Shown: positions 1 through 64,000 of the stretch, piece by piece | How the letters are laid out: each line of letters opens with the position of its first letter | How positions within the stretch are numbered: the stretch's first letter is position 1 | Assembly (NCBI GenBank): GCA_029228645.1 | Contig: JAPTHR010000003.1 | Span: 186,001-250,000 of the forward strand | Direction of reading: 5' to 3' | Source: Gammaproteobacteria bacterium Milos-ODIII6 | GTDB taxonomy: Bacteria; Pseudomonadota; Gammaproteobacteria; Chromatiales; Chromatiaceae | DNA length: 64,000 nt | Notes under the pieces: model-generated | Databases searched by the model: none | Told to the model about the DNA's origin: nothing | What the model saw: the letters and a program-made list of their open reading frames with translations, nothing else | Program-made: the position numbers and the translations under genes

Positions 1-2
1 CC

Positions 3-539
3 CAGGAGCAGCGGTTTCATGTCGGCGATGGCGCGAGCCTGGAATGGCTGCCGCACGAAAACATCCTCTTCCCCGGTGCGCGGGTGCGTTCCCAAACACG
101 CGTGGAACTGCAGGGTAATGCCCGCTTGGCGCTGTGGGAGATATATTGCCTGGGAAGGCCGGTTATTGGCGAGGCCTTCAGCGAGGGCAGTCTGCAGACC
201 GGTCTGCAGCTGTGGCGCGATGGCCGTCCGTTGCTGCTTGAGCGTCTGCGAGTGGATGCACAACAGCGGCAACGTGGTTCGATTCTCGCTGGCCGGGCGG
301 TTACCGCAACCGCGCTGTTCAGTCACGCCGGCGAAGCCGAGCTGGCCCTCGCCCGGGACTGTATTGCCGAGACGGGGCCTGGGCTTGCCGCCGCCACGCT
401 GGTTGATGACCTGCTGTTGCTGCGTTATCTCGGAGACTCGACCGAGAAGGCGCGCGCCCTGTTCACGCAGACCTGGGCCGCTTTGCGGCCGCGGCTTTTC
501 GGGCGACCCGCAGTCGCCCCCCGAATCTGGTCCACCTGA
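3..539 (+). CDS. ureD: Urease accessory protein UreD, 3' part only
   Basis: This is the C-terminal 178 residues of UreD; the start lies before the window. UreD is a scaffold that binds apo-urease and, with UreF and UreG, delivers nickel to the active site in the cytoplasm. The open frame runs from the window edge and contains [14 protein letters not shown], a hallmark of the UreD family. It ends in a TGA 19 bases before ureA, so it heads the ureDABCEFG operon. The partial product matches the expected C-terminal half of a roughly 280-residue protein. Identification rests on that motif and on the operon context. Confidence 0.9.
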
Positions 540-558
540 CCCACTCGAGAAAACTGGA

Positions 559-861
559 ATGGAACTGTCACCAAGAGAAAAAGACAAGCTGCTGATTTTC
601 ACCGCTGCACTGTTGGCGGAGCGGCGGCGTGCCCGGGGGCTGAAGCTAAACTATCCCGAGGCCGTTGCGCTGATCAGCGCCGAGATCATGGAGGGTGCGC
701 GGGATGGCAGGACCGTTGCCGAACTGATGGACTATGGCCGCACCCTGCTGGGGCGCGATGATGTCATGGAGGGCGTGCCGGAGATGATCCACGACGTGCA
801 GGTGGAGGCCACCTTCCCGGACGGCACCAAGCTGGTCACCGTGCATGATCCGATCATCTGA
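559..861 (+). CDS. ureA: Urease gamma subunit
   Basis: The 100-residue structural gamma subunit of nickel urease, which hydrolyses urea to ammonia and carbamate. It begins [11 protein letters not shown] and ends [14 protein letters not shown], both typical of UreA, and its length is the family norm. An open frame extends upstream to base 19, but that part lies inside ureD, so the ATG at 559 is the sensible start. The gene follows ureD closely and is separated from ureB by a palindromic element at 869-938. Confidence 0.95.
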
Positions 862-868
862 AGTGCCT

Positions 869-938
869 CACCACGAAGTACACAAAGATCGCAAAGCCAG
901 TCGACCTTTTGTTTGCGTCCTTGGTGTTCTTTGTGGTG
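869..938. repeat. Intergenic stem-loop element between ureA and ureB
   Basis: The left arm CACCACGAAGTACACAAAG is answered by the right arm CTTTGTGGTG, with CGCAAAG and TTTGCG nested inside, so the transcript could fold into a long imperfect hairpin. Elements with related arms occur at 6172-6240 and 35978-36111. This suggests a dispersed repeat family inserted within operons. No reading frame is evident. Confidence 0.6.
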
Positions 939-969
939 AAAAACCCATTCCTTGCAGAGGAAGATGAAA

Positions 970-1278
970 ATGACTCCAGGTGAAGTGATTGCCGCCGACG
1001 GCGAGATCGAGCTCAACACGGGGCGCGAGACGGTGCGGCTGTCCGTCGCCAATACCGGCGATCGGCCGATTCAGGTCGGCTCGCATTACCACTTTTTCGA
1101 AACCAATCCTGCGCTCGAGTTCGATCGCGCGAAGAGCCGTGGGTTTCGTCTCAATATCGCCGCGGGCACTGCGGTTCGCTTCGAGCCGGGACAGACGCGC
1201 GAGGTGGAGCTGGTCGCCTATGCGGGTGATCGACGGGTATTCGGTTTCAATGCTGAGGTGATGGGTGGTCTCGACTGA
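970..1278 (+). CDS. ureB: Urease beta subunit
   Basis: The beta subunit of urease, 102 residues from the chosen start. It forms the trimer of heterotrimers with UreA and UreC. The sequence [20 protein letters not shown] and the later [16 protein letters not shown] and [16 protein letters not shown] are classic UreB. ATG codons also occur in frame at 964 and a TTG at 952. The AGAGG at 956-960 gives better spacing to 970, and homologues usually begin at this methionine. The gene is separated from ureA by the hairpin element and from ureC by about 105 bases. Confidence 0.93.
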
Positions 1279-1383
1279 ATGAAGTGCAACGAACTTCTGA
1301 CTCACCACACTAGCCAGACGACGCGGGTATGGGAAATTCTGAAGAATGAACCTTGGCGGTTAAAGCGATAGCGGAGATAAATC

Positions 1384-3087
<1,704 letters not shown>

Positions 3088-3095
3088 GGTTACTG

Positions 3096-3572
3096 ATGCT
3101 GCGGATTGTTGAACGTACGGATCAGGGGGCGGCCACTGTCACGCTTACCCTGCCACTGGAGCAGCGCATCAAGGCGCGCCTCAGGGTTACACTGGATGAC
3201 GGTCGTGATGCCGGGCTTTTCCTCGATCGCGGCCCGATCCTGCGCGGTGGCGACCTGCTCGTGGCCGAGGACGGCAGTGTGGTGCAGGTCGTGGCGGCGC
3301 CGGAGCCCGTCTCGGTGGTGAGGGCTGCTGATGGCCTGCTCCTGGCGCGAGCCTGTTATCACCTGGGTAACCGCCACACCCCCCTGCAGATATTGGCGGG
3401 GGAGGTCCGCTATCAGCACGATCACGTGCTCGACGAAATGTTGCGCGGTCTTGGACTGTCGCCGGAATTCGCCGAGCTCCCTTTCGAACCGGAGCCCGGG
3501 GCCTACGGTGAGCACGGCAGCGACCATGCCCATGGTCACGGTCATTCACAGGGTCGGATCCATGCACATTGA
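3096..3572 (+). CDS. ureE: Urease nickel metallochaperone UreE
   Basis: UreE (158 residues) carries nickel to the UreDFG-urease complex. The N-terminal peptide-binding domain contains FLDRGPILRGGDLL, and the metal-binding domain contains CYHLGNRHTPLQ. The C-terminus is histidine-rich (HGSDHAHGHGHS and a final HAH), as in nickel-storing UreE forms. Only 8 bases separate it from ureC, and its last codons overlap the ureF start, which indicates translational coupling. Confidence 0.94.
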   Translation: MLRIVERTDQGAATVTLTLPLEQRIKARLRVTLDDGRDAGLFLDRGPILRGGDLLVAEDGSVVQVVAAPEPVSVVRAADGLLLARACYHLGNRHTPLQILAGEVRYQHDHVLDEMLRGLGLSPEFAELPFEPEPGAYGEHGSDHAHGHGHSQGRIHAH

Positions 3573-4263
3573 ACGGCTTCCGCGTCCGCCGGGACAGCCC
3601 TTGGCGATGTTACGCCTGATGCAGCTGGTCAGCCCGGCGCTGCCGATTGGTGGTTTTACCTATTCCCAGGGACTGGAGTACGCGGTCGAGGCCGGCTGGG
3701 TCCGCGACCCGGAATCCCTGCGGGACTGGCTACTGGGGCTGCTCGACGATTCGGTTGCCGGCCTGGACATCCCGGTACTCGCGCGTCTCTATGCCGCTTG
3801 CGCGTGTGGCGATTGTGATGCGATAAGGAATTGGGGAGATATTCTGCTCGCCTCCCGCGAGACCTTCGAGCTGCGCCAGGAAGAGCGACAACGGGCGCGT
3901 GCATTGACTCGTCTGCTGGTCGACTTGGATTTCGTCGAGGCACGCCGCTGGCGGGAGGGCCTCGAGCTTTGCCAGGCGGCGCCTTTCGCCCTGGCGGCAT
4001 CCAGATGGGGCGTCCCGCTGATGGACGCCTGTCTCGGTTACGCCTGGAGCTGGCTGGAGAACATGGTCGCGGCAGCGATCAAGTTGGTCCCTCTCGGTCA
4101 GACCGATGGGCAGAGGCTCGAACTGGTTCTGGCTGAGGCGATTCCGGCAGCCGTGACCCGGGGGCTGAGGCTCGAGGACGACGAGCTGGGTGGGTCCGCG
4201 CCGGCGATGGCGCTCGCCAGCAGCCTGCATGAAACGCAATATACCCGACTTTTCAGGTCCTGA
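3562..4263 (+). CDS. ureF: Urease accessory protein UreF
   Basis: UreF (233 residues from this ATG) is an all-helical protein that bridges UreD and UreG and gates GTP-dependent nickel insertion. [21 protein letters not shown] is the signature N-terminal region. The ATG at 3562 overlaps the last 11 bases of ureE. An in-frame ATG at 3607 (MLRLMQL) is a plausible alternative that would remove 15 residues. The gene ends 4 bases before ureG. Confidence 0.93.
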
Positions 4264-4267
4264 AGCC

Positions 4268-4882
4268 ATGAGTTCAAATCATACCCCCGCAAGAATCGGT
4301 GTCGGCGGCCCCGTGGGTTCCGGTAAAACCGCCCTGCTGGAAGCCTTGTGCAAGGTCATGCGCGATGACTACGAAATCGCGGTGGTAACCAATGACATCT
4401 ACACGCGCGAAGACCAGGAAATCCTGATTCGTGCAGAGGCCCTGCCGGCGCAGCGGATTGTCGGGGTCGAAACCGGGGGCTGTCCGCACACCGCGATCCG
4501 CGAGGATGCCTCCATGAACCTTGCGGCCGTGGCGGATCTGCAGGAGCGCTTTCCGGAGCTCGACCTGGTTTTCATCGAAAGCGGGGGAGACAACCTTTCC
4601 GCGACGTTCAGTCCCGAACTGGCGGATCTCATGATCTATGTGATCGATGTGTCCGAGGGCGAGAAGATTCCGCGCAAGGGTGGGCCGGGTATCACCCGTT
4701 CTGATCTGCTGGTGATCAACAAGATCGATCTGGCGCCTTACGTGGGTGCCTCGCTGGAGGTCATGGAGGCCGATACCCGGCGGATGCGAGGGAACCGACC
4801 CTACGTTTTCACCAATCTGAAGTCAGGGGAGGGACTGGACGAGGTGATCGCCTTCGTCCGGCACGCAGCGATGCTCTCCTGA
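4268..4882 (+). CDS. ureG: Urease accessory GTPase UreG
   Basis: UreG (204 residues) is the SIMIBI-class GTPase that powers nickel delivery. The P-loop GGPVGSGKT lies near residues 13-21. It is followed by [12 protein letters not shown], the metal-binding CPH in [24 protein letters not shown], and the guanine-specificity motif INKID. The frame is open upstream to 4190 inside ureF, but the ATG at 4268 fits the family. It is the last gene of the urease operon and is followed by a strong terminator. Confidence 0.96.
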
Positions 4883-4906
4883 GCAACAAGGCGAGGGTCA
4901 GAAAAC

Positions 4907-4938
4907 AAAAAACCCCGCACCGATGGTGCGGGGTTTTT
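4907..4938. terminator. Bidirectional terminator between ureG and the RspA-like gene
   Basis: AAAACCCCGCACC, a short loop, then GGTGCGGGGTTTTT form a perfect GC stem with A and T tracts on opposite sides. It can therefore stop both the rightward urease transcript and the leftward five-gene cluster. It lies between convergent genes. Confidence 0.92.
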
Positions 4939-4958
4939 GGCCCGTGTAAGGCAGCGGA

Positions 4959-5303
4959 TCAGTAACCGCCTTTACGCGCCACGTAGGGCAGGCCGGCGAT
5001 GCGGTTGCCCTGCTTGGAGGGCGCACCCGGGAACAGCCTGTACAGGTCCTTGCTGCTCAGCTTCCTGCCCCAGACCTTGCTCATGCCCTTGTTGATCACC
5101 CGCTCCATCGGCTGCTCGTTCTCTTCGAAGTACTGCTCGCGCAGCCATTTGATTACGTCGAAGTGTTCCTGAGTCAGTTCGTCCATGGTGTCGTCGGCCG
5201 CTGCGAGGGCGCGCGCCACGTCTTCATTCCAGGCGTTCGGGTCGACCAGATTGCCGTTGTCGTCGAGTTCGATGCTGTTACCGTTGACTTCGATAGATGC
5301 CAT
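4959..5303 (-). CDS. DsrC/TusE-family protein without cysteines (RspA type)
   Basis: A 114-residue member of the DsrC/TusE/DsvC fold. It shares with DsrC a MASIEVNGNSIELDDNGNLV start, an HFDVIKWLREQYFEE helix region, and KDLYRLFPGAPSKQGNRIAG near the end. The C-terminal arm reads AGLPYVARKGGY instead of the DsrC pattern with two redox cysteines, and there is no cysteine anywhere. It therefore cannot carry persulfide or trisulfide sulfur. Such cysteine-free relatives have been called RspA and proposed to be regulatory. The ATG at 5303 has a GGAG ribosome site. It is the last gene of the leftward cluster, 145 bases after the Cas6-like gene. Confidence 0.85.
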   Translation of the reverse strand: MASIEVNGNSIELDDNGNLVDPNAWNEDVARALAAADDTMDELTQEHFDVIKWLREQYFEENEQPMERVINKGMSKVWGRKLSSKDLYRLFPGAPSKQGNRIAGLPYVARKGGY

Positions 5304-5448
5304 TGTGTTGTGCTCCTCTTTCAAGGTTTTTCCAACGGAATTCTTGGCCGGTTGGGGCGAACACTCGTCCATGGCCGGGCGAATCCCGGAATCCAGATGA
5401 TTTTTTGCGCCGGGCGCAGCGCGCAGCATTATATTCGAGTATTACGAA

Positions 5449-6147
5449 TTATTCATCTTCGACTTTCTTGACCGCGTCGATCCCCTTATGCGGGATAAAG
5501 ATGCCGCATCCGAACAGGCCATGTTCTCCGATCCCCTGTTGCTGCAGGCTGACGGCGTCCTCGGGACTGAGGTCGGCCAGCATGATGCTGCGCGTCTGGA
5601 TCGGTCCCTCGGGTGTCTGGACTTCCTGGGTGATGCCACACAGGGCCTTTTTGATCCGTATGCCACGCGCGCTCATTTCCTTCGCGATGCGCATCAGAAA
5701 CTGGTTTTCGTCCGCCTCTTCGCCCGGTTCGAGCACGACGTGGCGCGCGAAGATGGTGCCCTGCTTGGACAGGTTCTTGGGTTTGGCCTTGCCGATGGTG
5801 AGAGGATCGCCGTGAATATCCAGGGTCAGGCCATCCAGGGTGTTTTCGACCTGTTCGCGCAGCTCGAGCGGCACGCGGATGGTGAGTTTGGTGCGGCGCG
5901 AGGGGATGAGTTTCTGGCCGAGTTTGGGATCCGGTCGCTCCCAGCCGTTCTGCGAGCCGGCCAGATGGATGCTGTGCACCGCGCAGCGCTGATCTTCGGC
6001 CAGCACTGGGGCCGCGTCCTTGAGCGCATCCCCGAGAGCGTGTGCGTGATCCACTTCCAGCCGGCGGCAGTCGATGCTGAAGACGAGGTCGATCACATCG
6101 TCCGGGACCTTGAGTTCCTGCGATTTGTTGTCGTCTTCCCAAAACAT
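5449..6147 (-). CDS. Cas6/Cmx6-like RAMP-fold protein
   Basis: A 232-residue protein resembling Cas6 of the Cmx6 (type I-MYXAN) group. The N-terminal DLVFSIDCRRLEVDHAHAL matches the opening beta strand and the conserved Asp-His of that family. SRRTKLTIRVPLEL fits the middle, and near the C-terminus GIGEHGLFGCGIFIPHK contains the glycine-rich loop GhGxxxxxGhG of RAMP endoribonucleases. Cas6 enzymes normally cut CRISPR precursor RNA, but no cas gene or array is present here. Its neighbours are sulfur-metabolism genes, so an RNA-binding or RNA-cutting role outside CRISPR is an inference. ATG 6147 was chosen because GGTGA precedes it; TTG at 6159 is an alternative. Confidence 0.75.
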   Translation of the reverse strand: MFWEDDNKSQELKVPDDVIDLVFSIDCRRLEVDHAHALGDALKDAAPVLAEDQRCAVHSIHLAGSQNGWERPDPKLGQKLIPSRRTKLTIRVPLELREQVENTLDGLTLDIHGDPLTIGKAKPKNLSKQGTIFARHVVLEPGEEADENQFLMRIAKEMSARGIRIKKALCGITQEVQTPEGPIQTRSIMLADLSPEDAVSLQQQGIGEHGLFGCGIFIPHKGIDAVKKVEDE

Positions 6148-6171
6148 AGTTTTCACCAAAATTGAAATTGG

Positions 6172-6240
6172 ACCGCCAAGGGCGCAAAGGCCGCGAAGTT
6201 AACGCCTTCAGTTCTTGGCGTTGTTTGCGTCCTTCGCGGT
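6172..6240. repeat. Intergenic stem-loop element upstream of the Cas6-like gene
   Basis: ACCGCCAAGGGCGCAAAGG on the left pairs imperfectly with GTTTGCGTCCTTCGCGGT on the right. Size and arm sequence (CGCAAAG against TTTGCGTCC) resemble the element at 869-938. It lies within the leftward transcription unit, just before the Cas6-like start, so it would be part of the mRNA. Confidence 0.6.
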
Positions 6241-6254
6241 TGATTTACTTCGAA

Positions 6255-6965
6255 TCATTCCGGCAGTTGCGCCTGGATCGCATCGCGATCGAACCACCAC
6301 TGGTCTTGTACCAGTACGTCCACCACGTTGCGCAATCGCACCAGGAACTTGTCCGGGTCGTTGAGTTCGAGCTTCTCGATCCAGAAATCGAACTGCTCCT
6401 GGGTTTCCACGTCGCTGTGGCGACGGGCGACACTGCCGAGCAGTTGTTGCGAGAAGAACACCAGGCGTTCCTTCTCGGGGCCTTCCTCGGCGCGCACGTC
6501 CGCGACGAAACAGGCGGTGGCGGCGGCCACGGCGGCGCCATCCGACTCGTCCGGGGTGTCGCTGACCACGTGGCTGAGCAGGTGCACGCTGATCTCCGGA
6601 TCGATCGGGAAGGTCACCCCGATCCAGACGCCGTGCCCCAAGGCCACCAGGGAGTCGGGCTGGTCGCACTGGTAAGCGATGTCGCAGGCGTCGGCGGCAT
6701 TTTCCCAGTCGCGCAGCTCGGCAAAGATGCCGAAGGCCGTCATGACCAGCGGCCAGGCTTCCCCGCCGCGCTCGAGGATCTGCAGCGCGCGCGCCATCTC
6801 GAGTTGCAGTTGAGCCCTCTCGGACGGGTTGGCGTCCTCAGGCAGACGGTCCAGCTGCTGGCGTAGCTCCACCAGGCGGCCTTCGAGCTCCGCCTGCTGG
6901 CCCAGGTCCTTGCGCAGCGAGTCAGCGCCGGTGTCCTCGAGATGATTTGGGTCCAGGTAATCCAC
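6255..6965 (-). CDS. Unknown 236-residue helical protein of the dsr-divergent cluster
   Basis: I do not recognise a named family. The protein starts at a GTG (MDYLDPNHLED), preceded at good spacing by GAGGTAAG. Residues about 20-70 are charged and helix-rich (ELEGRLVELRQQLDRL, AQLQLEMARALQILERGG). They resemble a coiled coil leading into tetratricopeptide-like helices (FAELRDWENAADACDIAYQC). No signal peptide or membrane segment is evident, so it is probably cytoplasmic. It lies 12 bases after the 62-residue gene and before the Cas6-like gene. A scaffold or partner role for the cluster is a guess from position. Confidence 0.7.
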   Translation of the reverse strand: MDYLDPNHLEDTGADSLRKDLGQQAELEGRLVELRQQLDRLPEDANPSERAQLQLEMARALQILERGGEAWPLVMTAFGIFAELRDWENAADACDIAYQCDQPDSLVALGHGVWIGVTFPIDPEISVHLLSHVVSDTPDESDGAAVAAATACFVADVRAEEGPEKERLVFFSQQLLGSVARRHSDVETQEQFDFWIEKLELNDPDKFLVRLRNVVDVLVQDQWWFDRDAIQAQLPE

Positions 6966-6977
6966 TTTATTCTTACC

Positions 6978-7166
6978 TCAATAGCGGCTGCTGAAGGTAA
7001 CCTCCAGCTGATCTTCCCAGTCGTTCGGCGTATCCGGAAACTGGGGCTTTACGTCGAATCGGAGGTGCATCTCCCCGCGCCGGGCGAATTCCTTGATGAC
7101 GACCTTGAGGTCGTCGAAGCTCTTCATGTCCTGGTTGGCGATGAGCACCTGGCTGAGATACAACAT
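6978..7166 (-). CDS. Unknown 62-residue protein of the dsr-divergent cluster
   Basis: A small soluble protein (MLYLSQVLIANQDMKSFDD onward) with no recognised domain. It has a good ribosome site (GAGGAG about 9 bases before the ATG) and 12-base gaps on both sides, so it looks like a real co-translated gene. The sequence alternates hydrophobic strands (LRFDVKPQF, QLEVTFSSRY) with one helix (DDLKVVIKEFARRG), a pattern consistent with a small alpha-beta fold. No cysteines are present. Function is unknown. Confidence 0.7.
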   Translation of the reverse strand: MLYLSQVLIANQDMKSFDDLKVVIKEFARRGEMHLRFDVKPQFPDTPNDWEDQLEVTFSSRY

Positions 7167-7178
7167 GTTTCAATCTCC

Positions 7179-8057
7179 TCAGTAGATGACCGGGTCATGG
7201 TAACGCGCCCGGTAGTAGACGCGCTTCAGGGCCGGATCCGGTGAATCTGTGAATCCGCTGCGCCGATGCAGGATATTGTTGCTGAGTATCCCTTCTCCCG
7301 CCTGCAGCTTGAGTTCGAGGGCAAAAGGGTCCTCGTCGAGGATGTCCCGCAGCGCCGCCGCCGCTGCCAGCACCAGTGGGTCGTCTTTCCACTGGACATT
7401 GCGTTGCCGGGCGGAATAACGCATGTGCAGCCGGGTGCCTTCATTCGGGAACGTGAAGACCGGTCCGATGGTGGCCGGGCGAATCTCCTTTCCCCCTTCG
7501 AAGTTGGCCGGAATGGTAAAAGCTTCGTGGTCCATTAATGCCCTGATCCAGTCGGGGTTTTGATCCCGTAGCCGGATGTAGGCGATGTCGTGATCCAGCA
7601 GGCCGTTGATCCCGCCTTGCATCGCGGGCTGCTTGCAGTACAGCAGCATCCCCTGGATCTGCTGGTTCATGGGGTTGTAGTAGCCGTCCGTGTGCCAGCC
7701 AATCGGTTTGTCGGTATAGGGGATGTAGCGGTTATCCGTTGCGGTTTCCTTGACCGTGATTTCGGTCAGGCCGCTGTCCTCGGCGCAGAGGTTGGCGTCG
7801 ATGTCGCGTAGTCCGAACCTGGACGCGAGTGCCTGCAGGGCCGGCTGGGGATCCGCAGGCGGGTTGCGAAAACGGAAAAGGACGAAGTTTCGGGCATTGC
7901 AGGAGTCCGCGAGCGCGCGCGCCTCCGCTTCGGAGGCGCCTTCGGACGACTGGATCGCCACCACCGGGGGCTCCGCCTTCTGGCTGAGCTTGCGCTCCCG
8001 CCAGGCCCGGTAGGCCGCTTCGTTGTCGAGATCGAATGGGTTTCCCGAAGCCGTCAT
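7179..8057 (-). CDS. TauD/TfdA-family non-heme iron oxygenase
   Basis: A 292-residue cytoplasmic protein of the TauD/TfdA clan of Fe(II)/2-oxoglutarate dioxygenases. The metal-binding HxD appears in IGWHTDGYYNP, and the distal histidine is probably in NNILHRRSGF. A late arginine cluster (VYYRARYHDP) fits the 2-oxoglutarate site. TauD itself releases sulfite from taurine, but there is no taurine transporter here and the substrate cannot be read from the sequence. It is the first gene of the leftward five-gene unit, and its start codon faces dsrA across 388 bases. It may share regulation with the dsr genes. Confidence 0.82.
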   Translation of the reverse strand: MTASGNPFDLDNEAAYRAWRERKLSQKAEPPVVAIQSSEGASEAEARALADSCNARNFVLFRFRNPPADPQPALQALASRFGLRDIDANLCAEDSGLTEITVKETATDNRYIPYTDKPIGWHTDGYYNPMNQQIQGMLLYCKQPAMQGGINGLLDHDIAYIRLRDQNPDWIRALMDHEAFTIPANFEGGKEIRPATIGPVFTFPNEGTRLHMRYSARQRNVQWKDDPLVLAAAAALRDILDEDPFALELKLQAGEGILSNNILHRRSGFTDSPDPALKRVYYRARYHDPVIY

Positions 8058-8445
8058 TTGAATTGTCCTGAGTCAATTGCGTCCTTTTTTGATATTGACG
8101 GCCCGGCACATGAATGCCTACCATGCCCGCCGCATTTCGCCTTATATCTATAGTCTGATATTCTAAAAATCAAGTTTCACCTGATTTTTCATTTGCTTAG
8201 GCTGTTAGGTGTCGGTGAATTGGGCGCGTATATCCCATTAGGGATAGTCCGCGGGGTGATATGACTCTCCCCAAGGTAGAGTTATGTCTCCCCTTTCGCT
8301 CGGTTATATTAGCGTGCATTGATGGGGCCCCATGTGGGTGCCGTCACGGATTTATTCAGGTTTTCGAAAAGTCCACGCAGCCGCAGAGCCGGACCGTGTG
8401 GATGGTTTTAAAGTAATTAACCGATTAGTCAGGAGAGATAGCGAC
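8058..8445. promoter_or_regulatory. Divergent regulatory region between the TauD-like gene and dsrA
   Basis: No convincing gene lies in these 388 bases, which are more AT-rich than their surroundings. Visible elements: an inverted repeat AAAAATCA/TGATTTTT at 8165-8189; a 6-4-6 palindrome TATCCCATTAGGGATA at 8231-8246; a spaced direct repeat ATGACTCTCCCC (8261-8272) and ATGTCTCCCC (8284-8293); and a possible -10 box TATATT at 8305-8310 with no good -35. The dsrA ribosome site AGGAGA is near 8431. The repeats upstream of the -10 suggest an activator-dependent dsr promoter. Confidence 0.55.
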
Positions 8446-9696
8446 ATGGCGATCGATAAGTACCCCACACCTATGCTGGACCAACTCGAGGAAGGTCCGT
8501 GGCCGAGCTTCATTACCGGCATCAAGCGTCTGCGTGACCAGCACCCGGATCAGCGCATCAACGAGATGACCGCTTCCCTGCTGGGCCAGCTCGAGCACTC
8601 CTACGAGACCCGCAAAGGTTACTGGAAAGGCGGTACTGTCTCCGTCTATGGCTACGGCGGTGGCATCATCCCGCGTTTCTCCGAAGTTGGTAACGCCTTC
8701 CCGGAGTCCAGGGAATTCCACACCCTGCGTGTCCAGCCGCCGGCAGGCAACCACTACTCCACCGCCATGCTGCGTCAGCTGGCTGACAGCTGGGAAAAGC
8801 ACGGCTCGGGCCTGGTCACCTTCCACGGCCAGACCGGCAACATCATGTTCATCGGCACCAGCACTGATGGTACCCAGCACTTCTTCGACGAGATCAACGA
8901 CTACGGTTGGGACCTCGGCGGCGCGGGTCCCTGCGTACGTACCGCCATGTCCTGTGTCGGTGCGGCCCGTTGTGAGATGTCCTGTACCAACGAGCAGAAG
9001 GGGCATCGTCTGCTGGTGAACAACTTCACCGACGACGTGCACCGTCCGGCCCTGCCGTACAAGTTCAAGTTCAAGGTTTCCGGCTGCCCCAATGACTGCC
9101 AGAACGCCATCGAGCGTGCTGACTTCGCTGTGATCGGTACCTGGCGCGACGACATGAAAGTCAACCAGGAAGAGATCAAGGGCTACGTAGCCAAGAAGGG
9201 TCGCCAGTACATCATCGACAACGTGATTACCCGTTGCCCGACCAACGCGCTGTCGTTGAACGATGACGACACCCTGGCCGTGAACAACAGGGACTGCGTG
9301 CGCTGCATGCACTGCCTGAACGTCATGCCGAAGGCGCTGGGCGTCGGTGACGACAAGGGTGTGACCATCCTGATCGGTGGTAAGCGTACCCTCAAGATCG
9401 GTGACCTGATGGGTACCGTGGTCGTTCCGTTCAAGAAGCTGGAGAGCGAAGAGGACTGGGAGTCCATGGTCGAGCTGGCTGAAGAGATCATCGATTTCTG
9501 GGCCGAGAACGCGCTTGAGCACGAGCGTTGCGGTGAGATGATCGAGCGTATCGGTCTGGTCAACTTCCTCGAAGGTATCGACGTCGAAGTTGATCCGAAC
9601 ATGGTCAGCAATCCTCGCGAATGTTCCTACGTCCGCATGGATGGTTGGGATGACGAGGCAGTCAAGTGGTTTGACCGCCAGGCTGAAGCTTCTTAA
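8446..9696 (+). CDS. dsrA: Reverse-type dissimilatory sulfite reductase alpha subunit
   Basis: DsrA (416 residues) forms the alpha2beta2 siroheme enzyme with DsrB. In sulfur oxidisers it oxidises DsrC-bound sulfane sulfur towards sulfite in the cytoplasm. The siroheme/[4Fe-4S] cysteines are seen in CVGAARCEMSC and KVSGCPNDC. A ferredoxin-type insert follows with NRDCVRCMHCLNVMPKAL. The frame extends upstream to 8332, but the ATG at 8446 follows AGGAGA and gives the usual MAIDKYPTPMLDQL start. It is the first gene of the dsr locus. Codon use is more uniform than in neighbours, suggesting strong expression. Confidence 0.97.
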   Translation: MAIDKYPTPMLDQLEEGPWPSFITGIKRLRDQHPDQRINEMTASLLGQLEHSYETRKGYWKGGTVSVYGYGGGIIPRFSEVGNAFPESREFHTLRVQPPAGNHYSTAMLRQLADSWEKHGSGLVTFHGQTGNIMFIGTSTDGTQHFFDEINDYGWDLGGAGPCVRTAMSCVGAARCEMSCTNEQKGHRLLVNNFTDDVHRPALPYKFKFKVSGCPNDCQNAIERADFAVIGTWRDDMKVNQEEIKGYVAKKGRQYIIDNVITRCPTNALSLNDDDTLAVNNRDCVRCMHCLNVMPKALGVGDDKGVTILIGGKRTLKIGDLMGTVVVPFKKLESEEDWESMVELAEEIIDFWAENALEHERCGEMIERIGLVNFLEGIDVEVDPNMVSNPRECSYVRMDGWDDEAVKWFDRQAEAS

Positions 9697-9730
9697 GAGC
9701 TTAATCCAAACGTTTTGATGTTTTCCCCCG

Positions 9731-9753
9731 GGCGCGGGCCTCAGGCCCGCGCC
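9731..9753 (+). other. GC-rich hairpin between dsrA and dsrB
   Basis: GGCGCGGGCC, a TCA loop and GGCCCGCGCC form a perfect 10-bp stem without a following T tract. It is more likely an mRNA-stability or processing element than a terminator. It lies in the 94-base gap between two subunits that must be made in equal amounts. Confidence 0.7.
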
Positions 9754-9790
9754 GCAAAGGGGCACGCTTACCTGATTTCTGGAGGTAGTA

Positions 9791-10864
9791 ATGGCTAAAG
9801 AAATGCGCGAGCCGATCGAGACCGGTTGTCCTGATCCGTTCCAATACATGCACCCGAGCATGCGTCGTAACTTCGGCATGTGGGCTTACCACGAGCATCC
9901 CCGTCCCGGTGTGCTCCTGCACGTGGCCAAGAATGGCGACAAGCTTTGGACCATCAAGGCCGGTACCCAGCGTATCCTGGACCTGTACACGCTGCGCACC
10001 CTGTGCGACATCGCGGACAACTACTCCGACGGTTACATCCGTTTCACCATCCGTTCCAACCCGGAATTCTTCGTCACCGAAGAGTCCCGTGTCGAGCCGC
10101 TGATCGCCAAGCTGGAAGAAGCAGGCTTCATCGTCGGCGGAACCCAGAACTCCGTGACCACGCTGTCGCACACCCAGGGCTGGCTGCACTGCGACATCCC
10201 CGGCACCGATGCTTCCGGCGTCGTGAAGTCGATGATGGATGAGCTGATCGACGAGTTCCGTCAGGCCAACATGCCGAACCGTGTGCATATCACCACCTCC
10301 TGCTGCCAGATCAACTGCGGTGGCCAGGGTGATATCGCGATCAACGTGCAGCACACCAAGCCGCCCAAGATCAATCACGACCTGGTTGCCAACGTGTGTG
10401 AGCGTCCGTCGGTTGTTGCCCGTTGCCCGGTTGCGGCAATTCGTCCTGCCATGGTCAACGGCAAGCCTTCCCTGGAAGTCGACGAGAAGAAGTGCATCTG
10501 CTGTGGTGCCTGCTTCCCGCCTTGCCCGCCGATGCAGATCAACGACGCAGAGCACACCAAGCTGGCGATCTGGGTGGGTGGTAACCACTCCAACGCACGC
10601 GGCAAGCCGACCTTCCAGAAGCTGGTTGCTGCTGGCATCCCGAACAACCCGCCGCGCTGGCCGGAAGCGACCGCCATCGTCAAGCGCATCCTGGAGGCCT
10701 ATAAAGAAGGCGCCAAGGACTGGGAGCGTATCAACGAGTGGATCGAGCGTATCGGTTGGCCGCGCTTCTTCGAGCAGGTCGAGCTGCCGTTCACCAAGTA
10801 CCACATCGACAACTGGCGTGGTTCCCGTAAGAGCCTGAACTCTTCAACTTACATCCGCTTCTGA
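9791..10864 (+). CDS. dsrB: Reverse-type dissimilatory sulfite reductase beta subunit
   Basis: DsrB (357 residues) carries the catalytically active siroheme of DsrAB. Its siroheme-region cysteines lie in HITTSCCQINCGGQGDIA, and a ferredoxin insert is in KKCICCGACFPPCPPM. GGAGGT about 5 bases before the ATG supports the start. The N-terminal EPIETGCPDPFQYMHPSMRR and the C-terminus around NSSTYIRF are typical. It sits between dsrA and dsrE, as in A. vinosum. Confidence 0.97.
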   Translation: MAKEMREPIETGCPDPFQYMHPSMRRNFGMWAYHEHPRPGVLLHVAKNGDKLWTIKAGTQRILDLYTLRTLCDIADNYSDGYIRFTIRSNPEFFVTEESRVEPLIAKLEEAGFIVGGTQNSVTTLSHTQGWLHCDIPGTDASGVVKSMMDELIDEFRQANMPNRVHITTSCCQINCGGQGDIAINVQHTKPPKINHDLVANVCERPSVVARCPVAAIRPAMVNGKPSLEVDEKKCICCGACFPPCPPMQINDAEHTKLAIWVGGNHSNARGKPTFQKLVAAGIPNNPPRWPEATAIVKRILEAYKEGAKDWERINEWIERIGWPRFFEQVELPFTKYHIDNWRGSRKSLNSSTYIRF

Positions 10865-10892
10865 GCGGGCCGGTACAGACGAGGATTGCAGC

Positions 10893-11285
10893 ATGAAACT
10901 GGCAGTACAGGTAAACGAGGGTCCGTACCAGCATCAGGCCACGGACTCCGCGTACCACTTCACCAAGGCGGCCCTGGAAAAGGGGCATGAGGTCTTCCGC
11001 GTGTTTTTCTACCACGACGGGGTTTTGAACGGCACGCGTCTGACCACTCCGCCCCAGGATGACCGCAATATCGTCAACCGCTGGGTGGAACTGGCAGAGA
11101 AGTACGACCTCGATCTGGTCCTCTGCGTGGCTGCGGCCCAGCGCCGTGGCCTCGTGGATGACGGTGAGGCCGAGCGCAACGGCAAGGACGCGACCAACAT
11201 CGCGCCCAAGTTCCGGATCTCCGGTCTGGGGCAGTTGATCGAGGCGGCCATCCAAAGTGATCGCCTGGTTGTATTCGGTGATTGA
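10893..11285 (+). CDS. dsrE: Sulfurtransferase subunit DsrE
   Basis: DsrE (130 residues) is the sulfur-binding subunit of the DsrE2F2H2 hexamer, which passes persulfide sulfur to DsrC and is homologous to TusD. The essential cysteine is present as residue 78 (LVLCVAAAQRRG), the same number as in A. vinosum DsrE. The start MKLAVQVNEGPYQHQA is standard. dsrF starts 15 bases after the dsrE stop. In this organism DsrE supplies the only cysteine of DsrEFH, because DsrF and DsrH have none. Confidence 0.96.
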   Translation: MKLAVQVNEGPYQHQATDSAYHFTKAALEKGHEVFRVFFYHDGVLNGTRLTTPPQDDRNIVNRWVELAEKYDLDLVLCVAAAQRRGLVDDGEAERNGKDATNIAPKFRISGLGQLIEAAIQSDRLVVFGD

Positions 11286-11299
11286 GGGGGAGCTCTACG

Positions 11300-11707
11300 A
11301 TGTCTGAAATAAAGAAGTTCATGTATCTGAATCGGCGCGCACCCTACGGCACCATTTACGCCTGGGAGTCGCTCGAGGTGGTTCTGATCGGTGCGGCTTT
11401 CGACCAGGAAGTCAGCCTGATGTTTGTCGACGATGGGGTTTTTCAGTTGGTCAAAGGTAGTGATACCTCCGAGTCCGACATGAAGAATTTCCTGCCGACC
11501 TACCGCACCCTGGGTGACTACGGTGTGCGTCACATGTTTGTTGACCAGGCCTCCCTCGAGGCGCGCGGTCTGACCACCGATGACCTCATCCAGGTCGAGT
11601 GGGAGGACTGGGAGACTGAAGAGGAAGTGGACAACATTGTTGAAGCTGTGGATGCGGACAAGTTCAAAGAACTGATGGCCGAATCCGACGTTGTATTCAG
11701 CTTCTGA
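11300..11707 (+). CDS. dsrF: Sulfurtransferase complex subunit DsrF
   Basis: DsrF (135 residues), a structural TusC-like subunit of DsrEFH. It has the family core KKFMYLNRRAPYGTIYAWE, followed by FDQEVSLMFVDDGVFQL. The frame is open from 11282, but the ATG at 11300 follows a strong GAGGGGGAG and matches the family start. No cysteine is present. It sits 11 bases before dsrH. Confidence 0.94.
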   Translation: MSEIKKFMYLNRRAPYGTIYAWESLEVVLIGAAFDQEVSLMFVDDGVFQLVKGSDTSESDMKNFLPTYRTLGDYGVRHMFVDQASLEARGLTTDDLIQVEWEDWETEEEVDNIVEAVDADKFKELMAESDVVFSF

Positions 11708-11718
11708 GGGAAAGACAC

Positions 11719-12024
11719 ATGGCTGATCTGTATACCGTTAATAAGTCGCCCTTCGAAAAGAACTCGCTGGAGCAGGCTATCCGCTTCTCTGCCGATGGTG
11801 CCTCCATCCTCCTGATCGAGGACGGGGTCTACGGTGCCATGGCCGGTACCGCTGCCGAGGGCTTGGTCAAAGGCGCCTCGGGTCGAAAATTTTTCGCCCT
11901 GCGTTCCGACGTCAAGGCACGTGGCATTTCCGAAGATCGACTGATCGACGGAGTGGAACTGGTGGATTACGCGGGCTTCGTCGATCTGGTAGAGAGCACC
12001 GATAAAGTCCAGGCCTGGCTCTGA
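11719..12024 (+). CDS. dsrH: Sulfurtransferase complex subunit DsrH, lacking its usual cysteine
   Basis: DsrH (101 residues), the TusB-like third subunit of DsrEFH. MADLYTVNKSPFEKNSLEQA, ILLIEDGVYGAM and VDYAGFVDLVE identify it. In A. vinosum DsrH a cysteine at position 20 marks the putative active site. Here codon 20 is GCT (alanine), and the protein contains no cysteine. The loss is unambiguous in the reading frame, while the rest of the protein looks intact. It follows dsrF by 11 bases and precedes dsrC. Confidence 0.95.
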   Translation: MADLYTVNKSPFEKNSLEQAIRFSADGASILLIEDGVYGAMAGTAAEGLVKGASGRKFFALRSDVKARGISEDRLIDGVELVDYAGFVDLVESTDKVQAWL

Positions 12025-12063
12025 GTCCGGTCAAGATTTCAACACTGAACAGGAGATAGCAAA

Positions 12064-12396
12064 ATGCCTATCGAAGTAGATGGTAAGACCTTTGAAACCG
12101 ATGAAGAGGGCTACCTGGCCAACATCAATGACTGGGTGCCTGGCGTTGCCACTGTGATGGCCGCTGAAGATGAGCTGGATCTCAGCGATGAGCACTGGGA
12201 CATCATCAACTTTCTGCGCGATTACTACGAAGAGTACCAGATCGCTCCGGCTGTCCGCGTGCTGACCAAGGCTGTGGGTAAAAAGCTGGGCAAGGACAAG
12301 GGTAACTCCAAGTACCTTTATGGCCTGTTCCCTTATGGCCCGGGTAAGCAGGCATGCCGTTACGCCGGTCTGCCGAAGCCGACTGGCTGCGTCTAA
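12064..12396 (+). CDS. dsrC: Sulfur carrier protein DsrC
   Basis: DsrC (110 residues) carries sulfur between DsrEFH, DsrAB and the DsrMKJOP complex. Both redox cysteines of the flexible C-terminal arm are present, at residues 98 and 109, in KQACRYAGLPKPTGCV. The start MPIEVDGKTFETDEEGYL is typical. AGGAGA precedes the ATG. The gene is followed by a strong hairpin that may stabilise an abundant dsrC transcript. Compare the cysteine-free paralogue at 4959-5303. Confidence 0.97.
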   Translation: MPIEVDGKTFETDEEGYLANINDWVPGVATVMAAEDELDLSDEHWDIINFLRDYYEEYQIAPAVRVLTKAVGKKLGKDKGNSKYLYGLFPYGPGKQACRYAGLPKPTGCV

Positions 12397-12411
12397 GCGC
12401 CGTTGGTAATT

Positions 12412-12434
12412 CCGGGGAGCGAAAAGCTCCCCGG
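12412..12434 (+). other. Hairpin between dsrC and dsrM
   Basis: CCGGGGAGC, a GAAAA loop and GCTCCCCGG form a perfect 9-bp stem without a downstream T run. Its position directly after dsrC suggests mRNA stabilisation or partial attenuation, giving more DsrC than membrane subunits. Confidence 0.7.
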
Positions 12435-12467
12435 GTTGATAAACCGAATCAAGAGGTTTTCGGAAAC

Positions 12468-13205
12468 ATGTCGTTTCTGACGGTCACATTTGCCGCTCTT
12501 TACTACGCTGCCACAGTGCTTTTGGTGGTGGGGTTGGCACGTCGTATTCGTTTGTATTGGAAGACGCCTGCGCCGCTGAAGATCCCCACGACCCCAGCGC
12601 CCACCTCGACCGGCGGCGTAGTGATGCGCATGTTCCGGGAAGTGGTGTTTTTCGAAAGCCTTTTCAAATCGACCAAGTGGACCTGGCTGTTCGGCTGGCT
12701 GTTCCATCTGGGGCTGTTTGCCGTGTTGTTCCGTCACTTGCGGTACTTTCAGGAACCGGTCTGGGCTCCGGTGGTGTGGGTCAGCCCGCTGTTCAAGTAC
12801 CTCGCTTTTGCGATGATCATCGGATTGCTCGGCCTATTGGCGCGCCGGCTGTTCGTCGACCGGGTGCGCTACATTTCCGCCCCCTCTGATTTCCTCATGC
12901 TCTTCCTGCTTATCGGGATTGGAGCGACTGGTGCACTCACGACCTTCGTGACCCACACCGACGTGGTCGCGGTCAAGTCGTTCTTCCGGCACCTGATGAC
13001 GTTCAATTTCGACACCATGCCGAACGTGCCTACCGACCCATTGATGGTGGCTCACCTCGGCTTGGTCGTCGTGCTCATGATCGTCTTTCCGATCAGCAAG
13101 TTGCTGCACGCACCGGGCGTCTTCTTCAGCCCGACGCGTAACCAGGTGGACAACCCGCGCGAGCAACGACATATCGCCGATTGGGCGCGCAAGCTGGAAC
13201 AATAA
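12468..13205 (+). CDS. dsrM: DsrM, membrane cytochrome b subunit
   Basis: DsrM (245 residues) is the NarI-like di-heme b subunit of DsrMKJOP and exchanges electrons with the quinone pool. It starts MSFLTVTFAALYYAATVLLV with a transmembrane helix and shows four more hydrophobic segments. Candidate heme-ligand histidines are in WLFHLGLFAVLFRHLRYF and in later helices. The frame is open upstream inside dsrC, but the ATG at 12468 gives the family length. It sits 21 bases before its partner gene dsrK. Confidence 0.95.
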   Translation: MSFLTVTFAALYYAATVLLVVGLARRIRLYWKTPAPLKIPTTPAPTSTGGVVMRMFREVVFFESLFKSTKWTWLFGWLFHLGLFAVLFRHLRYFQEPVWAPVVWVSPLFKYLAFAMIIGLLGLLARRLFVDRVRYISAPSDFLMLFLLIGIGATGALTTFVTHTDVVAVKSFFRHLMTFNFDTMPNVPTDPLMVAHLGLVVVLMIVFPISKLLHAPGVFFSPTRNQVDNPREQRHIADWARKLEQ

Positions 13206-13226
13206 TCCGGGACAAGGTTAGCTGAC

Positions 13227-14759
13227 ATGGCAAAAGCAGATTTTGAAATTCCGGAACTGAAGGAATACCCCGAGATTCCGCCGGTTCAGCCCGGCGCGAC
13301 GGCCGGCCTGAAATCCTTCGTGGCCAAGCCCGAAATGCAGGATGCGTTGGGCTTCCCCGGCGAGTTGGTGGATGGCTGGCAGGAAAAAGCCATCGAACAC
13401 ATGGGGGAACTCCTTGGGAAGTACCGCTCACTGCAGGTGTTCCTGGATTCCTGCGTGAAGTGCGGTGCCTGTACCGACAAGTGTCACTACTATCTTGGCA
13501 CTTCCGACCCCAAGAACATGCCTGTCGCGCGCCAGGACCTGTTGCGTAAGGTCTACCGTCGCTACTTCACTTTTGCCGGGAAGTATTTCCCGAAGCTGGT
13601 GGGCGCAACCGATCTGAACAAGGAAGTCCTGGACGACTGGTACAGCTATTTCCACCAGTGCTCGCAGTGTCGCCGTTGCTCGGTCTTCTGTCCTTACGGG
13701 ATCGATACCGCAGAAATTTCGATGGCTGCGCGCGAGATCATGGACCGTATCGGTCTTGGGCAGAAGTACTGCAACGAGATCATCGGTAAGGTTTACAAGA
13801 TCGGTAACAACCTGGGTCTTCCGGGGCCGGCGCTCGAGGATACCCTCGAGGGTCTCGAGGAAGACGTGTTCGACGAAACCGGGGTCGAAGTCAAGTACCC
13901 GCTCGACAAGAAAGGGGCAGACGTCCTGCTGGTCACGCCGTCCGCTGACTTCTTCGCCGAGCCGCACGTGGACGGCCTGATCGGCTACGGCAAGGTGTTT
14001 CACGAAGCCGGGATTGACTGGACGCTCAGTACCACGGCCTCCGAAGCAGCGAACTTCGGCATGTTTATCGGCTCCTACGAGAACATGCGCAAGATTTCGA
14101 TGCGCATCCGCGAGGCGGCGCTGGAACTTGGCGTCAAGCGCATCATCTTCGGCGAGTGCGGGCATGCCTGGCGCGTGGCCTACAGTTTCCTGAACACGCT
14201 GGCTGGACCCTGGGACTTCCTGGACAAGAATTACCCGATGCCGCAGCACATTCTGGAATTCACCTGGGGTGAGATTCAGAAGGGCACGCTGAACATCGAC
14301 AAATCGCTGAACGACGACATGGTCGTGACCTTCCACGATTCCTGCAACGTCGCGCGCGCGAGCCGCATGGGTGACGAGCCGGGTGGGCAGTTCACCATTC
14401 CGCGCAATGTGATTAAGGCCGTTTGTAACAACTTCGTGGACATGGATCCCGACACCACCCACGAGAAGACGTTCTGTTGCGGTGGTGGGGGTGGCCTGCT
14501 GACCGATGACCTCATGGAAATCCGGGTCAAGGGCGCAAAACCCCGAATGGAAGCGCTGCGCAACGTGATCGAGGAACATGGCGTGACCAACATGGCGGCG
14601 ATCTGCGCGATCTGCAAGGCGCAGTTCACCAAGGTCCTGCCGTATTACGGTCTCGGCATGGACATGATCGTCAGCGTTCACCAGTTGGTTTCCAACGCCG
14701 TGATTCTGACCGGTCAGCAGACCGAGGAAGATGAATCGAAAGAGGACGACGCGGCCTGA
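13227..14759 (+). CDS. dsrK: DsrK, HdrD-like iron-sulfur subunit
   Basis: DsrK (510 residues) is the cytoplasmic catalytic subunit thought to act on the DsrC disulfide or trisulfide. Two [4Fe-4S] motifs occur near the N-terminal third (CVKCGACTDKCHYY and CSQCRRCSVFCPYG). The C-terminal part has HdrD-type CCG features (FHDSCNVARAS and TFCCGGGGGLL). It contains no membrane helix and is anchored by DsrM. The acidic tail EEDESKEDDAA is a minor local feature. Confidence 0.96.
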   Translation: MAKADFEIPELKEYPEIPPVQPGATAGLKSFVAKPEMQDALGFPGELVDGWQEKAIEHMGELLGKYRSLQVFLDSCVKCGACTDKCHYYLGTSDPKNMPVARQDLLRKVYRRYFTFAGKYFPKLVGATDLNKEVLDDWYSYFHQCSQCRRCSVFCPYGIDTAEISMAAREIMDRIGLGQKYCNEIIGKVYKIGNNLGLPGPALEDTLEGLEEDVFDETGVEVKYPLDKKGADVLLVTPSADFFAEPHVDGLIGYGKVFHEAGIDWTLSTTASEAANFGMFIGSYENMRKISMRIREAALELGVKRIIFGECGHAWRVAYSFLNTLAGPWDFLDKNYPMPQHILEFTWGEIQKGTLNIDKSLNDDMVVTFHDSCNVARASRMGDEPGGQFTIPRNVIKAVCNNFVDMDPDTTHEKTFCCGGGGGLLTDDLMEIRVKGAKPRMEALRNVIEEHGVTNMAAICAICKAQFTKVLPYYGLGMDMIVSVHQLVSNAVILTGQQTEEDESKEDDAA

Positions 14760-14836
14760 GGGGCGTGTTCGGCTCATTGAATAGAGTAAAGATCCATACG
14801 GATCCAGATGCACATTAGGTAAGGAGCGTTAAAAAG

Positions 14837-16777
14837 ATGGCTACTCCGAGCGACAAAATGACTGACAAACTCACTTGGCGTCGATTCGAGGACGGTGACC
14901 ACGATTGGGGGTCCTGGGCTGACCAGATATTCGTCGGCGACGAGTCCTACAAGTGCCCGACTTACATTCACAAGACGCCGCCTTGCCAGGGTTCCTGCCC
15001 TTCCGGCGAAGATATCCGCGGCTGGCTGGCCATCGTGCGCGGTCAGGAGAAGCCGGCTGAAGGCGTGGAGATGGGTGAGTACGCCTTCCGTCGTTCCACC
15101 GACGCGAATCCCTTCCCGTCGATGATGGGTCGTGTCTGCCCGGCGCCCTGCCAGGATGGCTGCAACCGCAATGACGTCGAGGATTTCGTCGGCATCAATG
15201 CGGTCGAGCAGTGGATCGGCGACAACGCGCTGGAGAACGGCTACGCATTTGCAGCTGGCGAGAGCACCGGAAAGAAGGTCGCGGTTATCGGCGGTGGCCC
15301 GGCAGGAATGGCTGCGGCTTTCCAGCTGCGCCGCAAGGGCCATGCAGTCACTATCTACGAGGCGCTGAGCGACCTCGGCGGCATGATGCGTTTCGGCATC
15401 CCGAACTATCGTATTCCGCGCGACAAGCTCGCTGCCGAGATTCGTCGCATCACCGATATGGGTGACGTCGAGGTCAAGCTTAATACCAAAGTCGGCACCG
15501 ATGTTTCCGTGGCGGACATCGAGGCTGGCCATGATGCGGTCCTGTGGACTGTCGGTTGCTGGATCGGCCGCGGTCTTCCGGTGGAAGGCTGGGACGAGAC
15601 CCCTAACTGCGTATCCGGTGTGCAGTTCCTGAAGGCCTTCAACGAAGGGCGGATGAAGGTCACTGCGAGCAAGGTGGTGTGTGTGGGTGGTGGTGATACC
15701 TCCATCGACGTCGTTTCCGTTTCTCGCCGCATCGGTTACGCCGACACCGGCGAGCAACCGGAAGCAATCTGCCTTGACGACAACATGACTCACGCAGACG
15801 GTATAAGCGCGACGCCTTCGGTAGTCACCCTGACCTCGCTGTTCCCGATCGAGAACATGACCGCCGCAGAGCATGAGGTGAAGGATGCCCTGGAGGAAGG
15901 TGTGACCATTCTCGATGAAGTGATGCCTGTAGAGATCGTGAAAGGCGCCGATGGCCGCGCGACCGGTCTGAAGATTGCCAAGTGCACCATGGACGGCGGT
16001 CGTCCGGTGCCGGTTGAAGGCACCGAGCAGGTGATCGAAGCCGACCTGATTGTTGCAGCAATCGGCCAGGGCGGAGACCTCTCTGGCCTGGAGTCCATGG
16101 ACAACGGCCGCGGGCTGATCGACTCGGACAACTTCTACCAGGTCCCGGGCAAGGAAGGTCATTTTGTGGCTGGCGACATCATTCGTCCGCACCTGCTGAC
16201 CACCGCGATCGGCCAGGCGGCTATCGCTGCCGATACCATCGACGAGTACCTCAAGCACGAAGAACACAAGAAGCGCCCCAAGGTGGACGTGCACCACTTC
16301 GACCTGGAGAAAAAGCTCGAAGAGGCCGGTCTCACGCCGCAGCACTTCGATGCAGCGGGTGATCAGCGCGGGACCGCCTCCGCCAACTTCGCAGTGCACA
16401 ACTACGAGGACCGCTCCTTCGCCGAGATCTGTGGTTCGGACGAGCTGTTCCTGGGTCACTTCGAGTACACCCCGCGCGTTCTGCGTGGCGAGGATGTGCC
16501 GAGTTCCGACGAGGTCCTGGGTCACTTCCACGAGCGCATGATGGGTCTCGACCAGGAGCAGGCAGTCGAAGAGGCAAATCGTTGCATGAGTTGCGGCCTC
16601 TGCTTCGAGTGCGACAACTGCGTCATCTTCTGCCCGCAGGATGCTGTTTTCCGCGTCAAGAAGACCGAGGCGACCACCGGTCGTTACGTCGACACCGACT
16701 ACGATCGCTGCATCGGCTGCCACATCTGCGCCGACGTCTGCCCGACTGGCTATATCAAGATGGGCCTGGGCGAGTAA
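14837..16777 (+). CDS. dsrL: DsrL, iron-sulfur flavoprotein NAD(P)H oxidoreductase
   Basis: DsrL (646 residues) resembles the small subunit of glutamate synthase and links DsrAB to NAD(P)H. The N-terminal cysteines (TPPCQGSCPSGEDI, CPAPCQDGCNR) bind iron-sulfur. The FAD motif GGGPAGMAAAF lies near residue 155 and a second nucleotide-binding motif VCVGGGDTSID near residue 280. Two C-terminal ferredoxin clusters are seen (CGLCFECDNCVIFCP and CIGCHICADVCPTG). Its presence next to DsrAB is a marker of the oxidising pathway. It lies between dsrK and dsrJ. Confidence 0.96.
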   Translation: MATPSDKMTDKLTWRRFEDGDHDWGSWADQIFVGDESYKCPTYIHKTPPCQGSCPSGEDIRGWLAIVRGQEKPAEGVEMGEYAFRRSTDANPFPSMMGRVCPAPCQDGCNRNDVEDFVGINAVEQWIGDNALENGYAFAAGESTGKKVAVIGGGPAGMAAAFQLRRKGHAVTIYEALSDLGGMMRFGIPNYRIPRDKLAAEIRRITDMGDVEVKLNTKVGTDVSVADIEAGHDAVLWTVGCWIGRGLPVEGWDETPNCVSGVQFLKAFNEGRMKVTASKVVCVGGGDTSIDVVSVSRRIGYADTGEQPEAICLDDNMTHADGISATPSVVTLTSLFPIENMTAAEHEVKDALEEGVTILDEVMPVEIVKGADGRATGLKIAKCTMDGGRPVPVEGTEQVIEADLIVAAIGQGGDLSGLESMDNGRGLIDSDNFYQVPGKEGHFVAGDIIRPHLLTTAIGQAAIAADTIDEYLKHEEHKKRPKVDVHHFDLEKKLEEAGLTPQHFDAAGDQRGTASANFAVHNYEDRSFAEICGSDELFLGHFEYTPRVLRGEDVPSSDEVLGHFHERMMGLDQEQAVEEANRCMSCGLCFECDNCVIFCPQDAVFRVKKTEATTGRYVDTDYDRCIGCHICADVCPTGYIKMGLGE

Positions 16778-16788
16778 GGATGTCGACA

Positions 16789-16812
16789 GGCCAGGCCCTT
16801 TTGGGCCTGGCC
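16789..16812 (+). other. Hairpin between dsrL and dsrJ
   Basis: GGCCAGGCCC, a TTTT loop and GGGCCTGGCC form a perfect 10-bp stem, followed by CCTTCGG and not by a T run. It is probably an RNA-stability element or weak attenuator within the dsr transcript. Confidence 0.65.
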
Positions 16813-16852
16813 CTTCGGCTAGATCAAGCTCAGCTAGTAAAGAACGCAAAAG

Positions 16853-17257
16853 ATGGTTAGAACAGTCACCCGTCTCCTCCTGCTTGCGGCACTATTGTTT
16901 AGCGCCGTGACGTTCGCGGAGAGTCAGCGCAATAATGCGGTCATCGAGGGAAGCAAGGCGGCGGATCTGGATGCCTGTGTTGCACCCACCGACTTCATGC
17001 GGCGTGCGCACTTCGAGTTGATCGAACATCAGCGGCACATCACCGTGCACCAGGGCATCCGCAAGACGGATAACAGCCTTGCAGGGTGCGTGAACTGTCA
17101 CGTGGCGAAGGACGTGCATGGCACATTCCTTCCTGTGGACGGTGCCAATCCCGTCACCGGGGAGCAGCAGTTCTGCGCCGGCTGCCACGAGTATTCCGGC
17201 GTGCAGCTTGATTGTTTCAGCTGTCACACCAACGTGCCGCTGAAAGCGGGGAAGTGA
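16853..17257 (+). CDS. dsrJ: DsrJ, periplasmic triheme cytochrome c
   Basis: DsrJ (134 residues) is the periplasmic triheme subunit of DsrMKJOP. An N-terminal hydrophobic segment (LLLLAALLFSAVTFAE) acts as a signal or anchor. Three heme-binding CxxCH motifs are present: CVNCH, CAGCH and CFSCH. One family member has an unusual His/Cys-ligated heme. Cysteine 43 or so, in DLDACVAPTDFMRRAHFE, is the likely equivalent here. It ends 2 bases before dsrO. Confidence 0.94.
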   Translation: MVRTVTRLLLLAALLFSAVTFAESQRNNAVIEGSKAADLDACVAPTDFMRRAHFELIEHQRHITVHQGIRKTDNSLAGCVNCHVAKDVHGTFLPVDGANPVTGEQQFCAGCHEYSGVQLDCFSCHTNVPLKAGK

Positions 17258-17259
17258 TC

Positions 17260-18021
17260 ATGAGCGAGAAGATCGATCAGAACCGGCGCGAGTTCGTTTC
17301 CGTGGCCGGCAAGGCGGCGGCAGCTTCCGTGGTTGCGCCTGGGGTCTTGCTTCACAGTATCGCGCACGCCGAGCCACGCGCTGAACCTGTCACGGATGCG
17401 GTCCGTTACGGACTGCTGATCGACACCACCAAGTGTGCCGATGGGTGTTCGGATTGCGTCTCGGCATGTGATAAGGAGAACGGCCTCGATCTGCTCGGGA
17501 AGCCGGACGGGGCCACGGACGAGGATTGGGCGCGGCAGAAGCCGCGTTGGATCCGTACGGTCAAGGTCAAGGACCGCCTCTCCGGCCACGTGAGTTCCCT
17601 TCCCCTGATGTGCCAGCATTGCGAACATCCCCCCTGCGTGGATGTCTGTCCGACCGGCGCTTCCTTCCGCCGCGCGGACGGGATCGTGATGGTCGATCGG
17701 CACACCTGCATCGGTTGCCGCTACTGCATGATGGCCTGCCCCTACAAGGCCCGCTCGTTCATTCACGAGAACATCAAGGTCAAGCTCAGTGCTGTGCCGC
17801 GAGGCAAGGGCTGCGTGGAGAGCTGCACCCTGTGTGTGCACCGTCGGGATTACGGCGTTGCCGGGACGGCCTGCGCAGATGCCTGTGAGCACGGTGCCAT
17901 TCTGTTTGGGGATCTTAATGATCCGAACAGCGATATCACAAAGGCGTTGCAGGAACGCAACCATACGCAGTTGCGGGCTGACCTGAAGCTGAATACCGGT
18001 GTCCGCTACCGCGGCATCTGA
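17260..18021 (+). CDS. dsrO: DsrO, periplasmic iron-sulfur subunit
   Basis: DsrO (253 residues) is the ferredoxin-like electron carrier on the periplasmic side of DsrMKJOP. A twin-arginine signal is visible (QNRREFVSVAGKAAA, then a hydrophobic stretch to HSIAHA). Cysteine clusters for several [4Fe-4S] centres include CADGCSDCVSACDKE, CQHCEHPPCVDVCPTG, CIGCRYCMMACPY and CVESCTLCVHR. The ATG at 17260 was chosen over the longer frame from 17212, which overlaps dsrJ. Confidence 0.94.
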   Translation: MSEKIDQNRREFVSVAGKAAAASVVAPGVLLHSIAHAEPRAEPVTDAVRYGLLIDTTKCADGCSDCVSACDKENGLDLLGKPDGATDEDWARQKPRWIRTVKVKDRLSGHVSSLPLMCQHCEHPPCVDVCPTGASFRRADGIVMVDRHTCIGCRYCMMACPYKARSFIHENIKVKLSAVPRGKGCVESCTLCVHRRDYGVAGTACADACEHGAILFGDLNDPNSDITKALQERNHTQLRADLKLNTGVRYRGI

Positions 18022-18046
18022 TCTGTACCCGGATACCTTTGTCACT

Positions 18047-19264
18047 ATGAAAAAGATCTACTACCGCGAATGGGGTATCGAGAGTCCGCGCTACTGGGGG
18101 CTTCTCGCGGTCCTGACTGTGATTCTCGCTGTCGCTGGCTTCGCCGTGCTGCACATGGAGCACGAGGGTCACTGGGTGACAGGGATGAACAACGAGGTCG
18201 TTTGGGGCGTACCGCACGTGTTTGCGATATTCCTGATCGTAGCGGCCTCCGGGGCGCTCAACGTCGCCGCGCTGGGCTCGGTTTTCGGGAAACACATATA
18301 CAAGTCGCTCGGGCGCCTGTCGGGCCTGCTGGCGATGACGCTGCTGCTCAGTGGCCTGCTGATCCTGGTGCTGGACCTCGGCCAGCCTTCCCGCCTGATC
18401 GTGGCCATGACCACGTATAACTTCAAATCCATCTTCGCCTGGAACATTTACCTCTACGTCGGCTTTCTGGTGATCGTGGCCGCCTACCTGTTCACCATGA
18501 TGGAGCGGAAGGCGCAACGTTTTTACAAAGGCGTCGGCTTGCTGGCCTTCGTCTGGCGTTTGATCCTGACCACCGGTACTGGCTCGATCTTCGGCTTCAT
18601 CGTGGCGAGACCGGGCTACGACGCGGCAATGCTGGCGCCGATGTTCATCATCATGTCTTTCGCCTACGGTCTTGCGATCTACCTGCTGGTGCTGATGTTC
18701 ACCTTCGACGCCGAGGGTCGGGCGCTGGGTGACAAGCTTCTCGGGCGGCTGAAATCCTTGTTGGGCATCTTCGTCTCGGCGATCTTCTATTTCGTGCTGG
18801 TTTATCACCTGACCAATCTCTACGGTACCGAAAACCACGAGTACGAGGCATTCATCCTCCTTAATGGCGGGATCTACACCACCCTGTTCTGGGTCGGTTG
18901 GGTGCTGCTCGGAATGCTGGTGCCGATGGCTATTCTCTTCCATCCGGCACTGGGGAATTCACGCGGCGGCATCATCGCGGCCAGCCTGCTGGTCATCCTG
19001 GGCGGCTTGGCGGCGATGTACGTGATCGTCATTGGCGGACAGGCGTTCCCGATGCCCATCTTCCCCGACAAGATCATTCTGGAGTCGGGCTTCCAGGATG
19101 GAATCGGTGGCGCCGCGCTGTATTATTCGCCATCGCTTCCGGAGTTCCTTCTGGGTATTGGCGGTGTCGCACTGGCCCTGGGCGTGACCCTGGTGGCGGT
19201 TCGGATGCTCAAATTCCTGCCGGCATCGCTGGCTGATGAGGTGGTGGATCCTCATCACGGTTGA
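18047..19264 (+). CDS. dsrP: DsrP, NrfD-family integral membrane subunit
   Basis: DsrP (405 residues) is a polytopic inner-membrane protein of the NrfD/PsrC family that interacts with quinone in DsrMKJOP. About ten hydrophobic segments are visible, starting with YWGLLAVLTVILAVAGFAVL. The start MKKIYYREWGIESPRYW is typical. The frame is open upstream into dsrO, but the ATG at 18047 fits the family. It is the last structural gene of the membrane complex and is followed by a hairpin. Confidence 0.93.
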   Translation: MKKIYYREWGIESPRYWGLLAVLTVILAVAGFAVLHMEHEGHWVTGMNNEVVWGVPHVFAIFLIVAASGALNVAALGSVFGKHIYKSLGRLSGLLAMTLLLSGLLILVLDLGQPSRLIVAMTTYNFKSIFAWNIYLYVGFLVIVAAYLFTMMERKAQRFYKGVGLLAFVWRLILTTGTGSIFGFIVARPGYDAAMLAPMFIIMSFAYGLAIYLLVLMFTFDAEGRALGDKLLGRLKSLLGIFVSAIFYFVLVYHLTNLYGTENHEYEAFILLNGGIYTTLFWVGWVLLGMLVPMAILFHPALGNSRGGIIAASLLVILGGLAAMYVIVIGGQAFPMPIFPDKIILESGFQDGIGGAALYYSPSLPEFLLGIGGVALALGVTLVAVRMLKFLPASLADEVVDPHHG

Positions 19265-19296
19265 GGGGGTTGCCGTCAATCCGGACCCGACGAACG

Positions 19297-19320
19297 AAGG
19301 CGGCCTCTGGCCGCCTTTTG
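19297..19320 (+). terminator. Terminator-like hairpin between dsrP and dsrN
   Basis: AAGGCGGCC, TCT and GGCCGCCTT form a 9-bp stem ending in a short TTTTG run. This is weak for full termination, so partial read-through into dsrNRS is likely. It would lower expression of the maturation genes relative to the structural genes. Confidence 0.6.
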
Positions 19321-19335
19321 ACTGTCTGACATCCT

Positions 19336-20709
19336 ATGGCTCATTTCTATATCTCGGCGGCACATAAATCCTCTGGCAAGACCTCGCTCACGCTGGCGCT
19401 GTGCGCCGCCTTTCGTGAGCGCGGATTGCAGGTGCAGCCATTCAAGAAGGGGCCGGACTATATCGATCCGCTGTGGCTGTCGGAAGCGGCCGGCAGGCCC
19501 TGTTATAACCTCGATTTCTACACCATGGAGCCGGCCGAGATCGATCGCCTGTTCGCTGCCTCCATGGCCTCCGCGGACCTCGGCATTATCGAAGGCAACA
19601 AGGGCCTGTACGACGGACTCGACATCGAGGGGGCCAACAGCAACGCCGCGCTCGCGCGGCAGCTCGGCAGTCCGGTGGTGCTGGTCCTCGACACCCAGGG
19701 CATGACGCGTGGCGTGGCGCCGCTGATACTCGGTTACCAGGCCTTCGATCCGGACATCCGTATCGCGGGGGTGATCCTCAATCAGGTTGGCGGATCGCGT
19801 CACGAGAGCAAACTGCGCGCGGTCATCGAGCATTACACGCAGGTGCCGGTCCTCGGGGCGGTCCAGCGCAGCGCGGAGATGCATATTTCGGAACGCCATC
19901 TGGGCCTGGTCCCGAGCAATGAGGTTGCACGCAGTGGCTCGCAGATCATGCGCATGGCCGAGGCCGTTTCGCAGCAGGTCGATCTGGATGCGCTACTCCA
20001 GATTGCACGAACCGCAGCAAAGCCGGCGTCCGCGCCAGTCGCGCCCGACCCGAACGACAAGGGAGCACGGGTGCGCATTGCCTATGCGCGTGACGCGGCC
20101 TTCGGTTTTTACTACAACAGCGACCTCGAGGCGTTGCGACGTGCCGGCGCCGAACTGATTGCTTTCAGTCCCTTGAAGGACGCTGCGCTGCCGCCTGCGG
20201 ATGGGCTGTTTCTCGGCGGCGGGTTCCCGGAAACACACATCCACGATTTGGTGGCTAATCGAAGCATGGCTGACAGTGTGCGCCAGTTTATTCAGGACGA
20301 CCGCCCGGTTTACGCAGAGTGCGGAGGGTTGATGTACCTCTGTCGGCGCCTGACCTGGAAAGGAAAGCAGGGTAGAATGCTCGGCGTCGTCGCTGCCGAT
20401 GTGAAGATGCACGAGCGGCCCCAGGGGAGAGGCTACGTTCGCCTGGAAGAGACAGGGCATCATCCCTGGCCGGCCGGCCACGAGATCGCGGCCCACGAGT
20501 TCCATTACTCTGCCCTGGAAAACCTGTCTCCGGATCTGGAATTCGCCTACCGCGTGAAGCGGGGTTTCGGCATCGACGGACAGCACGACGGCATCCGGTA
20601 TCGCAATCTTCTGGCCAGTTACGCGCATTTACGTGATACAGACCGGAATCACTGGGCGGCCAGATTCGTTCGTTTCGTGAGGCAGAACAGTGCGCCCCAG
20701 GGGCAATAA
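19336..20709 (+). CDS. dsrN: DsrN, glutamine-dependent siroheme amidase
   Basis: DsrN (457 residues) is homologous to cobyrinic acid a,c-diamide synthase and is thought to amidate siroheme for DsrAB. The P-loop region HKSSGKTSLTLALCAA is at the N-terminus. A C-terminal class I glutamine amidotransferase domain contains GLFLGGGFPETHIHDL and the nucleophile cysteine in YAECGGLMYLC. Position and neighbours (dsrP before, dsrR after) favour DsrN over CbiA. No other corrin-ring genes are nearby. Confidence 0.9.
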   Translation: MAHFYISAAHKSSGKTSLTLALCAAFRERGLQVQPFKKGPDYIDPLWLSEAAGRPCYNLDFYTMEPAEIDRLFAASMASADLGIIEGNKGLYDGLDIEGANSNAALARQLGSPVVLVLDTQGMTRGVAPLILGYQAFDPDIRIAGVILNQVGGSRHESKLRAVIEHYTQVPVLGAVQRSAEMHISERHLGLVPSNEVARSGSQIMRMAEAVSQQVDLDALLQIARTAAKPASAPVAPDPNDKGARVRIAYARDAAFGFYYNSDLEALRRAGAELIAFSPLKDAALPPADGLFLGGGFPETHIHDLVANRSMADSVRQFIQDDRPVYAECGGLMYLCRRLTWKGKQGRMLGVVAADVKMHERPQGRGYVRLEETGHHPWPAGHEIAAHEFHYSALENLSPDLEFAYRVKRGFGIDGQHDGIRYRNLLASYAHLRDTDRNHWAARFVRFVRQNSAPQGQ

Positions 20710-20727
20710 TATGAGAGGTGCAAGAGC

Positions 20728-21039
20728 ATGTTTAAGGTGACCCCATCCGCGGCGGAGCAGGTGAGGAGCGCGGCACAACAGGGTGGTACGGAAGGCATGG
20801 CCCTTCGCCTGGCCGCGCAGAAACATGCTGACGGCACGTTCGACTACCGCATGGGATTCGACGAGGTCAGTGAGGACGATATCGAGATGAGTTGCGAGGG
20901 TGTGAAGATTGTCATGGCGCCCGAGTTTGTACCGCTGCTGGACAACACCACCCTCGATTTCGCAAGTCTGGACGATGGAGAATCCCAGTTCATCTTCGTC
21001 AACCCGGACGACGCGAACTACACCCCCCCCGCAGACTGA
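20728..21039 (+). CDS. dsrR: DsrR, A-type scaffold-like protein
   Basis: DsrR (103 residues) resembles IscA/ErpA A-type iron-sulfur proteins. It starts MFKVTPSAAEQVRSAAQQ and includes ALRLAAQKHADGTFDYRMGF. Canonical A-type proteins have three conserved cysteines. Here only one cysteine exists (DIEMSCEGVK), and the C-terminal CxC is absent, as reported for DsrR. A role in post-transcriptional control of dsr expression has been proposed for the family. It lies 18 bases after dsrN. Confidence 0.9.
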   Translation: MFKVTPSAAEQVRSAAQQGGTEGMALRLAAQKHADGTFDYRMGFDEVSEDDIEMSCEGVKIVMAPEFVPLLDNTTLDFASLDDGESQFIFVNPDDANYTPPAD

Positions 21040-21066
21040 TCCGGGCCATCCCGCGGTCCCTTTTGC

Positions 21067-22188
21067 ATGGAATTGTCTCCGGAAGACGCCCTGCGTCTGA
21101 ACGTCCTGCTCGCCAACAAGCCGCTGGCGATCCGCATCAACGAATCGAACATGACGGTGTCCGGCCTGACGGACAGTGGCGAGGCGAGGGTCGAACTCAA
21201 GCCGAATTGCCGCGATGAGCAGTACATCAAGCGCGTCAAGGAGCTGATCTCCGGGCACGTGCTGGGGTCGCCAGGCGGCTACCCGGTGTACCTGCAACGC
21301 TGGACCCGCATGGGCCAGATGAAAGACGACAGTCTCGAACAGCTGCTGACGCTGGGAGAGCCGGAGGCGGTGGTCGCGGCGGTATGCGCGCCGGGCCTTA
21401 CCGACGAGCTGGCGCGGCGCGCCTGGTGGGCCATGGAAGATGCCGAGAATGCGCGCCAGATGCTGCGCAAGCCGGCGGTGCGCGCCGGCCAAATGGGTCC
21501 GGTACTCGCCGCCTACCTGGTGGAATATCTGCCGTTCGAAAGCGAGGCGGAAAAGCAGATCGAAACGGTACGCCTGGTCCTCGAGCCGGGACTCCTCTCG
21601 GACGAACAGCGGCAGGACCTGTGGCGCAAGGCATCCCGCAAGGCGCCCTACTATGTTGGTTTTATTGCAACACTGCCGGACGCACTACCCGAGGAGCAAG
21701 AGCCCCACCCCCTCTGGGTGGCGCATCGGGACGCCTTGCAGGGCCTGGCCGGGGAGGGAAACGCCGTCGCGTCGATTCTGCTGCGGATACTCTCGGGCGA
21801 AGGTCAGGCGTGGCTGCACACCGTCTATCGGATCTTCAGGAAGCCTTCCAACCAGGATGTCGTGAATATCACCCTCGACCACATGGCCGGGTACTTCTCG
21901 ACGGTTCGCGAGCATCCTGCGGATGCGACCCTGGAGGAGCTGGAGGGGGAGGCGCAGTCCTGGGTCAGCGAAAATGCCGCCTTGCAGGCCGTTTCCGGTA
22001 TCGATCCGGCATTCCTCGACCTTGCGAGAGGGGTCCGGGTTCTCTCCGGTATGGGTTACGGGGTGGTGCGCCCGGTATTCAAGGGGACGACCGCCATCGG
22101 CAGCCTGATGCGGCGCAAGCTCGAGCCTGTGCTCGGACCCCTGCTTGTTCATCTGGATGCGCTGACGGCGTCGCCGCCGCGGCGTTGA
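21067..22188 (+). CDS. dsrS: DsrS, cytoplasmic protein of the dsr locus
   Basis: A 373-residue soluble protein at the last position of the dsr locus, matching DsrS by order and length. Its biochemical role is unknown. The N-terminus (MELSPEDALRLNVLLANKPL) is followed by helix-rich segments and VSGLTDSGEARVEL. No cysteine motif or membrane segment stands out. The name rests mainly on conserved gene order. A probable terminator overlaps its 3' end. Confidence 0.82.
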   Translation: MELSPEDALRLNVLLANKPLAIRINESNMTVSGLTDSGEARVELKPNCRDEQYIKRVKELISGHVLGSPGGYPVYLQRWTRMGQMKDDSLEQLLTLGEPEAVVAAVCAPGLTDELARRAWWAMEDAENARQMLRKPAVRAGQMGPVLAAYLVEYLPFESEAEKQIETVRLVLEPGLLSDEQRQDLWRKASRKAPYYVGFIATLPDALPEEQEPHPLWVAHRDALQGLAGEGNAVASILLRILSGEGQAWLHTVYRIFRKPSNQDVVNITLDHMAGYFSTVREHPADATLEELEGEAQSWVSENAALQAVSGIDPAFLDLARGVRVLSGMGYGVVRPVFKGTTAIGSLMRRKLEPVLGPLLVHLDALTASPPRR

Positions 22189-22201
22189 GGGCGGTTTTTT
22201 A
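22174..22201 (+). terminator. Probable terminator at the end of the dsr locus
   Basis: CCGCC, an 11-base loop and GGCGG are followed by six T residues. The stem starts inside the last codons of dsrS, so the stop codon lies in the loop. The stem is short but GC-only, and it sits at the expected end of the dsr transcript. Confidence 0.6.
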
Positions 22202-22484
22202 CGGGGGCCAACCCGTTTTTGTTCTGCGCTGCCGAAAAAGGGGTTCGGCGTTGCCAGGCAGTTGCGGGAACACGGTCGGTAATCGACTCCGATTCCTCGC
22301 GGAATCATTTAAGCAACTGTTTTGCCAATGGAAAATTCGCTGGCGAGATATCAGTACATTAGCGTGTAACGGAATGTAACAGAAGTTTCACAATCGCCTC
22401 TCACAATAGCGAACGGTCGGGTGAGGGCATAGAGCACATCACCCGGAGATGAGCTTTTCAAATTCCTGAATGGGAGAGACGATT
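22202..22484 (+). promoter_or_regulatory. Upstream region of pstS with possible Pho-box-like repeat
   Basis: This non-coding stretch contains a direct repeat TGTAACGGAATGTAAC at 22365-22380. Two TGTAAC units are spaced 10 bases apart, loosely like a PhoB box, whose repeat period is 11. The poor spacing makes the call uncertain, but phosphate-starvation control is expected for a pst operon. No gene is evident. Confidence 0.35.
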
Positions 22485-23597
22485 GTGTTGAAGAAAACGC
22501 TGACCCTGGCAGCCCTGTCTGCCGTCATGATCTCCGGTGCGGCCCACTCGGCCAGCCGTGACTACGTCAGCATCGTGGGTTCCTCCACGGTGTATCCTTT
22601 TGCCACCGTGGTGGCCGAGCAATTCGGTCGCAAGACCGCGTTCAAGACCCCAAAGGTCGAGTCCACCGGCTCCGGTGGCGGTCTCAAGCTGTTCTGTGCC
22701 GGCATCGGTGTCCAACACCCGGACATCACCAACGCCTCGCGCCGGATCAAGAAGTCCGAGCAGGAGAAGTGCGCGGCCAACGGCATCAGCGAAATCATCG
22801 AAATCAAGGTGGGTTACGACGGCATCGTCATGGCCAACTCCAAAAAGGCGCCTACCTTCGAGCTCAGCCTGCGTGATGTCTTCCTGGCCCTCGCCAAGCA
22901 GGTCCCGGGTCCGGACGGCAAGCTGATCGACAACCCCTACAAGACCTGGAAGGAAATCAACCCGTCTCTGCCGGCAGAAAAGATCGAGGTACTGGGTCCG
23001 CCCCCGACCTCCGGTACCCGTGACGCCTTCGTCGAACTGGCGATGGAAGGCGGCGCCAAGACCTTCGCCGACATGAAGAAGCTGCGTGGTTCCAAGGATG
23101 CGGCCGAGATCAAGGACCTGATGGCCAAGCTGGGTATCCCCGAGAGCGCCTTCAACAAGAAGGGCAAGAAGGTGTTCAAAGCGGTCGCTCACGCCATGCG
23201 TGAAGACGGCGCCTTCATCGAGGCGGGTGAGAACGACAACCTGATCGTCAACAAGCTCGAGGCCAACCCGGTCGCGTTGGGTATCTTCGGCTACTCCTTC
23301 CTTGACCAGAACAGTGACAAGGTGCACGGCTCGCTGATCGACGGTCAGGAACCGACCTTCGAGAACATCTCTGATGGCAAGTATCCGGTCTCGCGCGCGC
23401 TGTTCTTCTATGTGAAGAAGGCACATGTGGGCAAGGTTCCGGGCATCGATGGCTACCTCGCGGAGTTCACCTCCGAGACCGCTTGGGGTGAAGAGGGTTA
23501 CCTGTCCGACAAGGGGCTGATCCCGATGCCGGCTACAGAGCGGGCCGAGTTCGCCTCCGCGGCCAAGAACCTGATCCCGATGGTGCAACTCAAGTAA
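22485..23597 (+). CDS. pstS: Phosphate ABC transporter substrate-binding protein PstS
   Basis: PstS (370 residues) binds phosphate in the periplasm. A signal peptide (LKKTLTLAALSAVMISGAAHSA) leads into YVSIVGSSTVYPFATVVAE, and STGSGGGLKLF and PPTSGTRDAFVELAM supply phosphate contacts. GTG at 22485 was chosen because GGGAGA ends 7 bases earlier and the signal peptide then begins with two lysines. An in-frame ATG at 22470 is the alternative. It heads pstSCAB-phoU and is separated from pstC by a strong hairpin. Confidence 0.93.
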   Translation: MLKKTLTLAALSAVMISGAAHSASRDYVSIVGSSTVYPFATVVAEQFGRKTAFKTPKVESTGSGGGLKLFCAGIGVQHPDITNASRRIKKSEQEKCAANGISEIIEIKVGYDGIVMANSKKAPTFELSLRDVFLALAKQVPGPDGKLIDNPYKTWKEINPSLPAEKIEVLGPPPTSGTRDAFVELAMEGGAKTFADMKKLRGSKDAAEIKDLMAKLGIPESAFNKKGKKVFKAVAHAMREDGAFIEAGENDNLIVNKLEANPVALGIFGYSFLDQNSDKVHGSLIDGQEPTFENISDGKYPVSRALFFYVKKAHVGKVPGIDGYLAEFTSETAWGEEGYLSDKGLIPMPATERAEFASAAKNLIPMVQLK

Positions 23598-23624
23598 TAG
23601 CGGTTCGCGTTACCTGAGTAGAGC

Positions 23625-23659
23625 AGTGGCGACCCGGGTGCCTGGCCCGGGTCGCCACT
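23625..23659 (+). terminator. Attenuator-like hairpin between pstS and pstC
   Basis: AGTGGCGACCCGGG pairs perfectly with CCCGGGTCGCCACT across a 7-base loop and is followed by only a short T stretch. A 14-bp stem at this position would protect or partly terminate the transcript. That would explain high PstS levels relative to the permease. Confidence 0.75.
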
Positions 23660-23688
23660 TTCAGTGTCTCTGACTAGGCGGTGATTCG

Positions 23689-25077
23689 ATGCAAACCTAC
23701 ATGATAGTCATAGTGCTGCTGGCCTTCATGGCCTTTGTATACCAGGTCGGTAAAAGGCGCGCATTGCATACCGCGGGTGGCCCCAAGGCGATCCGCGAGC
23801 TGCATTCACTGCCGAGCTATTACGGTTTTTATGTCATGTTGTGGGCGGCCCTGCCGTCCCTGCTGGTTCTGCTGTTGTGGGGCCTGTTCCAGGAATCGGT
23901 CCTCACGCAACTGGTTATATCGGCTCTGCCGCAGGAGATGCAGGCCCTCTCCAAGGCGGAACTCGGCCTGATCATCAACGACGTGCGCAACCTCGCGAGT
24001 GGTGACATCGTGTCGCAGGAGCCGGATGCCAATATCCGTGCCGCCGCCGCGCACCTGCAGTCGCTGCAGTCCACCGCCGACCTGGCCAAGGCCGTGGTCA
24101 TCCTGGCCCTCTCCGTCGCCGCAGCCATCCTGGCTTGGCGTTCGATCGCGCCCAGGATGCGTGCGCGCAACCGGGTCGAGTGGATCATCCAAAGCCTGCT
24201 GATCATTAGCGCCAGCGTGGCCATACTCACCACCATCGGCATCGTGATGTCGGTATTGTTCGAGTCGCTGCGCTTTTTCCAGAAGGTCCCCTTCAGCGAT
24301 TTCCTTTTCGGGCTCGAATGGAGTCCGCAGACCGCCCTCCGCGCCGACCAGGTCGGTGCGACCGGTGCCTTCGGCGCCATCCCGCTGCTGGTTGGCACCC
24401 TGCTGATTTCCTTCATCGCCCTGGTGGTCGCCGTGCCGATCGGGCTGATGTCGGCCATCTACCTCTCGGAGTACGCCACCCCGCACCTGCGCTCGATCGC
24501 CAAACCGGTGATCGAGGTGCTTGCCGGTATCCCGACCGTGGTGTACGGCTTCTTCGCCGCGCTCACGGTGGCCCCGGCGGTGCGGGGATTCGGCGAATCC
24601 TTCGGCCTGGATGTCTCCTCCGAGAGTGCACTGGCCGCCGGCCTGGTCATGGGTGTCATGATCATCCCATTTGTTTCCTCGCTCTCGGACGACGTCATCA
24701 ATGCGGTCCCGCAGGCAATGCGGGATGCCTCCTTCGCCCTCGGGGCGACCCATTCCGAGACTGTGCGCCAGGTCATCCTGCCGGCGGCCCTGCCCGGCAT
24801 CATGGGGGGGGTGTTGCTGGCGGCGTCGCGTGCCATCGGTGAGACCATGATCGTGGTCATGGCGGCCGGTCTGAGTGCCAATCTCACGGTCAATCCGCTC
24901 GAGGCGGTGACCACGGTGACGGTGCAGATCGTTACCCTCTTGGTCGGAGACCAGGAATTCGACAGCGCCAAGACCCTGGCGGCGTTCGCCCTCGGTCTGA
25001 TGCTGTTTACGATCACCCTCGCCTTGAACGTGCTCGCGCTGCACATCGTGCGCAAGTATCGCGAACAATACGAATAG
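23689..25077 (+). CDS. pstC: Phosphate ABC transporter permease PstC
   Basis: PstC (462 residues) is an inner-membrane permease. It is longer than the roughly 320-residue E. coli protein because of an N-terminal extension with two extra hydrophobic segments and a soluble loop. The core has the binding-protein-dependent permease domain, with VLAGIPTVVYGFFAALTVAP and RDASFALGATHSETV, part of the EAA loop that contacts PstB. pstA follows after 10 bases. Confidence 0.92.
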   Translation: MQTYMIVIVLLAFMAFVYQVGKRRALHTAGGPKAIRELHSLPSYYGFYVMLWAALPSLLVLLLWGLFQESVLTQLVISALPQEMQALSKAELGLIINDVRNLASGDIVSQEPDANIRAAAAHLQSLQSTADLAKAVVILALSVAAAILAWRSIAPRMRARNRVEWIIQSLLIISASVAILTTIGIVMSVLFESLRFFQKVPFSDFLFGLEWSPQTALRADQVGATGAFGAIPLLVGTLLISFIALVVAVPIGLMSAIYLSEYATPHLRSIAKPVIEVLAGIPTVVYGFFAALTVAPAVRGFGESFGLDVSSESALAAGLVMGVMIIPFVSSLSDDVINAVPQAMRDASFALGATHSETVRQVILPAALPGIMGGVLLAASRAIGETMIVVMAAGLSANLTVNPLEAVTTVTVQIVTLLVGDQEFDSAKTLAAFALGLMLFTITLALNVLALHIVRKYREQYE

Positions 25078-25087
25078 GAGCGGCATT

Positions 25088-26377
25088 ATGTCGATGAGCA
25101 AATCGCAATCCCGCACGGCGGAAAAAGTCGAGGCCTCTCTCAAGCGCCGCTATGCCAAGGAGAAGCGCTTCAAGATGCTGGGTCTGACGGCCATCGGCCT
25201 GGGTCTGTTGTTCGTGCTGGTGCTGTTCGTGAGCATCATCAGCAATGGCTATACCGCCTTCGTACAGACCCATATCCGCCTGGACGTCACCTTTGACGCC
25301 GACATTATCGATCCGGATGGCACCCGTGACCCTGCGGTGCTGAGAAGGGCGGATTACCGGCAGATTATCCGTGCACCGCTGCGGGAACTGTTCCCCGAGG
25401 TGAGCGGAAGGCGCGAGAAGCGTGAGCTGTACGCCCTGGTCAGCAGCGGCGCGGAACGCCAGCTGAGCGCCATGGTACTGGATGATCCCTCCCTGATCGG
25501 TCAGACCAGGGAGCTCTGGCTGATGGCCGATGACGAGGTGGACATGGTGGTCAAGGGCCACATCTCGCGCGAGAACGCCATCGCCAATCGCGGCGAGCGC
25601 CTGGTGGCCTGGCTGGAGAAGCTCGAGGGCGAGGAGCGTGTGGGTTCACGCTTCAACGCCACCTTCTTCACCGCCGGTGACTCGCGTGAGCCGGAGCAGT
25701 CCGGTATCGGGGGTGCAGTAGCGGGCTCGTTCTACACCCTGATCGTGACGCTGCTATTGTCCTTCCCGATCGGTGTGGCAGCGGCGGTCTACCTCGAGGA
25801 GTTCGCCCCGCGCAATCGCCTCACCGACCTGATCGAGGTGAACATCAACAACCTCGCGGCGGTGCCCTCGATCGTTTTCGGTCTGCTGGGCCTGGCGATG
25901 TTCATCAACGTGTTCGGCATGCCGCGCTCGGCGCCTCTCGTCGGTGGCCTGGTGCTCACCCTGATGACCCTGCCGACCATCATCATTGCCGCACGTGCCG
26001 CGCTCAAGTCGGTGCCGCCGTCGATCCGTGAAGCGGCGTTGGGCGTGGGGGCCTCCAAGATGCAGACCATCATGCACCACGTACTGCCGCTGGCGATGCC
26101 CGGAATGCTGACCGGTGCGATCATCGGCATGGCGCAGGCCCTGGGCGAGACCGCACCGCTGTTGATGATCGGTATGGTAGCGTTCATCGTCGACATCCCG
26201 GGCGGCCCGCTCGACCCGGCCACGGTGCTGCCGGTTCAGATCTATCTCTGGGCGGACAGCCCGGAACGCGCCTTCGTTGAGCGCACCTCTGCCGCTATCA
26301 TGGTGTTGTTGGCCTTCCTCATCACCATGAACGCCCTGGCGGTCATTCTGCGGCGCAAGTTCGAACGCCGCTGGTAA
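25088..26377 (+). CDS. pstA: Phosphate ABC transporter permease PstA
   Basis: PstA (429 residues) is the second permease. Residues about 30-60 form the first membrane helix, followed by a large periplasmic insert resembling the DUF3333-type N-terminal domain. The C-terminal permease domain contains [20 protein letters not shown] and [15 protein letters not shown] (EAA loop). Together with the long PstC this suggests the enlarged form of the transporter found in many proteobacteria. Confidence 0.92.
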
Positions 26378-26397
26378 TTTTTTCTGGGAGTGTCACT

Positions 26398-27282
26398 ATG
26401 AATACAAGCGAAACGGGTGTGCTGGAAGCGGGTGCGGTGCGTTCCCAATCGGTTCCGAAAGAAAAACACAAGGTGCAGGAGGACCTGGGTTCAGGTTTCG
26501 AGACTGTTGGCGATGTTCGAGTTGCGGACCCGGCCATGTCGACCACTGATGTCCAGGTGTTCTACGGCGACAAGCACGCGATCAAGAACGTCAGCCTGGA
26601 TATCGCCCAGAACCAGGTGATTGCCATGATCGGCCCGTCCGGCTGTGGCAAATCGACCTACCTGCGTTGCCTCAATCGCATGAACGACACCATCGACGGC
26701 TGTCGTGTGGAAGGGGAGATCAACCTCGAGGGGCAGGACATCTACGACAAGAAGCTCGACGTGGTGCCATTGCGCGCCCGCGTGGGCATGGTGTTCCAGA
26801 AGCCCAACCCCTTCCCGAAGTCGGTCTACGATAACATCGCCTATGGCCCCAAGATCCACGGTCTGGCGTCCAATCGCGCCGAGCTGGACGAGATCGTCGA
26901 GAGCAGCCTGCGGCGCGCCGGCTTGTGGGAAGAGGTCAAGGATCGCATGGATGCCCCGGGCACTGGCCTGTCCGGTGGCCAGCAGCAGCGTCTTTGCATC
27001 GCGCGTACCATCGCGGTGGAGCCGGAGGTGATCCTGATGGACGAGCCCTGCTCCGCGCTCGACCCGATCGCCACCGCCAAGGTCGAGGAACTGATCGACG
27101 AGCTGCGCGAGAACTTCACCATCGCGATCGTGACCCACTCCATGCAACAGGCCGCGCGAGTCTCGCAGCGGACCGCCTACTTCCACCTGGGCTACCTGGT
27201 CGAGGTGGGTTCGACCACCGATATCTTCACCAACCCAACCCACAAGCTGACCGAAGACTACATCACCGGCCGCTTCGGCTGA
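26398..27282 (+). CDS. pstB: Phosphate ABC transporter ATPase PstB
   Basis: PstB (294 residues) energises phosphate import. Walker A is GPSGCGKST, the Q-loop lies in [13 protein letters not shown], the signature is [13 protein letters not shown], and Walker B is [13 protein letters not shown]. About 45 N-terminal residues precede the usual PstB start around [18 protein letters not shown]. An in-frame ATG at 26536 could be an internal alternative start. The ribosome site GGGAG before 26398 favours the longer form. phoU follows after 7 bases. Confidence 0.93.
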
Positions 27283-27289
27283 CCGGTAC

Positions 27290-28021
27290 TTGGAAAGACC
27301 GGTGGGCAAACCAGGGCCGCATATTCTCAGTCGTTTTGACGGCGAGATCGGCAACTTCCGCGAGCTGATCCTGGACATGGGGGAACTGGCGCTCGAGCAG
27401 GTCGAGCTGGCGGTGCGCGCGAACGCAGACTGCGACATGCAGGCGGTCTCGCGCATCCGCAACAACTACCGCTCGGTGGCGGAGATGGATATGGATATGC
27501 TCGAATCCAATATCCGTCTGCTGGCCATCTACCAGCCGGTCGCGGTCGATCTGCGTTTCCTGGTGATGTTGTCGCGCACCGCCTACGACCTCGAACGCAT
27601 CCAGCAGGAGGCCTTGCGTCTCGCGGACATAGCCGAAGCGCACGACCGCCATCGTAAGCCCGCATCGGATTGCGACATCTTCGACGACGTGAATCTGATA
27701 GGCGAGTTCGCCCTGGATATATTGCGCGAGTCACTCCAGGCGGTCGCGGATGCGTCCGAGGAACGGGCGTTGGAGGTGGCGCGCTGTCCGGCCGAGCTAC
27801 AGGACGCTGCCAAGGCGGCCTTGCGACGCCTTGCCACCTACATCATGCAGGACCCCCGCCTGATCCAGTCGGTCATCGACGCCACCCAGGTGCTCAAGGG
27901 CCTGGAGCGGATCGCCGATCACTGCGTCGGGATAGCGCGCAACCTGATCTTCGCGATCAGCGGCAAGGACGTGCGTCACCTCAATGTCCTCAACCTCGAC
28001 CGGGCCTTCCTGCACGGCTGA
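27290..28021 (+). CDS. phoU: Phosphate-specific transport regulator PhoU
   Basis: PhoU (243 residues from TTG 27290) is a cytoplasmic helical-bundle protein that couples Pst transport to PhoR signalling. It has two PhoU repeats, with RFDGEIGNFRELILDMGELA in the first and IGEFALDILRESLQAV in the second. The C-terminal LERIADHCVGIARNLIFAISG is a hallmark. GTG at 27302 is an equally likely start and better spaced from GGAAAGA. No phoB or phoR lies in the window. Confidence 0.9.
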   Translation: MERPVGKPGPHILSRFDGEIGNFRELILDMGELALEQVELAVRANADCDMQAVSRIRNNYRSVAEMDMDMLESNIRLLAIYQPVAVDLRFLVMLSRTAYDLERIQQEALRLADIAEAHDRHRKPASDCDIFDDVNLIGEFALDILRESLQAVADASEERALEVARCPAELQDAAKAALRRLATYIMQDPRLIQSVIDATQVLKGLERIADHCVGIARNLIFAISGKDVRHLNVLNLDRAFLHG

Positions 28022-28107
28022 GGCGCAGGGTATTCGCCTCTCCGCTCCGGGGTGACGCGGCGGCAGGGGGCTGATAGGCTTCGCCTCTTTGCATTTTCCC
28101 CTTCCGC

Positions 28108-28407
28108 ATGCCGCAAATTTCCGCCGACCTGCTGGATCAACTGTGCAGCCTGGTGCAGCAGCTGCGCGAGGGTAGCGTTGCTTTCCAGGACAATCATGCG
28201 GACGCCCAGCTGTGGTATGACCGTGGATACGCCAATGGCATACTGCGCGGCCTGCAACGGCTGTTGGCGCAGGAAAGCCTGTGCGGCCAGGTACTGGATG
28301 ACGAGTCCCTGTTGCAGGGGCACGAGGTCATGGCCTGGGGCAAGGCTTACCGCCATGGCGAACGCGTGGGGGAGCAGGAAACCTACGAAATCAGCGGAAT
28401 GAAATGA
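28108..28407 (+). CDS. Unknown 99-residue protein between phoU and xthA
   Basis: A small soluble protein starting [19 protein letters not shown]. It is mostly helical, with a conserved-looking central [17 protein letters not shown]. No signal peptide, membrane segment or metal motif is evident. It overlaps the start of xthA by 4 bases or less (ATGATG), which indicates translational coupling with the exonuclease. I do not recognise the family. Confidence 0.7.
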
Positions 28408-29222
28408 TGCGCATTGTCTCTTTCAACGTGAATGGCATCCGTGCCCGGCCCCATCAACTCGAGGCCCTGCGCGACAGGCTCGATCCGGACGTGATCGGCC
28501 TGCAGGAGACCAAAGTGCAGGACAGCGAGTTCCCGCGTGAACTCGTGGAGGCGCTCGGCTACCACGTGGTCTTTCATGGCCAGAAGGGACACTACGGGGT
28601 TGCGCTGCTTTCCAAACAGCCGCCGCAGAATGCCCGCCTGGGCCTGCCGCAGGACGGCGAGGACGATCACCGACGCCTGATCACGGCCACCTACGCGACT
28701 CCCGGTGGCGGCGAACTCACCGTGATCAACGGCTATTTTCCGCAGGGCGAGAGCCGTCAGCACGAGACCAAGTTTCCGCACAAGCGGGCCTTCTACGAGC
28801 AGTTGCAGGCGATGCTCGAATCCGAATACGACCCCGCCGCTAACCTGATCGTGATCGGCGACATGAACGTCGCCCCGCTGGACCGGGACATCGGCATCGG
28901 CCCGGACAACGCCAAGCGCTGGCTGCGCGAGGGAAAGTGCAGCTTCCTGCCGGAGGAGCGCGAATGGATCAAGCGTCTCCAGGACTGGGGCCTGTACGAT
29001 ACCTACCGTACCGTTCATCCGGAGGTGGACGATCGCTTCAGCTGGTTCGATTACCGCTCGCGGGGTTTCGACCGGGAGCCCAAACGCGGGCTGCGCATCG
29101 ACCTGCTCCTCGGGACGGAGCCGCTCAACGCCAAGACCCGGGAAGCCGGCATCGACTACGACATCCGGGGGATGGAGAAGCCCTCCGATCACGCGCCGGT
29201 GTGGGTCGATATCGATATCTGA
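28407..29222 (+). CDS. xthA: Exodeoxyribonuclease III
   Basis: A 271-residue endonuclease/exonuclease/phosphatase-fold enzyme that cleaves at AP sites in base-excision repair. The motifs [47 protein letters not shown], and the C-terminal RIDLLLGT and [10 protein letters not shown] are all present. ATG at 28407 gives a start equivalent to E. coli ExoIII. An ATG at 28404 is immediately adjacent. The gene is followed by the repeat block at 29298. Confidence 0.93.
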
Positions 29223-29297
29223 ATTCTGCAGCACCCCAAATCCTTTCCCGAACCGGGATAGGGGTGCAGCGGGCAGTCGGAACAGGCGCTTCCTCAA

Positions 29298-29560
29298 TCC
29301 CCTCCCCACCTGTGAGGAGGGTCAGGTTGAGCAATCGCAACGGGCACTTCTTTTGTCCCCTCCCCACTTGTGGGGAGGGTTAGGGAGGGGAGGAAACAGC
29401 CAGCCGCCTGAACCCCACCCCCATCCCAGCCTTCCCCCTCCAAGAGGGGGAAGGGGCGAAGTGGCTGTCCCCTCCCCACTTGTGGGGAGGGTTAGGGTGG
29501 GCAGTCGCAACAGCTTCTTCGATTGTCCCCTCCCCACTTGTGGGGAGGGTTAGGGTGGGG
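29298..29560. repeat. First block of GC-rich palindromic repeats
   Basis: Four copies of a unit with consensus TCCCCTCCCCACTTGTGGGG followed by AGGGTTAGGG lie at 29298-29330 (degenerate), 29356-29390, 29468-29501 and 29526-29560. A divergent stem (CTTCCCCCTCC/GAGGGGGAAGG) is at 29430-29454. Units 1-2 and 3-4 are in 58-bp phase, separated by a conserved linker like GCAATCGCAAC. The fourth unit overlaps the 3' end of the DUF559 gene. Confidence 0.9.
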
Positions 29561-29891
29561 AGAGGTGTCGCAAAATATCCGCCAGTACCGCCTCCGTTTC
29601 CTGCAGCACCTGGTCGTTCCAGTAGCGCAGGGCCCGGAAGCCGGCCTGGCTGATGTAACGGTCCCTGCTGCGATCGTATGCGGCCCGTTCCGCATGTTGT
29701 CCGCCATCGAGTTCCACGACCAGCCGCTGTTCTACGCAGGCAAAGTCCGTGATGTAGGGGCCGATGGGATACTGTCGGCGGAACCGGTGGCCCTTCAATT
29801 GGCGCCTGCGCAGATGCCGCCACAAATGGCGTTCTGCATCGGTGGCGTTGTTGCGCAGCTTTCTGGCGCGTTGGGTGCGGGGGTGGGGCAT
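29550..29891 (-). CDS. DUF559 (Vsr-like) endonuclease-domain protein
   Basis: A 113-residue protein matching DUF559, a very-short-patch-repair-like nuclease fold of unknown substrate. Diagnostic segments are RKLRNNATDAERHLWRHLR, HRFRRQYPIGPYITDFAC and LVVELDGGQH, the last two holding likely metal-binding acids. ATG at 29891 (MPHPRTQRARK) was preferred to the upstream 29948. The gene lies between two blocks of the GC-rich palindrome, and its last residues and stop codon are encoded by a repeat unit. This arrangement suggests a functional or mobile link between nuclease and repeat. Confidence 0.88.
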   Translation of the reverse strand: MPHPRTQRARKLRNNATDAERHLWRHLRRRQLKGHRFRRQYPIGPYITDFACVEQRLVVELDGGQHAERAAYDRSRDRYISQAGFRALRYWNDQVLQETEAVLADILRHLSPP

Positions 29892-29928
29892 GATGATCTT
29901 CCTTGATCGGTGCTGGTTGGTATTTTTC

Positions 29929-30183
29929 CCCCTCCCAGCCTCCCCCACAAGTGGGGGAGGAGAAGGACTTGCAGTCCCATCTCCACCTGTAATGGGGTTA
30001 GGGAGGGCAATCGCAACAGCGCCTTCGTTTGTCCCCTCCCCACCTTGTGGGGAGGGTTAGGGTGGGCAATCGCAACGGGCACTTCTTTTGTCCCCTCCCC
30101 ACTTGTGGGGAGGGTTAGGGAGGGCAATCGCAACAGCTTCTTCGTTTGTCCCCTCCCCACTTGTGGGGAGGGTTAGGGAGGGG
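29929..30183. repeat. Second block of GC-rich palindromic repeats
   Basis: A variant stem at 29929-29967 (CCTCCCCC...GGGGGAGG), a degenerate unit at 29975-30007, then three nearly identical units at 30032-30066, 30091-30124 and 30150-30183. The last three starts are exactly 59 bases apart. The linkers are almost the same (GCAATCGCAAC, then CTTCTTTTG or CTTCGTTTG), so this is a tandem array and not a CRISPR. The final unit overlaps the mtaB 3' end. Confidence 0.9.
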
Positions 30184-31477
30184 ACAAGGCCAGCACGCGT
30201 CCCTGCAGCACGCTCCCATCGGGTGCGATGCCCTGCAGAAGCACCCGTACCCGGCGCCCGGACAGGTCCTGTCCGTTGGCGGCGACCCGGACGCGCAGGT
30301 AGTTCGGGGTATAGCCGCTCCAGCAGGCTTGCCCATCCGGGTCGGTCTCGCGACGTCCTTCCAGCAGCACCTCGAACTCCCGCCCGACGAAGCGCTGCAT
30401 CACTTTTCTTCGATGTTGCCCGGCCAGGAGATGTAACTGTTCGCTGCGTTCGCGCTTGAGCGCGCGCTCGACCGGCAGCGGCAGGGTCGCCGCCTTGGTG
30501 CCCTCGCGCGGCGAGAAGGCGAAGATGTGGATGTGCCCGAAACCCGCCTGGTCGACGAACTCCAGCGTTTGCTGCCATTCCTCTCCGGTCTCGCCGGGGA
30601 AGCCGACGATGATGTCGGTGGTCACCACCAGGTCCGGGACGCGCCGGCGTCCGGATTCCACCAACTGCAGGAATTCGCCGCTGCGGCAGCGGCGCGACAT
30701 GCGCCGCAATACGCTGTCAGCGCCGGATTGCATCGGCAGGTGCAGATGCGGCATCAGGCGGGGGTTATCGAACAGTTCCCAGAAGCGGTCCGGCAGGTCC
30801 CAGGGTTCGAGCGAGCCAAGCCGGATCCTTGGGACTTCCGTGTTGGCCAGAACCTCTGAGACCAAGTTGTACAGCGAGTTGCCCTGGTCGCTGCCGTAGC
30901 CGCCGAGGTGCACGCCGGCCAGCACGACCTCCTCGACGCCGCCTGTGTGCAGGCTGTTTATCTCGTCCACGATCTCTGTGATCGGGCGACTGCGCTCCTC
31001 GCCGCGCGCCAGTGTGACCACGCAATAGCTGCAGCGGTAGCGACAGCCGTCCTGCACCTTGATGAAGGCCCGCTGGCGACCGCGCGCCAGCAGCGCGGAT
31101 TCGCCCGGCTCGGTCGCCCCGTGCGGCATCAGTGGCAGTTGCAGCTCGCGCGCCGCAATCTCGACCAGGCGGTCTTTTTCCTGGTTGCTCACCACCAGGT
31201 CGACCCCCAGTTCGTCGGCCGCCTGTTGCGGCGACAGGGCCGCGTAGCAGCCGCTCATGATCAGGCGCGCCTGCGGGTTGTCGCGCTGCGCGCGTCGGAT
31301 AAGGTTGCGCGACTTGCGCACCGATTCTTTCGTGACCGCGCAGGTGTTGACCACCACCAGGTCCGCCGCCCCGGCATCCGGCGCCAGCTCGATACCGCGC
31401 GCGCGGAAATCGCGTGCCCAGGCCTCCAGTTCGGCCTCGTTTAGTCGGCAGCCCAGTGCCTGCAGGTGTACGCGCAT
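30173..31477 (-). CDS. mtaB: tRNA t6A37 methylthiotransferase MtaB
   Basis: A 434-residue radical-SAM methylthiotransferase that makes ms2t6A at position 37 of ANN-decoding tRNAs. It has the N-terminal MTTase cysteines (ALGCRLNEAE, VVNTCAVT, MSGCYAAL), the radical-SAM motif CRYRCSYCVV, and a C-terminal TRAM region. It belongs to the MiaB/RimO family; absence of MiaB-specific features and the sequence MRVHLQALGCRLNEAE favour MtaB. The last residues (ALSPP) and the stop codon come from a palindromic repeat unit. Confidence 0.9.
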   Translation of the reverse strand: MRVHLQALGCRLNEAELEAWARDFRARGIELAPDAGAADLVVVNTCAVTKESVRKSRNLIRRAQRDNPQARLIMSGCYAALSPQQAADELGVDLVVSNQEKDRLVEIAARELQLPLMPHGATEPGESALLARGRQRAFIKVQDGCRYRCSYCVVTLARGEERSRPITEIVDEINSLHTGGVEEVVLAGVHLGGYGSDQGNSLYNLVSEVLANTEVPRIRLGSLEPWDLPDRFWELFDNPRLMPHLHLPMQSGADSVLRRMSRRCRSGEFLQLVESGRRRVPDLVVTTDIIVGFPGETGEEWQQTLEFVDQAGFGHIHIFAFSPREGTKAATLPLPVERALKRERSEQLHLLAGQHRRKVMQRFVGREFEVLLEGRRETDPDGQACWSGYTPNYLRVRVAANGQDLSGRRVRVLLQGIAPDGSVLQGRVLALSPP

Positions 31478-31551
31478 CGGTTGTGTTAGTTTTCCTGGTT
31501 TCGATCCGGCATTGTAGCGCCGGCGCCTTCAACCGTCCGGATTCGGCGTGC

Positions 31552-33054
31552 ATGCAAAATACCCTGGAACAATTGAACCTTGTCCTGCTTGCCTACCCCG
31601 GCGCGTTTTTCGTGGCCGGGCTGGCGCTGCTCCTGCTGCTGGCCGGTCTGATCCTGTGGGCCATCAGGCGCCAGGGGCGGAGCAGTCGGGAGTGGCTGCT
31701 GGAACAGCTGCAGGCCAGGGATGTGCTCGACGCAGAACGCGACGAAGAGCTGCGGGATTTCCAGCGCAGCGAGTTTCGGGCATTGAACGCGGTCCGGCAA
31801 CAGCACATGCAGACCGCCCAGTCGCTGCTCGCGGAGCGGGTCAGCAAGGTCGAAACCGCGGTCCTCAAGGACATGGGCAACCTGCGCCTCGACCTGGTGG
31901 AGCGCTTCGAGGACCTGAACAAGGCGCTGCGCGAAGACCTGGCCGACACCCGCCTGCAGCAGCAGCGCGCGCTCGCGGAGCTGCGCCAGCAGATCGGGGA
32001 GGGGCAGTCGCGCCACCGGGAATCGTTCGAGACCCTGCAGCGCGAAGCCATCTCCAAGCAGCAGGAGACCCTGGCGACCACCCTGCATGCCATGAGTCAG
32101 CAGATCCAGGAGGCCTTCCGGCTTTCCTCCGAGGAGCTTGGCAAGCGGGTCGAAGGCCTCACCCGGACCACCGACGAGCGCCTCAAGGACATCAGCGGGC
32201 AGGTGGAAAAGCGCCTCGCGGACGGCTTCGAGAAGACCACCGAGACCTTCACCCGGGTGCTGGAACACCTCAGCCGGATCGACGAGGCGCAGAAAAAGAT
32301 CACCGAGTTGTCGGGCAACGTGGTCAGCCTGCAGGAGGTGCTGACCGACAAGCGCTCACGCGGCGCCTTCGGCGAGGTGCAGCTGGCGGCGCTGGTGCGC
32401 AACGTCATGCCGGAGGACAGCTTCGAGCTGCAGGCCACCCTGAGCAACGGCAAGCGGGTCGACTGCCTGCTGCGCCTGCCCGACCCGACCGGCAATGTGT
32501 CGATCGACGCCAAGTTCCCGCTCGAGAGCTACCAGCGGATGCAGGATTTCGATCTGCCCGACGCGCAGCGTGCCACCGCCGCGACCCAGTTCCGGCGCGA
32601 CATCCGCAAGCACATCGGGGACATCGCCGGGAAGTACCTGATCCAGGGCGAGACCGCGGACGGAGCGGTCATGTTCATTCCCGCCGAGGCGATCTTCGCA
32701 GAGATCCATGCCCACTTCCCGGAGCTGGTCGAGGAGGCGCAGCGCGCGCGTGTCTGGATGGTCTCGCCCACCACCCTGATGGCGGTGCTGACCACCGCGC
32801 GCGCGGTGCTCAAGGACGACGCCACCCGGCGCCAGATCCACATCATCCAGGATCATCTGCGCAAGCTGTCTGCGGATTTCAGCCGGTTTCAGCAGCGTAT
32901 GGACAAGCTGGCAACCCACATCCGCCAGGCGAAGGACGACGTGGATCAGGTCAATACCTCGGCACGCAAGATCAGCGGGCGTTTCCAGAAGATCGAGCGG
33001 GTCGAGATCGAGCCTGAGGAGAGCGTGTCGCTGGACGAACCCAAGGCAGACTGA
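31552..33054 (+). CDS. rmuC: DNA recombination protein RmuC
   Basis: RmuC (500 residues) limits recombination at inverted repeats in E. coli and has a PD-(D/E)XK-like nuclease domain. An N-terminal membrane anchor (FFVAGLALLLLLAGLILWAI) is followed by a long coiled coil of about 200 residues and then the RmuC domain. That domain includes KRSRGAFGEVQLAALVRNVM, SIDAKFPLESYQRM and WMVSPTTLMAVL. ATG 31552 fits the anchor; the upstream open frame overlaps the divergent mtaB start region. Confidence 0.92.
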   Translation: MQNTLEQLNLVLLAYPGAFFVAGLALLLLLAGLILWAIRRQGRSSREWLLEQLQARDVLDAERDEELRDFQRSEFRALNAVRQQHMQTAQSLLAERVSKVETAVLKDMGNLRLDLVERFEDLNKALREDLADTRLQQQRALAELRQQIGEGQSRHRESFETLQREAISKQQETLATTLHAMSQQIQEAFRLSSEELGKRVEGLTRTTDERLKDISGQVEKRLADGFEKTTETFTRVLEHLSRIDEAQKKITELSGNVVSLQEVLTDKRSRGAFGEVQLAALVRNVMPEDSFELQATLSNGKRVDCLLRLPDPTGNVSIDAKFPLESYQRMQDFDLPDAQRATAATQFRRDIRKHIGDIAGKYLIQGETADGAVMFIPAEAIFAEIHAHFPELVEEAQRARVWMVSPTTLMAVLTTARAVLKDDATRRQIHIIQDHLRKLSADFSRFQQRMDKLATHIRQAKDDVDQVNTSARKISGRFQKIERVEIEPEESVSLDEPKAD

Positions 33055-33129
33055 GGCCGGGTTGGTTTCGATTAGCGGGGGCGACGCGGACAGGGCCTGG
33101 GGCCTTCGGGACGGCTTGGGCGCGGACCC

Positions 33130-33609
33130 TCAGCGACAGAATTTCTGCACGTCGGCGCGGTAGCGTTGGACCTGTTGCTGTTGTTCCTCGGGGGACAGGC
33201 GCCTGCGCCCCCCTTCGCCGTCATCGACCAGGATGCGGGCCTGGCGCTGGATCCGCTCGAGATTGGCGCGCGCTGCCTCGCAGTTCTGTTGCTGTGCCGC
33301 CTGCGCGGTCTCCTGCTGGGTTTTCTCCTGGGTGGCTTTCTGCCGCTCTTCGAGCCGCTGACGAAAGTCCTCCTGCTTCTGACGCAGCTCCTGCTGCGCC
33401 TGCTCGGGCGTGGTGGAAGGGGGCGGGGGTGGACGCACTTCCCTTACCGCGCGGCCGTCCTGGGGCGGCAGTTGTGAATAGACCCGGGTGCCATCCGCTT
33501 CCTGCCACTGGTAGATGGTGGTCCCGGCCAGCGTGGAAGCGCACGCAACAGACAACAGGAATCCCGCCAGGAGCCGCCGTCGCAGCCCCCGGGTGTCCGG
33601 ACATCGCAT
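33130..33609 (-). CDS. DUF4124-domain exported protein
   Basis: About 159 residues with a signal peptide (LLAGFLLSVACASTLAG) and the DUF4124 motif TTIYQWQEADGTRVYSQLPP. The following region is proline- and glutamine-rich and coiled (KQEDFRQRLEERQKATQEK). The function of DUF4124 proteins is unknown; they are periplasmic or envelope proteins common in gammaproteobacteria. ATG 33609 was preferred; ATG 33633 is possible. It is transcribed away from ilvB. Confidence 0.8.
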   Translation of the reverse strand: MRCPDTRGLRRRLLAGFLLSVACASTLAGTTIYQWQEADGTRVYSQLPPQDGRAVREVRPPPPPSTTPEQAQQELRQKQEDFRQRLEERQKATQEKTQQETAQAAQQQNCEAARANLERIQRQARILVDDGEGGRRRLSPEEQQQQVQRYRADVQKFCR

Positions 33610-33729
33610 GCCATGCCTATTGACCTTGATCATCAATATCAGTAATTTGCCAAGTTTGAATTCAGCTCGTCAAAAAGGGCGTCTTCCCTGTAAGCAGGGA
33701 GGTTATTCCAAGTTTCCGGAGGTCACAAG

Positions 33730-35463
33730 GTGGAACTCACTGGTGCCGAGATCGTCGTGCAGGCGCTCAAGGACGAGGGCGTCGAGTTTGTCTGGGGTTA
33801 TCCAGGCGGAGCGGTGCTGCATATCTACGACGCGATCTTTCAGCAAGACGCGGTGCGTCACATCCTGGTGCGGCATGAGCAGGCCGCCACCCACGCGGCG
33901 GACGGTTACGCGCGCGCCACCGGCAAGCCGGGCGTCGCCCTGGTGACCTCGGGGCCCGGTGCGACCAATGCCGTCACCGGCATCGCCACGGCCTTCATGG
34001 ATTCCATCCCGCTGGTCGTGCTGACCGGCCAGGTTCCGACGCCGGTGATCGGCTCAGACGCCTTCCAGGAAGTCGATACGGTGGGCATCACCCGCCCGTG
34101 CGTCAAGCACAATTTCCTGGTCAACCGGGTCGAGGATCTCGCCGACACCCTCAGGAAGGCATTTTACATTGCCACTTCCGGGCGCCCCGGTCCGGTGGTG
34201 GTGGACATCCCCAAGGACGTCACCGACCCCAATATCCGTATTCCCTACGAGTACGCCGAGAAGGTCGAGATGCGCTCCTACAGCCCGGTAGAGCGTGGCC
34301 ATCTTGGGCAGATCCGCAAGGCGGTCGATCTCATGATGGCCGCGCAACGGCCGGTCATCTACACCGGCGGCGGCGTGGTTCTGGGGGATGCCTCCGAGGA
34401 ACTGGTTGCACTGACCCGGATGCTCAACTTTCCGATCACCAACACGCTCATGGGGCTTGGCTCCTTCCCGGCGACCGATCCGCAGTTCCTCGGCATGCTC
34501 GGCATGCATGGTACCTACGAAGCCAACATGGCGATGCACGAGACCGATGTGCTGATCGCGATCGGCGCGCGCTTCGACGACCGCGTGACCGGTAAGATCG
34601 CCAGCTTCTGTCCCAACGCGAAGATTGTCCACATCGACGTCGATCCGGCGTCGATCTCCAAGACCGTGCGCGTGGATGTGCCCATCGTGGGTCAGGTCAG
34701 GAGCGTGCTCGCGGACATGCGCCGCCTGATCCAGGAGTTGAGCTGTACGCCGAACCAGGACGCCCTGGCAAAGTGGTGGGAGCGCATCGAGGCGTGGCGC
34801 AACGTCAAGTGTCTCTCCTACGACGGCAGCGACAAGGTCATCAAGCCGCAGTACGCAGTCGAGACCCTCTACAAGGTCACGCGCGACAGCGACTTCTACC
34901 TCACCTCGGATGTCGGCCAGCACCAGATGTTCGCGGCCCAGTTCTATCCCTTCGACAAGCCGCGTCGCTGGATCAACTCCGGCGGCCTGGGCACCATGGG
35001 CTTCGGCCTTCCCGCCGCGATGGGAGTCAAGCAGGCCTTCCCGGATGCCGAGGTGGCGTGCGTCACTGGCGAGGCCAGCGTGCAGATGTGTATCCAGGAA
35101 CTGGCCACCTGCAAGCAGTACGATCTGCCGATCAAGGTGCTGTTGCTGAACAACGGTTACATGGGCATGGTCCGCCAGTGGCAGGAGTTCTTCTACGACG
35201 GGCGTTATTCGCACTCCTACGTGGATGCGCTGCCGGACTTCTGCAAGCTGGCGGAAAGCTACGGGCATGTGGGCATGAAGATCGAGAATCCAGCCGATCT
35301 CGAGGATGCCTATCGTGAGGCCTTCGGCATGAAGGACCGCCTGGTGTTCATGGATGTGGTGGTCGATCCTGAGGAGAACGTCTATCCCATGATCGAGGCC
35401 GGCAAGGGCCATCACGAGATGCACTTGTCTCCCCACCTGTCGTCCGAGAGGGAGCTGGCCTGA
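33730..35463 (+). CDS. ilvB: Acetolactate synthase large subunit
   Basis: The 577-residue thiamine-diphosphate and FAD-dependent catalytic subunit that condenses pyruvate or 2-oxobutyrate in branched-chain amino acid synthesis. The catalytic glutamate lies in VRHEQAATHAADGYARATGK, and the FAD region in GARFDDRVTGK. The TPP-binding motif reads VTGEASVQMCIQEL, with Glu where others often have Asp. The GTG start at 33730 is preceded by GGAGG. It is coupled to ilvN by a 1-base overlap. Confidence 0.93.
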   Translation: MELTGAEIVVQALKDEGVEFVWGYPGGAVLHIYDAIFQQDAVRHILVRHEQAATHAADGYARATGKPGVALVTSGPGATNAVTGIATAFMDSIPLVVLTGQVPTPVIGSDAFQEVDTVGITRPCVKHNFLVNRVEDLADTLRKAFYIATSGRPGPVVVDIPKDVTDPNIRIPYEYAEKVEMRSYSPVERGHLGQIRKAVDLMMAAQRPVIYTGGGVVLGDASEELVALTRMLNFPITNTLMGLGSFPATDPQFLGMLGMHGTYEANMAMHETDVLIAIGARFDDRVTGKIASFCPNAKIVHIDVDPASISKTVRVDVPIVGQVRSVLADMRRLIQELSCTPNQDALAKWWERIEAWRNVKCLSYDGSDKVIKPQYAVETLYKVTRDSDFYLTSDVGQHQMFAAQFYPFDKPRRWINSGGLGTMGFGLPAAMGVKQAFPDAEVACVTGEASVQMCIQELATCKQYDLPIKVLLLNNGYMGMVRQWQEFFYDGRYSHSYVDALPDFCKLAESYGHVGMKIENPADLEDAYREAFGMKDRLVFMDVVVDPEENVYPMIEAGKGHHEMHLSPHLSSERELA

Positions 35464-35960
35464 TGCGACACATCATTTCGATCCTGATGGAAAACGAGGC
35501 GGGTGGCCTGTCCCGGGTGGCGGGGCTGTTCAGCGCGCGCGGTTACAACATCGAGTCGCTCACGGTGGCGCCGACCGAGGACCCGACCATGTCGCGCATG
35601 ACCCTGGTCACGCGCGGCGACGAGAACGTGATCGAACAGATCAAGAAGCAGCTCAACAAGCTGATCGATGTGATCAAGCTCGTCGACCTGTCCGAAGGGC
35701 CGCATATCGAGCGCGAGCTGATGATGATCAAGGTGCGCGCCGAAGAGAGCATGCGCGAAGAACTGAAGCGCCTGTCAGACATCTTCCGCGGCAGCATCAT
35801 CGACGTGACCAGCAACAGCTTCACCATCGAGATGACCGGGGACGGCAGCAAACTGGACGCCTTCATCGCGGCTCTCGATGGGGATCTGATCGTCGAGACG
35901 GTCCGTTCCGGACCCCTGGGTATCGCGCGTGGCGGCAAGCGGCTCAGCCTGACTTCCTGA
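35463..35960 (+). CDS. ilvN: Acetolactate synthase regulatory subunit
   Basis: The 165-residue ACT-domain subunit that confers valine feedback inhibition. The N-terminal ACT domain reads RHIISILMENEAGGLSRVAG, then FSARGYNIESLTVAPTED, and a C-terminal regulatory domain follows (ELMMIKVRAEE). The ATG at 35463 shares a base with the ilvB stop (TGATG), so the subunits are translationally coupled. It could equally be labelled ilvH. Confidence 0.94.
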   Translation: MRHIISILMENEAGGLSRVAGLFSARGYNIESLTVAPTEDPTMSRMTLVTRGDENVIEQIKKQLNKLIDVIKLVDLSEGPHIERELMMIKVRAEESMREELKRLSDIFRGSIIDVTSNSFTIEMTGDGSKLDAFIAALDGDLIVETVRSGPLGIARGGKRLSLTS

Positions 35961-35977
35961 CTCTTTTTCACTATTGC

Positions 35978-36111
35978 AACCACGAACGGCACAACACGCA
36001 CAAGGCATTGGTTTGCCAGGGAGACCGGGCTGCCGGTCAGACCGACGGCAGCGCAGGCGCGAAGCGTCTTCCCGAGAGGTATTCTTTGCGATCCTGGCGT
36101 GCTTTGTGGTT
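35978..36111. repeat. Intergenic stem-loop element between ilvN and ilvC
   Basis: AACCACGAACGGCACAACAC with CACAAGG on the left pairs imperfectly with CCTGGCGTGCTTTGTGGTT on the right. The arms resemble those of the elements at 869-938 and 6172-6240, but the centre holds about 70 extra bases, including a small stem (GACCGGGCTGCCGGTC). It would be transcribed if ilvC is read from the ilvBN promoter. Confidence 0.5.
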
Positions 36112-36123
36112 CAGATCTTCTAA

Positions 36124-37167
<1,044 letters not shown>

Positions 37168-37226
37168 TTCGCCCCGACTGCCCCCTCGCGCAACGTGGGG
37201 GTAGTGATCGGGAGTTTTGTTGATTC

Positions 37227-37253
37227 AAGGCCGCATTCAAGCGGCCTTTTTTC
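37227..37253 (+). terminator. Rho-independent terminator after ilvC
   Basis: AAGGCCGC, ATTCAA and GCGGCCTT form an 8-bp stem followed by TTTTTCT. It ends 14 bases before the pssA start, so pssA transcription must initiate nearby or depend on read-through. Confidence 0.88.
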
Positions 37254-37267
37254 TATACTCTGAGGCT

Positions 37268-38050
37268 ATGGAACCCAACGAAGCCAACAAGGTCGCCGAC
37301 CTCGAGCAGGAACGTCCCAGGCGTCGCCGCGGAATCTACCTGCTCCCGAACCTGTTCACCACCGCGGCCCTGTTCGCGGGCTTCTACGCGGTGCTCGCCT
37401 CCATGAACGGGAGTTTCGAAAAGGCAGCGATCGCCATCTTTGTCGCCATGGTGCTGGATGGCCTGGATGGGCGGGTTGCGCGTATCACCAATACCCAGAC
37501 CGCGTTTGGCGCTGAGTACGACAGCCTTTCGGACATGGTGGCCTTCGGTCTCGCCCCTTCACTGGTCATGTACCAGTGGGCACTGGTGGGGCTGGGCCGG
37601 CTCGGCTGGCTGGCGGCATTCATCTACACCGCCGGAGCCGCGCTTCGCCTGGCGCGCTTCAATTCCGCGATCGCCACGGCGGACAAGCGCTATTTCACCG
37701 GTCTGCCGAGCCCGTCCGCCGCAGCGCTCCTCGCCGGTGCGGTCTGGGTGGGCGCGGACAATGCCATTGGTGGGACCGAGGTGGCCTGGCTGGCCCTCGG
37801 CCTGACCGTGGTGGCGGGTCTGTTGATGGTGAGCAATCTCAGCTACTCCAGCTTCAAACAGGTGGATTTCCGCGGCAAGGTGCCGTTCTTCGCCGTGGTA
37901 ATCGTCATGCTGGTTTTTGCCGTGGTACTGACCGAGCCGGCGCTGGTGCTGTTCCTGGTGTTCCTGGGTTACACCCTCTCCGGGCCAGTCGTTGCCCTGC
38001 GGCGAGCCTGGCGCAAGCGCAACCGCCGGGACTTGGCAAGTCAGGATTGA
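37268..38050 (+). CDS. pssA: CDP-diacylglycerol-serine O-phosphatidyltransferase
   Basis: A 260-residue integral membrane phosphatidylserine synthase (type II) of the CDP-alcohol phosphatidyltransferase family. The catalytic signature DGxxAR-x8-Gxxx-DxxxD is met by LDGLDGRVARI and FGAEYDSLSD. Several membrane segments follow. The N-terminal RRRRGIYLLPNLFTTAALFAG is typical. Start at 37268 is supported by a GAGG before the ATG. Confidence 0.9.
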   Translation: MEPNEANKVADLEQERPRRRRGIYLLPNLFTTAALFAGFYAVLASMNGSFEKAAIAIFVAMVLDGLDGRVARITNTQTAFGAEYDSLSDMVAFGLAPSLVMYQWALVGLGRLGWLAAFIYTAGAALRLARFNSAIATADKRYFTGLPSPSAAALLAGAVWVGADNAIGGTEVAWLALGLTVVAGLLMVSNLSYSSFKQVDFRGKVPFFAVVIVMLVFAVVLTEPALVLFLVFLGYTLSGPVVALRRAWRKRNRRDLASQD

Positions 38051-38089
38051 CTGGGCTATATTCGGACTGCACACAGCAGGCAGGTTTCC

Positions 38090-38188
38090 ATGCGATTCGA
38101 AGGCAGCTCACAGCTTGTTTTCTCTGCTCCGGCCCACGTCCGGGGCGCGCGCCTGCCTGTCACCGCTCTGCTACGACTCCTGCCCTGA
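38090..38188 (+). promoter_or_regulatory. Possible leucine leader peptide upstream of leuA
   Basis: A 32-codon open frame (MRFEGSSQLVFSAPA onward) ends TALLRLLP with codons CTG, CTA, CGA, CTC, CTG, that is four leucines in six codons just before CCC and the stop. This pattern resembles attenuation leader peptides. A small stem TGCCC/GGGCA straddles the stop at 38181-38194, but no T-run terminator is visible before leuA. The call is tentative. Confidence 0.3.
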
Positions 38189-38291
38189 GGGGCACATAGG
38201 ACGCATGCCTGGGCGAGGGCTGAACAATCGCCGCATTCCATCGATATTCGAATCAAAGCAGGCCGGCATGGCCGTTCTGCCGGAGTAGCAT

Positions 38292-39839
38292 ATGAGCAAG
38301 CAGCAACTCATCATTTTCGACACCACCCTGCGCGACGGGGAGCAGAGCCCGGGCGCATCCATGACCCGCGACGAGAAGGTGCGTATCGCCAGGGCACTGG
38401 AAAAGTTGCGCGTGGATGTCATCGAGGCCGGTTTTCCGATCGCCAGCCCCGGCGATTTCGAGGCCGTCAGGTCGGTCGCCGAGGTCATCAAGGATTCCAC
38501 CGTGTGTGGCCTGGCGCGTGCCCTTGAACGCGATATCGATCGCGCCGGGGAGGCGCTCAAGCCGGCCAATTCCGGGCGCATCCATACCTTTATCGCGACC
38601 TCGCCTGTGCACATGGAGCGCAAGCTGCGCATGAGCCCCGACCAGGTGGTCGAGCAGGCAGTCTGGGCGGTCAAGCATGCGCGCCAGTACACCGATAACG
38701 TCGAGTTCTCCGCGGAGGACGCCGGGCGCTCCGAGATCGATTTCCTGTGCCGGGTTTTCGAGGCGGTCATCGATGCCGGCGCCACGACGGTCAACGTGCC
38801 CGATACGGTTGGCTACAACCTGCCCAGCCAGTTCGGCGAGACCATCCGCACACTCATCGAGCGGATTCCGAATTCGGACAAGGCCGTGTTCGCGGTGCAT
38901 TGCCACAATGACCTCGGGCTGGCGGTGGCCAACTCCCTGTCGGCGGTGATGAACGGTGCGCGCCAGGTCGAGTGCACCATCAATGGCCTCGGCGAACGCG
39001 CGGGTAACGCCTCGCTGGAAGAGGTGGCGATGGCGGTGCGCACCCGCCAGGATCAGTTCGACTGCGACACCACCCTGGACACCACCCAGATCGTCCCCTG
39101 CTCGCGCCTGGTTTCCAACATCACCGGTTTCCCGGTGCAGCCGAACAAGGCCATCGTGGGCGCGAACGCCTTTGCGCACGAATCGGGAATTCACCAGGAC
39201 GGGGTGCTCAAGCACCGCGAGACCTACGAGATCATGCGCGCCGAGGACGTCGGCTGGTCGCAGAACCGCATGGTTTTGGGCAAGCACTCGGGGCGCAACG
39301 CGTTTCGCACCCGCCTCGAGGAACTCGGCATCGTGATCGAGTCCGAGACCGAGCTCAACGACGCTTTCGCGCGCTTCAAGGATCTTGCCGACAAGAAACA
39401 TGAGATCTTCGATGAGGACATTCAGGCGCTGGTCACGGACAAGGATATCGACAAGGCCAACGAGCGGGTGCGCCTGATCGCCCTGCATGTCTGTTCCGAG
39501 ACCGGCGAAACCCCGGCGGCGGACGTGACCCTCAGCATCGACGGCGAGGAGCAGAGCATCTCGGCCGAGGGCAGCGGCCCGGTGGACGCCACCTACCGCG
39601 CCATCGAGGCGCTGGTGGACTCGGGTGCCGATCTCAAGCTGTACTCGGTGAACAACATCACCAGTGGTACCGACAGCCAGGGCGAGGTGACCGTGCGCCT
39701 GGAACTGGGCGGGCGCCTGGTCAACGGGCAGGGCGCGGATACCGATATCGTGATCGCCTCGGCCAAGGCCTATATCAACGGCTGCAACAAGCTGCTCGAC
39801 GTGGACGGGCGCGCCCATCCACAGCAGGGTGATGTCTGA
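38292..39839 (+). CDS. leuA: 2-Isopropylmalate synthase
   Basis: The 515-residue first enzyme of leucine synthesis. It has the catalytic TIM-barrel motifs [35 protein letters not shown] and [17 protein letters not shown], followed by the C-terminal LeuA allosteric domain (from about residue 400). ATG at 38292 is preceded by GGAG. Together with ilvBNC this places most of the early branched-chain pathway in one region; leuBCD are not in the window. Confidence 0.96.
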
Positions 39840-39889
39840 TGCATTGGTCTGCTTCGTGGTGATCGCCCCAGGGAGCGGGGGGCGCGGCC

Positions 39890-40687
39890 GTGCCTGATGC
39901 GCGCCAACGGGCCTATCTGGAGGCCATGGGCATCCCCCTGTGGGAGCGCCGCGGCGTGGCCGGGGCAGTGATCGCTGAGGAACAGGGGGCGAACCCCCTG
40001 GAGGATCCATCCTCGAGCAACGAGCCCTTGCTACCGCAGGCGCCGATGGCCGGGCAGGAAGCGGAAAGCGCGCCCGGAGGACCCGAGGCGGCTCCTCCCT
40101 TGCTGACTGCCGAGCCCCGGGATATGGACTGGGACGGGCTGCAGCAGGCGGTCACTTCCTGTCGCCAGTGCAGCCTGTGCGATTCCCGCACCCAGACCGT
40201 GTTCGGGGTGGGTGATCGCAGCGCCCGCCTGATGCTGATAGGCGAAGCGCCGGGTGCGGACGAGGATCGTCTTGGAGAGCCCTTCGTCGGGCGGGCCGGT
40301 CAGTTGCTCACAGCGATGCTCGCGGCGATCGGATTTGCTCGCGAACAGGTCTACATTGCGAACGTGCTCAAGTGTCGTCCACCGGGTAACCGAGACCCGC
40401 ACGTGGACGAGGTGGCGGCCTGTCGCGCCTATCTCGATCGTCAGATCGAGCTGATCCAGCCTCGGCTGATTCTGTCGCTCGGTGGTGTGTCCGCGAAGAA
40501 TCTCCTGGATACGGATGAGGGCGTGGGGCGCCTGCGGAAGCGCCTGCACCATTATGCCGCGACCGGGACGCCGCTGCGGGTGACCTACCATCCGGCCTTT
40601 CTTTTGCGCCGGCCGGAGGAAAAGGCCAAGGCCTGGGCGGACCTGCAACAGGTGTGGTCGGATTTGCAGGGGAGTGCGCCGGCATGA
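39890..40687 (+). CDS. Family 4/5-type uracil-DNA glycosylase
   Basis: A 265-residue iron-sulfur uracil-DNA glycosylase that removes uracil from DNA. The motif [23 protein letters not shown] (residues about 117-140) and [11 protein letters not shown] near the C-terminus are diagnostic. Cysteines for the [4Fe-4S] centre lie in [17 protein letters not shown] and AACRAYL. About 75 N-terminal residues are low-complexity and glutamate/proline-rich. The GTG start at 39890 fits the spacing to leuA. It overlaps rimI by ATGA. Confidence 0.88.
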
Positions 40688-41154
40688 GCGCAGTGCTTCA
40701 GGACCCCGGGATTGAGATCCGCGCTATGCGTGAGGGCGATCTCGACGCGGTTTTCGACAATGAGCGCGCCGCCTACTCGCACCCCTGGACGCGCGGCATA
40801 CTGCGTGACTGCCTGCGCGTCGGTTATGACTGCCACGTGGCCCAGGCAGATGGCCGTATCGTCGGCCACGCGGTGCTATCGAGCGCAGTCGGTGAGGCGC
40901 ACCTGCTGAACCTTTGCGTGGTCCAGGATGCGCGAGGGATGGGCATAGGCCGTCGCCTGCTGCGCTGCATGCTGGATTTGGCGCAGAAAAACGCCGCTGA
41001 TACGGTCTTCCTCGAGGTCCGGAGCAGCAATAGCATTGCGCGCTGCCTGTATGAGTCCGAGGGCTTCTGCGAGATCGGCCAGCGCCGGGGCTATTACCCG
41101 CACGACGAGCACGAGCGCGAGGATGCCGTCGTGTACGCCAAGCCGTTGTTATAA
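40684..41154 (+). CDS. rimI: Ribosomal protein S18 alanine N-acetyltransferase
   Basis: A 156-residue GNAT acetyltransferase. [23 protein letters not shown] and the acetyl-CoA site [19 protein letters not shown] are RimI-like, as is [19 protein letters not shown]. The start ATG overlaps the preceding stop, and GGGGAG precedes it. RimI next to a uracil-DNA glycosylase is a frequent arrangement in gammaproteobacteria. Confidence 0.87.
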
Positions 41155-41183
41155 TCGCGCTCCTTTCAGACTCCCGTATCCCC

Positions 41184-42764
41184 ATGGCTGACCTCAAGAC
41201 CGAGACCGACAAGCGGCGGACCTTCGCGATCATTTCGCACCCGGACGCCGGTAAGACCACCCTGACCGAGAAGCTGCTGCTGTTCGGCGGCGCGATCCAG
41301 CTTGCCGGTACGGTCAAGGGGCGTAAGGCGGCACGCCATGCGACCTCCGACTGGATGGAGTTGGAGAAGCAGCGCGGCATCTCGGTCACCTCGTCGGTCA
41401 TGCAGTTCGACTACAAGGGGCGGGTGATGAACCTGCTCGACACCCCCGGCCACGAGGATTTCTCCGAGGATACCTACCGCACCCTCACCGCCGTGGATTC
41501 CGCGCTGATGGTGATCGACGTGGCCAAGGGCGTGGAGGCCCGTACCGTCAAGCTGATGGATGTCTGTCGCCTGCGGGATACGCCGATCCTGACTTTCATC
41601 AACAAGCTCGACCGCGAGGGGCGTGATCCCATCGAGTTGCTGGACGAGGTCGAGGAGGTGCTCAAGATAAAGTGTGCCCCGATCACCTGGCCGATCGGCA
41701 TGGGTAAGCGCCTCAAGGGTGTGATCGATCTGCGTGACGAGACGATCCACCTGTACGACCCCGAGCACGGGGGCCGTATCAGCGAGGGCGAGAAGATCCA
41801 GGGTCTGGACAATCCCCATCTCGACGAGGTGCTCGGCGATATGGCCGAGGAGTTGCGCGAGGAGGTCGAGCTGGTGCGCGGCGCCAGTCATGAATTCGAC
41901 CTGGACGCCTACCTGCGGGGCGAGATGACCCCGGTGTTCTTCGGTTCGGCGATCAATAACTTCGGTGTCGAGGAACTGCTCGACGCCTTTGCCGACTACG
42001 CCCCGGGGCCGCGCCCGCGCGAGACCATTCAGCGCACGGTCGACCCCCATGAGGAGAAATTCTCGGGTTTTGTGTTCAAGATTCAGGCGAACATGGATCC
42101 GGCGCACCGCGACCGCGTGGCCTTCCTGCGGGTCTGTTCCGGCAGCTACCGCAGGGGCATGAAGATGCAGCACGTCCGCATCGGCAAGCAGACCACGGTG
42201 GCGAACGCGATCACCTTCCAGGCGGACGAGCGCAAGGCAGTCGAGGAGGCCTTCCCCGGAGACATCATTGGCCTGCACAACCACGGCACCATCCAGATCG
42301 GCGATACCTTCACCGAAGGCGAAGAGCTCAAGTACACCGGGATCCCGTACTTTGCCCCGGAACTGTTCCGGCGCGTGGTGCTGAAGGATCCGCTCAGGCT
42401 CAAGCAGCTGCAGAAGGGTGTTACCCAGCTGTGTGAGGAGGGCGCCACCCAGGTCTTTCGTCCGATGCGCAACAACGACATCGTGCTGGGCGCGGTCGGG
42501 GTGCTGCAGTTCGAGGTGGCCGCGCACCGCCTGAAGGGCGAGTACAACGTCGAGGCCATCGTCGAACCGACCCAGGTACAGCTGGCGCGCTGGATCGCAT
42601 GTGACGACGAGAAGGAACTCAAGAAGTTCCGTGACAAGGCGCATGACAACCTCGCCGAGGATGGCGACGGCCAGCTGGTCTACCTCGCGCCCACCCGGGT
42701 GAACCTGTCCCTCACCGAGGAGCGCTGGCCGCAGATCCGCTTCCTGGCCACGCGCGAGCTATAG
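41184..42764 (+). CDS. prfC: Peptide chain release factor 3
   Basis: RF3 (526 residues) is the GTPase that recycles RF1 and RF2. The G1 motif [21 protein letters not shown]3 [11 protein letters not shown] and G4 [10 protein letters not shown] are present. The C-terminal region ([20 protein letters not shown]) is characteristic of RF3 and distinguishes it from EF-G. ATG 41184 follows rimI by 29 bases. Confidence 0.96.
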
Positions 42765-42839
42765 CGGCGGCCTTGGCCGCGAAGGATTTCACATTTGGTG
42801 GCGCAGGGAGTGGTGAGGTGAGAACTGCAATTAACGCCT

Positions 42840-43757
42840 TCAATCCTTTACGAAGCGCTCCAGGGCGCGCTCGGCCCAATACTCCCCGGCTTCGATCACT
42901 TCGCCCGCGCGATAGAACTCGTGTGCGCCGCAGGTGGTGATCGGAACCTCGATCAACAGGTCCGGTGGGTAGGCTGCCAGCATGCAGCGCGCGATGCTGG
43001 CCTGCATCGTGTCCAGCGACAGCAGGGCGGCTTCGGTCAATGAAAGCTTGTCCCGCTCATCCCTTTCGTTGCTTTCGAGCCCGAGTTTTTTCTGCAATTG
43101 ATCGATGAAGGTCTCGATTTTCTCGTGGTAGCGGGGTCGGTTTTTTTTGATTTTCTGGTGCTCGGTCACCAGCCGGTTGCTGCCATCGATGCGCTTGGGT
43201 ACGCCGGACAGGCTGACCGCGATGATCGCCTCGGTCGGGTCCTGCAGTGTCGGTGCGATCGGAACCGGGTTGAGAATGCCGCCGTCGAGCAACAGGCGCC
43301 CCCCGACCCGGTGCGGGGTGAAAACGGTCGGCACCGCGATCGAGGCCCGGATCGCATCGAACAGATCGCCGTCAGACAGCCAGACCTCCTTGCGTGTGCG
43401 CACATCGGTCGCGACCAGGGTCAGCGGTATCGGCAGGTCCTCGATCCTGTGGCTGCCGACGAACTCCTGCAGCGTCTCCATCAGCATCTCGCCCTTGAGC
43501 ATGCCGGCGCCGCCCCAGGCGACGTCGAGATAACGCAGGACATTGAATTCCGTCAGCTCCTGGACCCAGTCGGCATAGTCGTCGAGCTTGCCGGCCGCAT
43601 AGAAGCCGCCAATCAGGGCGCCAATCGAACTGCCGGCGATTGCGCCGATCTTCCAACCCTGGCGCTCGAGCGTGCGGATCACGCCGATATGCGCGAGACC
43701 CCGGGCGCCGCCGCTGCCGAGCACGAGGGATATCGTTTTACGTTTTGAATCGGTCAT
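42840..43757 (-). CDS. Patatin-like phospholipase (RssA-type)
   Basis: A 305-residue serine lipase-fold protein. The oxyanion hole GSGGARGLAHIG, the nucleophile elbow GSSIGALIGG, and the catalytic Asp in LLDGGILNPVP form a complete Ser-Asp dyad. It resembles bacterial RssA/YchK proteins and is probably cytoplasmic or peripheral. ATG 43757 was chosen; TTG 43760 is adjacent. It is convergent with prfC. Confidence 0.88.
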   Translation of the reverse strand: MTDSKRKTISLVLGSGGARGLAHIGVIRTLERQGWKIGAIAGSSIGALIGGFYAAGKLDDYADWVQELTEFNVLRYLDVAWGGAGMLKGEMLMETLQEFVGSHRIEDLPIPLTLVATDVRTRKEVWLSDGDLFDAIRASIAVPTVFTPHRVGGRLLLDGGILNPVPIAPTLQDPTEAIIAVSLSGVPKRIDGSNRLVTEHQKIKKNRPRYHEKIETFIDQLQKKLGLESNERDERDKLSLTEAALLSLDTMQASIARCMLAAYPPDLLIEVPITTCGAHEFYRAGEVIEAGEYWAERALERFVKD

Positions 43758-43921
43758 CAACCGGGGCCTCGCGGGATGTCCCCAACCCGGTCAATCATGA
43801 CGCCTATCAGCGCGGGGTTCCAGCGTCGGAGCCGGTGGTGCAGTGCAAGCCGGCTGCCCGGAGCTGTGGCGACGGGTTGGGCCGGTTCGTTACACGATCC
43901 TTTTCCATGCCCCGCTTCGGG

Positions 43922-45241
43922 CTAGAGAAACCACTCGAAGAACACAACGAAGATGATGCTGACCACGGTCAGGCTGTTGAGCATGACCGGCATGCCCACG
44001 CGCAGCCACTGCATGGGCGTGATCGTGGAGTTGGGGTATTGCGCGCGCTCGGATTCCGCGACGCAGATGATATTGGCGGTTGCGCCGATATGCGTCACGT
44101 TGCCGCCGAGGCCGACCCCGATGGCGAGGGCCCACCACAGTGGGGTCACGTGGGCGCCCTGGGATTCCAGGCCGGCGATGATTGGCAGCATCGTGATGGT
44201 GAACGGGATATTGTCCACGATGGCACTGAGGATGGCCGCTGCCCACATCACCATCAGCGCGCTCAACAGGAGTTGCTCGGGGTCGGCGGCGAAGGCGGCG
44301 AGTTGCTGACCGATCAGGTCCAGCAGCCCCGAGGATTCGACCCCGCCGACGATCATGAACAGCGCGGCAAAGAACAGCAGCACCGACCACTCCACGCCAG
44401 CGAGCAGCTTCTCCGGGTCCTTGGTGGAAACCAGCAGCGCCACGGCTACGCCGATCCAGGCCACATAGGCGGGAAACAGGTGCAGCCGGTGGTGCACGAA
44501 AAAAAGCGCGACGGTCAGTACCAGTGCGCCGGTCACGCGCCACAGGGTGGGGTAATCCTTGATCGCCCGCTCCTCGTTCAGATCGATGTCACCAGTCCCC
44601 AGGGCCTCACCGGGGGCCAGTTGGTGACGGAACAGGAACAGCAGCAGGCCGATGGTCACGATCCAGGCAGGTACCACCATTGGGCCCATATGCACGATGA
44701 AGGCCATGAAGTCGAGCCCGGAGGCGCTACCGATCATGATGTTAGGGGGGTCGCCCACCAGGGTCGCGGCACCGCCGATATTGGAAAGCATCGCTTCGCC
44801 GATCAGGAACGGTGCCGGATTGATGTTGAGGATGCGCGTGATCAGCACGGTCAGCGGTGCGAAGATCAGTACCGTGGTGACGTTGTCCAGCACCATGCTG
44901 AACAAGCTGGTAACCAGGCACAGATAAACGAGCAGCCGGCGCGGGTCGCCGCCGGCCATTTTCGCCAACTTGATGCCCAGGTACTCCAGCCCGCCGGTGG
45001 GGCGGAGCATGGTCACCAGCATCATCATGGCGACCAGCAGCAACAGGGTATTGCCATCGACAACGGCAATGGCCTCTTCCTGTGAGTAGAAACCGAACAC
45101 CATCCCGATCCCGGTCATCGAGACGGCGCCGAGTATCGCGGCTGTGGTGCGGTGCAGCTTTTCGGTGAATATCAGCACATAGGCGGCAAGCAGCACGCCC
45201 GCGGAGATCCACATATTGGTGATGGAAAGGCTGTGTTCCAT
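43922..45241 (-). CDS. nhaD: NhaD-type sodium/proton antiporter
   Basis: A 439-residue membrane protein of the ArsB/NhaD ion-transporter superfamily. About eleven to twelve hydrophobic segments are visible. Conserved stretches SMVLDNVTTVLIFAPLTVLI, LSNIGGAATLVGDPPNIMIG, SAIVDNIPFTITMLPII and GLGGNVTHIGATANIICVA match NhaD. Sodium export fits a halotolerant or alkaline lifestyle, but this is an inference. It starts 1 base after the stop of the CBS-domain gene, so the two are coupled. Confidence 0.85.
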   Translation of the reverse strand: MEHSLSITNMWISAGVLLAAYVLIFTEKLHRTTAAILGAVSMTGIGMVFGFYSQEEAIAVVDGNTLLLLVAMMMLVTMLRPTGGLEYLGIKLAKMAGGDPRRLLVYLCLVTSLFSMVLDNVTTVLIFAPLTVLITRILNINPAPFLIGEAMLSNIGGAATLVGDPPNIMIGSASGLDFMAFIVHMGPMVVPAWIVTIGLLLFLFRHQLAPGEALGTGDIDLNEERAIKDYPTLWRVTGALVLTVALFFVHHRLHLFPAYVAWIGVAVALLVSTKDPEKLLAGVEWSVLLFFAALFMIVGGVESSGLLDLIGQQLAAFAADPEQLLLSALMVMWAAAILSAIVDNIPFTITMLPIIAGLESQGAHVTPLWWALAIGVGLGGNVTHIGATANIICVAESERAQYPNSTITPMQWLRVGMPVMLNSLTVVSIIFVVFFEWFL

Positions 45242-45242
45242 A

Positions 45243-45698
45243 TCAGACGGCTCTGTTTTCCTCGAGCATTGCGTGTGCAATGCCCATGATCGAGATGGTG
45301 CCCTTGTAGATGCCCTGGTCCAGCACGAACAGGTAGGTCGTGTCCTGCTCTTCCATGATGGCGAGCGCCTTGGAAAAAGGCGTATTGGAGGTCGCCTGCG
45401 GACTGTTGGGCAGGACGAAGTCATCAGCAGGGCAGGCAAGCACACTGGCCAGCAGTTCTTTCGAAATATCCAGGTGATGCAGGGAGTCGCCCAGCAGGTG
45501 GGCGTGTTTGACCATGAAGTCCGGGATGCAGGTTTGCTTGAGTACGTGGCGGATGGATAGCTTGCCGATGATCTGTTGGCGTTCGTCGACGAAGGGGATG
45601 CCCGGGACATCCGCCTCGACGCACAGGCGGAATACATCCTTGACCAGCATGCCGGGCCGGCCGATTCCGGTGGGTTTGATCACGTCCACGAGTTTCAT
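45243..45698 (-). CDS. CBS-domain protein coupled to the antiporter
   Basis: A 151-residue protein made of one CBS-pair module. The first half has LVKDVFRLCVEADVPGIPFV and QIIGKLSIRHVL, the second SKALAIMEEQDTTYLFVLDQG and GTISIMGIAHAM. CBS pairs usually sense adenine nucleotides. The ATG at 45698 (MKLVDVIKPTGIGRPG) was chosen; the upstream open frame is low-complexity. Its stop and the nhaD start are 1 base apart, suggesting it regulates the antiporter. Confidence 0.82.
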   Translation of the reverse strand: MKLVDVIKPTGIGRPGMLVKDVFRLCVEADVPGIPFVDERQQIIGKLSIRHVLKQTCIPDFMVKHAHLLGDSLHHLDISKELLASVLACPADDFVLPNSPQATSNTPFSKALAIMEEQDTTYLFVLDQGIYKGTISIMGIAHAMLEENRAV

Positions 45699-46085
45699 CT
45701 CTGGGGTTCCTCCGTCGGCAGGCATGCCGAGACCGATTGGTTTGCGCCGGGCAGTGGACCCGACGCGCTGGGCGGTTGCGCGGCGACAAGGGTCGCCGGC
45801 AGTGACCGGATTCGGCTCTGCCACACACGGATGTGAGGCAAGTATTGCGCCAAGGCCCGGAAACCCGTTGGGGTGCGATCAACCACCTGGAAACACCGGG
45901 GTGAGGGTCATGACAGGGGGTTCCTGTCTGTTCCGGATTGGTGAGCCGACCCGGGCCATGCCCCGTGATGATGCACGATTTTAGGCGGCGGGCCAGCCGA
46001 GTGGTTTACTCAGGTCCGGCATCAACGAGTGGAACGCTATCCCGCTGGATCGTTTGCTCGTCCGGATTTCACGCGCAACGCTGCC
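45699..46085. other. Intergenic region, no gene seen
   Basis: About 390 bases between the PDC-like gene and the CBS gene, both on the minus strand. Open frames here are short or lack ribosome sites and family likeness. The region presumably contains the promoter of the CBS-nhaD unit, but no clear -35/-10 pair is visible. Confidence 0.5.
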
Positions 46086-47042
46086 CTACATGCCGCCCCA
46101 GAACTCGGAATCCTTGGCCAGAAACTGATCGAAAGGGATGTAGTGAGACCCGTCACAGGAAAAATTGAGTCCCACGATGCCATTGAAGATGTTGACCGAG
46201 CCCGACCGCAGGTAGAGGGTGTCGTCCGCGAATCGCAGGTGCCGGAAGGTATCGAAGATCGGCCCGATGCTATTCTTGGGAACCACGGCGTCCGCCGGAT
46301 ACTGACGGTGCGGGAAGGCAAGGCAGATATCGGGATCGACCAGATCGTCGAAATCGATCACCTGGTAGCGATACGGGTCGTCCAGGGTCCATACGGTCGC
46401 CCGACTGCTGGAAAAGTGCAGCTTGAGGTGAAACACGCCATTGTCGGTGATCAGTTCCTCCACCACCGGCAGGACCTGATCGATGTGTTCGTCCAGGCGG
46501 CTGGACGCGCGGCATTGCTGAAAAACCTGGCCGCGGATTGCCGGATCTCCCTTTATCTGCCGCCAGCGCAGGGGGTCGGTATAGATATCCTTGGTGATCG
46601 GCAACTTGCGCAAATCGAAGTCGGCCCCGAGGTAACCGATCAACTGCTTGTCCCGCATGACCTTCTGGATGGCGGTCACCGAAGGGCGGTTGGCGCGCAG
46701 GCTGATATAAGCCTCCGACAGGACCATGTCGATCTCTGAATCGAGCTGCTGCATGTACGGGCGGCCGGAGCGATCCCGGCCAAAGTCCTCCGCGATCAGT
46801 CCCCCGGCCGAGGCATTGGCGCTGATCTGTTGCCCCTGCGGGGTGAGTGCGTAAAGGAAGGTGACATAGGGGACCTTTTGTATCGAGGCCAATAATTCAG
46901 CATCGAGGGCTTCACGCGAGTCCCATGCATGCCTGACGCGCGTGGCGGCGCGATGCATGGGATCGATCAGCATGTTGTAGAGGGTGGCGCGCTGGCGACG
47001 AATGCGCTGGTGCAGAGGCGAGTCTTTGGTGGCGCCCGGCAT
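46086..47042 (-). CDS. PDC/Cache-like sensor-domain protein
   Basis: A 318-residue soluble protein. The N-terminal about 100 residues look like a PDC (Cache) sensor: YVTFLYALTPQGQQISANAS, then GRPYMQQLDSE, YISLRANRPSVTAIQKVM and YLGADFDLRKLP. The rest is unassigned. There is no evident signal peptide or membrane helix, unusual for Cache domains. ATG 47042 overlaps the end of the upstream DUF1820 gene; GTG 47063 is an alternative. Confidence 0.72.
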   Translation of the reverse strand: MPGATKDSPLHQRIRRQRATLYNMLIDPMHRAATRVRHAWDSREALDAELLASIQKVPYVTFLYALTPQGQQISANASAGGLIAEDFGRDRSGRPYMQQLDSEIDMVLSEAYISLRANRPSVTAIQKVMRDKQLIGYLGADFDLRKLPITKDIYTDPLRWRQIKGDPAIRGQVFQQCRASSRLDEHIDQVLPVVEELITDNGVFHLKLHFSSSRATVWTLDDPYRYQVIDFDDLVDPDICLAFPHRQYPADAVVPKNSIGPIFDTFRHLRFADDTLYLRSGSVNIFNGIVGLNFSCDGSHYIPFDQFLAKDSEFWGGM

Positions 47043-47046
47043 GGCC

Positions 47047-47367
47047 TTAGCTATCGGAACCACGGCCGGGGAGCGGGAAGGGCGTCACATTGCTCACGCC
47101 GCCGTCGAGGTCCAGGATCTTGTTCTGTCCCTGAGCCTCCACCTGGTCGATGCGTGTGACCGCGTGCATGGGCACCAGGATCTTCTCCACTCCCTTGAAC
47201 TCATCCTTGAGGCGCTCCTCCGAGGGGTCGATGACCACCGAGGTGTGCTGCTCGAACAGCAGCCCGCGGATTTCCACGAATCCGTAGATATCCGCCTGCT
47301 GGACCTGTTGCGCGTGTAGCTGGTAGAGCTTGCCGTTGTTATGGAAAAGGATGCGAAAGATCTGCAT
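47047..47367 (-). CDS. DUF1820-family protein
   Basis: A 106-residue protein starting MQIFRILFHNNGKLYQLHA. It matches DUF1820, a small family of gammaproteobacterial proteins without known function. GLLFEQHTSVVIDPSEERLK and KILVPMHAVTRID are core. The C-terminus is proline- and glycine-rich. It is coupled to the PDC-like gene downstream and is divergent from hisI. Confidence 0.8.
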   Translation of the reverse strand: MQIFRILFHNNGKLYQLHAQQVQQADIYGFVEIRGLLFEQHTSVVIDPSEERLKDEFKGVEKILVPMHAVTRIDQVEAQGQNKILDLDGGVSNVTPFPLPGRGSDS

Positions 47368-47510
47368 ATATCACCACCGACCGATAGACCGGCCTATTCT
47401 CCCTCGCTGTAGCGCCAGGCCGCAAGCCATTCCAATCCCGCCCGGCTGGTGCGGATGCGTCGAAAGTTTGCGCTAAGATGGACGGTAGCGGAGACCCAAG
47501 GGGGAAAGTG

Positions 47511-47945
47511 ATGGGGCTGTTCAAGGACCTCGAGTCCAGGCATGTGGGAGAGTCGGTATCCCTTGAGTCCGCGTTGCACGCGCTGCCGTGGAATGCGGAC
47601 GGTCTCCTTCCCGCGATTGCCCAGCAGTATGACACCGGTGAGGTGTTGATGTTGGCCTGGATGAACGAGACTGCCCTGCGCGAGACACTGGCGACCGGGC
47701 GGGTGTGCTACTGGTCCCGCTCCCGGCAGTCGCTGTGGCGCAAGGGCGAGTCTTCCGGCCAGGTGCAGATGCTGCGCGAGCTGCGCCTGGATTGCGATGG
47801 CGACACCATATTGTGCAAGGTCGATCAGACCGGTCCGGCCTGCCACACCGGTCGGCGCGACTGTTTCTACAATCGGGTCGAGGGTGACCGCCTGGTGGTG
47901 GACAAGGAACCCCTGATCAATCCGGAGGACCTGTATGGCGGGTGA
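47511..47945 (+). CDS. hisI: Phosphoribosyl-AMP cyclohydrolase
   Basis: A 144-residue single-domain HisI, the third-step enzyme of histidine synthesis, without the HisE domain fused in E. coli. Metal ligands are in LRLDCDGDTILCKVDQ and GPACHTGRRDCFYN. WMNETALRETLATGRVCYWS is typical. The ATG at 47511 follows GGGGAAAGTG. It overlaps gloB by 11 bases. Confidence 0.93.
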   Translation: MGLFKDLESRHVGESVSLESALHALPWNADGLLPAIAQQYDTGEVLMLAWMNETALRETLATGRVCYWSRSRQSLWRKGESSGQVQMLRELRLDCDGDTILCKVDQTGPACHTGRRDCFYNRVEGDRLVVDKEPLINPEDLYGG

Positions 47946-48723
47946 GCTGGCGATCGAGCCGATCAAGGCCTTCGATGACAACTATATCTGGCTGCTCACG
48001 CGCGAGGGGTGCAGGGATTGCGTGGTCGTGGACCCGGGCGACGATGATCCGGTGCGCGCGGTATTGCTCGAGCGGGGACTGCGGCTGAAGGCGATACTGA
48101 TCACCCACAAGCACGGCGACCACGTGGGAGGCGTTAAGGGCCTCAAGAAGGACTGGCCCAAGGCAATCGTGTACGGCCCCAAACACGAGCCGATCAAGTC
48201 TGTCGAACGCCCGCTGGTGTCCGGCGATATCGTCGAGCTGAAGAAACTCGATCTCAGTTTCGACGTCATCGACGTGCCGGGACATACCGAGGGGCATATT
48301 GCCTACTACATGCCCGGGGTCCTGTTTTGTGGCGACACCCTTTTTTCCTGCGGCTGCGGCCGGGTGTTCAGCGGGACCTTCGAACAGCTCAGCGACTCCC
48401 TGCTGTCGTTGGGAGAGCTGCCGGCAAATACCCAGGTTTACTGCGCGCACGAGTACACCCAGGACAATATCGGATTCGCCAAGTGGGTCGAGCCGGAAAA
48501 TCCCGATCTGCATGTGCGTGAGGAACGGGTGGTCGAGTTGCGCGCCGAGGGGCGGCCGAGCGTGCCGTCCTACCTGGGGGAGGAGTTGCTTACCAATCCG
48601 TTCATGCGCACCGATGAGCCGGCGGTGATCGCGGCTGCCGAGCGCTGGGCAGGGCATGAGCTCAACTCGTCGGCGGAGGTTTTCCGCGCACTCCGGACCT
48701 GGAAAGACCAGGAGTACGACTGA
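47935..48723 (+). CDS. gloB: Hydroxyacylglutathione hydrolase-like (glyoxalase II)
   Basis: A 262-residue metallo-beta-lactamase-fold hydrolase that cleaves S-lactoylglutathione. The metal motif is THKHGDHVGG. Further ligands lie in VPGHTEGHIAY, LFCGDTLFSCGCGR and YCAHEYTQDN. The tail FRALRTWKDQEYD is typical. The methionine at 47935 overlaps the 3' end of hisI. Confidence 0.9.
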   Translation: MAGELAIEPIKAFDDNYIWLLTREGCRDCVVVDPGDDDPVRAVLLERGLRLKAILITHKHGDHVGGVKGLKKDWPKAIVYGPKHEPIKSVERPLVSGDIVELKKLDLSFDVIDVPGHTEGHIAYYMPGVLFCGDTLFSCGCGRVFSGTFEQLSDSLLSLGELPANTQVYCAHEYTQDNIGFAKWVEPENPDLHVREERVVELRAEGRPSVPSYLGEELLTNPFMRTDEPAVIAAAERWAGHELNSSAEVFRALRTWKDQEYD

Positions 48724-48850
48724 TCGGCCAGACGCCGACCGGCAACGCCCGCACGGCAGGCGATGCCGGATTCCTCGCGGGCTTGGATCACGCCTGAAAC
48801 CCTGGGTGACTCATCAGTCAGGCTGTTTTCTGATCCAGGTGGCCTCGCTC

Positions 48851-49690
48851 TCAGGCCTCGCCGATCGCTCCCTTGTCCACCCCCTCGAAGGCCCACACCC
48901 GGAAGCTCTCCTCGGGTTGCTCGGCCTTGAGCGTATCGGCGATGTGCTGGGCGAGGTTTTCCACGGTCGATTCCGAATCGACCAGGTAACAACGGCCTGC
49001 TGGCAGTTGCAGCTGGAACTGTCCCTGCTCGGCTTCGTAGGCAAAGGTCATTTCCTTGGGGTTTGCCTCGACCAGGTCCTCGCGGGTGCCAATATAGATG
49101 TCGCGCCAGCGTGCGCACCAGTCGTTCTCGAGACCGGTATCGCGCTGGCCATTGCGTTCGATCAGCAGGCGTGAGCGGTGGCCATGGGCAATCCGCTGGC
49201 AGTTGCCGCAGTGCAGTTTCAATCCGTGGCTGTACTGGTAAAAAGCCCCGCCGATGGTTTCCGGAGCCAGCCGGATCGACAGCGTCTCGACGTTCGCCGG
49301 CATGATCGGGCGCAGCGCGGATTCGATGGCCTGCGCAAGGCTGTCAGGCGTGATCGACTCGGCCTCGATCAGGGTGACTGCATCCGGTGGTGAAATGTGA
49401 CGGATGATTTCGCCATCGCGCATGCCGAAGTCGATATGCAGCTGTCCGCCACGCGCCGTCTCGAGCAGTCCCGCATCGCGTGCCGGGACCAGCAGCTTGT
49501 GGTCGAAGCGCTCGTCGATGAGTCGTTTGACCGACTTCTTGACCTCGCCGAAATCGAGCACCATGCCCTGTTCGTCCAATCCACCACGCAGCACGATATC
49601 CACGATCCAGCTTTCGCCGAGCAGACCTCTCTCGCTGTCGAGGTAGGAACAGTCGATCACTGTGAGTCGGTTGACGAAAAGCTGTGCCAT
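48851..49690 (-). CDS. Two-domain 6-pyruvoyl-tetrahydropterin synthase-like protein
   Basis: A 279-residue protein with a tandem arrangement of two QueD/PTPS-type halves. The first half includes GMVLDFGEVKKSVKRLIDE and FDHKLL; the second includes HGLKLHCGNCQRIAHGHRS and ENDWCARWRDIYIG. It could act in queuosine or tetrahydropterin metabolism, but substrate is not evident. Long relative to the usual 120-150 residues. ATG at 49690 (MAQLFVNRLT). Confidence 0.75.
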   Translation of the reverse strand: MAQLFVNRLTVIDCSYLDSERGLLGESWIVDIVLRGGLDEQGMVLDFGEVKKSVKRLIDERFDHKLLVPARDAGLLETARGGQLHIDFGMRDGEIIRHISPPDAVTLIEAESITPDSLAQAIESALRPIMPANVETLSIRLAPETIGGAFYQYSHGLKLHCGNCQRIAHGHRSRLLIERNGQRDTGLENDWCARWRDIYIGTREDLVEANPKEMTFAYEAEQGQFQLQLPAGRCYLVDSESTVENLAQHIADTLKAEQPEESFRVWAFEGVDKGAIGEA

Positions 49691-50246
49691 GGCGCCATCG
49701 GGGGCGGGATGGAGCACCGGGTGCGCCGAAATAGGCGACCTAAGGCTCTGAAAAATAAAAGGTATGTGATTTGGGCGTTTGCGCATACCGTGGTAAATAT
49801 CGCCAGGCGTCTTGTCTCACACACCTGGCGAGGGCTCATTCTACCCCTAATTCTTTTTGCGTGGCCCGCAAACACCCCCGCGGTGCCGGGGATCGGATTG
49901 AGACCGGCCTGGCCCGAGCGGGGTGTGGCGACGCCGGCAGACGTTGTGGGTCGCACTCAGAATGGCCGGAGCGGGCGAAGCCTGCGTCCCCCAAGGGGGG
50001 CGGCACAGCTGGTTTCGGCCAGCCACCGCCTCGGGGTCGGGAGTTCAGCCGCTTTATTATTTGGAAGGCTGGGGGTAGTGACCCGCACAGCCTGTTCCGT
50101 GGTCGTCGCGAAAATTCAGGATCAGAACGTTCTTCTAAACTGGTGGGAAGAACTTCCGCTCTCATCCGGTCTAATGCTTTGAGCGGAGGTCGCGTGCGTC
50201 TCAGCGATCCCATTTTTCATTCAGGATATGAACAACCCCTGGGGGC
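49691..50246. other. Long intergenic region with one doubtful open frame
   Basis: This 556-base gap holds a forward frame at 49790-50182 (130 codons from GTG) that begins with a signal-peptide-like stretch (WRGLILPLILFAWPANTPAV). The rest has no family likeness and a composition like shifted GC-rich DNA. I do not call it as a gene. The promoter for the redoxin gene probably lies in the last 100 bases. Confidence 0.4.
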
Positions 50247-50750
50247 ATGATGCAGATATTCGGTAAGTTCACGGCAGCAGTTTTGGTGTGCATGCTTGGT
50301 GTGCTAACTGCTGCACAAGCGGAAAGCAGCGGAGTATTCCAAAGCTTCGACGGAAAGGCGGGCAGTGTTGAATCCTGGACTGGCAAGGGCAAGTGGCTGG
50401 TGGTGATGATATGGGCGCATGATTGTCCCATTTGCAACGTGGAGGTGGAGGGTTATGCCCAGTTCCACGAGGAGCACAAGGACAAGGATGCCTCCGTGCT
50501 GGGCATCAGCATCGACGGCTCGGCGAACAAGGCCGGGGCCGAGGAATTCATCCGGCGGCATGACGTGCCCTTTTCCAACCTGATCGGCGAGCCTCAGGCC
50601 GCCATGCGCTGGTACATGGCGCAGACCGGTCTCCGTTTCCATGGCACCCCCACCGTCATGATCTATGGACCCGACGGCAGGCTGAGGGCGGCCGAGGCCG
50701 GAGCGGTGCCGCTGGAAATCATTGAAAAGTACATCAACGACAACAGCTGA
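50247..50750 (+). CDS. Exported thioredoxin-like (redoxin) protein
   Basis: A 167-residue TlpA/ResA-like protein with a signal peptide (FTAAVLVCMLGVLTAAQA). The active site is WAHDCPICNVEV, a CxxC variant with Pro-Ile. FHGTPTVMIYGPDGR contains the conserved cis-proline. It is probably periplasmic. The MsrA gene downstream also has a signal peptide, so this protein may supply it with electrons. A second ATG at 50250 is an equally likely start. Confidence 0.85.
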   Translation: MMQIFGKFTAAVLVCMLGVLTAAQAESSGVFQSFDGKAGSVESWTGKGKWLVVMIWAHDCPICNVEVEGYAQFHEEHKDKDASVLGISIDGSANKAGAEEFIRRHDVPFSNLIGEPQAAMRWYMAQTGLRFHGTPTVMIYGPDGRLRAAEAGAVPLEIIEKYINDNS

Positions 50751-50841
50751 TCGGCCATCGGGCGCTCTGCTGTGGACTGTTCGGTGAGTCGCGTCGGCTA
50801 CCGGATGTCGTTCGGGTAAATCTGCAACAGGAACCAGGAAT

Positions 50842-51444
50842 ATGATCCGTGAATATGCCAATTCTGCCTTTCTGACCGCTGTCCTCTTTCTGGCTTGTGC
50901 AAACGGGGCGGCCGCCGCGCAGGCCAAAGCCATCTTCGCTGGCGGCTGTTTCTGGTGCATGGAAGCCGACTTCGAAAAGCTGCCTGGTGTGGTGGACGTG
51001 ATCTCGGGCTTTACCGGCGGGACTGTTGTAAACCCAACTTACAACGGCAACCATGACGGGCACTATGAGGCTATCGAGGTCACCTACGATTCGACCGAGA
51101 CGAGCTATCCGGAACTGCTCGAGCACTACTGGGTAAACGTCGATCCCTTCGACGATGGGGGGCAGTTCTGCGATCGCGGGCCAAGTTATCTCAGCGCGAT
51201 CTTCGTGCTGAACGAGGAGCAGCGGGAACAGGCAGAGGCCTCCCGTCGCGCGGTCATCGAGCGTTTCCCCGACATGAAGATCGTCACGCCGATCCTGGGC
51301 GCGACCGTTTTCTACCCGATCAAGGGCGCCGAAAGCTATCACCAGGACTATTACAAGAAGAGTCCCTTGCGTTACCAGTTCTACCGATGGAACTGCGGCA
51401 GGGATCAACGTCTCGCAGAAGTCTGGGGGTCGAGGGGGAAATGA
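50842..51444 (+). CDS. msrA: Peptide methionine sulfoxide reductase MsrA, exported form
   Basis: A 200-residue MsrA that repairs oxidised methionine. A signal peptide (FLTAVLFLACANGAAAAQA) precedes the catalytic motif GGCFWCMEADF. YEAIEVTYDS, YWVNVDPFDDGGQFCDRG and SYHQDYYKKSPLRYQFYR are conserved. The gene is shortly downstream of a redoxin that is likely also exported, suggesting a periplasmic repair pair. Confidence 0.93.
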   Translation: MIREYANSAFLTAVLFLACANGAAAAQAKAIFAGGCFWCMEADFEKLPGVVDVISGFTGGTVVNPTYNGNHDGHYEAIEVTYDSTETSYPELLEHYWVNVDPFDDGGQFCDRGPSYLSAIFVLNEEQREQAEASRRAVIERFPDMKIVTPILGATVFYPIKGAESYHQDYYKKSPLRYQFYRWNCGRDQRLAEVWGSRGK

Positions 51445-51558
51445 ATACCGAGGCGATTCGGCTTGTCGAAGGAATATCTGTCGACGCAGCCAGAAGCTTA
51501 CGTGCCGTCGCGTTGGCAAGAGACGACGAGGATTCAGCAGGACCTGCGGGAGGGGAGA

Positions 51559-51634
<76 letters not shown>

Positions 51635-51691
51635 CAAGGGGACGAGGGATTATAGGGAACATGGCTTTGGAATGCATCCCCGTGACCGGCG

Positions 51692-52783
51692 CTACCCCCG
51701 GGCCGAGGTCCAGCCGTAGGGGGTGGGGTCGACGATAGGCTCGCGCCCCAGCACCAGGTCGGCCGCGAGTCGGCCGGAGGCCGGTCCCAGCACCACGCCG
51801 TTGCGGTATTGCCCGGCATTCACGAACAGGTTCTCCAGCTCAGGGTGGCGTGCGATATACGGTACTCCGGCGGGCGAGCCCGGACGCAGCCCGGCCCAGT
51901 GCCTGACCGGCGAGAACTCGCACATCACCGGGAAACGCTCGCACACCAGGGCATGCAGCTCCGCGCGCATTGCGGCCGTGGTGCGCTTATCGAACCCGAC
52001 CTCCTCCATGCTGCTGCCGAACAGTACGTGTCCATCGCGGCGCGGAATGATGTAGCGTTGGTCCTCGAGGGTGATGCGCTGGATCGTGCCCGGTTGGGTG
52101 CGGTACAGCAGCATCTGGCCGCGCACCGGACGGATGTCCGGCGGTGTCGGGAGCTCTCCCAGGAGTTCACCAGTCCAGGAGCCGGCGCAGATGACATAGT
52201 CGTTGGCCGACTGAATCCCCTGCGCAGTCTGCACGCCAGTGCAACCGTGATTGTCGCAACGCAGCCCGGTGATCGGCGTGTCGTCGAGGATCTCGACACC
52301 GCGTCGAATCAGATCGGCCAGCAGTGCCTTGCCGAGACGCGGGTTGCGTACCTGGCCGACCTCCGGCATCCATAGCCCGCGCTCCGGCGGATGGGCGGCT
52401 TGCGGTTCCAGTTCGTGGAAGGTCTGGCGATCAATCGTCTCGAGATGACGGGCATGGCGCGCGGCCCAGTCGCTGGCCCCGGCGATCTCTTCAGAGGCGA
52501 CCATCAGCATGCCATTGCGGGTGAACTCGGGATCGATACCGGTATCACGGAGGAGCGCCTGGCACAGGTCCGGGTAGACTGCCTGGCTCCAGCTGGCAAG
52601 ACGGGTGATGCTGTCGAGGTAACGCCAGGGAAACAGTGGCGAGACGATGCCCCCGCCGGCCCAGCTGGATTCTCGTGCCGGCTGCTGGCGCTCGATCAGG
52701 GTCACCCGGCAGCCAGCGGCATGCAGCTCCCGAGCGGTGAGCATGCCCATGATGCCCCCGCCGATCACCAGAATCCGTCGCAT
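51692..52783 (-). CDS. thiO: Glycine oxidase ThiO-type FAD enzyme
   Basis: A 363-residue FAD-dependent oxidoreductase of the D-amino-acid oxidase family; ThiO makes iminoglycine for the thiazole part of thiamine. The FAD motif RRILVIGGGIMGMLTARELH starts the protein. ESSWAGGGIVSPLFPWRY and HWAGLRPGSPAGVPYI are characteristic. No other thi gene lies in the window. ATG at 52783 was chosen; the longer upstream frame lacks support. Confidence 0.85.
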   Translation of the reverse strand: MRRILVIGGGIMGMLTARELHAAGCRVTLIERQQPARESSWAGGGIVSPLFPWRYLDSITRLASWSQAVYPDLCQALLRDTGIDPEFTRNGMLMVASEEIAGASDWAARHARHLETIDRQTFHELEPQAAHPPERGLWMPEVGQVRNPRLGKALLADLIRRGVEILDDTPITGLRCDNHGCTGVQTAQGIQSANDYVICAGSWTGELLGELPTPPDIRPVRGQMLLYRTQPGTIQRITLEDQRYIIPRRDGHVLFGSSMEEVGFDKRTTAAMRAELHALVCERFPVMCEFSPVRHWAGLRPGSPAGVPYIARHPELENLFVNAGQYRNGVVLGPASGRLAADLVLGREPIVDPTPYGWTSARG

Positions 52784-52885
52784 CTTGAAGGTACTGCCAG
52801 AAGAATCGAGCCGCGATTTTAACACCGCCGCTCGTGAGCATTCACGCCTAGGAGCCTGTCGGATTTAGCACTGTTTGGCTGCAAA

Positions 52886-52923
52886 GCGACCCCTCTCTAC
52901 CGGTGCGACCCCTCTCTACCGGT
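52886..52923. repeat. Exact 19-bp tandem duplication
   Basis: GCGACCCCTCTCTACCGGT occurs twice in direct succession at 52886-52904 and 52905-52923, just after the ispH stop codon. It looks like a recent replication-slippage duplication. No function is evident. Confidence 0.9.
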
Positions 52924-52926
52924 GGG

Positions 52927-53877
52927 TCAGGCGTTGCCGGCCTTGAGTTCCTTCGGCAGGGCGAACACCACGGTCTCTGGCTTGCCGTCGTCCTCCTCGA
53001 CGCTGTCCGCGCCCCAGCTGCGCAGTTGCCCGATCACGCTGTCCACCAGCGCCTCGGGTGCAGAGGCGCCAGCGGTCACGCCGATGATTTCGACATCCGT
53101 GAGCCAATCCCGTTGGATATCTTCGGGGCGATCGATCAGCCATGCGGGTTTGCCCAGTTTCTCCGCAATCTCGCGCAGGCGGTTGGAGTTGGAGCTGTTG
53201 GGGGACCCGACCACCAGCACCAGGTCGCAGTGTCCGGCGAGGCGCTTGACTGCATCCTGCCGGTTCTGGGTTGCGTAACAGATGTCGTCTTTCCTGGGGC
53301 CCTGGATATTGGGGAAGCGTTCGCGCAGCGCCTCGATCACGCGCGCGGTATCGTCCATCGACAGGGTGGTCTGGGTAACAAAGGACAGCTCGTCCGGGTT
53401 TTCGATCTCGAGGTGGGCGACATCCTCGGGTGTCTCCACCAGGTGGATCCCGCCTTCGGCGCCTGCGCGGCAGCGGTACTGGCCCATGGTGCCCTCCACC
53501 TCCGGGTGGCCGCGATGCCCGATCAGGATGACCCCGTGCCCGGCGCGGCAGTGGCGGGCCACCTCCAGGTGAACCTTGGTGACCAGTGGGCAGGTCGCAT
53601 CGAATACGCTCAGGTCGCGCGCGGCCGCCTCTTCGCGGACGGCCTGCGACACCCCGTGGGCGCTGAAAATCACGGTGCTGTTGTCCGGCACCTCGCTGAG
53701 TTCGTCCACGAAAACCGCGCCACGCTCGCGCAGGCCATCCACCACGAAGCGGTTGTGCACCACCTCGTGGCGCACGTAGATCGGGGCGCCGAAGTTTTCC
53801 AGAGCGCGTTCGACGATCTCGATAGCGCGGTCGACACCGGCGCAGAAGCCGCGGGGATTGGCGAGCAGTATCTTCAT
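52927..53877 (-). CDS. ispH: 4-Hydroxy-3-methylbut-2-enyl diphosphate reductase
   Basis: IspH (316 residues) is the last enzyme of the MEP isoprenoid pathway and contains a [4Fe-4S] cluster. The three cluster cysteines are in [30 protein letters not shown] and [12 protein letters not shown]. The catalytic TQTTLSMDD region and [10 protein letters not shown] are present. ATG 53877 was selected over longer in-frame starts. The fkpB-ispH order is common in gammaproteobacteria. Confidence 0.95.
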
Positions 53878-53916
53878 CGGTCTGGGTTCGCTTGCAGGAA
53901 TTGGAAGGTAAATATG

Positions 53917-53957
53917 CCCGCTTGCTGTCCGGCTCACAAGCGAGCCGGACAAGCGGG
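53917..53957 (-). other. Strong hairpin between fkpB and ispH
   Basis: CCCGCTT with GTCCGGCTC on one side pairs with GAGCCGGAC and AAGCGGG on the other around a 6-base loop, with a 3-base bulge. There is no T run after it on the minus strand, so it is more likely an RNA-stability or attenuating structure than a full terminator. Confidence 0.65.
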
Positions 53958-53967
53958 GAGGAGCGTT

Positions 53968-54432
53968 TCAGGGCGTGGATGCCGGCATCGGTCCGGGTGC
54001 GCCAACCTGCAGGATCTTCACCCGGAAGATCACCTCATGGCCGGCCAGGGGGTGATTGAAGTCGACCGTCGCCTCGTCGCCGTCGATCTCCCGGATGACG
54101 CCCATGGTCTCTCCGGCGGTGCCCATGGTGAAACTCATGATCTGGCCCACCTCGGGCGGCAGATCGCCGAAGTCGCTCAGCGGCAGCTGCTGGACCAGCC
54201 CGGGCTCGGGATCGCCGTAGGCCTGGTGCGCGCTGAGGGTGAGCGTCTGCTCGTCGCCGGCCTTGAGGCCATAGAGCGCGAGCTCCATGCCCGGCTGGAA
54301 GGTCTTGTCGCCAATCTGGAAGGTCAGCGGCTCCTCTTCGAAGGTCGAGATCGCTTCGGTGCCGTCCGGGAGGGTGAGTGAAAAGTGCAGGGTGACCTTG
54401 GAGCCCGGCAGGATTTCGGGCAAGGCACTCAT
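53968..54432 (-). CDS. fkpB: FKBP-type peptidyl-prolyl isomerase (SlpA/FkpB)
   Basis: A 154-residue SlyD-like FKBP. VTLHFSLTLPDGTEAISTFE and LTFQIGDKTFQPGMELALYG form the isomerase domain. The inserted flap region follows with LSAHQAYGDPEPGLVQQL, then VDFNHPLAGHEVIFRVKI. ATG at 54432 overlaps the stop of the preceding gene (ATGA), showing translational coupling. Confidence 0.9.
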   Translation of the reverse strand: MSALPEILPGSKVTLHFSLTLPDGTEAISTFEEEPLTFQIGDKTFQPGMELALYGLKAGDEQTLTLSAHQAYGDPEPGLVQQLPLSDFGDLPPEVGQIMSFTMGTAGETMGVIREIDGDEATVDFNHPLAGHEVIFRVKILQVGAPGPMPASTP

Positions 54433-55199
54433 GTCGCCGCCTGCCCGGAAGCGATTTCCTGCAGGGTGGGGACCTCGAGTCCAAGGCGGTCCGCGTGTTG
54501 CAGGGCGCGCTGCAGGCGCGCCGGCGCGCTCCTGCCCATGCATTTGTGCTCCGGGTCGCCGTCGAACGCCTGCAGCATGCCGGCGATCAAGGCCTCGCGG
54601 TCGAAAGATTCGCCGGTCATGGCCTCCTGGATATCGATCACGTCGTTCGCCACGGCGCGCGCCAGCTGCTCATGCTGCGACCACAGCTCGCCGACCGTGC
54701 CGCCAACCTTCAGTCCGGCAATGTTGGTGGTCAGTATGTAGACGTTCTTGAGCACCAGCTCGAACAGCATGGCCTGTTCGCTATCGACTGCCCGTGCGGG
54801 CAGGTCGAGCGATGCCAGCGCATCGATCAGCAGGCCTGCATGCGGCCCATAGGCGGGCGAGGGAATCAGTGGCTTGGAGTCCTGGCCTTTTTTCTTTTCG
54901 AACCAGACCGAGATCACGGTCGGATCGGGGGGGTCCGCGTAATCCGCCGGCAGGAGCTCGTTCTGCAGCAGGGCGAGCCGGTCGCGCCACACCGCCGGGA
55001 TTTCGACCAGCGTGGGCTGCAGGGCGGTCTCACCCACGGCCACCAGGACCAGCTCCGGGGCCGGCAACTGGGCGGCCAGGTCGTGCATGTCGCTATCCCG
55101 GGTGACGGGATAAACCGGGTGGCCGCGGCGCAGCAGGCCGCGTGCGAACACGCTTCCCATCTCGCCGATGCCGATCACCACCACAGCTTGCTTGCTCAT
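54429..55199 (-). CDS. NAD(P)-binding Rossmann protein, ketopantoate-reductase-like
   Basis: A 256-residue protein with an N-terminal Rossmann motif VVVIGIGEMGSVFARGLLRR and a helical C-terminal half, the layout of the PanE/6-phosphogluconate dehydrogenase type. Specific PanE residues are not obvious, so the substrate is unknown. Its start overlaps the pduO stop (ATGA) and its stop overlaps the fkpB start. It is therefore part of a tightly coupled chain. Confidence 0.72.
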   Translation of the reverse strand: MSKQAVVVIGIGEMGSVFARGLLRRGHPVYPVTRDSDMHDLAAQLPAPELVLVAVGETALQPTLVEIPAVWRDRLALLQNELLPADYADPPDPTVISVWFEKKKGQDSKPLIPSPAYGPHAGLLIDALASLDLPARAVDSEQAMLFELVLKNVYILTTNIAGLKVGGTVGELWSQHEQLARAVANDVIDIQEAMTGESFDREALIAGMLQAFDGDPEHKCMGRSAPARLQRALQHADRLGLEVPTLQEIASGQAAT

Positions 55200-55789
55200 G
55201 TCTCGATACCCTTCTGCCATGTGATCTCCTTGCCGCCGTCCATACGCGCCAGGGTGCGCGCGATCACGAACAGCAGGTCGGAGAGTCGGTTGAGATATTT
55301 CAGGCTCGCAGAGTTTACCGCTTCGCTGCGCGAAAGTCGTAGCAGGCCGCGCTCGGCGCGGCGGCATACCGTTCGCGCCTGGTGACAGTGCGCCGCCGCG
55401 AGATTGCCGCCCGGCAGGACGAATTCCTGAAGTGGCGGCAGGTGGGCATTGAGGCCGTCGAGGTGGTCCTCGAGGCGCTTTACCCAGTCGTCCTTGGCGA
55501 TGTCGTGTCCGGGCAGGGCCAGCTCGCCACCGATGTCGAACAGGTGGTGCTGGATCACCAGCAACAGTCGGTCGATATCGGGGAGGCGTTGCGCCAGGGT
55601 CGATGTTTCGGAGGCATCCCGAGGATGCATCGCCATGCTGGACCGCAACACACCGAGCAGGCTGTTGAGCTCGTCGATGTCACCCATCGCATCGATACGT
55701 TCACTGTCCTTGGCAACACGATCGCCATCGGCGAGGCCGGTGGTGCCGTCGTCACCGGTGCGGGTGTAGATGCGGGTCAGGCGGGCCAT
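55196..55789 (-). CDS. pduO: PduO-type cob(I)alamin adenosyltransferase
   Basis: A 197-residue adenosyltransferase making adenosylcobalamin from cob(I)alamin and ATP. The N-terminal ATP motif RIYTRTGDDGTTGLADGDRV is followed by DELNSLLGVLRS, and the C-terminal RAERGLLRLS and LKYLNRLSDLLFVIAR are conserved. It starts 1 base after the btuB stop. Being downstream of a cobalamin riboswitch and btuB, it adenosylates imported corrinoid. Confidence 0.93.
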   Translation of the reverse strand: MARLTRIYTRTGDDGTTGLADGDRVAKDSERIDAMGDIDELNSLLGVLRSSMAMHPRDASETSTLAQRLPDIDRLLLVIQHHLFDIGGELALPGHDIAKDDWVKRLEDHLDGLNAHLPPLQEFVLPGGNLAAAHCHQARTVCRRAERGLLRLSRSEAVNSASLKYLNRLSDLLFVIARTLARMDGGKEITWQKGIET

Positions 55790-55790
55790 A

Positions 55791-57800
55791 TCAGTCCTCG
55801 AAGCGGTACTCGGCGCCCAGCCAGAAGCTACGCTCTGGCGAAGGCGTGAACGCCGGGCAGGTGAAACCTATGCACTCAGGGTGTCCGCCCGGCGAAATGC
55901 CCAGCGCGCCAAACTCGCTGTAGCGCCGGTCGAACAGGTTGGAAACATTCGCCGTGAAAGCCCAGTTCCGCCACTGCAAGCCGCCGCTGAGATTGACCAC
56001 GGTGAAGTCGTCGAGTCGGCGGAAACGGTTCGCGAAATCCCCGCTGAGCACCTGCTCCCCGACATGCAGTAGCTCTGCGCCGGCGTGCCAGCGCCTGGCA
56101 GGCTGCCATTGCAGCGCAAGGCGCAGCTGGTGTTCCGGCACCATCGGGATGCGGTTGCCGTCGTGCGTGCCATCGCTGATCTTGCCATCGATCAGGTCGA
56201 TGTCGATGCTTGCGCTGAGGCGTTCACTGAGGGCCTGGCTCATCGTGATATTGAGACCGTTGCGTGTGGTTTTGTCGAGGTTGACATTCGCTCCGCTGAA
56301 CCCGACTGTCGAGTCGAAGGATATCTCGTCCTCGAGTCTCAGTTGGTAGGCCTGAAGGGTGAGGCGGGTGGCTTGGCTGGTGTATTCGATGCCGCCTTCG
56401 AGCGAGATCCCGCGCTGATTGTCCAGGCCCAGGGGCGGATTGGGGAAGGTTGCCGCAGCGGTGTCTGCGGTGTGTTCCTCTAGTTTTGCAAAGCGGTAGT
56501 TTTGATCGAGGCGGGCGAACCAGCGCCAGCGATCGCCCGGTCGAAAACTCAGGCCGAGCGTGCCGACCGTGATCGCGTCGTCCGGCTCGAGGACCGCGAA
56601 CTGCGGATTGTTCGGTCCGGACACGATGTCGTTTTCGACGCGCGCGTGACGTGCGCCGAGGGTGACGTCCAGGTTCGCCAGCACGGGGTAAGTCAGCTGC
56701 GCGTAGGCGGCGGAGATCAATTGGTCGGCGTTCTGGGTCAGAAAGGCATCGATAGCGTAGTCGGTTTTTTCAATATCCAACCCCAGGGTGACACGCGCGC
56801 TGCCGTGCTCTACCGGCACAAGGCCGGCGAGGCGCGGGTTGATGGTGATGATTTCCCGCTGCTGGGTATCCACCTGGGTGCGGGGCGCGAAGCGACTGCT
56901 GAGACGAAAATCGACGTCGTCCTTGCGCAGGGCGGCATCCGCGAGCAGTTGCCACTGCTGGTTGAAACGGTGCTCCACACCTAACCTGCTGACACGCGAG
57001 CGACTGTCGGTGAAGTCCTGCAGGTAGTTGGCATGCGCTTGTCGCCGGTTGCCGGCGAGTTCGTCGAGAAACAGGGCACCCGGATTCTGCACGGATTCGT
57101 CGAGGTGGCGTTGTTCGAAGAAATAGCGAGTCGATGACGTCTCGAAATCGACCAGCAGGTTGAGATTCCTGATGTTCGAGTTGTTGTGCTCGCGAAAGCC
57201 ATCGGAGTGAACGATTCGTCCGTTGGCCCGGATGCCCAGGCCCGAATCGGTGGCATCGTTGAGCGCGAATTCGGCAGCGCGTTTGCCGAAGCTGCCTGCA
57301 CCGAGTTGCAGGCGCGCGGGGGCGCCCTGTTCGGGCCTTCGGGTGATGATGTTGATCACGCCGCCAACCGCCTGGTTGCCAAACATGACCCCGGAGCTGC
57401 CATAGATGATCTCGATGCGCTCGACCTGGTCGAGCGGGATATCGTTGAAGAACAGACTCGGGGCGTCGGTGGAGGAATTCAGCTTGCGCCCGTCCAGCAT
57501 GACGACGGTGTTGGAACTGGCGCGTGGGCCAAACCCGCGCATGTCGAGGGTGGCGCGGCTGCCGTCCCCATACAGGTCATTGATGTGGATGCCGGCGCGC
57601 CCGCGCAGCAGGTCGGTGAGGTTGTTGGCAGCGCTTCGTGCGATCGCTTCGCGGTCGATGACCCGGATATTCGCCGTGGTGTCGACGCTCGCCTCGCTGA
57701 CACGGTGCGCGCTTACGACGATGTCTTCGAGCTGTTCTGCGGCCTGGGCGCAGGAAAGCGTGAACAGTATTGCGCCCTTGAAAAGGCATTTGCCTCGCAT
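55791..57800 (-). CDS. btuB: TonB-dependent outer-membrane receptor, BtuB-like
   Basis: A 669-residue receptor. It has a signal peptide (FKGAILFTLSCAQA), a TonB box (EDIVVSAHR), a plug domain with RGRAGIHINDLYGDGSRA and NTVVMLDGRKL, and a long beta-barrel ending in an aromatic-rich segment (SFWLGAEYRFED). Cobalamin as substrate is inferred from the upstream cobalamin riboswitch and the downstream adenosyltransferase. ATG 57800 is chosen; a longer frame extends into the riboswitch leader. Confidence 0.9.
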   Translation of the reverse strand: MRGKCLFKGAILFTLSCAQAAEQLEDIVVSAHRVSEASVDTTANIRVIDREAIARSAANNLTDLLRGRAGIHINDLYGDGSRATLDMRGFGPRASSNTVVMLDGRKLNSSTDAPSLFFNDIPLDQVERIEIIYGSSGVMFGNQAVGGVINIITRRPEQGAPARLQLGAGSFGKRAAEFALNDATDSGLGIRANGRIVHSDGFREHNNSNIRNLNLLVDFETSSTRYFFEQRHLDESVQNPGALFLDELAGNRRQAHANYLQDFTDSRSRVSRLGVEHRFNQQWQLLADAALRKDDVDFRLSSRFAPRTQVDTQQREIITINPRLAGLVPVEHGSARVTLGLDIEKTDYAIDAFLTQNADQLISAAYAQLTYPVLANLDVTLGARHARVENDIVSGPNNPQFAVLEPDDAITVGTLGLSFRPGDRWRWFARLDQNYRFAKLEEHTADTAAATFPNPPLGLDNQRGISLEGGIEYTSQATRLTLQAYQLRLEDEISFDSTVGFSGANVNLDKTTRNGLNITMSQALSERLSASIDIDLIDGKISDGTHDGNRIPMVPEHQLRLALQWQPARRWHAGAELLHVGEQVLSGDFANRFRRLDDFTVVNLSGGLQWRNWAFTANVSNLFDRRYSEFGALGISPGGHPECIGFTCPAFTPSPERSFWLGAEYRFED

Positions 57801-57930
57801 GCTGTCTCCCTGTGGAATGCCCGCCGCATTCCGGTGATGTCTGGCGGGCATCCGGGCGAGCGAAGCCATGGCACAGGGAGGGCTGCCGGGGAGTCACTCA
57901 CCAGCCGCCCACCGCGCTTGGTTTGATGAA

Positions 57931-58110
57931 TGCTCGGGCCGGTATCCGGACTCACACGTTGCAGCTCAAGCTGCAGACGCCCACGCCTTCCCAAGCATTT
58001 GCTCAGTGGCTCTTGTGATACGTCTGCACGTGTTTACCGTTGCGGGGGCAGTGCCGGGATCTCACCGGCTTCCCGTTTAACCCGGCGAAAACAAGTTTCT
58101 CCAGGCACCG
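57931..58110 (-). ncRNA. Cobalamin (B12) riboswitch
   Basis: On the minus strand, conserved blocks of the cobalamin aptamer appear in order: CGGTGCC at the 5' end, AACGGGAAGCCGGTGAGA, TCCCGGCACTGCCCCCGCAA, GCCACTG, TGGGAAGGC, and finally GAGTCCGGATACCGGCC. This is the classic class I arrangement. It lies about 130 bases upstream of btuB, so it should turn down the btuB transcript when cobalamin is plentiful. Confidence 0.95.
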
Positions 58111-58199
58111 CGAGCAGGGCGCGCAGGATAAGGATTGCTGGATCGGGGGTCAACCGACAGGCGGATCAGGGGCACTGGGCCCCGGCCTGCCGAAGAGGG

Positions 58200-58340
58200 T
58201 CAGCGCAAGAGTTCCTGGGTAACGAACAGATAACCGAGAACGCTGGAAATGGTCACGACCAGAATGATCTGCAGGATGATGCAGGCGCCGGGGATGTCAT
58301 GGCAGACTTTTCCAAAGGTGCAGGTGATCAGGCTCTTCAT
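58200..58340 (-). CDS. Possible 46-residue membrane protein
   Basis: A short frame (MKSLITCTFGKVCHDIPGAC, then IILQIILVVTISSVLGYLFV, ending TQELLR) with one clear hydrophobic helix and three cysteines in the first 20 residues. The coding strand is that of btuB, upstream of the riboswitch. A GGGAGA lies about 14 bases before the ATG, which is a little far. It is too short for confident naming; homologue conservation would decide. Confidence 0.45.
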   Translation of the reverse strand: MKSLITCTFGKVCHDIPGACIILQIILVVTISSVLGYLFVTQELLR

Positions 58341-58738
58341 AATGGATCGGGTCTCCCGGAATTTCCCGGTCTTCCACCGGGGCTAGGTACGTTTTCCTTG
58401 GGGGATTTCCCTAGGGGTATGCCCGAGTCTGTCATGCCCGATTCAGTGTGACAACAGTGTCATTTTTATCAGAATAAAAAACTGTTTATGGCCACCCGAT
58501 TCCCATCCGCAAGCGTGTTGGGGCATCATAATATTCTGATATTCCAATATATTTTTGTTTCCCGTATGGCGATTGCGAAACTCTTGTCAGGTCTCGCTAT
58601 CAATGCCTCGGTGGCTGCCGGCACTTGCGGTGGCGGGAGGTCTTGCGCACTATTCCCGCACCTTCAGGGCGCGTGCCCCGGGGGGCCATCGAGTTCAGAC
58701 TCCCCCCTTTCTGATTTGCTCTGCTGAGTAAGGTTTCT
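58341..58738. other. Intergenic region upstream of rimO
   Basis: About 400 bases with an AT-rich core at 58520-58560 (ATAATATTCTGATATTCC and neighbours), a likely site for divergent promoters of rimO and the small membrane protein. The frame at 58488-58727 has no family likeness and is not called. Confidence 0.5.
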
Positions 58739-60055
58739 GTGACACTTCCTGGAAAAATCGGTTTCGTCAGCCTCGGGTGCCCCAAGAACCTGGTGGACTC
58801 CGAGCGCATCCTCAGTCAGATGCGCGCAGAGGGCTATGCTATCTCACCGAGCTATGCAGATGCCGATCTGGTCGTGGTCAATACCTGCGGTTTCATCGAT
58901 GCCGCGGTGGAAGAGTCGCTGGACGCGATTGGCGAGGCCATCGATGCCAACGGCCGGGTCATCGTGACCGGATGCCTGGGCAATCGCGAGGCCGAGATCC
59001 GCGCGGCGCACCCCCAGGTGCTGGCGGTCACCGGGGCGCATGCCTACGAGGCGGTCATGGATGCGGTGCACGCGCACTTGCCGCCCCCGGATGATCCTTT
59101 CACCAACCTGGTCCCGGCTCCCGGTGTTCAACTGACCCCGCGGCACTATGCGTATCTGAAGATCTCCGAGGGCTGCAACCATCGCTGCACCTTCTGCATC
59201 ATTCCGAGCCTGCGCGGCGACCTGCTCAGCCGGCCCCTGGGCGAGGTGCTTTCCGAGGCGGAGCGCCTGGTCGAGTCCGGGGTGCGCGAGCTCCTGGTCG
59301 TGTCGCAGGACACCAGCGCCTACGGGCTGGACCTCAGGTACCGCACTGATATTGTCAACGGGCGTCCCCTCGAGACGCGCCTCGAGGCGCTGGCGCGTGA
59401 GCTGGGCCAGTTGCCGGCCTGGACCCGTCTGCATTACGTCTACCCTTATCCTTCCGTGGACCGGCTGATCCCGTTGATGGCCGAGGGGCTGATCCTCCCC
59501 TACCTGGACGTGCCGCTGCAGCATGGCAGCGAGCGCATCCTGCGACTGATGAAGCGCCCCGCGGCAACCGAGAAGGTCCTGAGCCGTATCCGCGCCTGGC
59601 GCGAGATCTGCCCGGACATCACCCTGCGCTCGACCTTCATCGTCGGTTTCCCCGGCGAGAGCGAGGACGACTTCGACCAGCTCCTGGAATTCATCCAGGA
59701 GGCGCGCCTGGATCGTGTCGGGTGCTTCGCCTATTCCCCGGTCGAGGGTGCCGAGGCGAACAAGCTGCCCGACAGCGTGCCGGAAGAGGTCAAGCAGGAC
59801 CGCCTGGCGCGTTTCATGGAGATCCAGGCAGAGATCAGTCGCGACAAGCTGGCCGGGCGCGTCGGTCAGATCATGCCGGTGCTGATCGACGAGGTGCAGT
59901 CCGACCGGATCGTCGCACGTGGCCCGGGCGACGCGCCCGAGATCGACGGTGTGGTGCTAATCGAGGGTGAGTGGGAGGATGTCGCCCCCGGCGACTTCAT
60001 CGAGGTGAGCGTGACCGGCTACGATGAGCACGACCTGTACGCGGAGCCCGTATGA
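58739..60055 (+). CDS. rimO: Ribosomal protein S12 methylthiotransferase RimO
   Basis: A 438-residue radical-SAM enzyme that methylthiolates Asp88/89 of ribosomal protein S12. The MTTase-domain cysteines lie in [27 protein letters not shown] and [12 protein letters not shown], and the radical-SAM motif in [17 protein letters not shown]-terminal TRAM domain follows. The GTG start at 58739 comes after TAAGG. RimO is distinguished from MtaB (30173-31477) by LGCPKN. Confidence 0.94.
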
Positions 60056-60086
60056 TGCTTCCTTTGGACGGTCATCGGGAAAGGCA

Positions 60087-60127
60087 GCAAAGGGGTCGGA
60101 GTCGATTAGCGACTCCGACCCCTTTGC
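60087..60127. repeat. REP-like perfect inverted repeat
   Basis: GCAAAGGGGTCGGAGTCG, a 5-base loop ATTAG and CGACTCCGACCCCTTTGC form an 18-bp perfect stem. It looks like an extragenic palindrome of the type seen near REP-associated transposases; none is present here. No T run follows, so it is a poor terminator. Confidence 0.8.
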
Positions 60128-60180
60128 GACGCATGCCGAGCCGATCTGAAGCCCTTTACGAGCACTGAAAGCAAAACGAC

Positions 60181-60693
60181 ATGAAACAGATCGAACACTT
60201 TTTTGAAAGCCTGCTTTTTTCCACCCGCTGGCTGCTGGCGCCGTTTTTCTTCGGCCTGGTGATCGCCATAGTGGCGCTGCTGTACAAGTTCGGCAAAGGG
60301 CTTTGGCTGATGGTCACCGGCGTATTCGCGGGCACCGAGAGCCAGCCGATCATCGCCATACTGACGCTCGTGGATACGGCGCTGCTGGCGAGCCTGCTGC
60401 TGATCATCGCGTTCAGCGGCTACGAGAACTTCGTTTCCAAGTTCGGTCCGGAGGAGCACGAGGACCGGCCGGCCTGGATGGGCAAGGTCGGCTTTGCGGA
60501 CCTGAAGCTCAAACTGATTGGTGCGATCGTCGCGATCTCGGCGGTCGAGCTGCTCAAGGCCTTCATCGACAGCGCCAACCTCACCAGCCAGGAACTGGCC
60601 TGGAAGGTGGGCATCCACCTGACCTTCGTGTTTTCGGGGGTATTGTTCGCCCTGACGGATTACATTGCGGGCAGGGGCAAGGGAGCGCATTGA
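60181..60693 (+). CDS. yqhA: UPF0114-family membrane protein YqhA
   Basis: A 170-residue inner-membrane protein of the YqhA (UPF0114) family. There are four hydrophobic segments, among them WLLAPFFFGLVIAIVALLYK and ALLASLLLIIAFSGYENFV. FESLLFSTRWLLAP is the recognisable N-terminal motif. The function is unknown. It is downstream of rimO across the REP-like hairpin. Confidence 0.87.
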   Translation: MKQIEHFFESLLFSTRWLLAPFFFGLVIAIVALLYKFGKGLWLMVTGVFAGTESQPIIAILTLVDTALLASLLLIIAFSGYENFVSKFGPEEHEDRPAWMGKVGFADLKLKLIGAIVAISAVELLKAFIDSANLTSQELAWKVGIHLTFVFSGVLFALTDYIAGRGKGAH

Positions 60694-60729
60694 CCTGCCT
60701 CCCTGGCGGAAGGCAGGCCTGACGGATGC

Positions 60730-60945
60730 TCAGAAGGCTGGCCCGGGTTGCTTGCCGAACTTCTTGAGAATGGTGGCCATCGGGCAGAAGCCGGTGAACG
60801 CGGACTGCAGCAGATTGGCGCCGACGAAGGCGGTCAACCACAGCCAGTTCTCGTTGTGGAAAATCGGGCTGCCTGCAACGCCCAGGCCCAGGGTGAGCAG
60901 GATCATGAAGCCGGCAACCGCCAGCACGACACGTTCGATAGACAT
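60730..60945 (-). CDS. DUF2892-family small membrane protein
   Basis: A 71-residue protein with two membrane helices (VLAVAGFMILLTLGLGVAG and WLWLTAFVGANLLQSAFTGF) and the motif GFCPMATILKKFG. DUF2892 proteins sometimes accompany rhodanese domains. Here it stands alone, downstream of the two Hsp20 genes. ATG at 60945. Confidence 0.8.
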   Translation of the reverse strand: MSIERVVLAVAGFMILLTLGLGVAGSPIFHNENWLWLTAFVGANLLQSAFTGFCPMATILKKFGKQPGPAF

Positions 60946-61041
60946 GGAATTTTTACTCCAGGGTATTTAATTGGCGCATAAGTATATCCGATTGCGTCCG
61001 GAATGGACGCGACCCGAAGCAGGCCGCGTCCAGTTTCCTGC

Positions 61042-61530
61042 TCAGGCGTTGCCAACCGGGATGCGTCGGACCTTTTCGCGCTCGGATTTCGGCAGGGTCA
61101 GGGTCAGGATGCCGCGCTTGTAGCTCGCGCTCGCGTGCTTGCTGTCGACTTCCGCAGGCAAGGGCAGGCGACGCTCGAATTCGCCATAGGCGCACTCCGT
61201 GATGTGGTAGCGCCCCTCCCTGTGCTCGTGGCTGACGCGCTTGTGTCCGCTCACGGTGAGGATGCGTTCGTCGACCTCGATGTCGAACTTGTCCGCCTCC
61301 ATGCCCGGTACCTCCAGACGCACGGTCACGGTATCGCCGCTCTCGTGCACCTCGGCCGACAACAGGCCCCACTCGGGCGTGGAGCGAACCAGTTCCCGAA
61401 TGCCGGAGCGGTTCTCCTCATCCTTGTGGATGAAGCGCGTAAGGGCGTTGGAGGCATTGCTCACCAGGTTGTTCCAGCCGGCCTGGACCTGGGCCCAGGC
61501 GCGGTCGATATTCTGTCGCAGACTGGTCAT
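61042..61530 (-). CDS. Small heat-shock protein (Hsp20), second of a tandem pair
   Basis: A 162-residue alpha-crystallin-domain chaperone. About 60 N-terminal residues (MTSLRQNIDRAWAQVQAGWN) precede the crystallin domain with VRLEVPGMEADKFDIEV and LTVSGHKR; the conserved C-terminal signature is RGILTLTLPKSE. It follows the other Hsp20 gene by 10 bases, so both share a promoter. Confidence 0.93.
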   Translation of the reverse strand: MTSLRQNIDRAWAQVQAGWNNLVSNASNALTRFIHKDEENRSGIRELVRSTPEWGLLSAEVHESGDTVTVRLEVPGMEADKFDIEVDERILTVSGHKRVSHEHREGRYHITECAYGEFERRLPLPAEVDSKHASASYKRGILTLTLPKSEREKVRRIPVGNA

Positions 61531-61540
61531 GGGTTTCTCC

Positions 61541-61981
61541 TCAGCCGTTATTCACAGAGATCTTCTTGGGCTGGTTGTCATGCGCTGCCTTGGGCAGGAC
61601 CAACTCGACCACCCCGTCCTTGCTCGAGGCGCTGATCTTGTCGGCGTCCACGTTTTCCGGCAGCGAGAAACGGCGCATGAAGGTGCCAAAGGACCGCTCG
61701 ATACGGTGGAAGCCTTCCTTGTTCTCCTCGGCCTCGTGCTTGCGTTCACCCTTGATCGTGAGCACGCCCTTTTCCATCGAGATGTCGATGTCCTCCGGCG
61801 AAACTCCAGGTATGTCGGCATGGATCACGAACCGATCCTGCTCTTCCTTGATATCCACTGCGGGTGCCCAGTTGCTGCCGACCACGCGACTCTCGTCATC
61901 CGCAAAGCCGGGCCGCATGCGCGAGAACTCGCGGTTGAACTCGTCCAGCAGACTCCAGGGGTTGGTTCTGATAAGTGCCAT
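61541..61981 (-). CDS. Small heat-shock protein (Hsp20), first of a tandem pair
   Basis: A 146-residue alpha-crystallin-domain chaperone (MALIRTNPWSLLDEFNREFS). Domain motifs are FVIHADIPGVSPEDIDISME, LTIKGERKHE, FMRRFSLPENVD, and DGVVELVLPKAA near the C-terminus. The ATG is preceded by GAGGAG. It is directly downstream of a sigma-32-like promoter at 62028-62055. Confidence 0.93.
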   Translation of the reverse strand: MALIRTNPWSLLDEFNREFSRMRPGFADDESRVVGSNWAPAVDIKEEQDRFVIHADIPGVSPEDIDISMEKGVLTIKGERKHEAEENKEGFHRIERSFGTFMRRFSLPENVDADKISASSKDGVVELVLPKAAHDNQPKKISVNNG

Positions 61982-62027
61982 GGTGTATCTCCTCTCGGAA
62001 CGTGTTTCAGGGTACTTCTGGCGACGA

Positions 62028-62055
62028 ACATGGGGATGCCTGCGGCGCTTACAAG
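62028..62055 (-). promoter_or_regulatory. Sigma-32-like heat-shock promoter for the Hsp20 pair
   Basis: On the minus strand CTTGTAA (-35, consensus CTTGAAA) is followed after 13 bases by CCCCATGT (-10, consensus CCCCATnT). Spacing is within the sigma-32 range. It ends about 46 bases before the first Hsp20 start codon. Confidence 0.8.
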
Positions 62056-62071
62056 GGGGGATTCGGAGCGA

Positions 62072-63064
62072 TCATTGGGTCACCCGGGCGAGCGCATCCA
62101 GCACCGTCTGCCAATCAGCCCCGGGGCGATTGGCATGTTCCGACAGGTGCCGGCGCCAGGCGCGCGCGCCCGGAATCCCCTGGAACAGGCCGAGCATGTG
62201 GCGGGTGATGCGGTGCAGTGGGGTGCCCTGCGAGAGTTCAGCGGCGACGTAGTCGCGCATCTGCATTACCACCGAGGCGGGCTCCGGCAGGCTGCGGTCA
62301 TCGCCGAAGATCAACCGGTCGGCATCCGCCAGCATCCAGGGGTTCTGGTAGGCGGCCCGCCCGATCATCGCGCCATCCACCTGCCCGAGGTGGGACAGGG
62401 CCTGCTGTAGCGTCCCGATGCCGCCGTTGATCACGATCTCCAGATTCGGGAAGTCGCGCTTGAGACGGTACACCCGGGGATAGTCGAGCGGAGGCACCTC
62501 GCGGTTCTCCTTGGGGCTGAGCCCCTGCAACCAGGCCTTGCGTGCATGCACGATGAAAGTGCTGCAGCCGGCGGCAGCGACGGTCTCGACGAAGCGGGTC
62601 AGCTCGGCATAGCTGTCCCGCTCGTCGATCCCGATGCGGTGCTTGAGCGTGACCGGACGGTCGGTGGCTTCGCGCATCGCGGCGACACCCTCCGCAACCA
62701 GGCCGGGCTCCGCCATCAGGCAGGCGCCGAACCGCCCCGACTGAACCCGGTCCGAGGGGCAGCCGACGTTCAGGTTGATCTCGTCATAGCCCCATTCGTC
62801 CGCGAGGGCCGCGCAGCGCGCCAGCTCGTGCGGTTCGCTGCCCCCGAGCTGCAGCGCCAAGGGATGTTCCATCGGGTGGTAGCGCAGAAACCGGGCCGGA
62901 TCGCGGTGCAGCAGCGCGCCGGTGGTGACCATCTCGGTGTACAGCAGGGTGTGATGGGTGATCTGGCGCAGGAAGTAGCGGCAGTGGCGGTCGGTCCAGT
63001 CGAGCATGGGTGCAACGCTGAGTCGACGGCTCAAAGTGGCGGACTGTCTCGCTTCGCTCGGCAT
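62072..63064 (-). CDS. dusA: tRNA-dihydrouridine(20/20a) synthase DusA
   Basis: A 330-residue flavin enzyme reducing uridine in the tRNA D-loop. Motifs SVAPMLDWTDRHCRYFLRQ, LQLGGSEPHELARCA, NLNVGCPSDRVQSGRFGACL (catalytic Cys), and VHARKAWLQGLSPKENR and INGGIGTLQQAL are present. ATG at 63064 was chosen because it gives the family length; the open frame extends far upstream through the divergent acuI start. Confidence 0.95.
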   Translation of the reverse strand: MPSEARQSATLSRRLSVAPMLDWTDRHCRYFLRQITHHTLLYTEMVTTGALLHRDPARFLRYHPMEHPLALQLGGSEPHELARCAALADEWGYDEINLNVGCPSDRVQSGRFGACLMAEPGLVAEGVAAMREATDRPVTLKHRIGIDERDSYAELTRFVETVAAAGCSTFIVHARKAWLQGLSPKENREVPPLDYPRVYRLKRDFPNLEIVINGGIGTLQQALSHLGQVDGAMIGRAAYQNPWMLADADRLIFGDDRSLPEPASVVMQMRDYVAAELSQGTPLHRITRHMLGLFQGIPGARAWRRHLSEHANRPGADWQTVLDALARVTQ

Positions 63065-63163
63065 GAGCGCAATGATAACCTGCGTCCCGTATCGACCCCC
63101 GATAGCGCGCCATGGGCGTCCGGCTGGACGCGACGGTGCATGCCGCGAAAGCAAAGAGGAATC

Positions 63164-64000
63164 ATGACGATGAGCGACGATTTTCGGGCCCTGGTGCTCG
63201 AGCAGGACGAGGCGGGCGAGACCCACGTGCACATCCGCAGGCTCACGGAGGAGGACCTGCCGGATGAGGAGGTACTTCTCGCGGTCGAATATTCCAGCCT
63301 CAACTACAAGGACGGTCTGGCGATCACCGGCAAGGGTCGGGTGGTGCGCGATTTCCCCATGGTGCCCGGGATCGATCTTGCCGGGACGGTCCTGTCCTCT
63401 CGCTCGCAACAATATGCCGCCGGGGATCGGGTCGTCCTGACCGGCTGGGGCGTTGGAGAGCGACACTGGGGTGGATACAGTCAACGCCAGCGGGTGCGGC
63501 CCGAGTGGCTGGTGCGCCTGCCGGATCAGCTCAATGCGCGCGAGGCGATGGCGATCGGCACGGCCGGCTTCACCGCGATGTTGTGCGTGATGACGCTGCA
63601 GAGCGCCGGCGTTACCCCGGAAAGTGGCGAGGTGCTGGTGACCGGCGCCTCGGGCGGCGTGGGCAGCGTGGCGGTCGCGATCCTGGCAAATCTGGGCTAC
63701 CAGGTGGCCGCAGTGACCGGGCGCCCCGAGGGTGAGGATTGGCTGCGCCAGCTCGGTGCCGGGACGATCATCCCGCGCGAGGAAATGGCCAGGCCCTGCA
63801 GGGCGCTCGAAAGCCAGCGCTGGGCGGGTGCGGTGGACACGGTCGGAGGCGCGATCCTGGCACGCGTGCTGGCGGAGACCTGCTATGGCGGCACCGTCGC
63901 CGCCTGCGGGCTTGCCGGCGGCGTCGACCTGCCGACCACGGTGATGCCCTTCATCCTGCGCAATGTGGGATTGCAGGGTGTGGACTCGGTGATGTGCCCG
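63164..64000 (+). CDS. acuI: AcuI/YhdH-type quinone oxidoreductase, 5' part
   Basis: The first 279 residues of a medium-chain reductase related to acrylyl-CoA reductase AcuI. SLNYKDGLAITGKGRVVRDF and VPGIDLAGTV are family features, and the NADP motif is VTGASGGVGSVAVAIL. About 50 C-terminal residues lie beyond the window. AGAGGA precedes the ATG at 63164; MSDDF at 63170 is an alternative. It is divergent from dusA. Confidence 0.9.
   Translation, partial: MTMSDDFRALVLEQDEAGETHVHIRRLTEEDLPDEEVLLAVEYSSLNYKDGLAITGKGRVVRDFPMVPGIDLAGTVLSSRSQQYAAGDRVVLTGWGVGERHWGGYSQRQRVRPEWLVRLPDQLNAREAMAIGTAGFTAMLCVMTLQSAGVTPESGEVLVTGASGGVGSVAVAILANLGYQVAAVTGRPEGEDWLRQLGAGTIIPREEMARPCRALESQRWAGAVDTVGGAILARVLAETCYGGTVAACGLAGGVDLPTTVMPFILRNVGLQGVDSVMCP

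Follow-up and report, generated by a model that had tools for sequence, protein, structure and literature searches.

Results

A Cas6-like gene lies in an operon divergent from dsrA

The stretch of DNA analysed here (the window, 64,000 nt) carries a gene for a Cas6-like protein, hereafter Cas6L, which begins at an ATG at position 6147 with the conserved start MFWED. The gene belongs to an operon whose conserved order is TauD / U62 / TPR-like U236 / Cas6L / cysteine-less DsrC2, divergent from dsrA (Table 1). Its neighbours are those named in the original prediction, a TauD-like gene (PF02668), two genes without a Pfam family and a DsrC-like gene (PF04358), all running opposite to dsrA. The names given to the seven further dsr genes are presumed from their family and serve as labels.

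Table 1. Features of the Cas6L locus and other elements of the window.
Feature	Position	Strand	Basis
Cas6L (Cas6-like protein), 232 aa	5449..6147	minus	PF09559 match, AlphaFold model, PDB match, invariant residues
DsrC2, DsrC-family protein without C-terminal cysteines, tail RKGGY	4959..5303	minus	PF04358, 105 bits; start from alignment
U236, all-helical TPR-like protein, optional partner	6255..6965	minus	Predicted fold; pLDDT 94.2
U62, 62-aa orphan family, MLxLSEILIQ...DVKPPFxDTPExWEDRLEAAF	6978..7166	minus	47-row alignment
TauD-like Fe(II)/2-oxoglutarate dioxygenase, first operon gene here	7179..8057	minus	PF02668, 72.4 bits
Palindrome TATCCC-ATTA-GGGATA (TATCCCATTAGGGATA), probable dsrA-promoter operator, not a Cas6L site	8231..8246		Copy location and spacing
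dsrA, divergent from the Cas6L operon	8446..9696	plus	TIGR02064, 5.8e-193 in the window's genome; start (MAIDKYPTPML) presumed from ORF
dsrB, dsrE, dsrF, dsrH, dsrC, dsrM, dsrK	9791..14759	plus	ORFs; order conserved in relatives
Strong hairpin between dsrA and dsrB, candidate substrate, unsupported	9730..9755	plus	Folding
Strong hairpin after dsrC, candidate substrate, unsupported	12412..12434	plus	Folding
5_ureB_sRNA, antisense to the urease gene adjoining the Cas6L operon	1533..1819	minus	Rfam match, 114.6 bits
Seven copies of a ~58-nt repeat with the hairpin CCCTCCCCACTTGTGGGGAGGG or a near variant, in two clusters; REP-like	29273..30183		
Cobalamin riboswitch	57921..58127	minus	Rfam RF00174, 100.5 bits

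Cas6L is a Cas6 family protein

Cas6L is a real member of the Cas6 family. It matched PF09559 (Cas6) with 200.4 bits (E = 3.7e-59; cut-off 26.7) and the PADLOC Cas6 models at 3.8e-56. The NCBIfam Cas6/Cmx6 model TIGR02807 gave 84.2-84.3 bits for the window's protein, below its equivalog cut-off of 98.85, and was matched by all 76 Cas6L orthologues at E < 0.001, a threshold apart from that cut-off. A search of the PDB with the single sequence returned chain B of 8fcj, the Cas6 of a type I-B CRISPR transposon, as the sole match (E = 3.7e-6), and a profile of the 76 orthologues found it at 1e-25. The same chain was the closest fold to the AlphaFold model of Cas6L (pLDDT 91.9, pTM 0.87), with Z = 25.0 and an rmsd of 2.0 over 199 aligned residues, followed by other Cas6 proteins from Z = 16.9 downward. 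The model has the two ferredoxin/RRM domains and the C-terminal glycine-rich loop of Cas6, with G207, G213 and G215 invariant.

The original prediction had recognised a Cas6/Cmx6-like protein in this gene from a GIGEHGLFGCG loop and a DLVF...DHAHAL stretch, and had named the lack of a RAMP or Cas6 match as the outcome that would speak against it. Profile search and structure prediction gave a strong Cas6 match instead, and both motifs are present, with H34 and the three glycines within them invariant in the 76 orthologues.

Cas6L accompanies dsrA and is independent of cas1

We compared the occurrence of PF09559 matches, dsrA and cas1 in an even sample of 369 Gammaproteobacteria, four of which are also in a second sample taken from the order. 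Both Cas6 and dsrA were found in 111 of the class genomes, Cas6 only in 7, dsrA only in 8 and neither in 243 (phi 0.907, Fisher p = 7e-75, statistics that ignore relatedness). For cas1 in the same genomes the corresponding counts were 50 with both, 68 with Cas6 only, 85 with cas1 only and 166 with neither (phi 0.08, p = 0.13). The order sample had PF09559 in 188 of 210 genomes and 55 of 61 genera, with no more than one match in 175 of these genomes; with real dsrA defined as E < 1e-30, a limit set by hand, 180 genomes had both genes, 16 neither, 6 dsrA only and 8 Cas6 only. The survey of dsr linkage with and without CRISPR that had been called for thus ties the gene to dsrA, and not to cas1, in Gammaproteobacteria. 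This near-strict rule, that a gammaproteobacterial dsrA goes with Cas6L, is the most surprising part of the analysis. A phylum sample gave a match in 1 of 219 genomes, the window's own, and the 21 rows listed for it all belong to the same class, so that it tells little about other classes.

Most exceptions to the rule are ends of contigs. We opened 16 of them, namely 9 of the 14 genomes with dsrA alone in the two samples and all 7 class genomes with Cas6L alone, and a contig end explained 13. Among the dsrA-only genomes, the operon is cut by a contig end before Cas6L in G066, G118, G093 and G332, and the contig ends just upstream of dsrA in G319, G415 and G279; G031 and G561 have no such explanation. 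Six of the seven Cas6L-only class genomes have a contig end at the expected place of dsrA (G525 shows a dsrA fragment), leaving G506 without a contig-end explanation. The one Cas6L-only genome of the order that was opened, of eight (G023, locus L038), has a contig ending beyond U62.

The two genes are usually neighbours as well. In the unselected set of 118 class genomes with Cas6L, dsrA lies within 10 kb in 82, is absent in 7, and is not within that distance in 29, an uncounted share of which is due to contig breaks. The surrounding genes were followed in loci that were chosen by hand (on the rank of the match, the length of the contig and the coverage of genera or families) and labelled by comparison with the window's proteins: of 35 such loci from the order, 32 have a divergent dsrA within 8 kb, 34 U62, 33 U236, 27 DsrC2 and 15 TauD, and of 40 from elsewhere in the class, 34 have the divergent dsrA within 8 kb, 33 U62, 33 TauD, 31 DsrC2 and 15 U236. 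Even three loci from genomes of 1.0-1.1 Mb (L133, L135, L136) keep TauD, U62, Cas6L and DsrC2 beside dsr.

The f110 family departs from this arrangement. The distance between Cas6L and dsrA is 42 kb in G318 and 518 kb in G532, both single-contig genomes, and action in cis is therefore not needed. U62 occupies a third place in these two genomes and a third contig in G434, with an intact 60-aa frame in each. In both G318 and G532, Cas6L (loci L137 and L139) is divergent from rnc-era-recO-like genes, and dsrA is diverged (E about 1e-147); the rnc product is an RNase III by Pfam in L139 and by the likeness of the ORFs in L137. At two of the seven listed loci where Cas6L stands alone, we noted a sulfur transporter (PF04143, L258:7740-9002) as neighbour in one and a TauE/SafE sulfite exporter (PF01925, L260:7941-8726) close by in the other.

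The physical linkage in 82 of 118 genomes is what would be expected if Cas6L were a functionless gene carried along with the dsr locus. However, Cas6L is kept where it is truly unlinked, in the single-contig genomes G318 and G532, and it is under visible constraint, with residues invariant over a median identity of about 45%. We find such passive carriage scarcely credible.

Type I-MYXAN cas genes and CRISPR-like arrays are absent around Cas6L

The window's genome (G000; 3.53 Mb in 25 contigs, rated 100% complete) has Cas6L as its single PF09559 match, no match to Cas1 and only sub-cut-off matches to Cas3. No CRISPR-like array was detected in the window, where the sole repeat is the 58-nt hairpin repeat at 29.3-30.2 kb. 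The same holds for relatives: in 75 Cas6L neighbourhoods, mostly of 16 kb each, we found neither a CRISPR-like array nor the cas3, cas8, cas7, cas5 and cas4-cas1 genes of type I-MYXAN (queries from four loci). A tandem repeat in L033 was set aside as an array candidate, as its 57-nt unit has no spacers. Searches for Cas6L relatives in phages or viral contigs found none, and the 3 plasmid matches (6 with a CRISPR-type query) were all distant cyanobacterial CRISPR Cas6 genes.

True CRISPR Cas6 genes are found in some of the same genomes. Five genomes of the order (L064-L068) contain a second PF09559 copy, 24-30% identical to Cas6L, and each of these lies beside cas3, cas8, cas7 and cas5 in a type I-MYXAN operon. 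Three of the five are also beside cas4-cas1, and three are by repeat arrays of 10, 9 and 2 copies with a spacing of 70-73 nt. Cas6L and a true CRISPR Cas6 therefore coexist. The original prediction had stated that no CRISPR lies near the gene and would have yielded to orthologues that always sit within a full CRISPR-Cas locus; the absence nearby is secure, and type I-MYXAN cas genes accompany all five second copies and none of the 75 Cas6L loci.

Cas6L might still be an ordinary crRNA-processing enzyme that serves CRISPR arrays at other places in the genome. Its family membership would allow this, and most type III systems apparently rely on a Cas6 supplied in trans, according to the accessible part of PMC12669027. 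But 68 of the 118 Cas6L genomes of the class have no cas1 match, the window's among them, Cas6L is retained next to dsr in the 1.0-1.1 Mb genomes, and the five order genomes with an opened second copy possess a separate Cas6 for type I-MYXAN. We consider this role very unlikely.

Cas6L forms a separate clade with altered basic residues

The 76-row alignment of Cas6L is invariant at W3, H34, P47, G68, W69, R85, R91, Q202, G207, G213 and G215, and W3, H34, G68, W69, R85, R91, G207, G213 and G215 are identical in all 80 named loci, many of which are from the same genomes as the 76 rows. For comparison we used nine CRISPR Cas6 rows, comprising the five second copies of the same order and four cyanobacterial type I-MYXAN Cas6 proteins whose genes are annotated beside cas3, cas8 or cmx8, cas7 and cas5. 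The helix-1 histidine of Cas6 is present as H34 in 76/76 Cas6L and 9/9 CRISPR rows, with N at the aligned place of 8fcj_B; H34 is presumably the catalytic histidine, by analogy with the Cas6 literature. Features conserved specifically in Cas6L are the MxWxE start, the NGWxRP loop, an SRRT/SKRT motif and several new arginines and lysines. The NGWxRP stretch (67-72), peculiar to Cas6L, overlaps residues 65-68, the sole segment of at least three residues with pLDDT < 50 in the model.

In the tree of the 76 Cas6L and nine CRISPR rows, one branch separates the two sets with support of 100/99, in an unrooted tree whose bootstrap had not quite settled. In this tree Cas6L forms a clade of its own, apart from CRISPR Cas6. 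Cas6 families are spread through CRISPR systems, and since the root is not fixed by the tree, it is from this spread that we infer a direction from CRISPR to Cas6L.

The two sets also differ in charge, and Cas6L lacks the basic, crRNA-binding character of Cas6. The median pI is 6.1 for Cas6L (range 4.79-8.91) and 9.78 for CRISPR Cas6 (9.3-10.74); for the net charge of the core alone the gap is smaller, with medians of +1 and +8 and overlapping ranges. Positions 173, 177, 179 and 211, basic in all nine CRISPR rows, are basic in 5, 39, 1 and 37% of the 76 Cas6L rows, respectively, and a basic residue is also lost at position 181. Conversely, a basic residue stands at positions 71, 84, 96, 124 and 166 in 83-100% of the Cas6L rows, compared with none or one of the nine CRISPR rows. 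From the invariant H34 together with the lost CRISPR-type basic residues, we read Cas6L as a Cas6 that has been domesticated and altered in its chemistry or its substrate, and the turnover of basic positions with the shift in pI suggests that the RNA surface of Cas6L was either rebuilt or given up. Because residues basic in all nine CRISPR relatives have been lost, it is doubtful that Cas6L carries out the canonical Cas6 cleavage of stem-loops.

Proposed partner proteins U62, U236 and DsrC2

An alignment of 47 U62 rows is invariant at L2, S5, P41, P47, W50, E55 and F58, and no relative was found in Pfam or the PDB at a convincing score. No U62 match was obtained in four tested genomes without real dsrA, nor in four dsr genomes with Cas6L (G306, G385, G270, G228). 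U236 matched no Pfam family; in structure comparison it came closest to TPR proteins (Z up to 13.7, rmsd 3.5, 168 residues aligned; best Foldseek E = 0.037), a helical-repeat likeness at the level of fold only. DsrC2 is assigned to the TusE/DsrC family by profile match. We aligned 33 DsrC2 rows with the window's own DsrC, and all 33 end in RKGGY, without the C-terminal cysteine arm of sulfur-carrying DsrC.

Pairwise distances of Cas6L correlate with those of U62 (r = 0.62), DsrM (0.59), DsrA (0.49), TauD (0.40) and DsrC2 (0.40). U62 is thus the best tracker of Cas6L among families with more than 1,000 pairs, which is a hint only, because shared ancestry alone yields such r values.

These partners bear on two alternatives to an RNA-acting Cas6L. 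In the first, the role would be purely at the protein level: RNA binding would have been lost, and the double-RRM fold would act on the Dsr machinery as a scaffold, chaperone or gate. It might, for instance, hold DsrC2, and the arm of DsrC2, lacking cysteines, could occupy DsrAB while accepting no sulfur. The acidic pI, the loss of the CRISPR-type basic residues, operon partners consisting of a DsrC homologue and a TPR-like protein, and the constant RKGGY tail would all agree with this. A mere scaffold, however, would not obviously need H34, the glycine-rich loop and Q202, invariant in 76 rows, and several new basic positions are conserved. We regard a protein-only role as possible, though on the doubtful side.

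In the second, Cas6L and DsrC2 would guide sulfur, or an oxidation step, to tRNA or another structured RNA and so join the Dsr flow to RNA thiolation. The membership of DsrC2 in the TusE/DsrC family, the Fe/2-oxoglutarate oxygenase often found in the operon, and the annotation of DsrEFH genes as TusBCD-type tRNA 2-thiouridine proteins (table in the accessible portion of PMC10892978) are in its favour. But DsrC2 has no C-terminal cysteine for carrying sulfur, TauD is variable (15 of the 35 order loci) and its distances track those of Cas6L poorly (r = 0.40). A sulfur relay to RNA seems improbable to us.

Candidate targets in the dsr region

The original prediction had Cas6L acting on dsr transcripts, with their hairpins as possible substrates. 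We folded the intergenic regions dsrA-dsrB, dsrB-dsrE, dsrH-dsrC, dsrC-dsrM and Cas6L-dsrC2 and, in 117 loci, the 70 nt that follow dsrC. Most genomes have strong hairpins in the dsrA-dsrB gap and downstream of dsrC, and a G-rich 5' arm is frequent among the latter. The hairpins have no sequence in common, some loci have none, and no strong dsr hairpin was found in the three loci from 1.0-1.1 Mb genomes (L133, L135, L136), where Cas6L is kept. The tie to dsr stands. The hairpins do not hold up as a common substrate; they may be targets locally. Searches for Rfam families in the dsr region returned none at gathering scores. Separately, the hairpins after dsrC and between dsrA and dsrB may help to set a separate level of dsrC; in the accessible text of PMC11267869, dsrC is nearly constant while dsrAB drop about 22-fold.

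The intergenic region between the two operons contains a palindrome, which is the only exact copy in the genome and the only copy in the window at up to one mismatch. Each arm of the pattern TATCCCN4GGGATA occurs in 86 of 113 non-redundant divergent regions, about 16 being expected from shuffles, and across the class 122 of 134 loci show the pattern upstream of dsrA with 10 or more of its 12 bases. In loci whose dsrA and Cas6L are apart or separated by contig ends, a palindrome with at least 11 of 12 bases lies by dsrA in 6 of 14 (L251, L257, L259, L263, L269 and L273; those without it are L252, the single locus L254/L272, L256, L261, L265, L267, L271 and L274). The corresponding count upstream of Cas6L is 0 of 14, the one match at L255 being downstream of DsrC2. 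Its spacing to promoter-like elements is fixed in the order and in other families, with a C-rich block at +33 to +52 and a -10-like box at +72 (8304-8311 in the window), and its distance to the dsrA start is variable. A count of exact copies in 22 genomes gave one in 10, two in 2 and none in 10, compared with 2 for a reversed control pattern. Of the 14 exact copies, 11 lie by dsrA, the exceptions being the only copy in G150 and one each in G289 and G243.

We had at first read this palindrome as a leader hairpin, a reading that was dropped. Among one-change variants read in the dsrA sense, 21 of 37 keep a G-U pair, 8 mirror changes break it and 8 break it either way, a weak count because related species are counted several times. 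Since the copies go with dsrA and not Cas6L, and their spacing to the -10-like box is fixed, the palindrome is probably a DNA operator at the dsrA promoter, a candidate site for a dsr regulator. The regulation of dsr is reportedly the subject of Grimm et al. (2010).

Discussion

Co-occurrence, synteny, phylogeny and fold show that Cas6L belongs to the I-B/MYXAN branch of Cas6, stands outside CRISPR immunity and is a fixed accessory of the gammaproteobacterial Dsr module. We propose that it acts on RNA together with partner proteins, a reading we find plausible while holding it somewhat short of probable. An RNA role is our best guess, since Cas6L keeps the fold of Cas6 with its glycine-rich loop, and its helix-1 histidine is invariant. 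As these have been retained while basic residues were lost and other invariant residues gained, Cas6L may recognise a new RNA together with its partners, U62 first, whose distances follow those of Cas6L best and which is kept apart from it in f110, then DsrC2 and, where present, the TPR-like U236. A complex of Cas6L, U62 and DsrC2 could then tune dsr expression or sulfur relay to the sulfur supply. Several observations count against this. The search of the dsr region gave no substrate for Cas6L, the dsr hairpins being unlike in sequence and the palindrome being best read as an operator, and the acidic pI and basic losses of Cas6L oppose ordinary stem-loop binding. Cas6L can also lie far from dsrA, as in f110. 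Nor do DsrC2 and U62 always stand beside Cas6L: DsrC2 does so in 27 of 35 order loci and 31 of 40 class loci, and four dsr genomes with Cas6L gave no U62 match.

A bolder form of the RNA-acting proposal would place the domestication of one Cas protein early in the Dsr lineage of Gammaproteobacteria. This protein would form an RNA-acting subunit with U62 and the cysteine-less DsrC and be a standing requirement for reverse-Dsr sulfur oxidation. We offer this tentatively, with more doubt than confidence. If it is true, a CRISPR-derived ribonuclease fold provides RNA-level control, or RNA-assisted assembly, of core energy metabolism.

Purple sulfur bacteria and many sulfur symbionts have Dsr-based sulfur oxidation as one of their main routes to energy. 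The presence of Cas6L with dsr in nearly every sampled gammaproteobacterial genome, down to those of 1.0 Mb, makes it likely that it matters for the pathway. Cas6L has been hidden because it carries a CRISPR label under the current family model. In the accessible open-licence literature we found no mention of a Cas6 linked with the dsr locus, as in the available portions of PMC10952691, PMC7540712, PMC5728499, PMC5944118, PMC8889020 and PMC8866350, and neither Cas6 nor CRISPR occurs in the main text, as far as accessible, of a dsr synteny study of 2,070 genomes (PMC10504309). A part of the CRISPR immune system thus seems to be a now standard yet unstudied component of sulfur metabolism. Allochromatium vinosum is a cultured purple sulfur bacterium in which dsr mutants have been made and whose dsr cluster is Alvin_1251 to 1265, according to the accessible part of PMC3368242.

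Among known systems, Cas6L is closest to the Cas6 of type I-MYXAN / I-B (Cmx6, TIGR02807; PF09559), with which it shares the profile family, the fold, the helix-1 histidine and the glycine-rich loop. It differs from these proteins in having no type I-MYXAN cas operon or array in 75 neighbourhoods, in its separate clade with its own MxWxE and NGWxRP motifs, and in a median pI of 6.1 instead of 9.78, with basic residues lost. Its nearest solved structure, by sequence and by fold, is PDB 8fcj chain B, a Cas6 from a type I-B CRISPR-associated transposon, which is 22% identical, is a subunit of an RNA-guided complex and has N aligned with H34. Within the DsrC/TusE family, DsrC2 resembles other cysteine-less members: the Solemya velum symbiont has DsrC homologues in which both cysteines are missing, and the accessible part of the paper that notes them (PMC4287430) makes no mention of a link to a Cas6-like gene. 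Finally, exapted CRISPR derivatives, namely transposon-borne type I, type IV and a STAND-linked I-E module, are likewise CRISPR parts outside adaptive immunity, as described in the accessible parts of PMC8730458 and PMC6452270. Those derivatives keep several cas genes, whereas Cas6L is a lone cas gene tied to a metabolic pathway, and a clear case of a single cas gene outside immunity in a metabolic locus.
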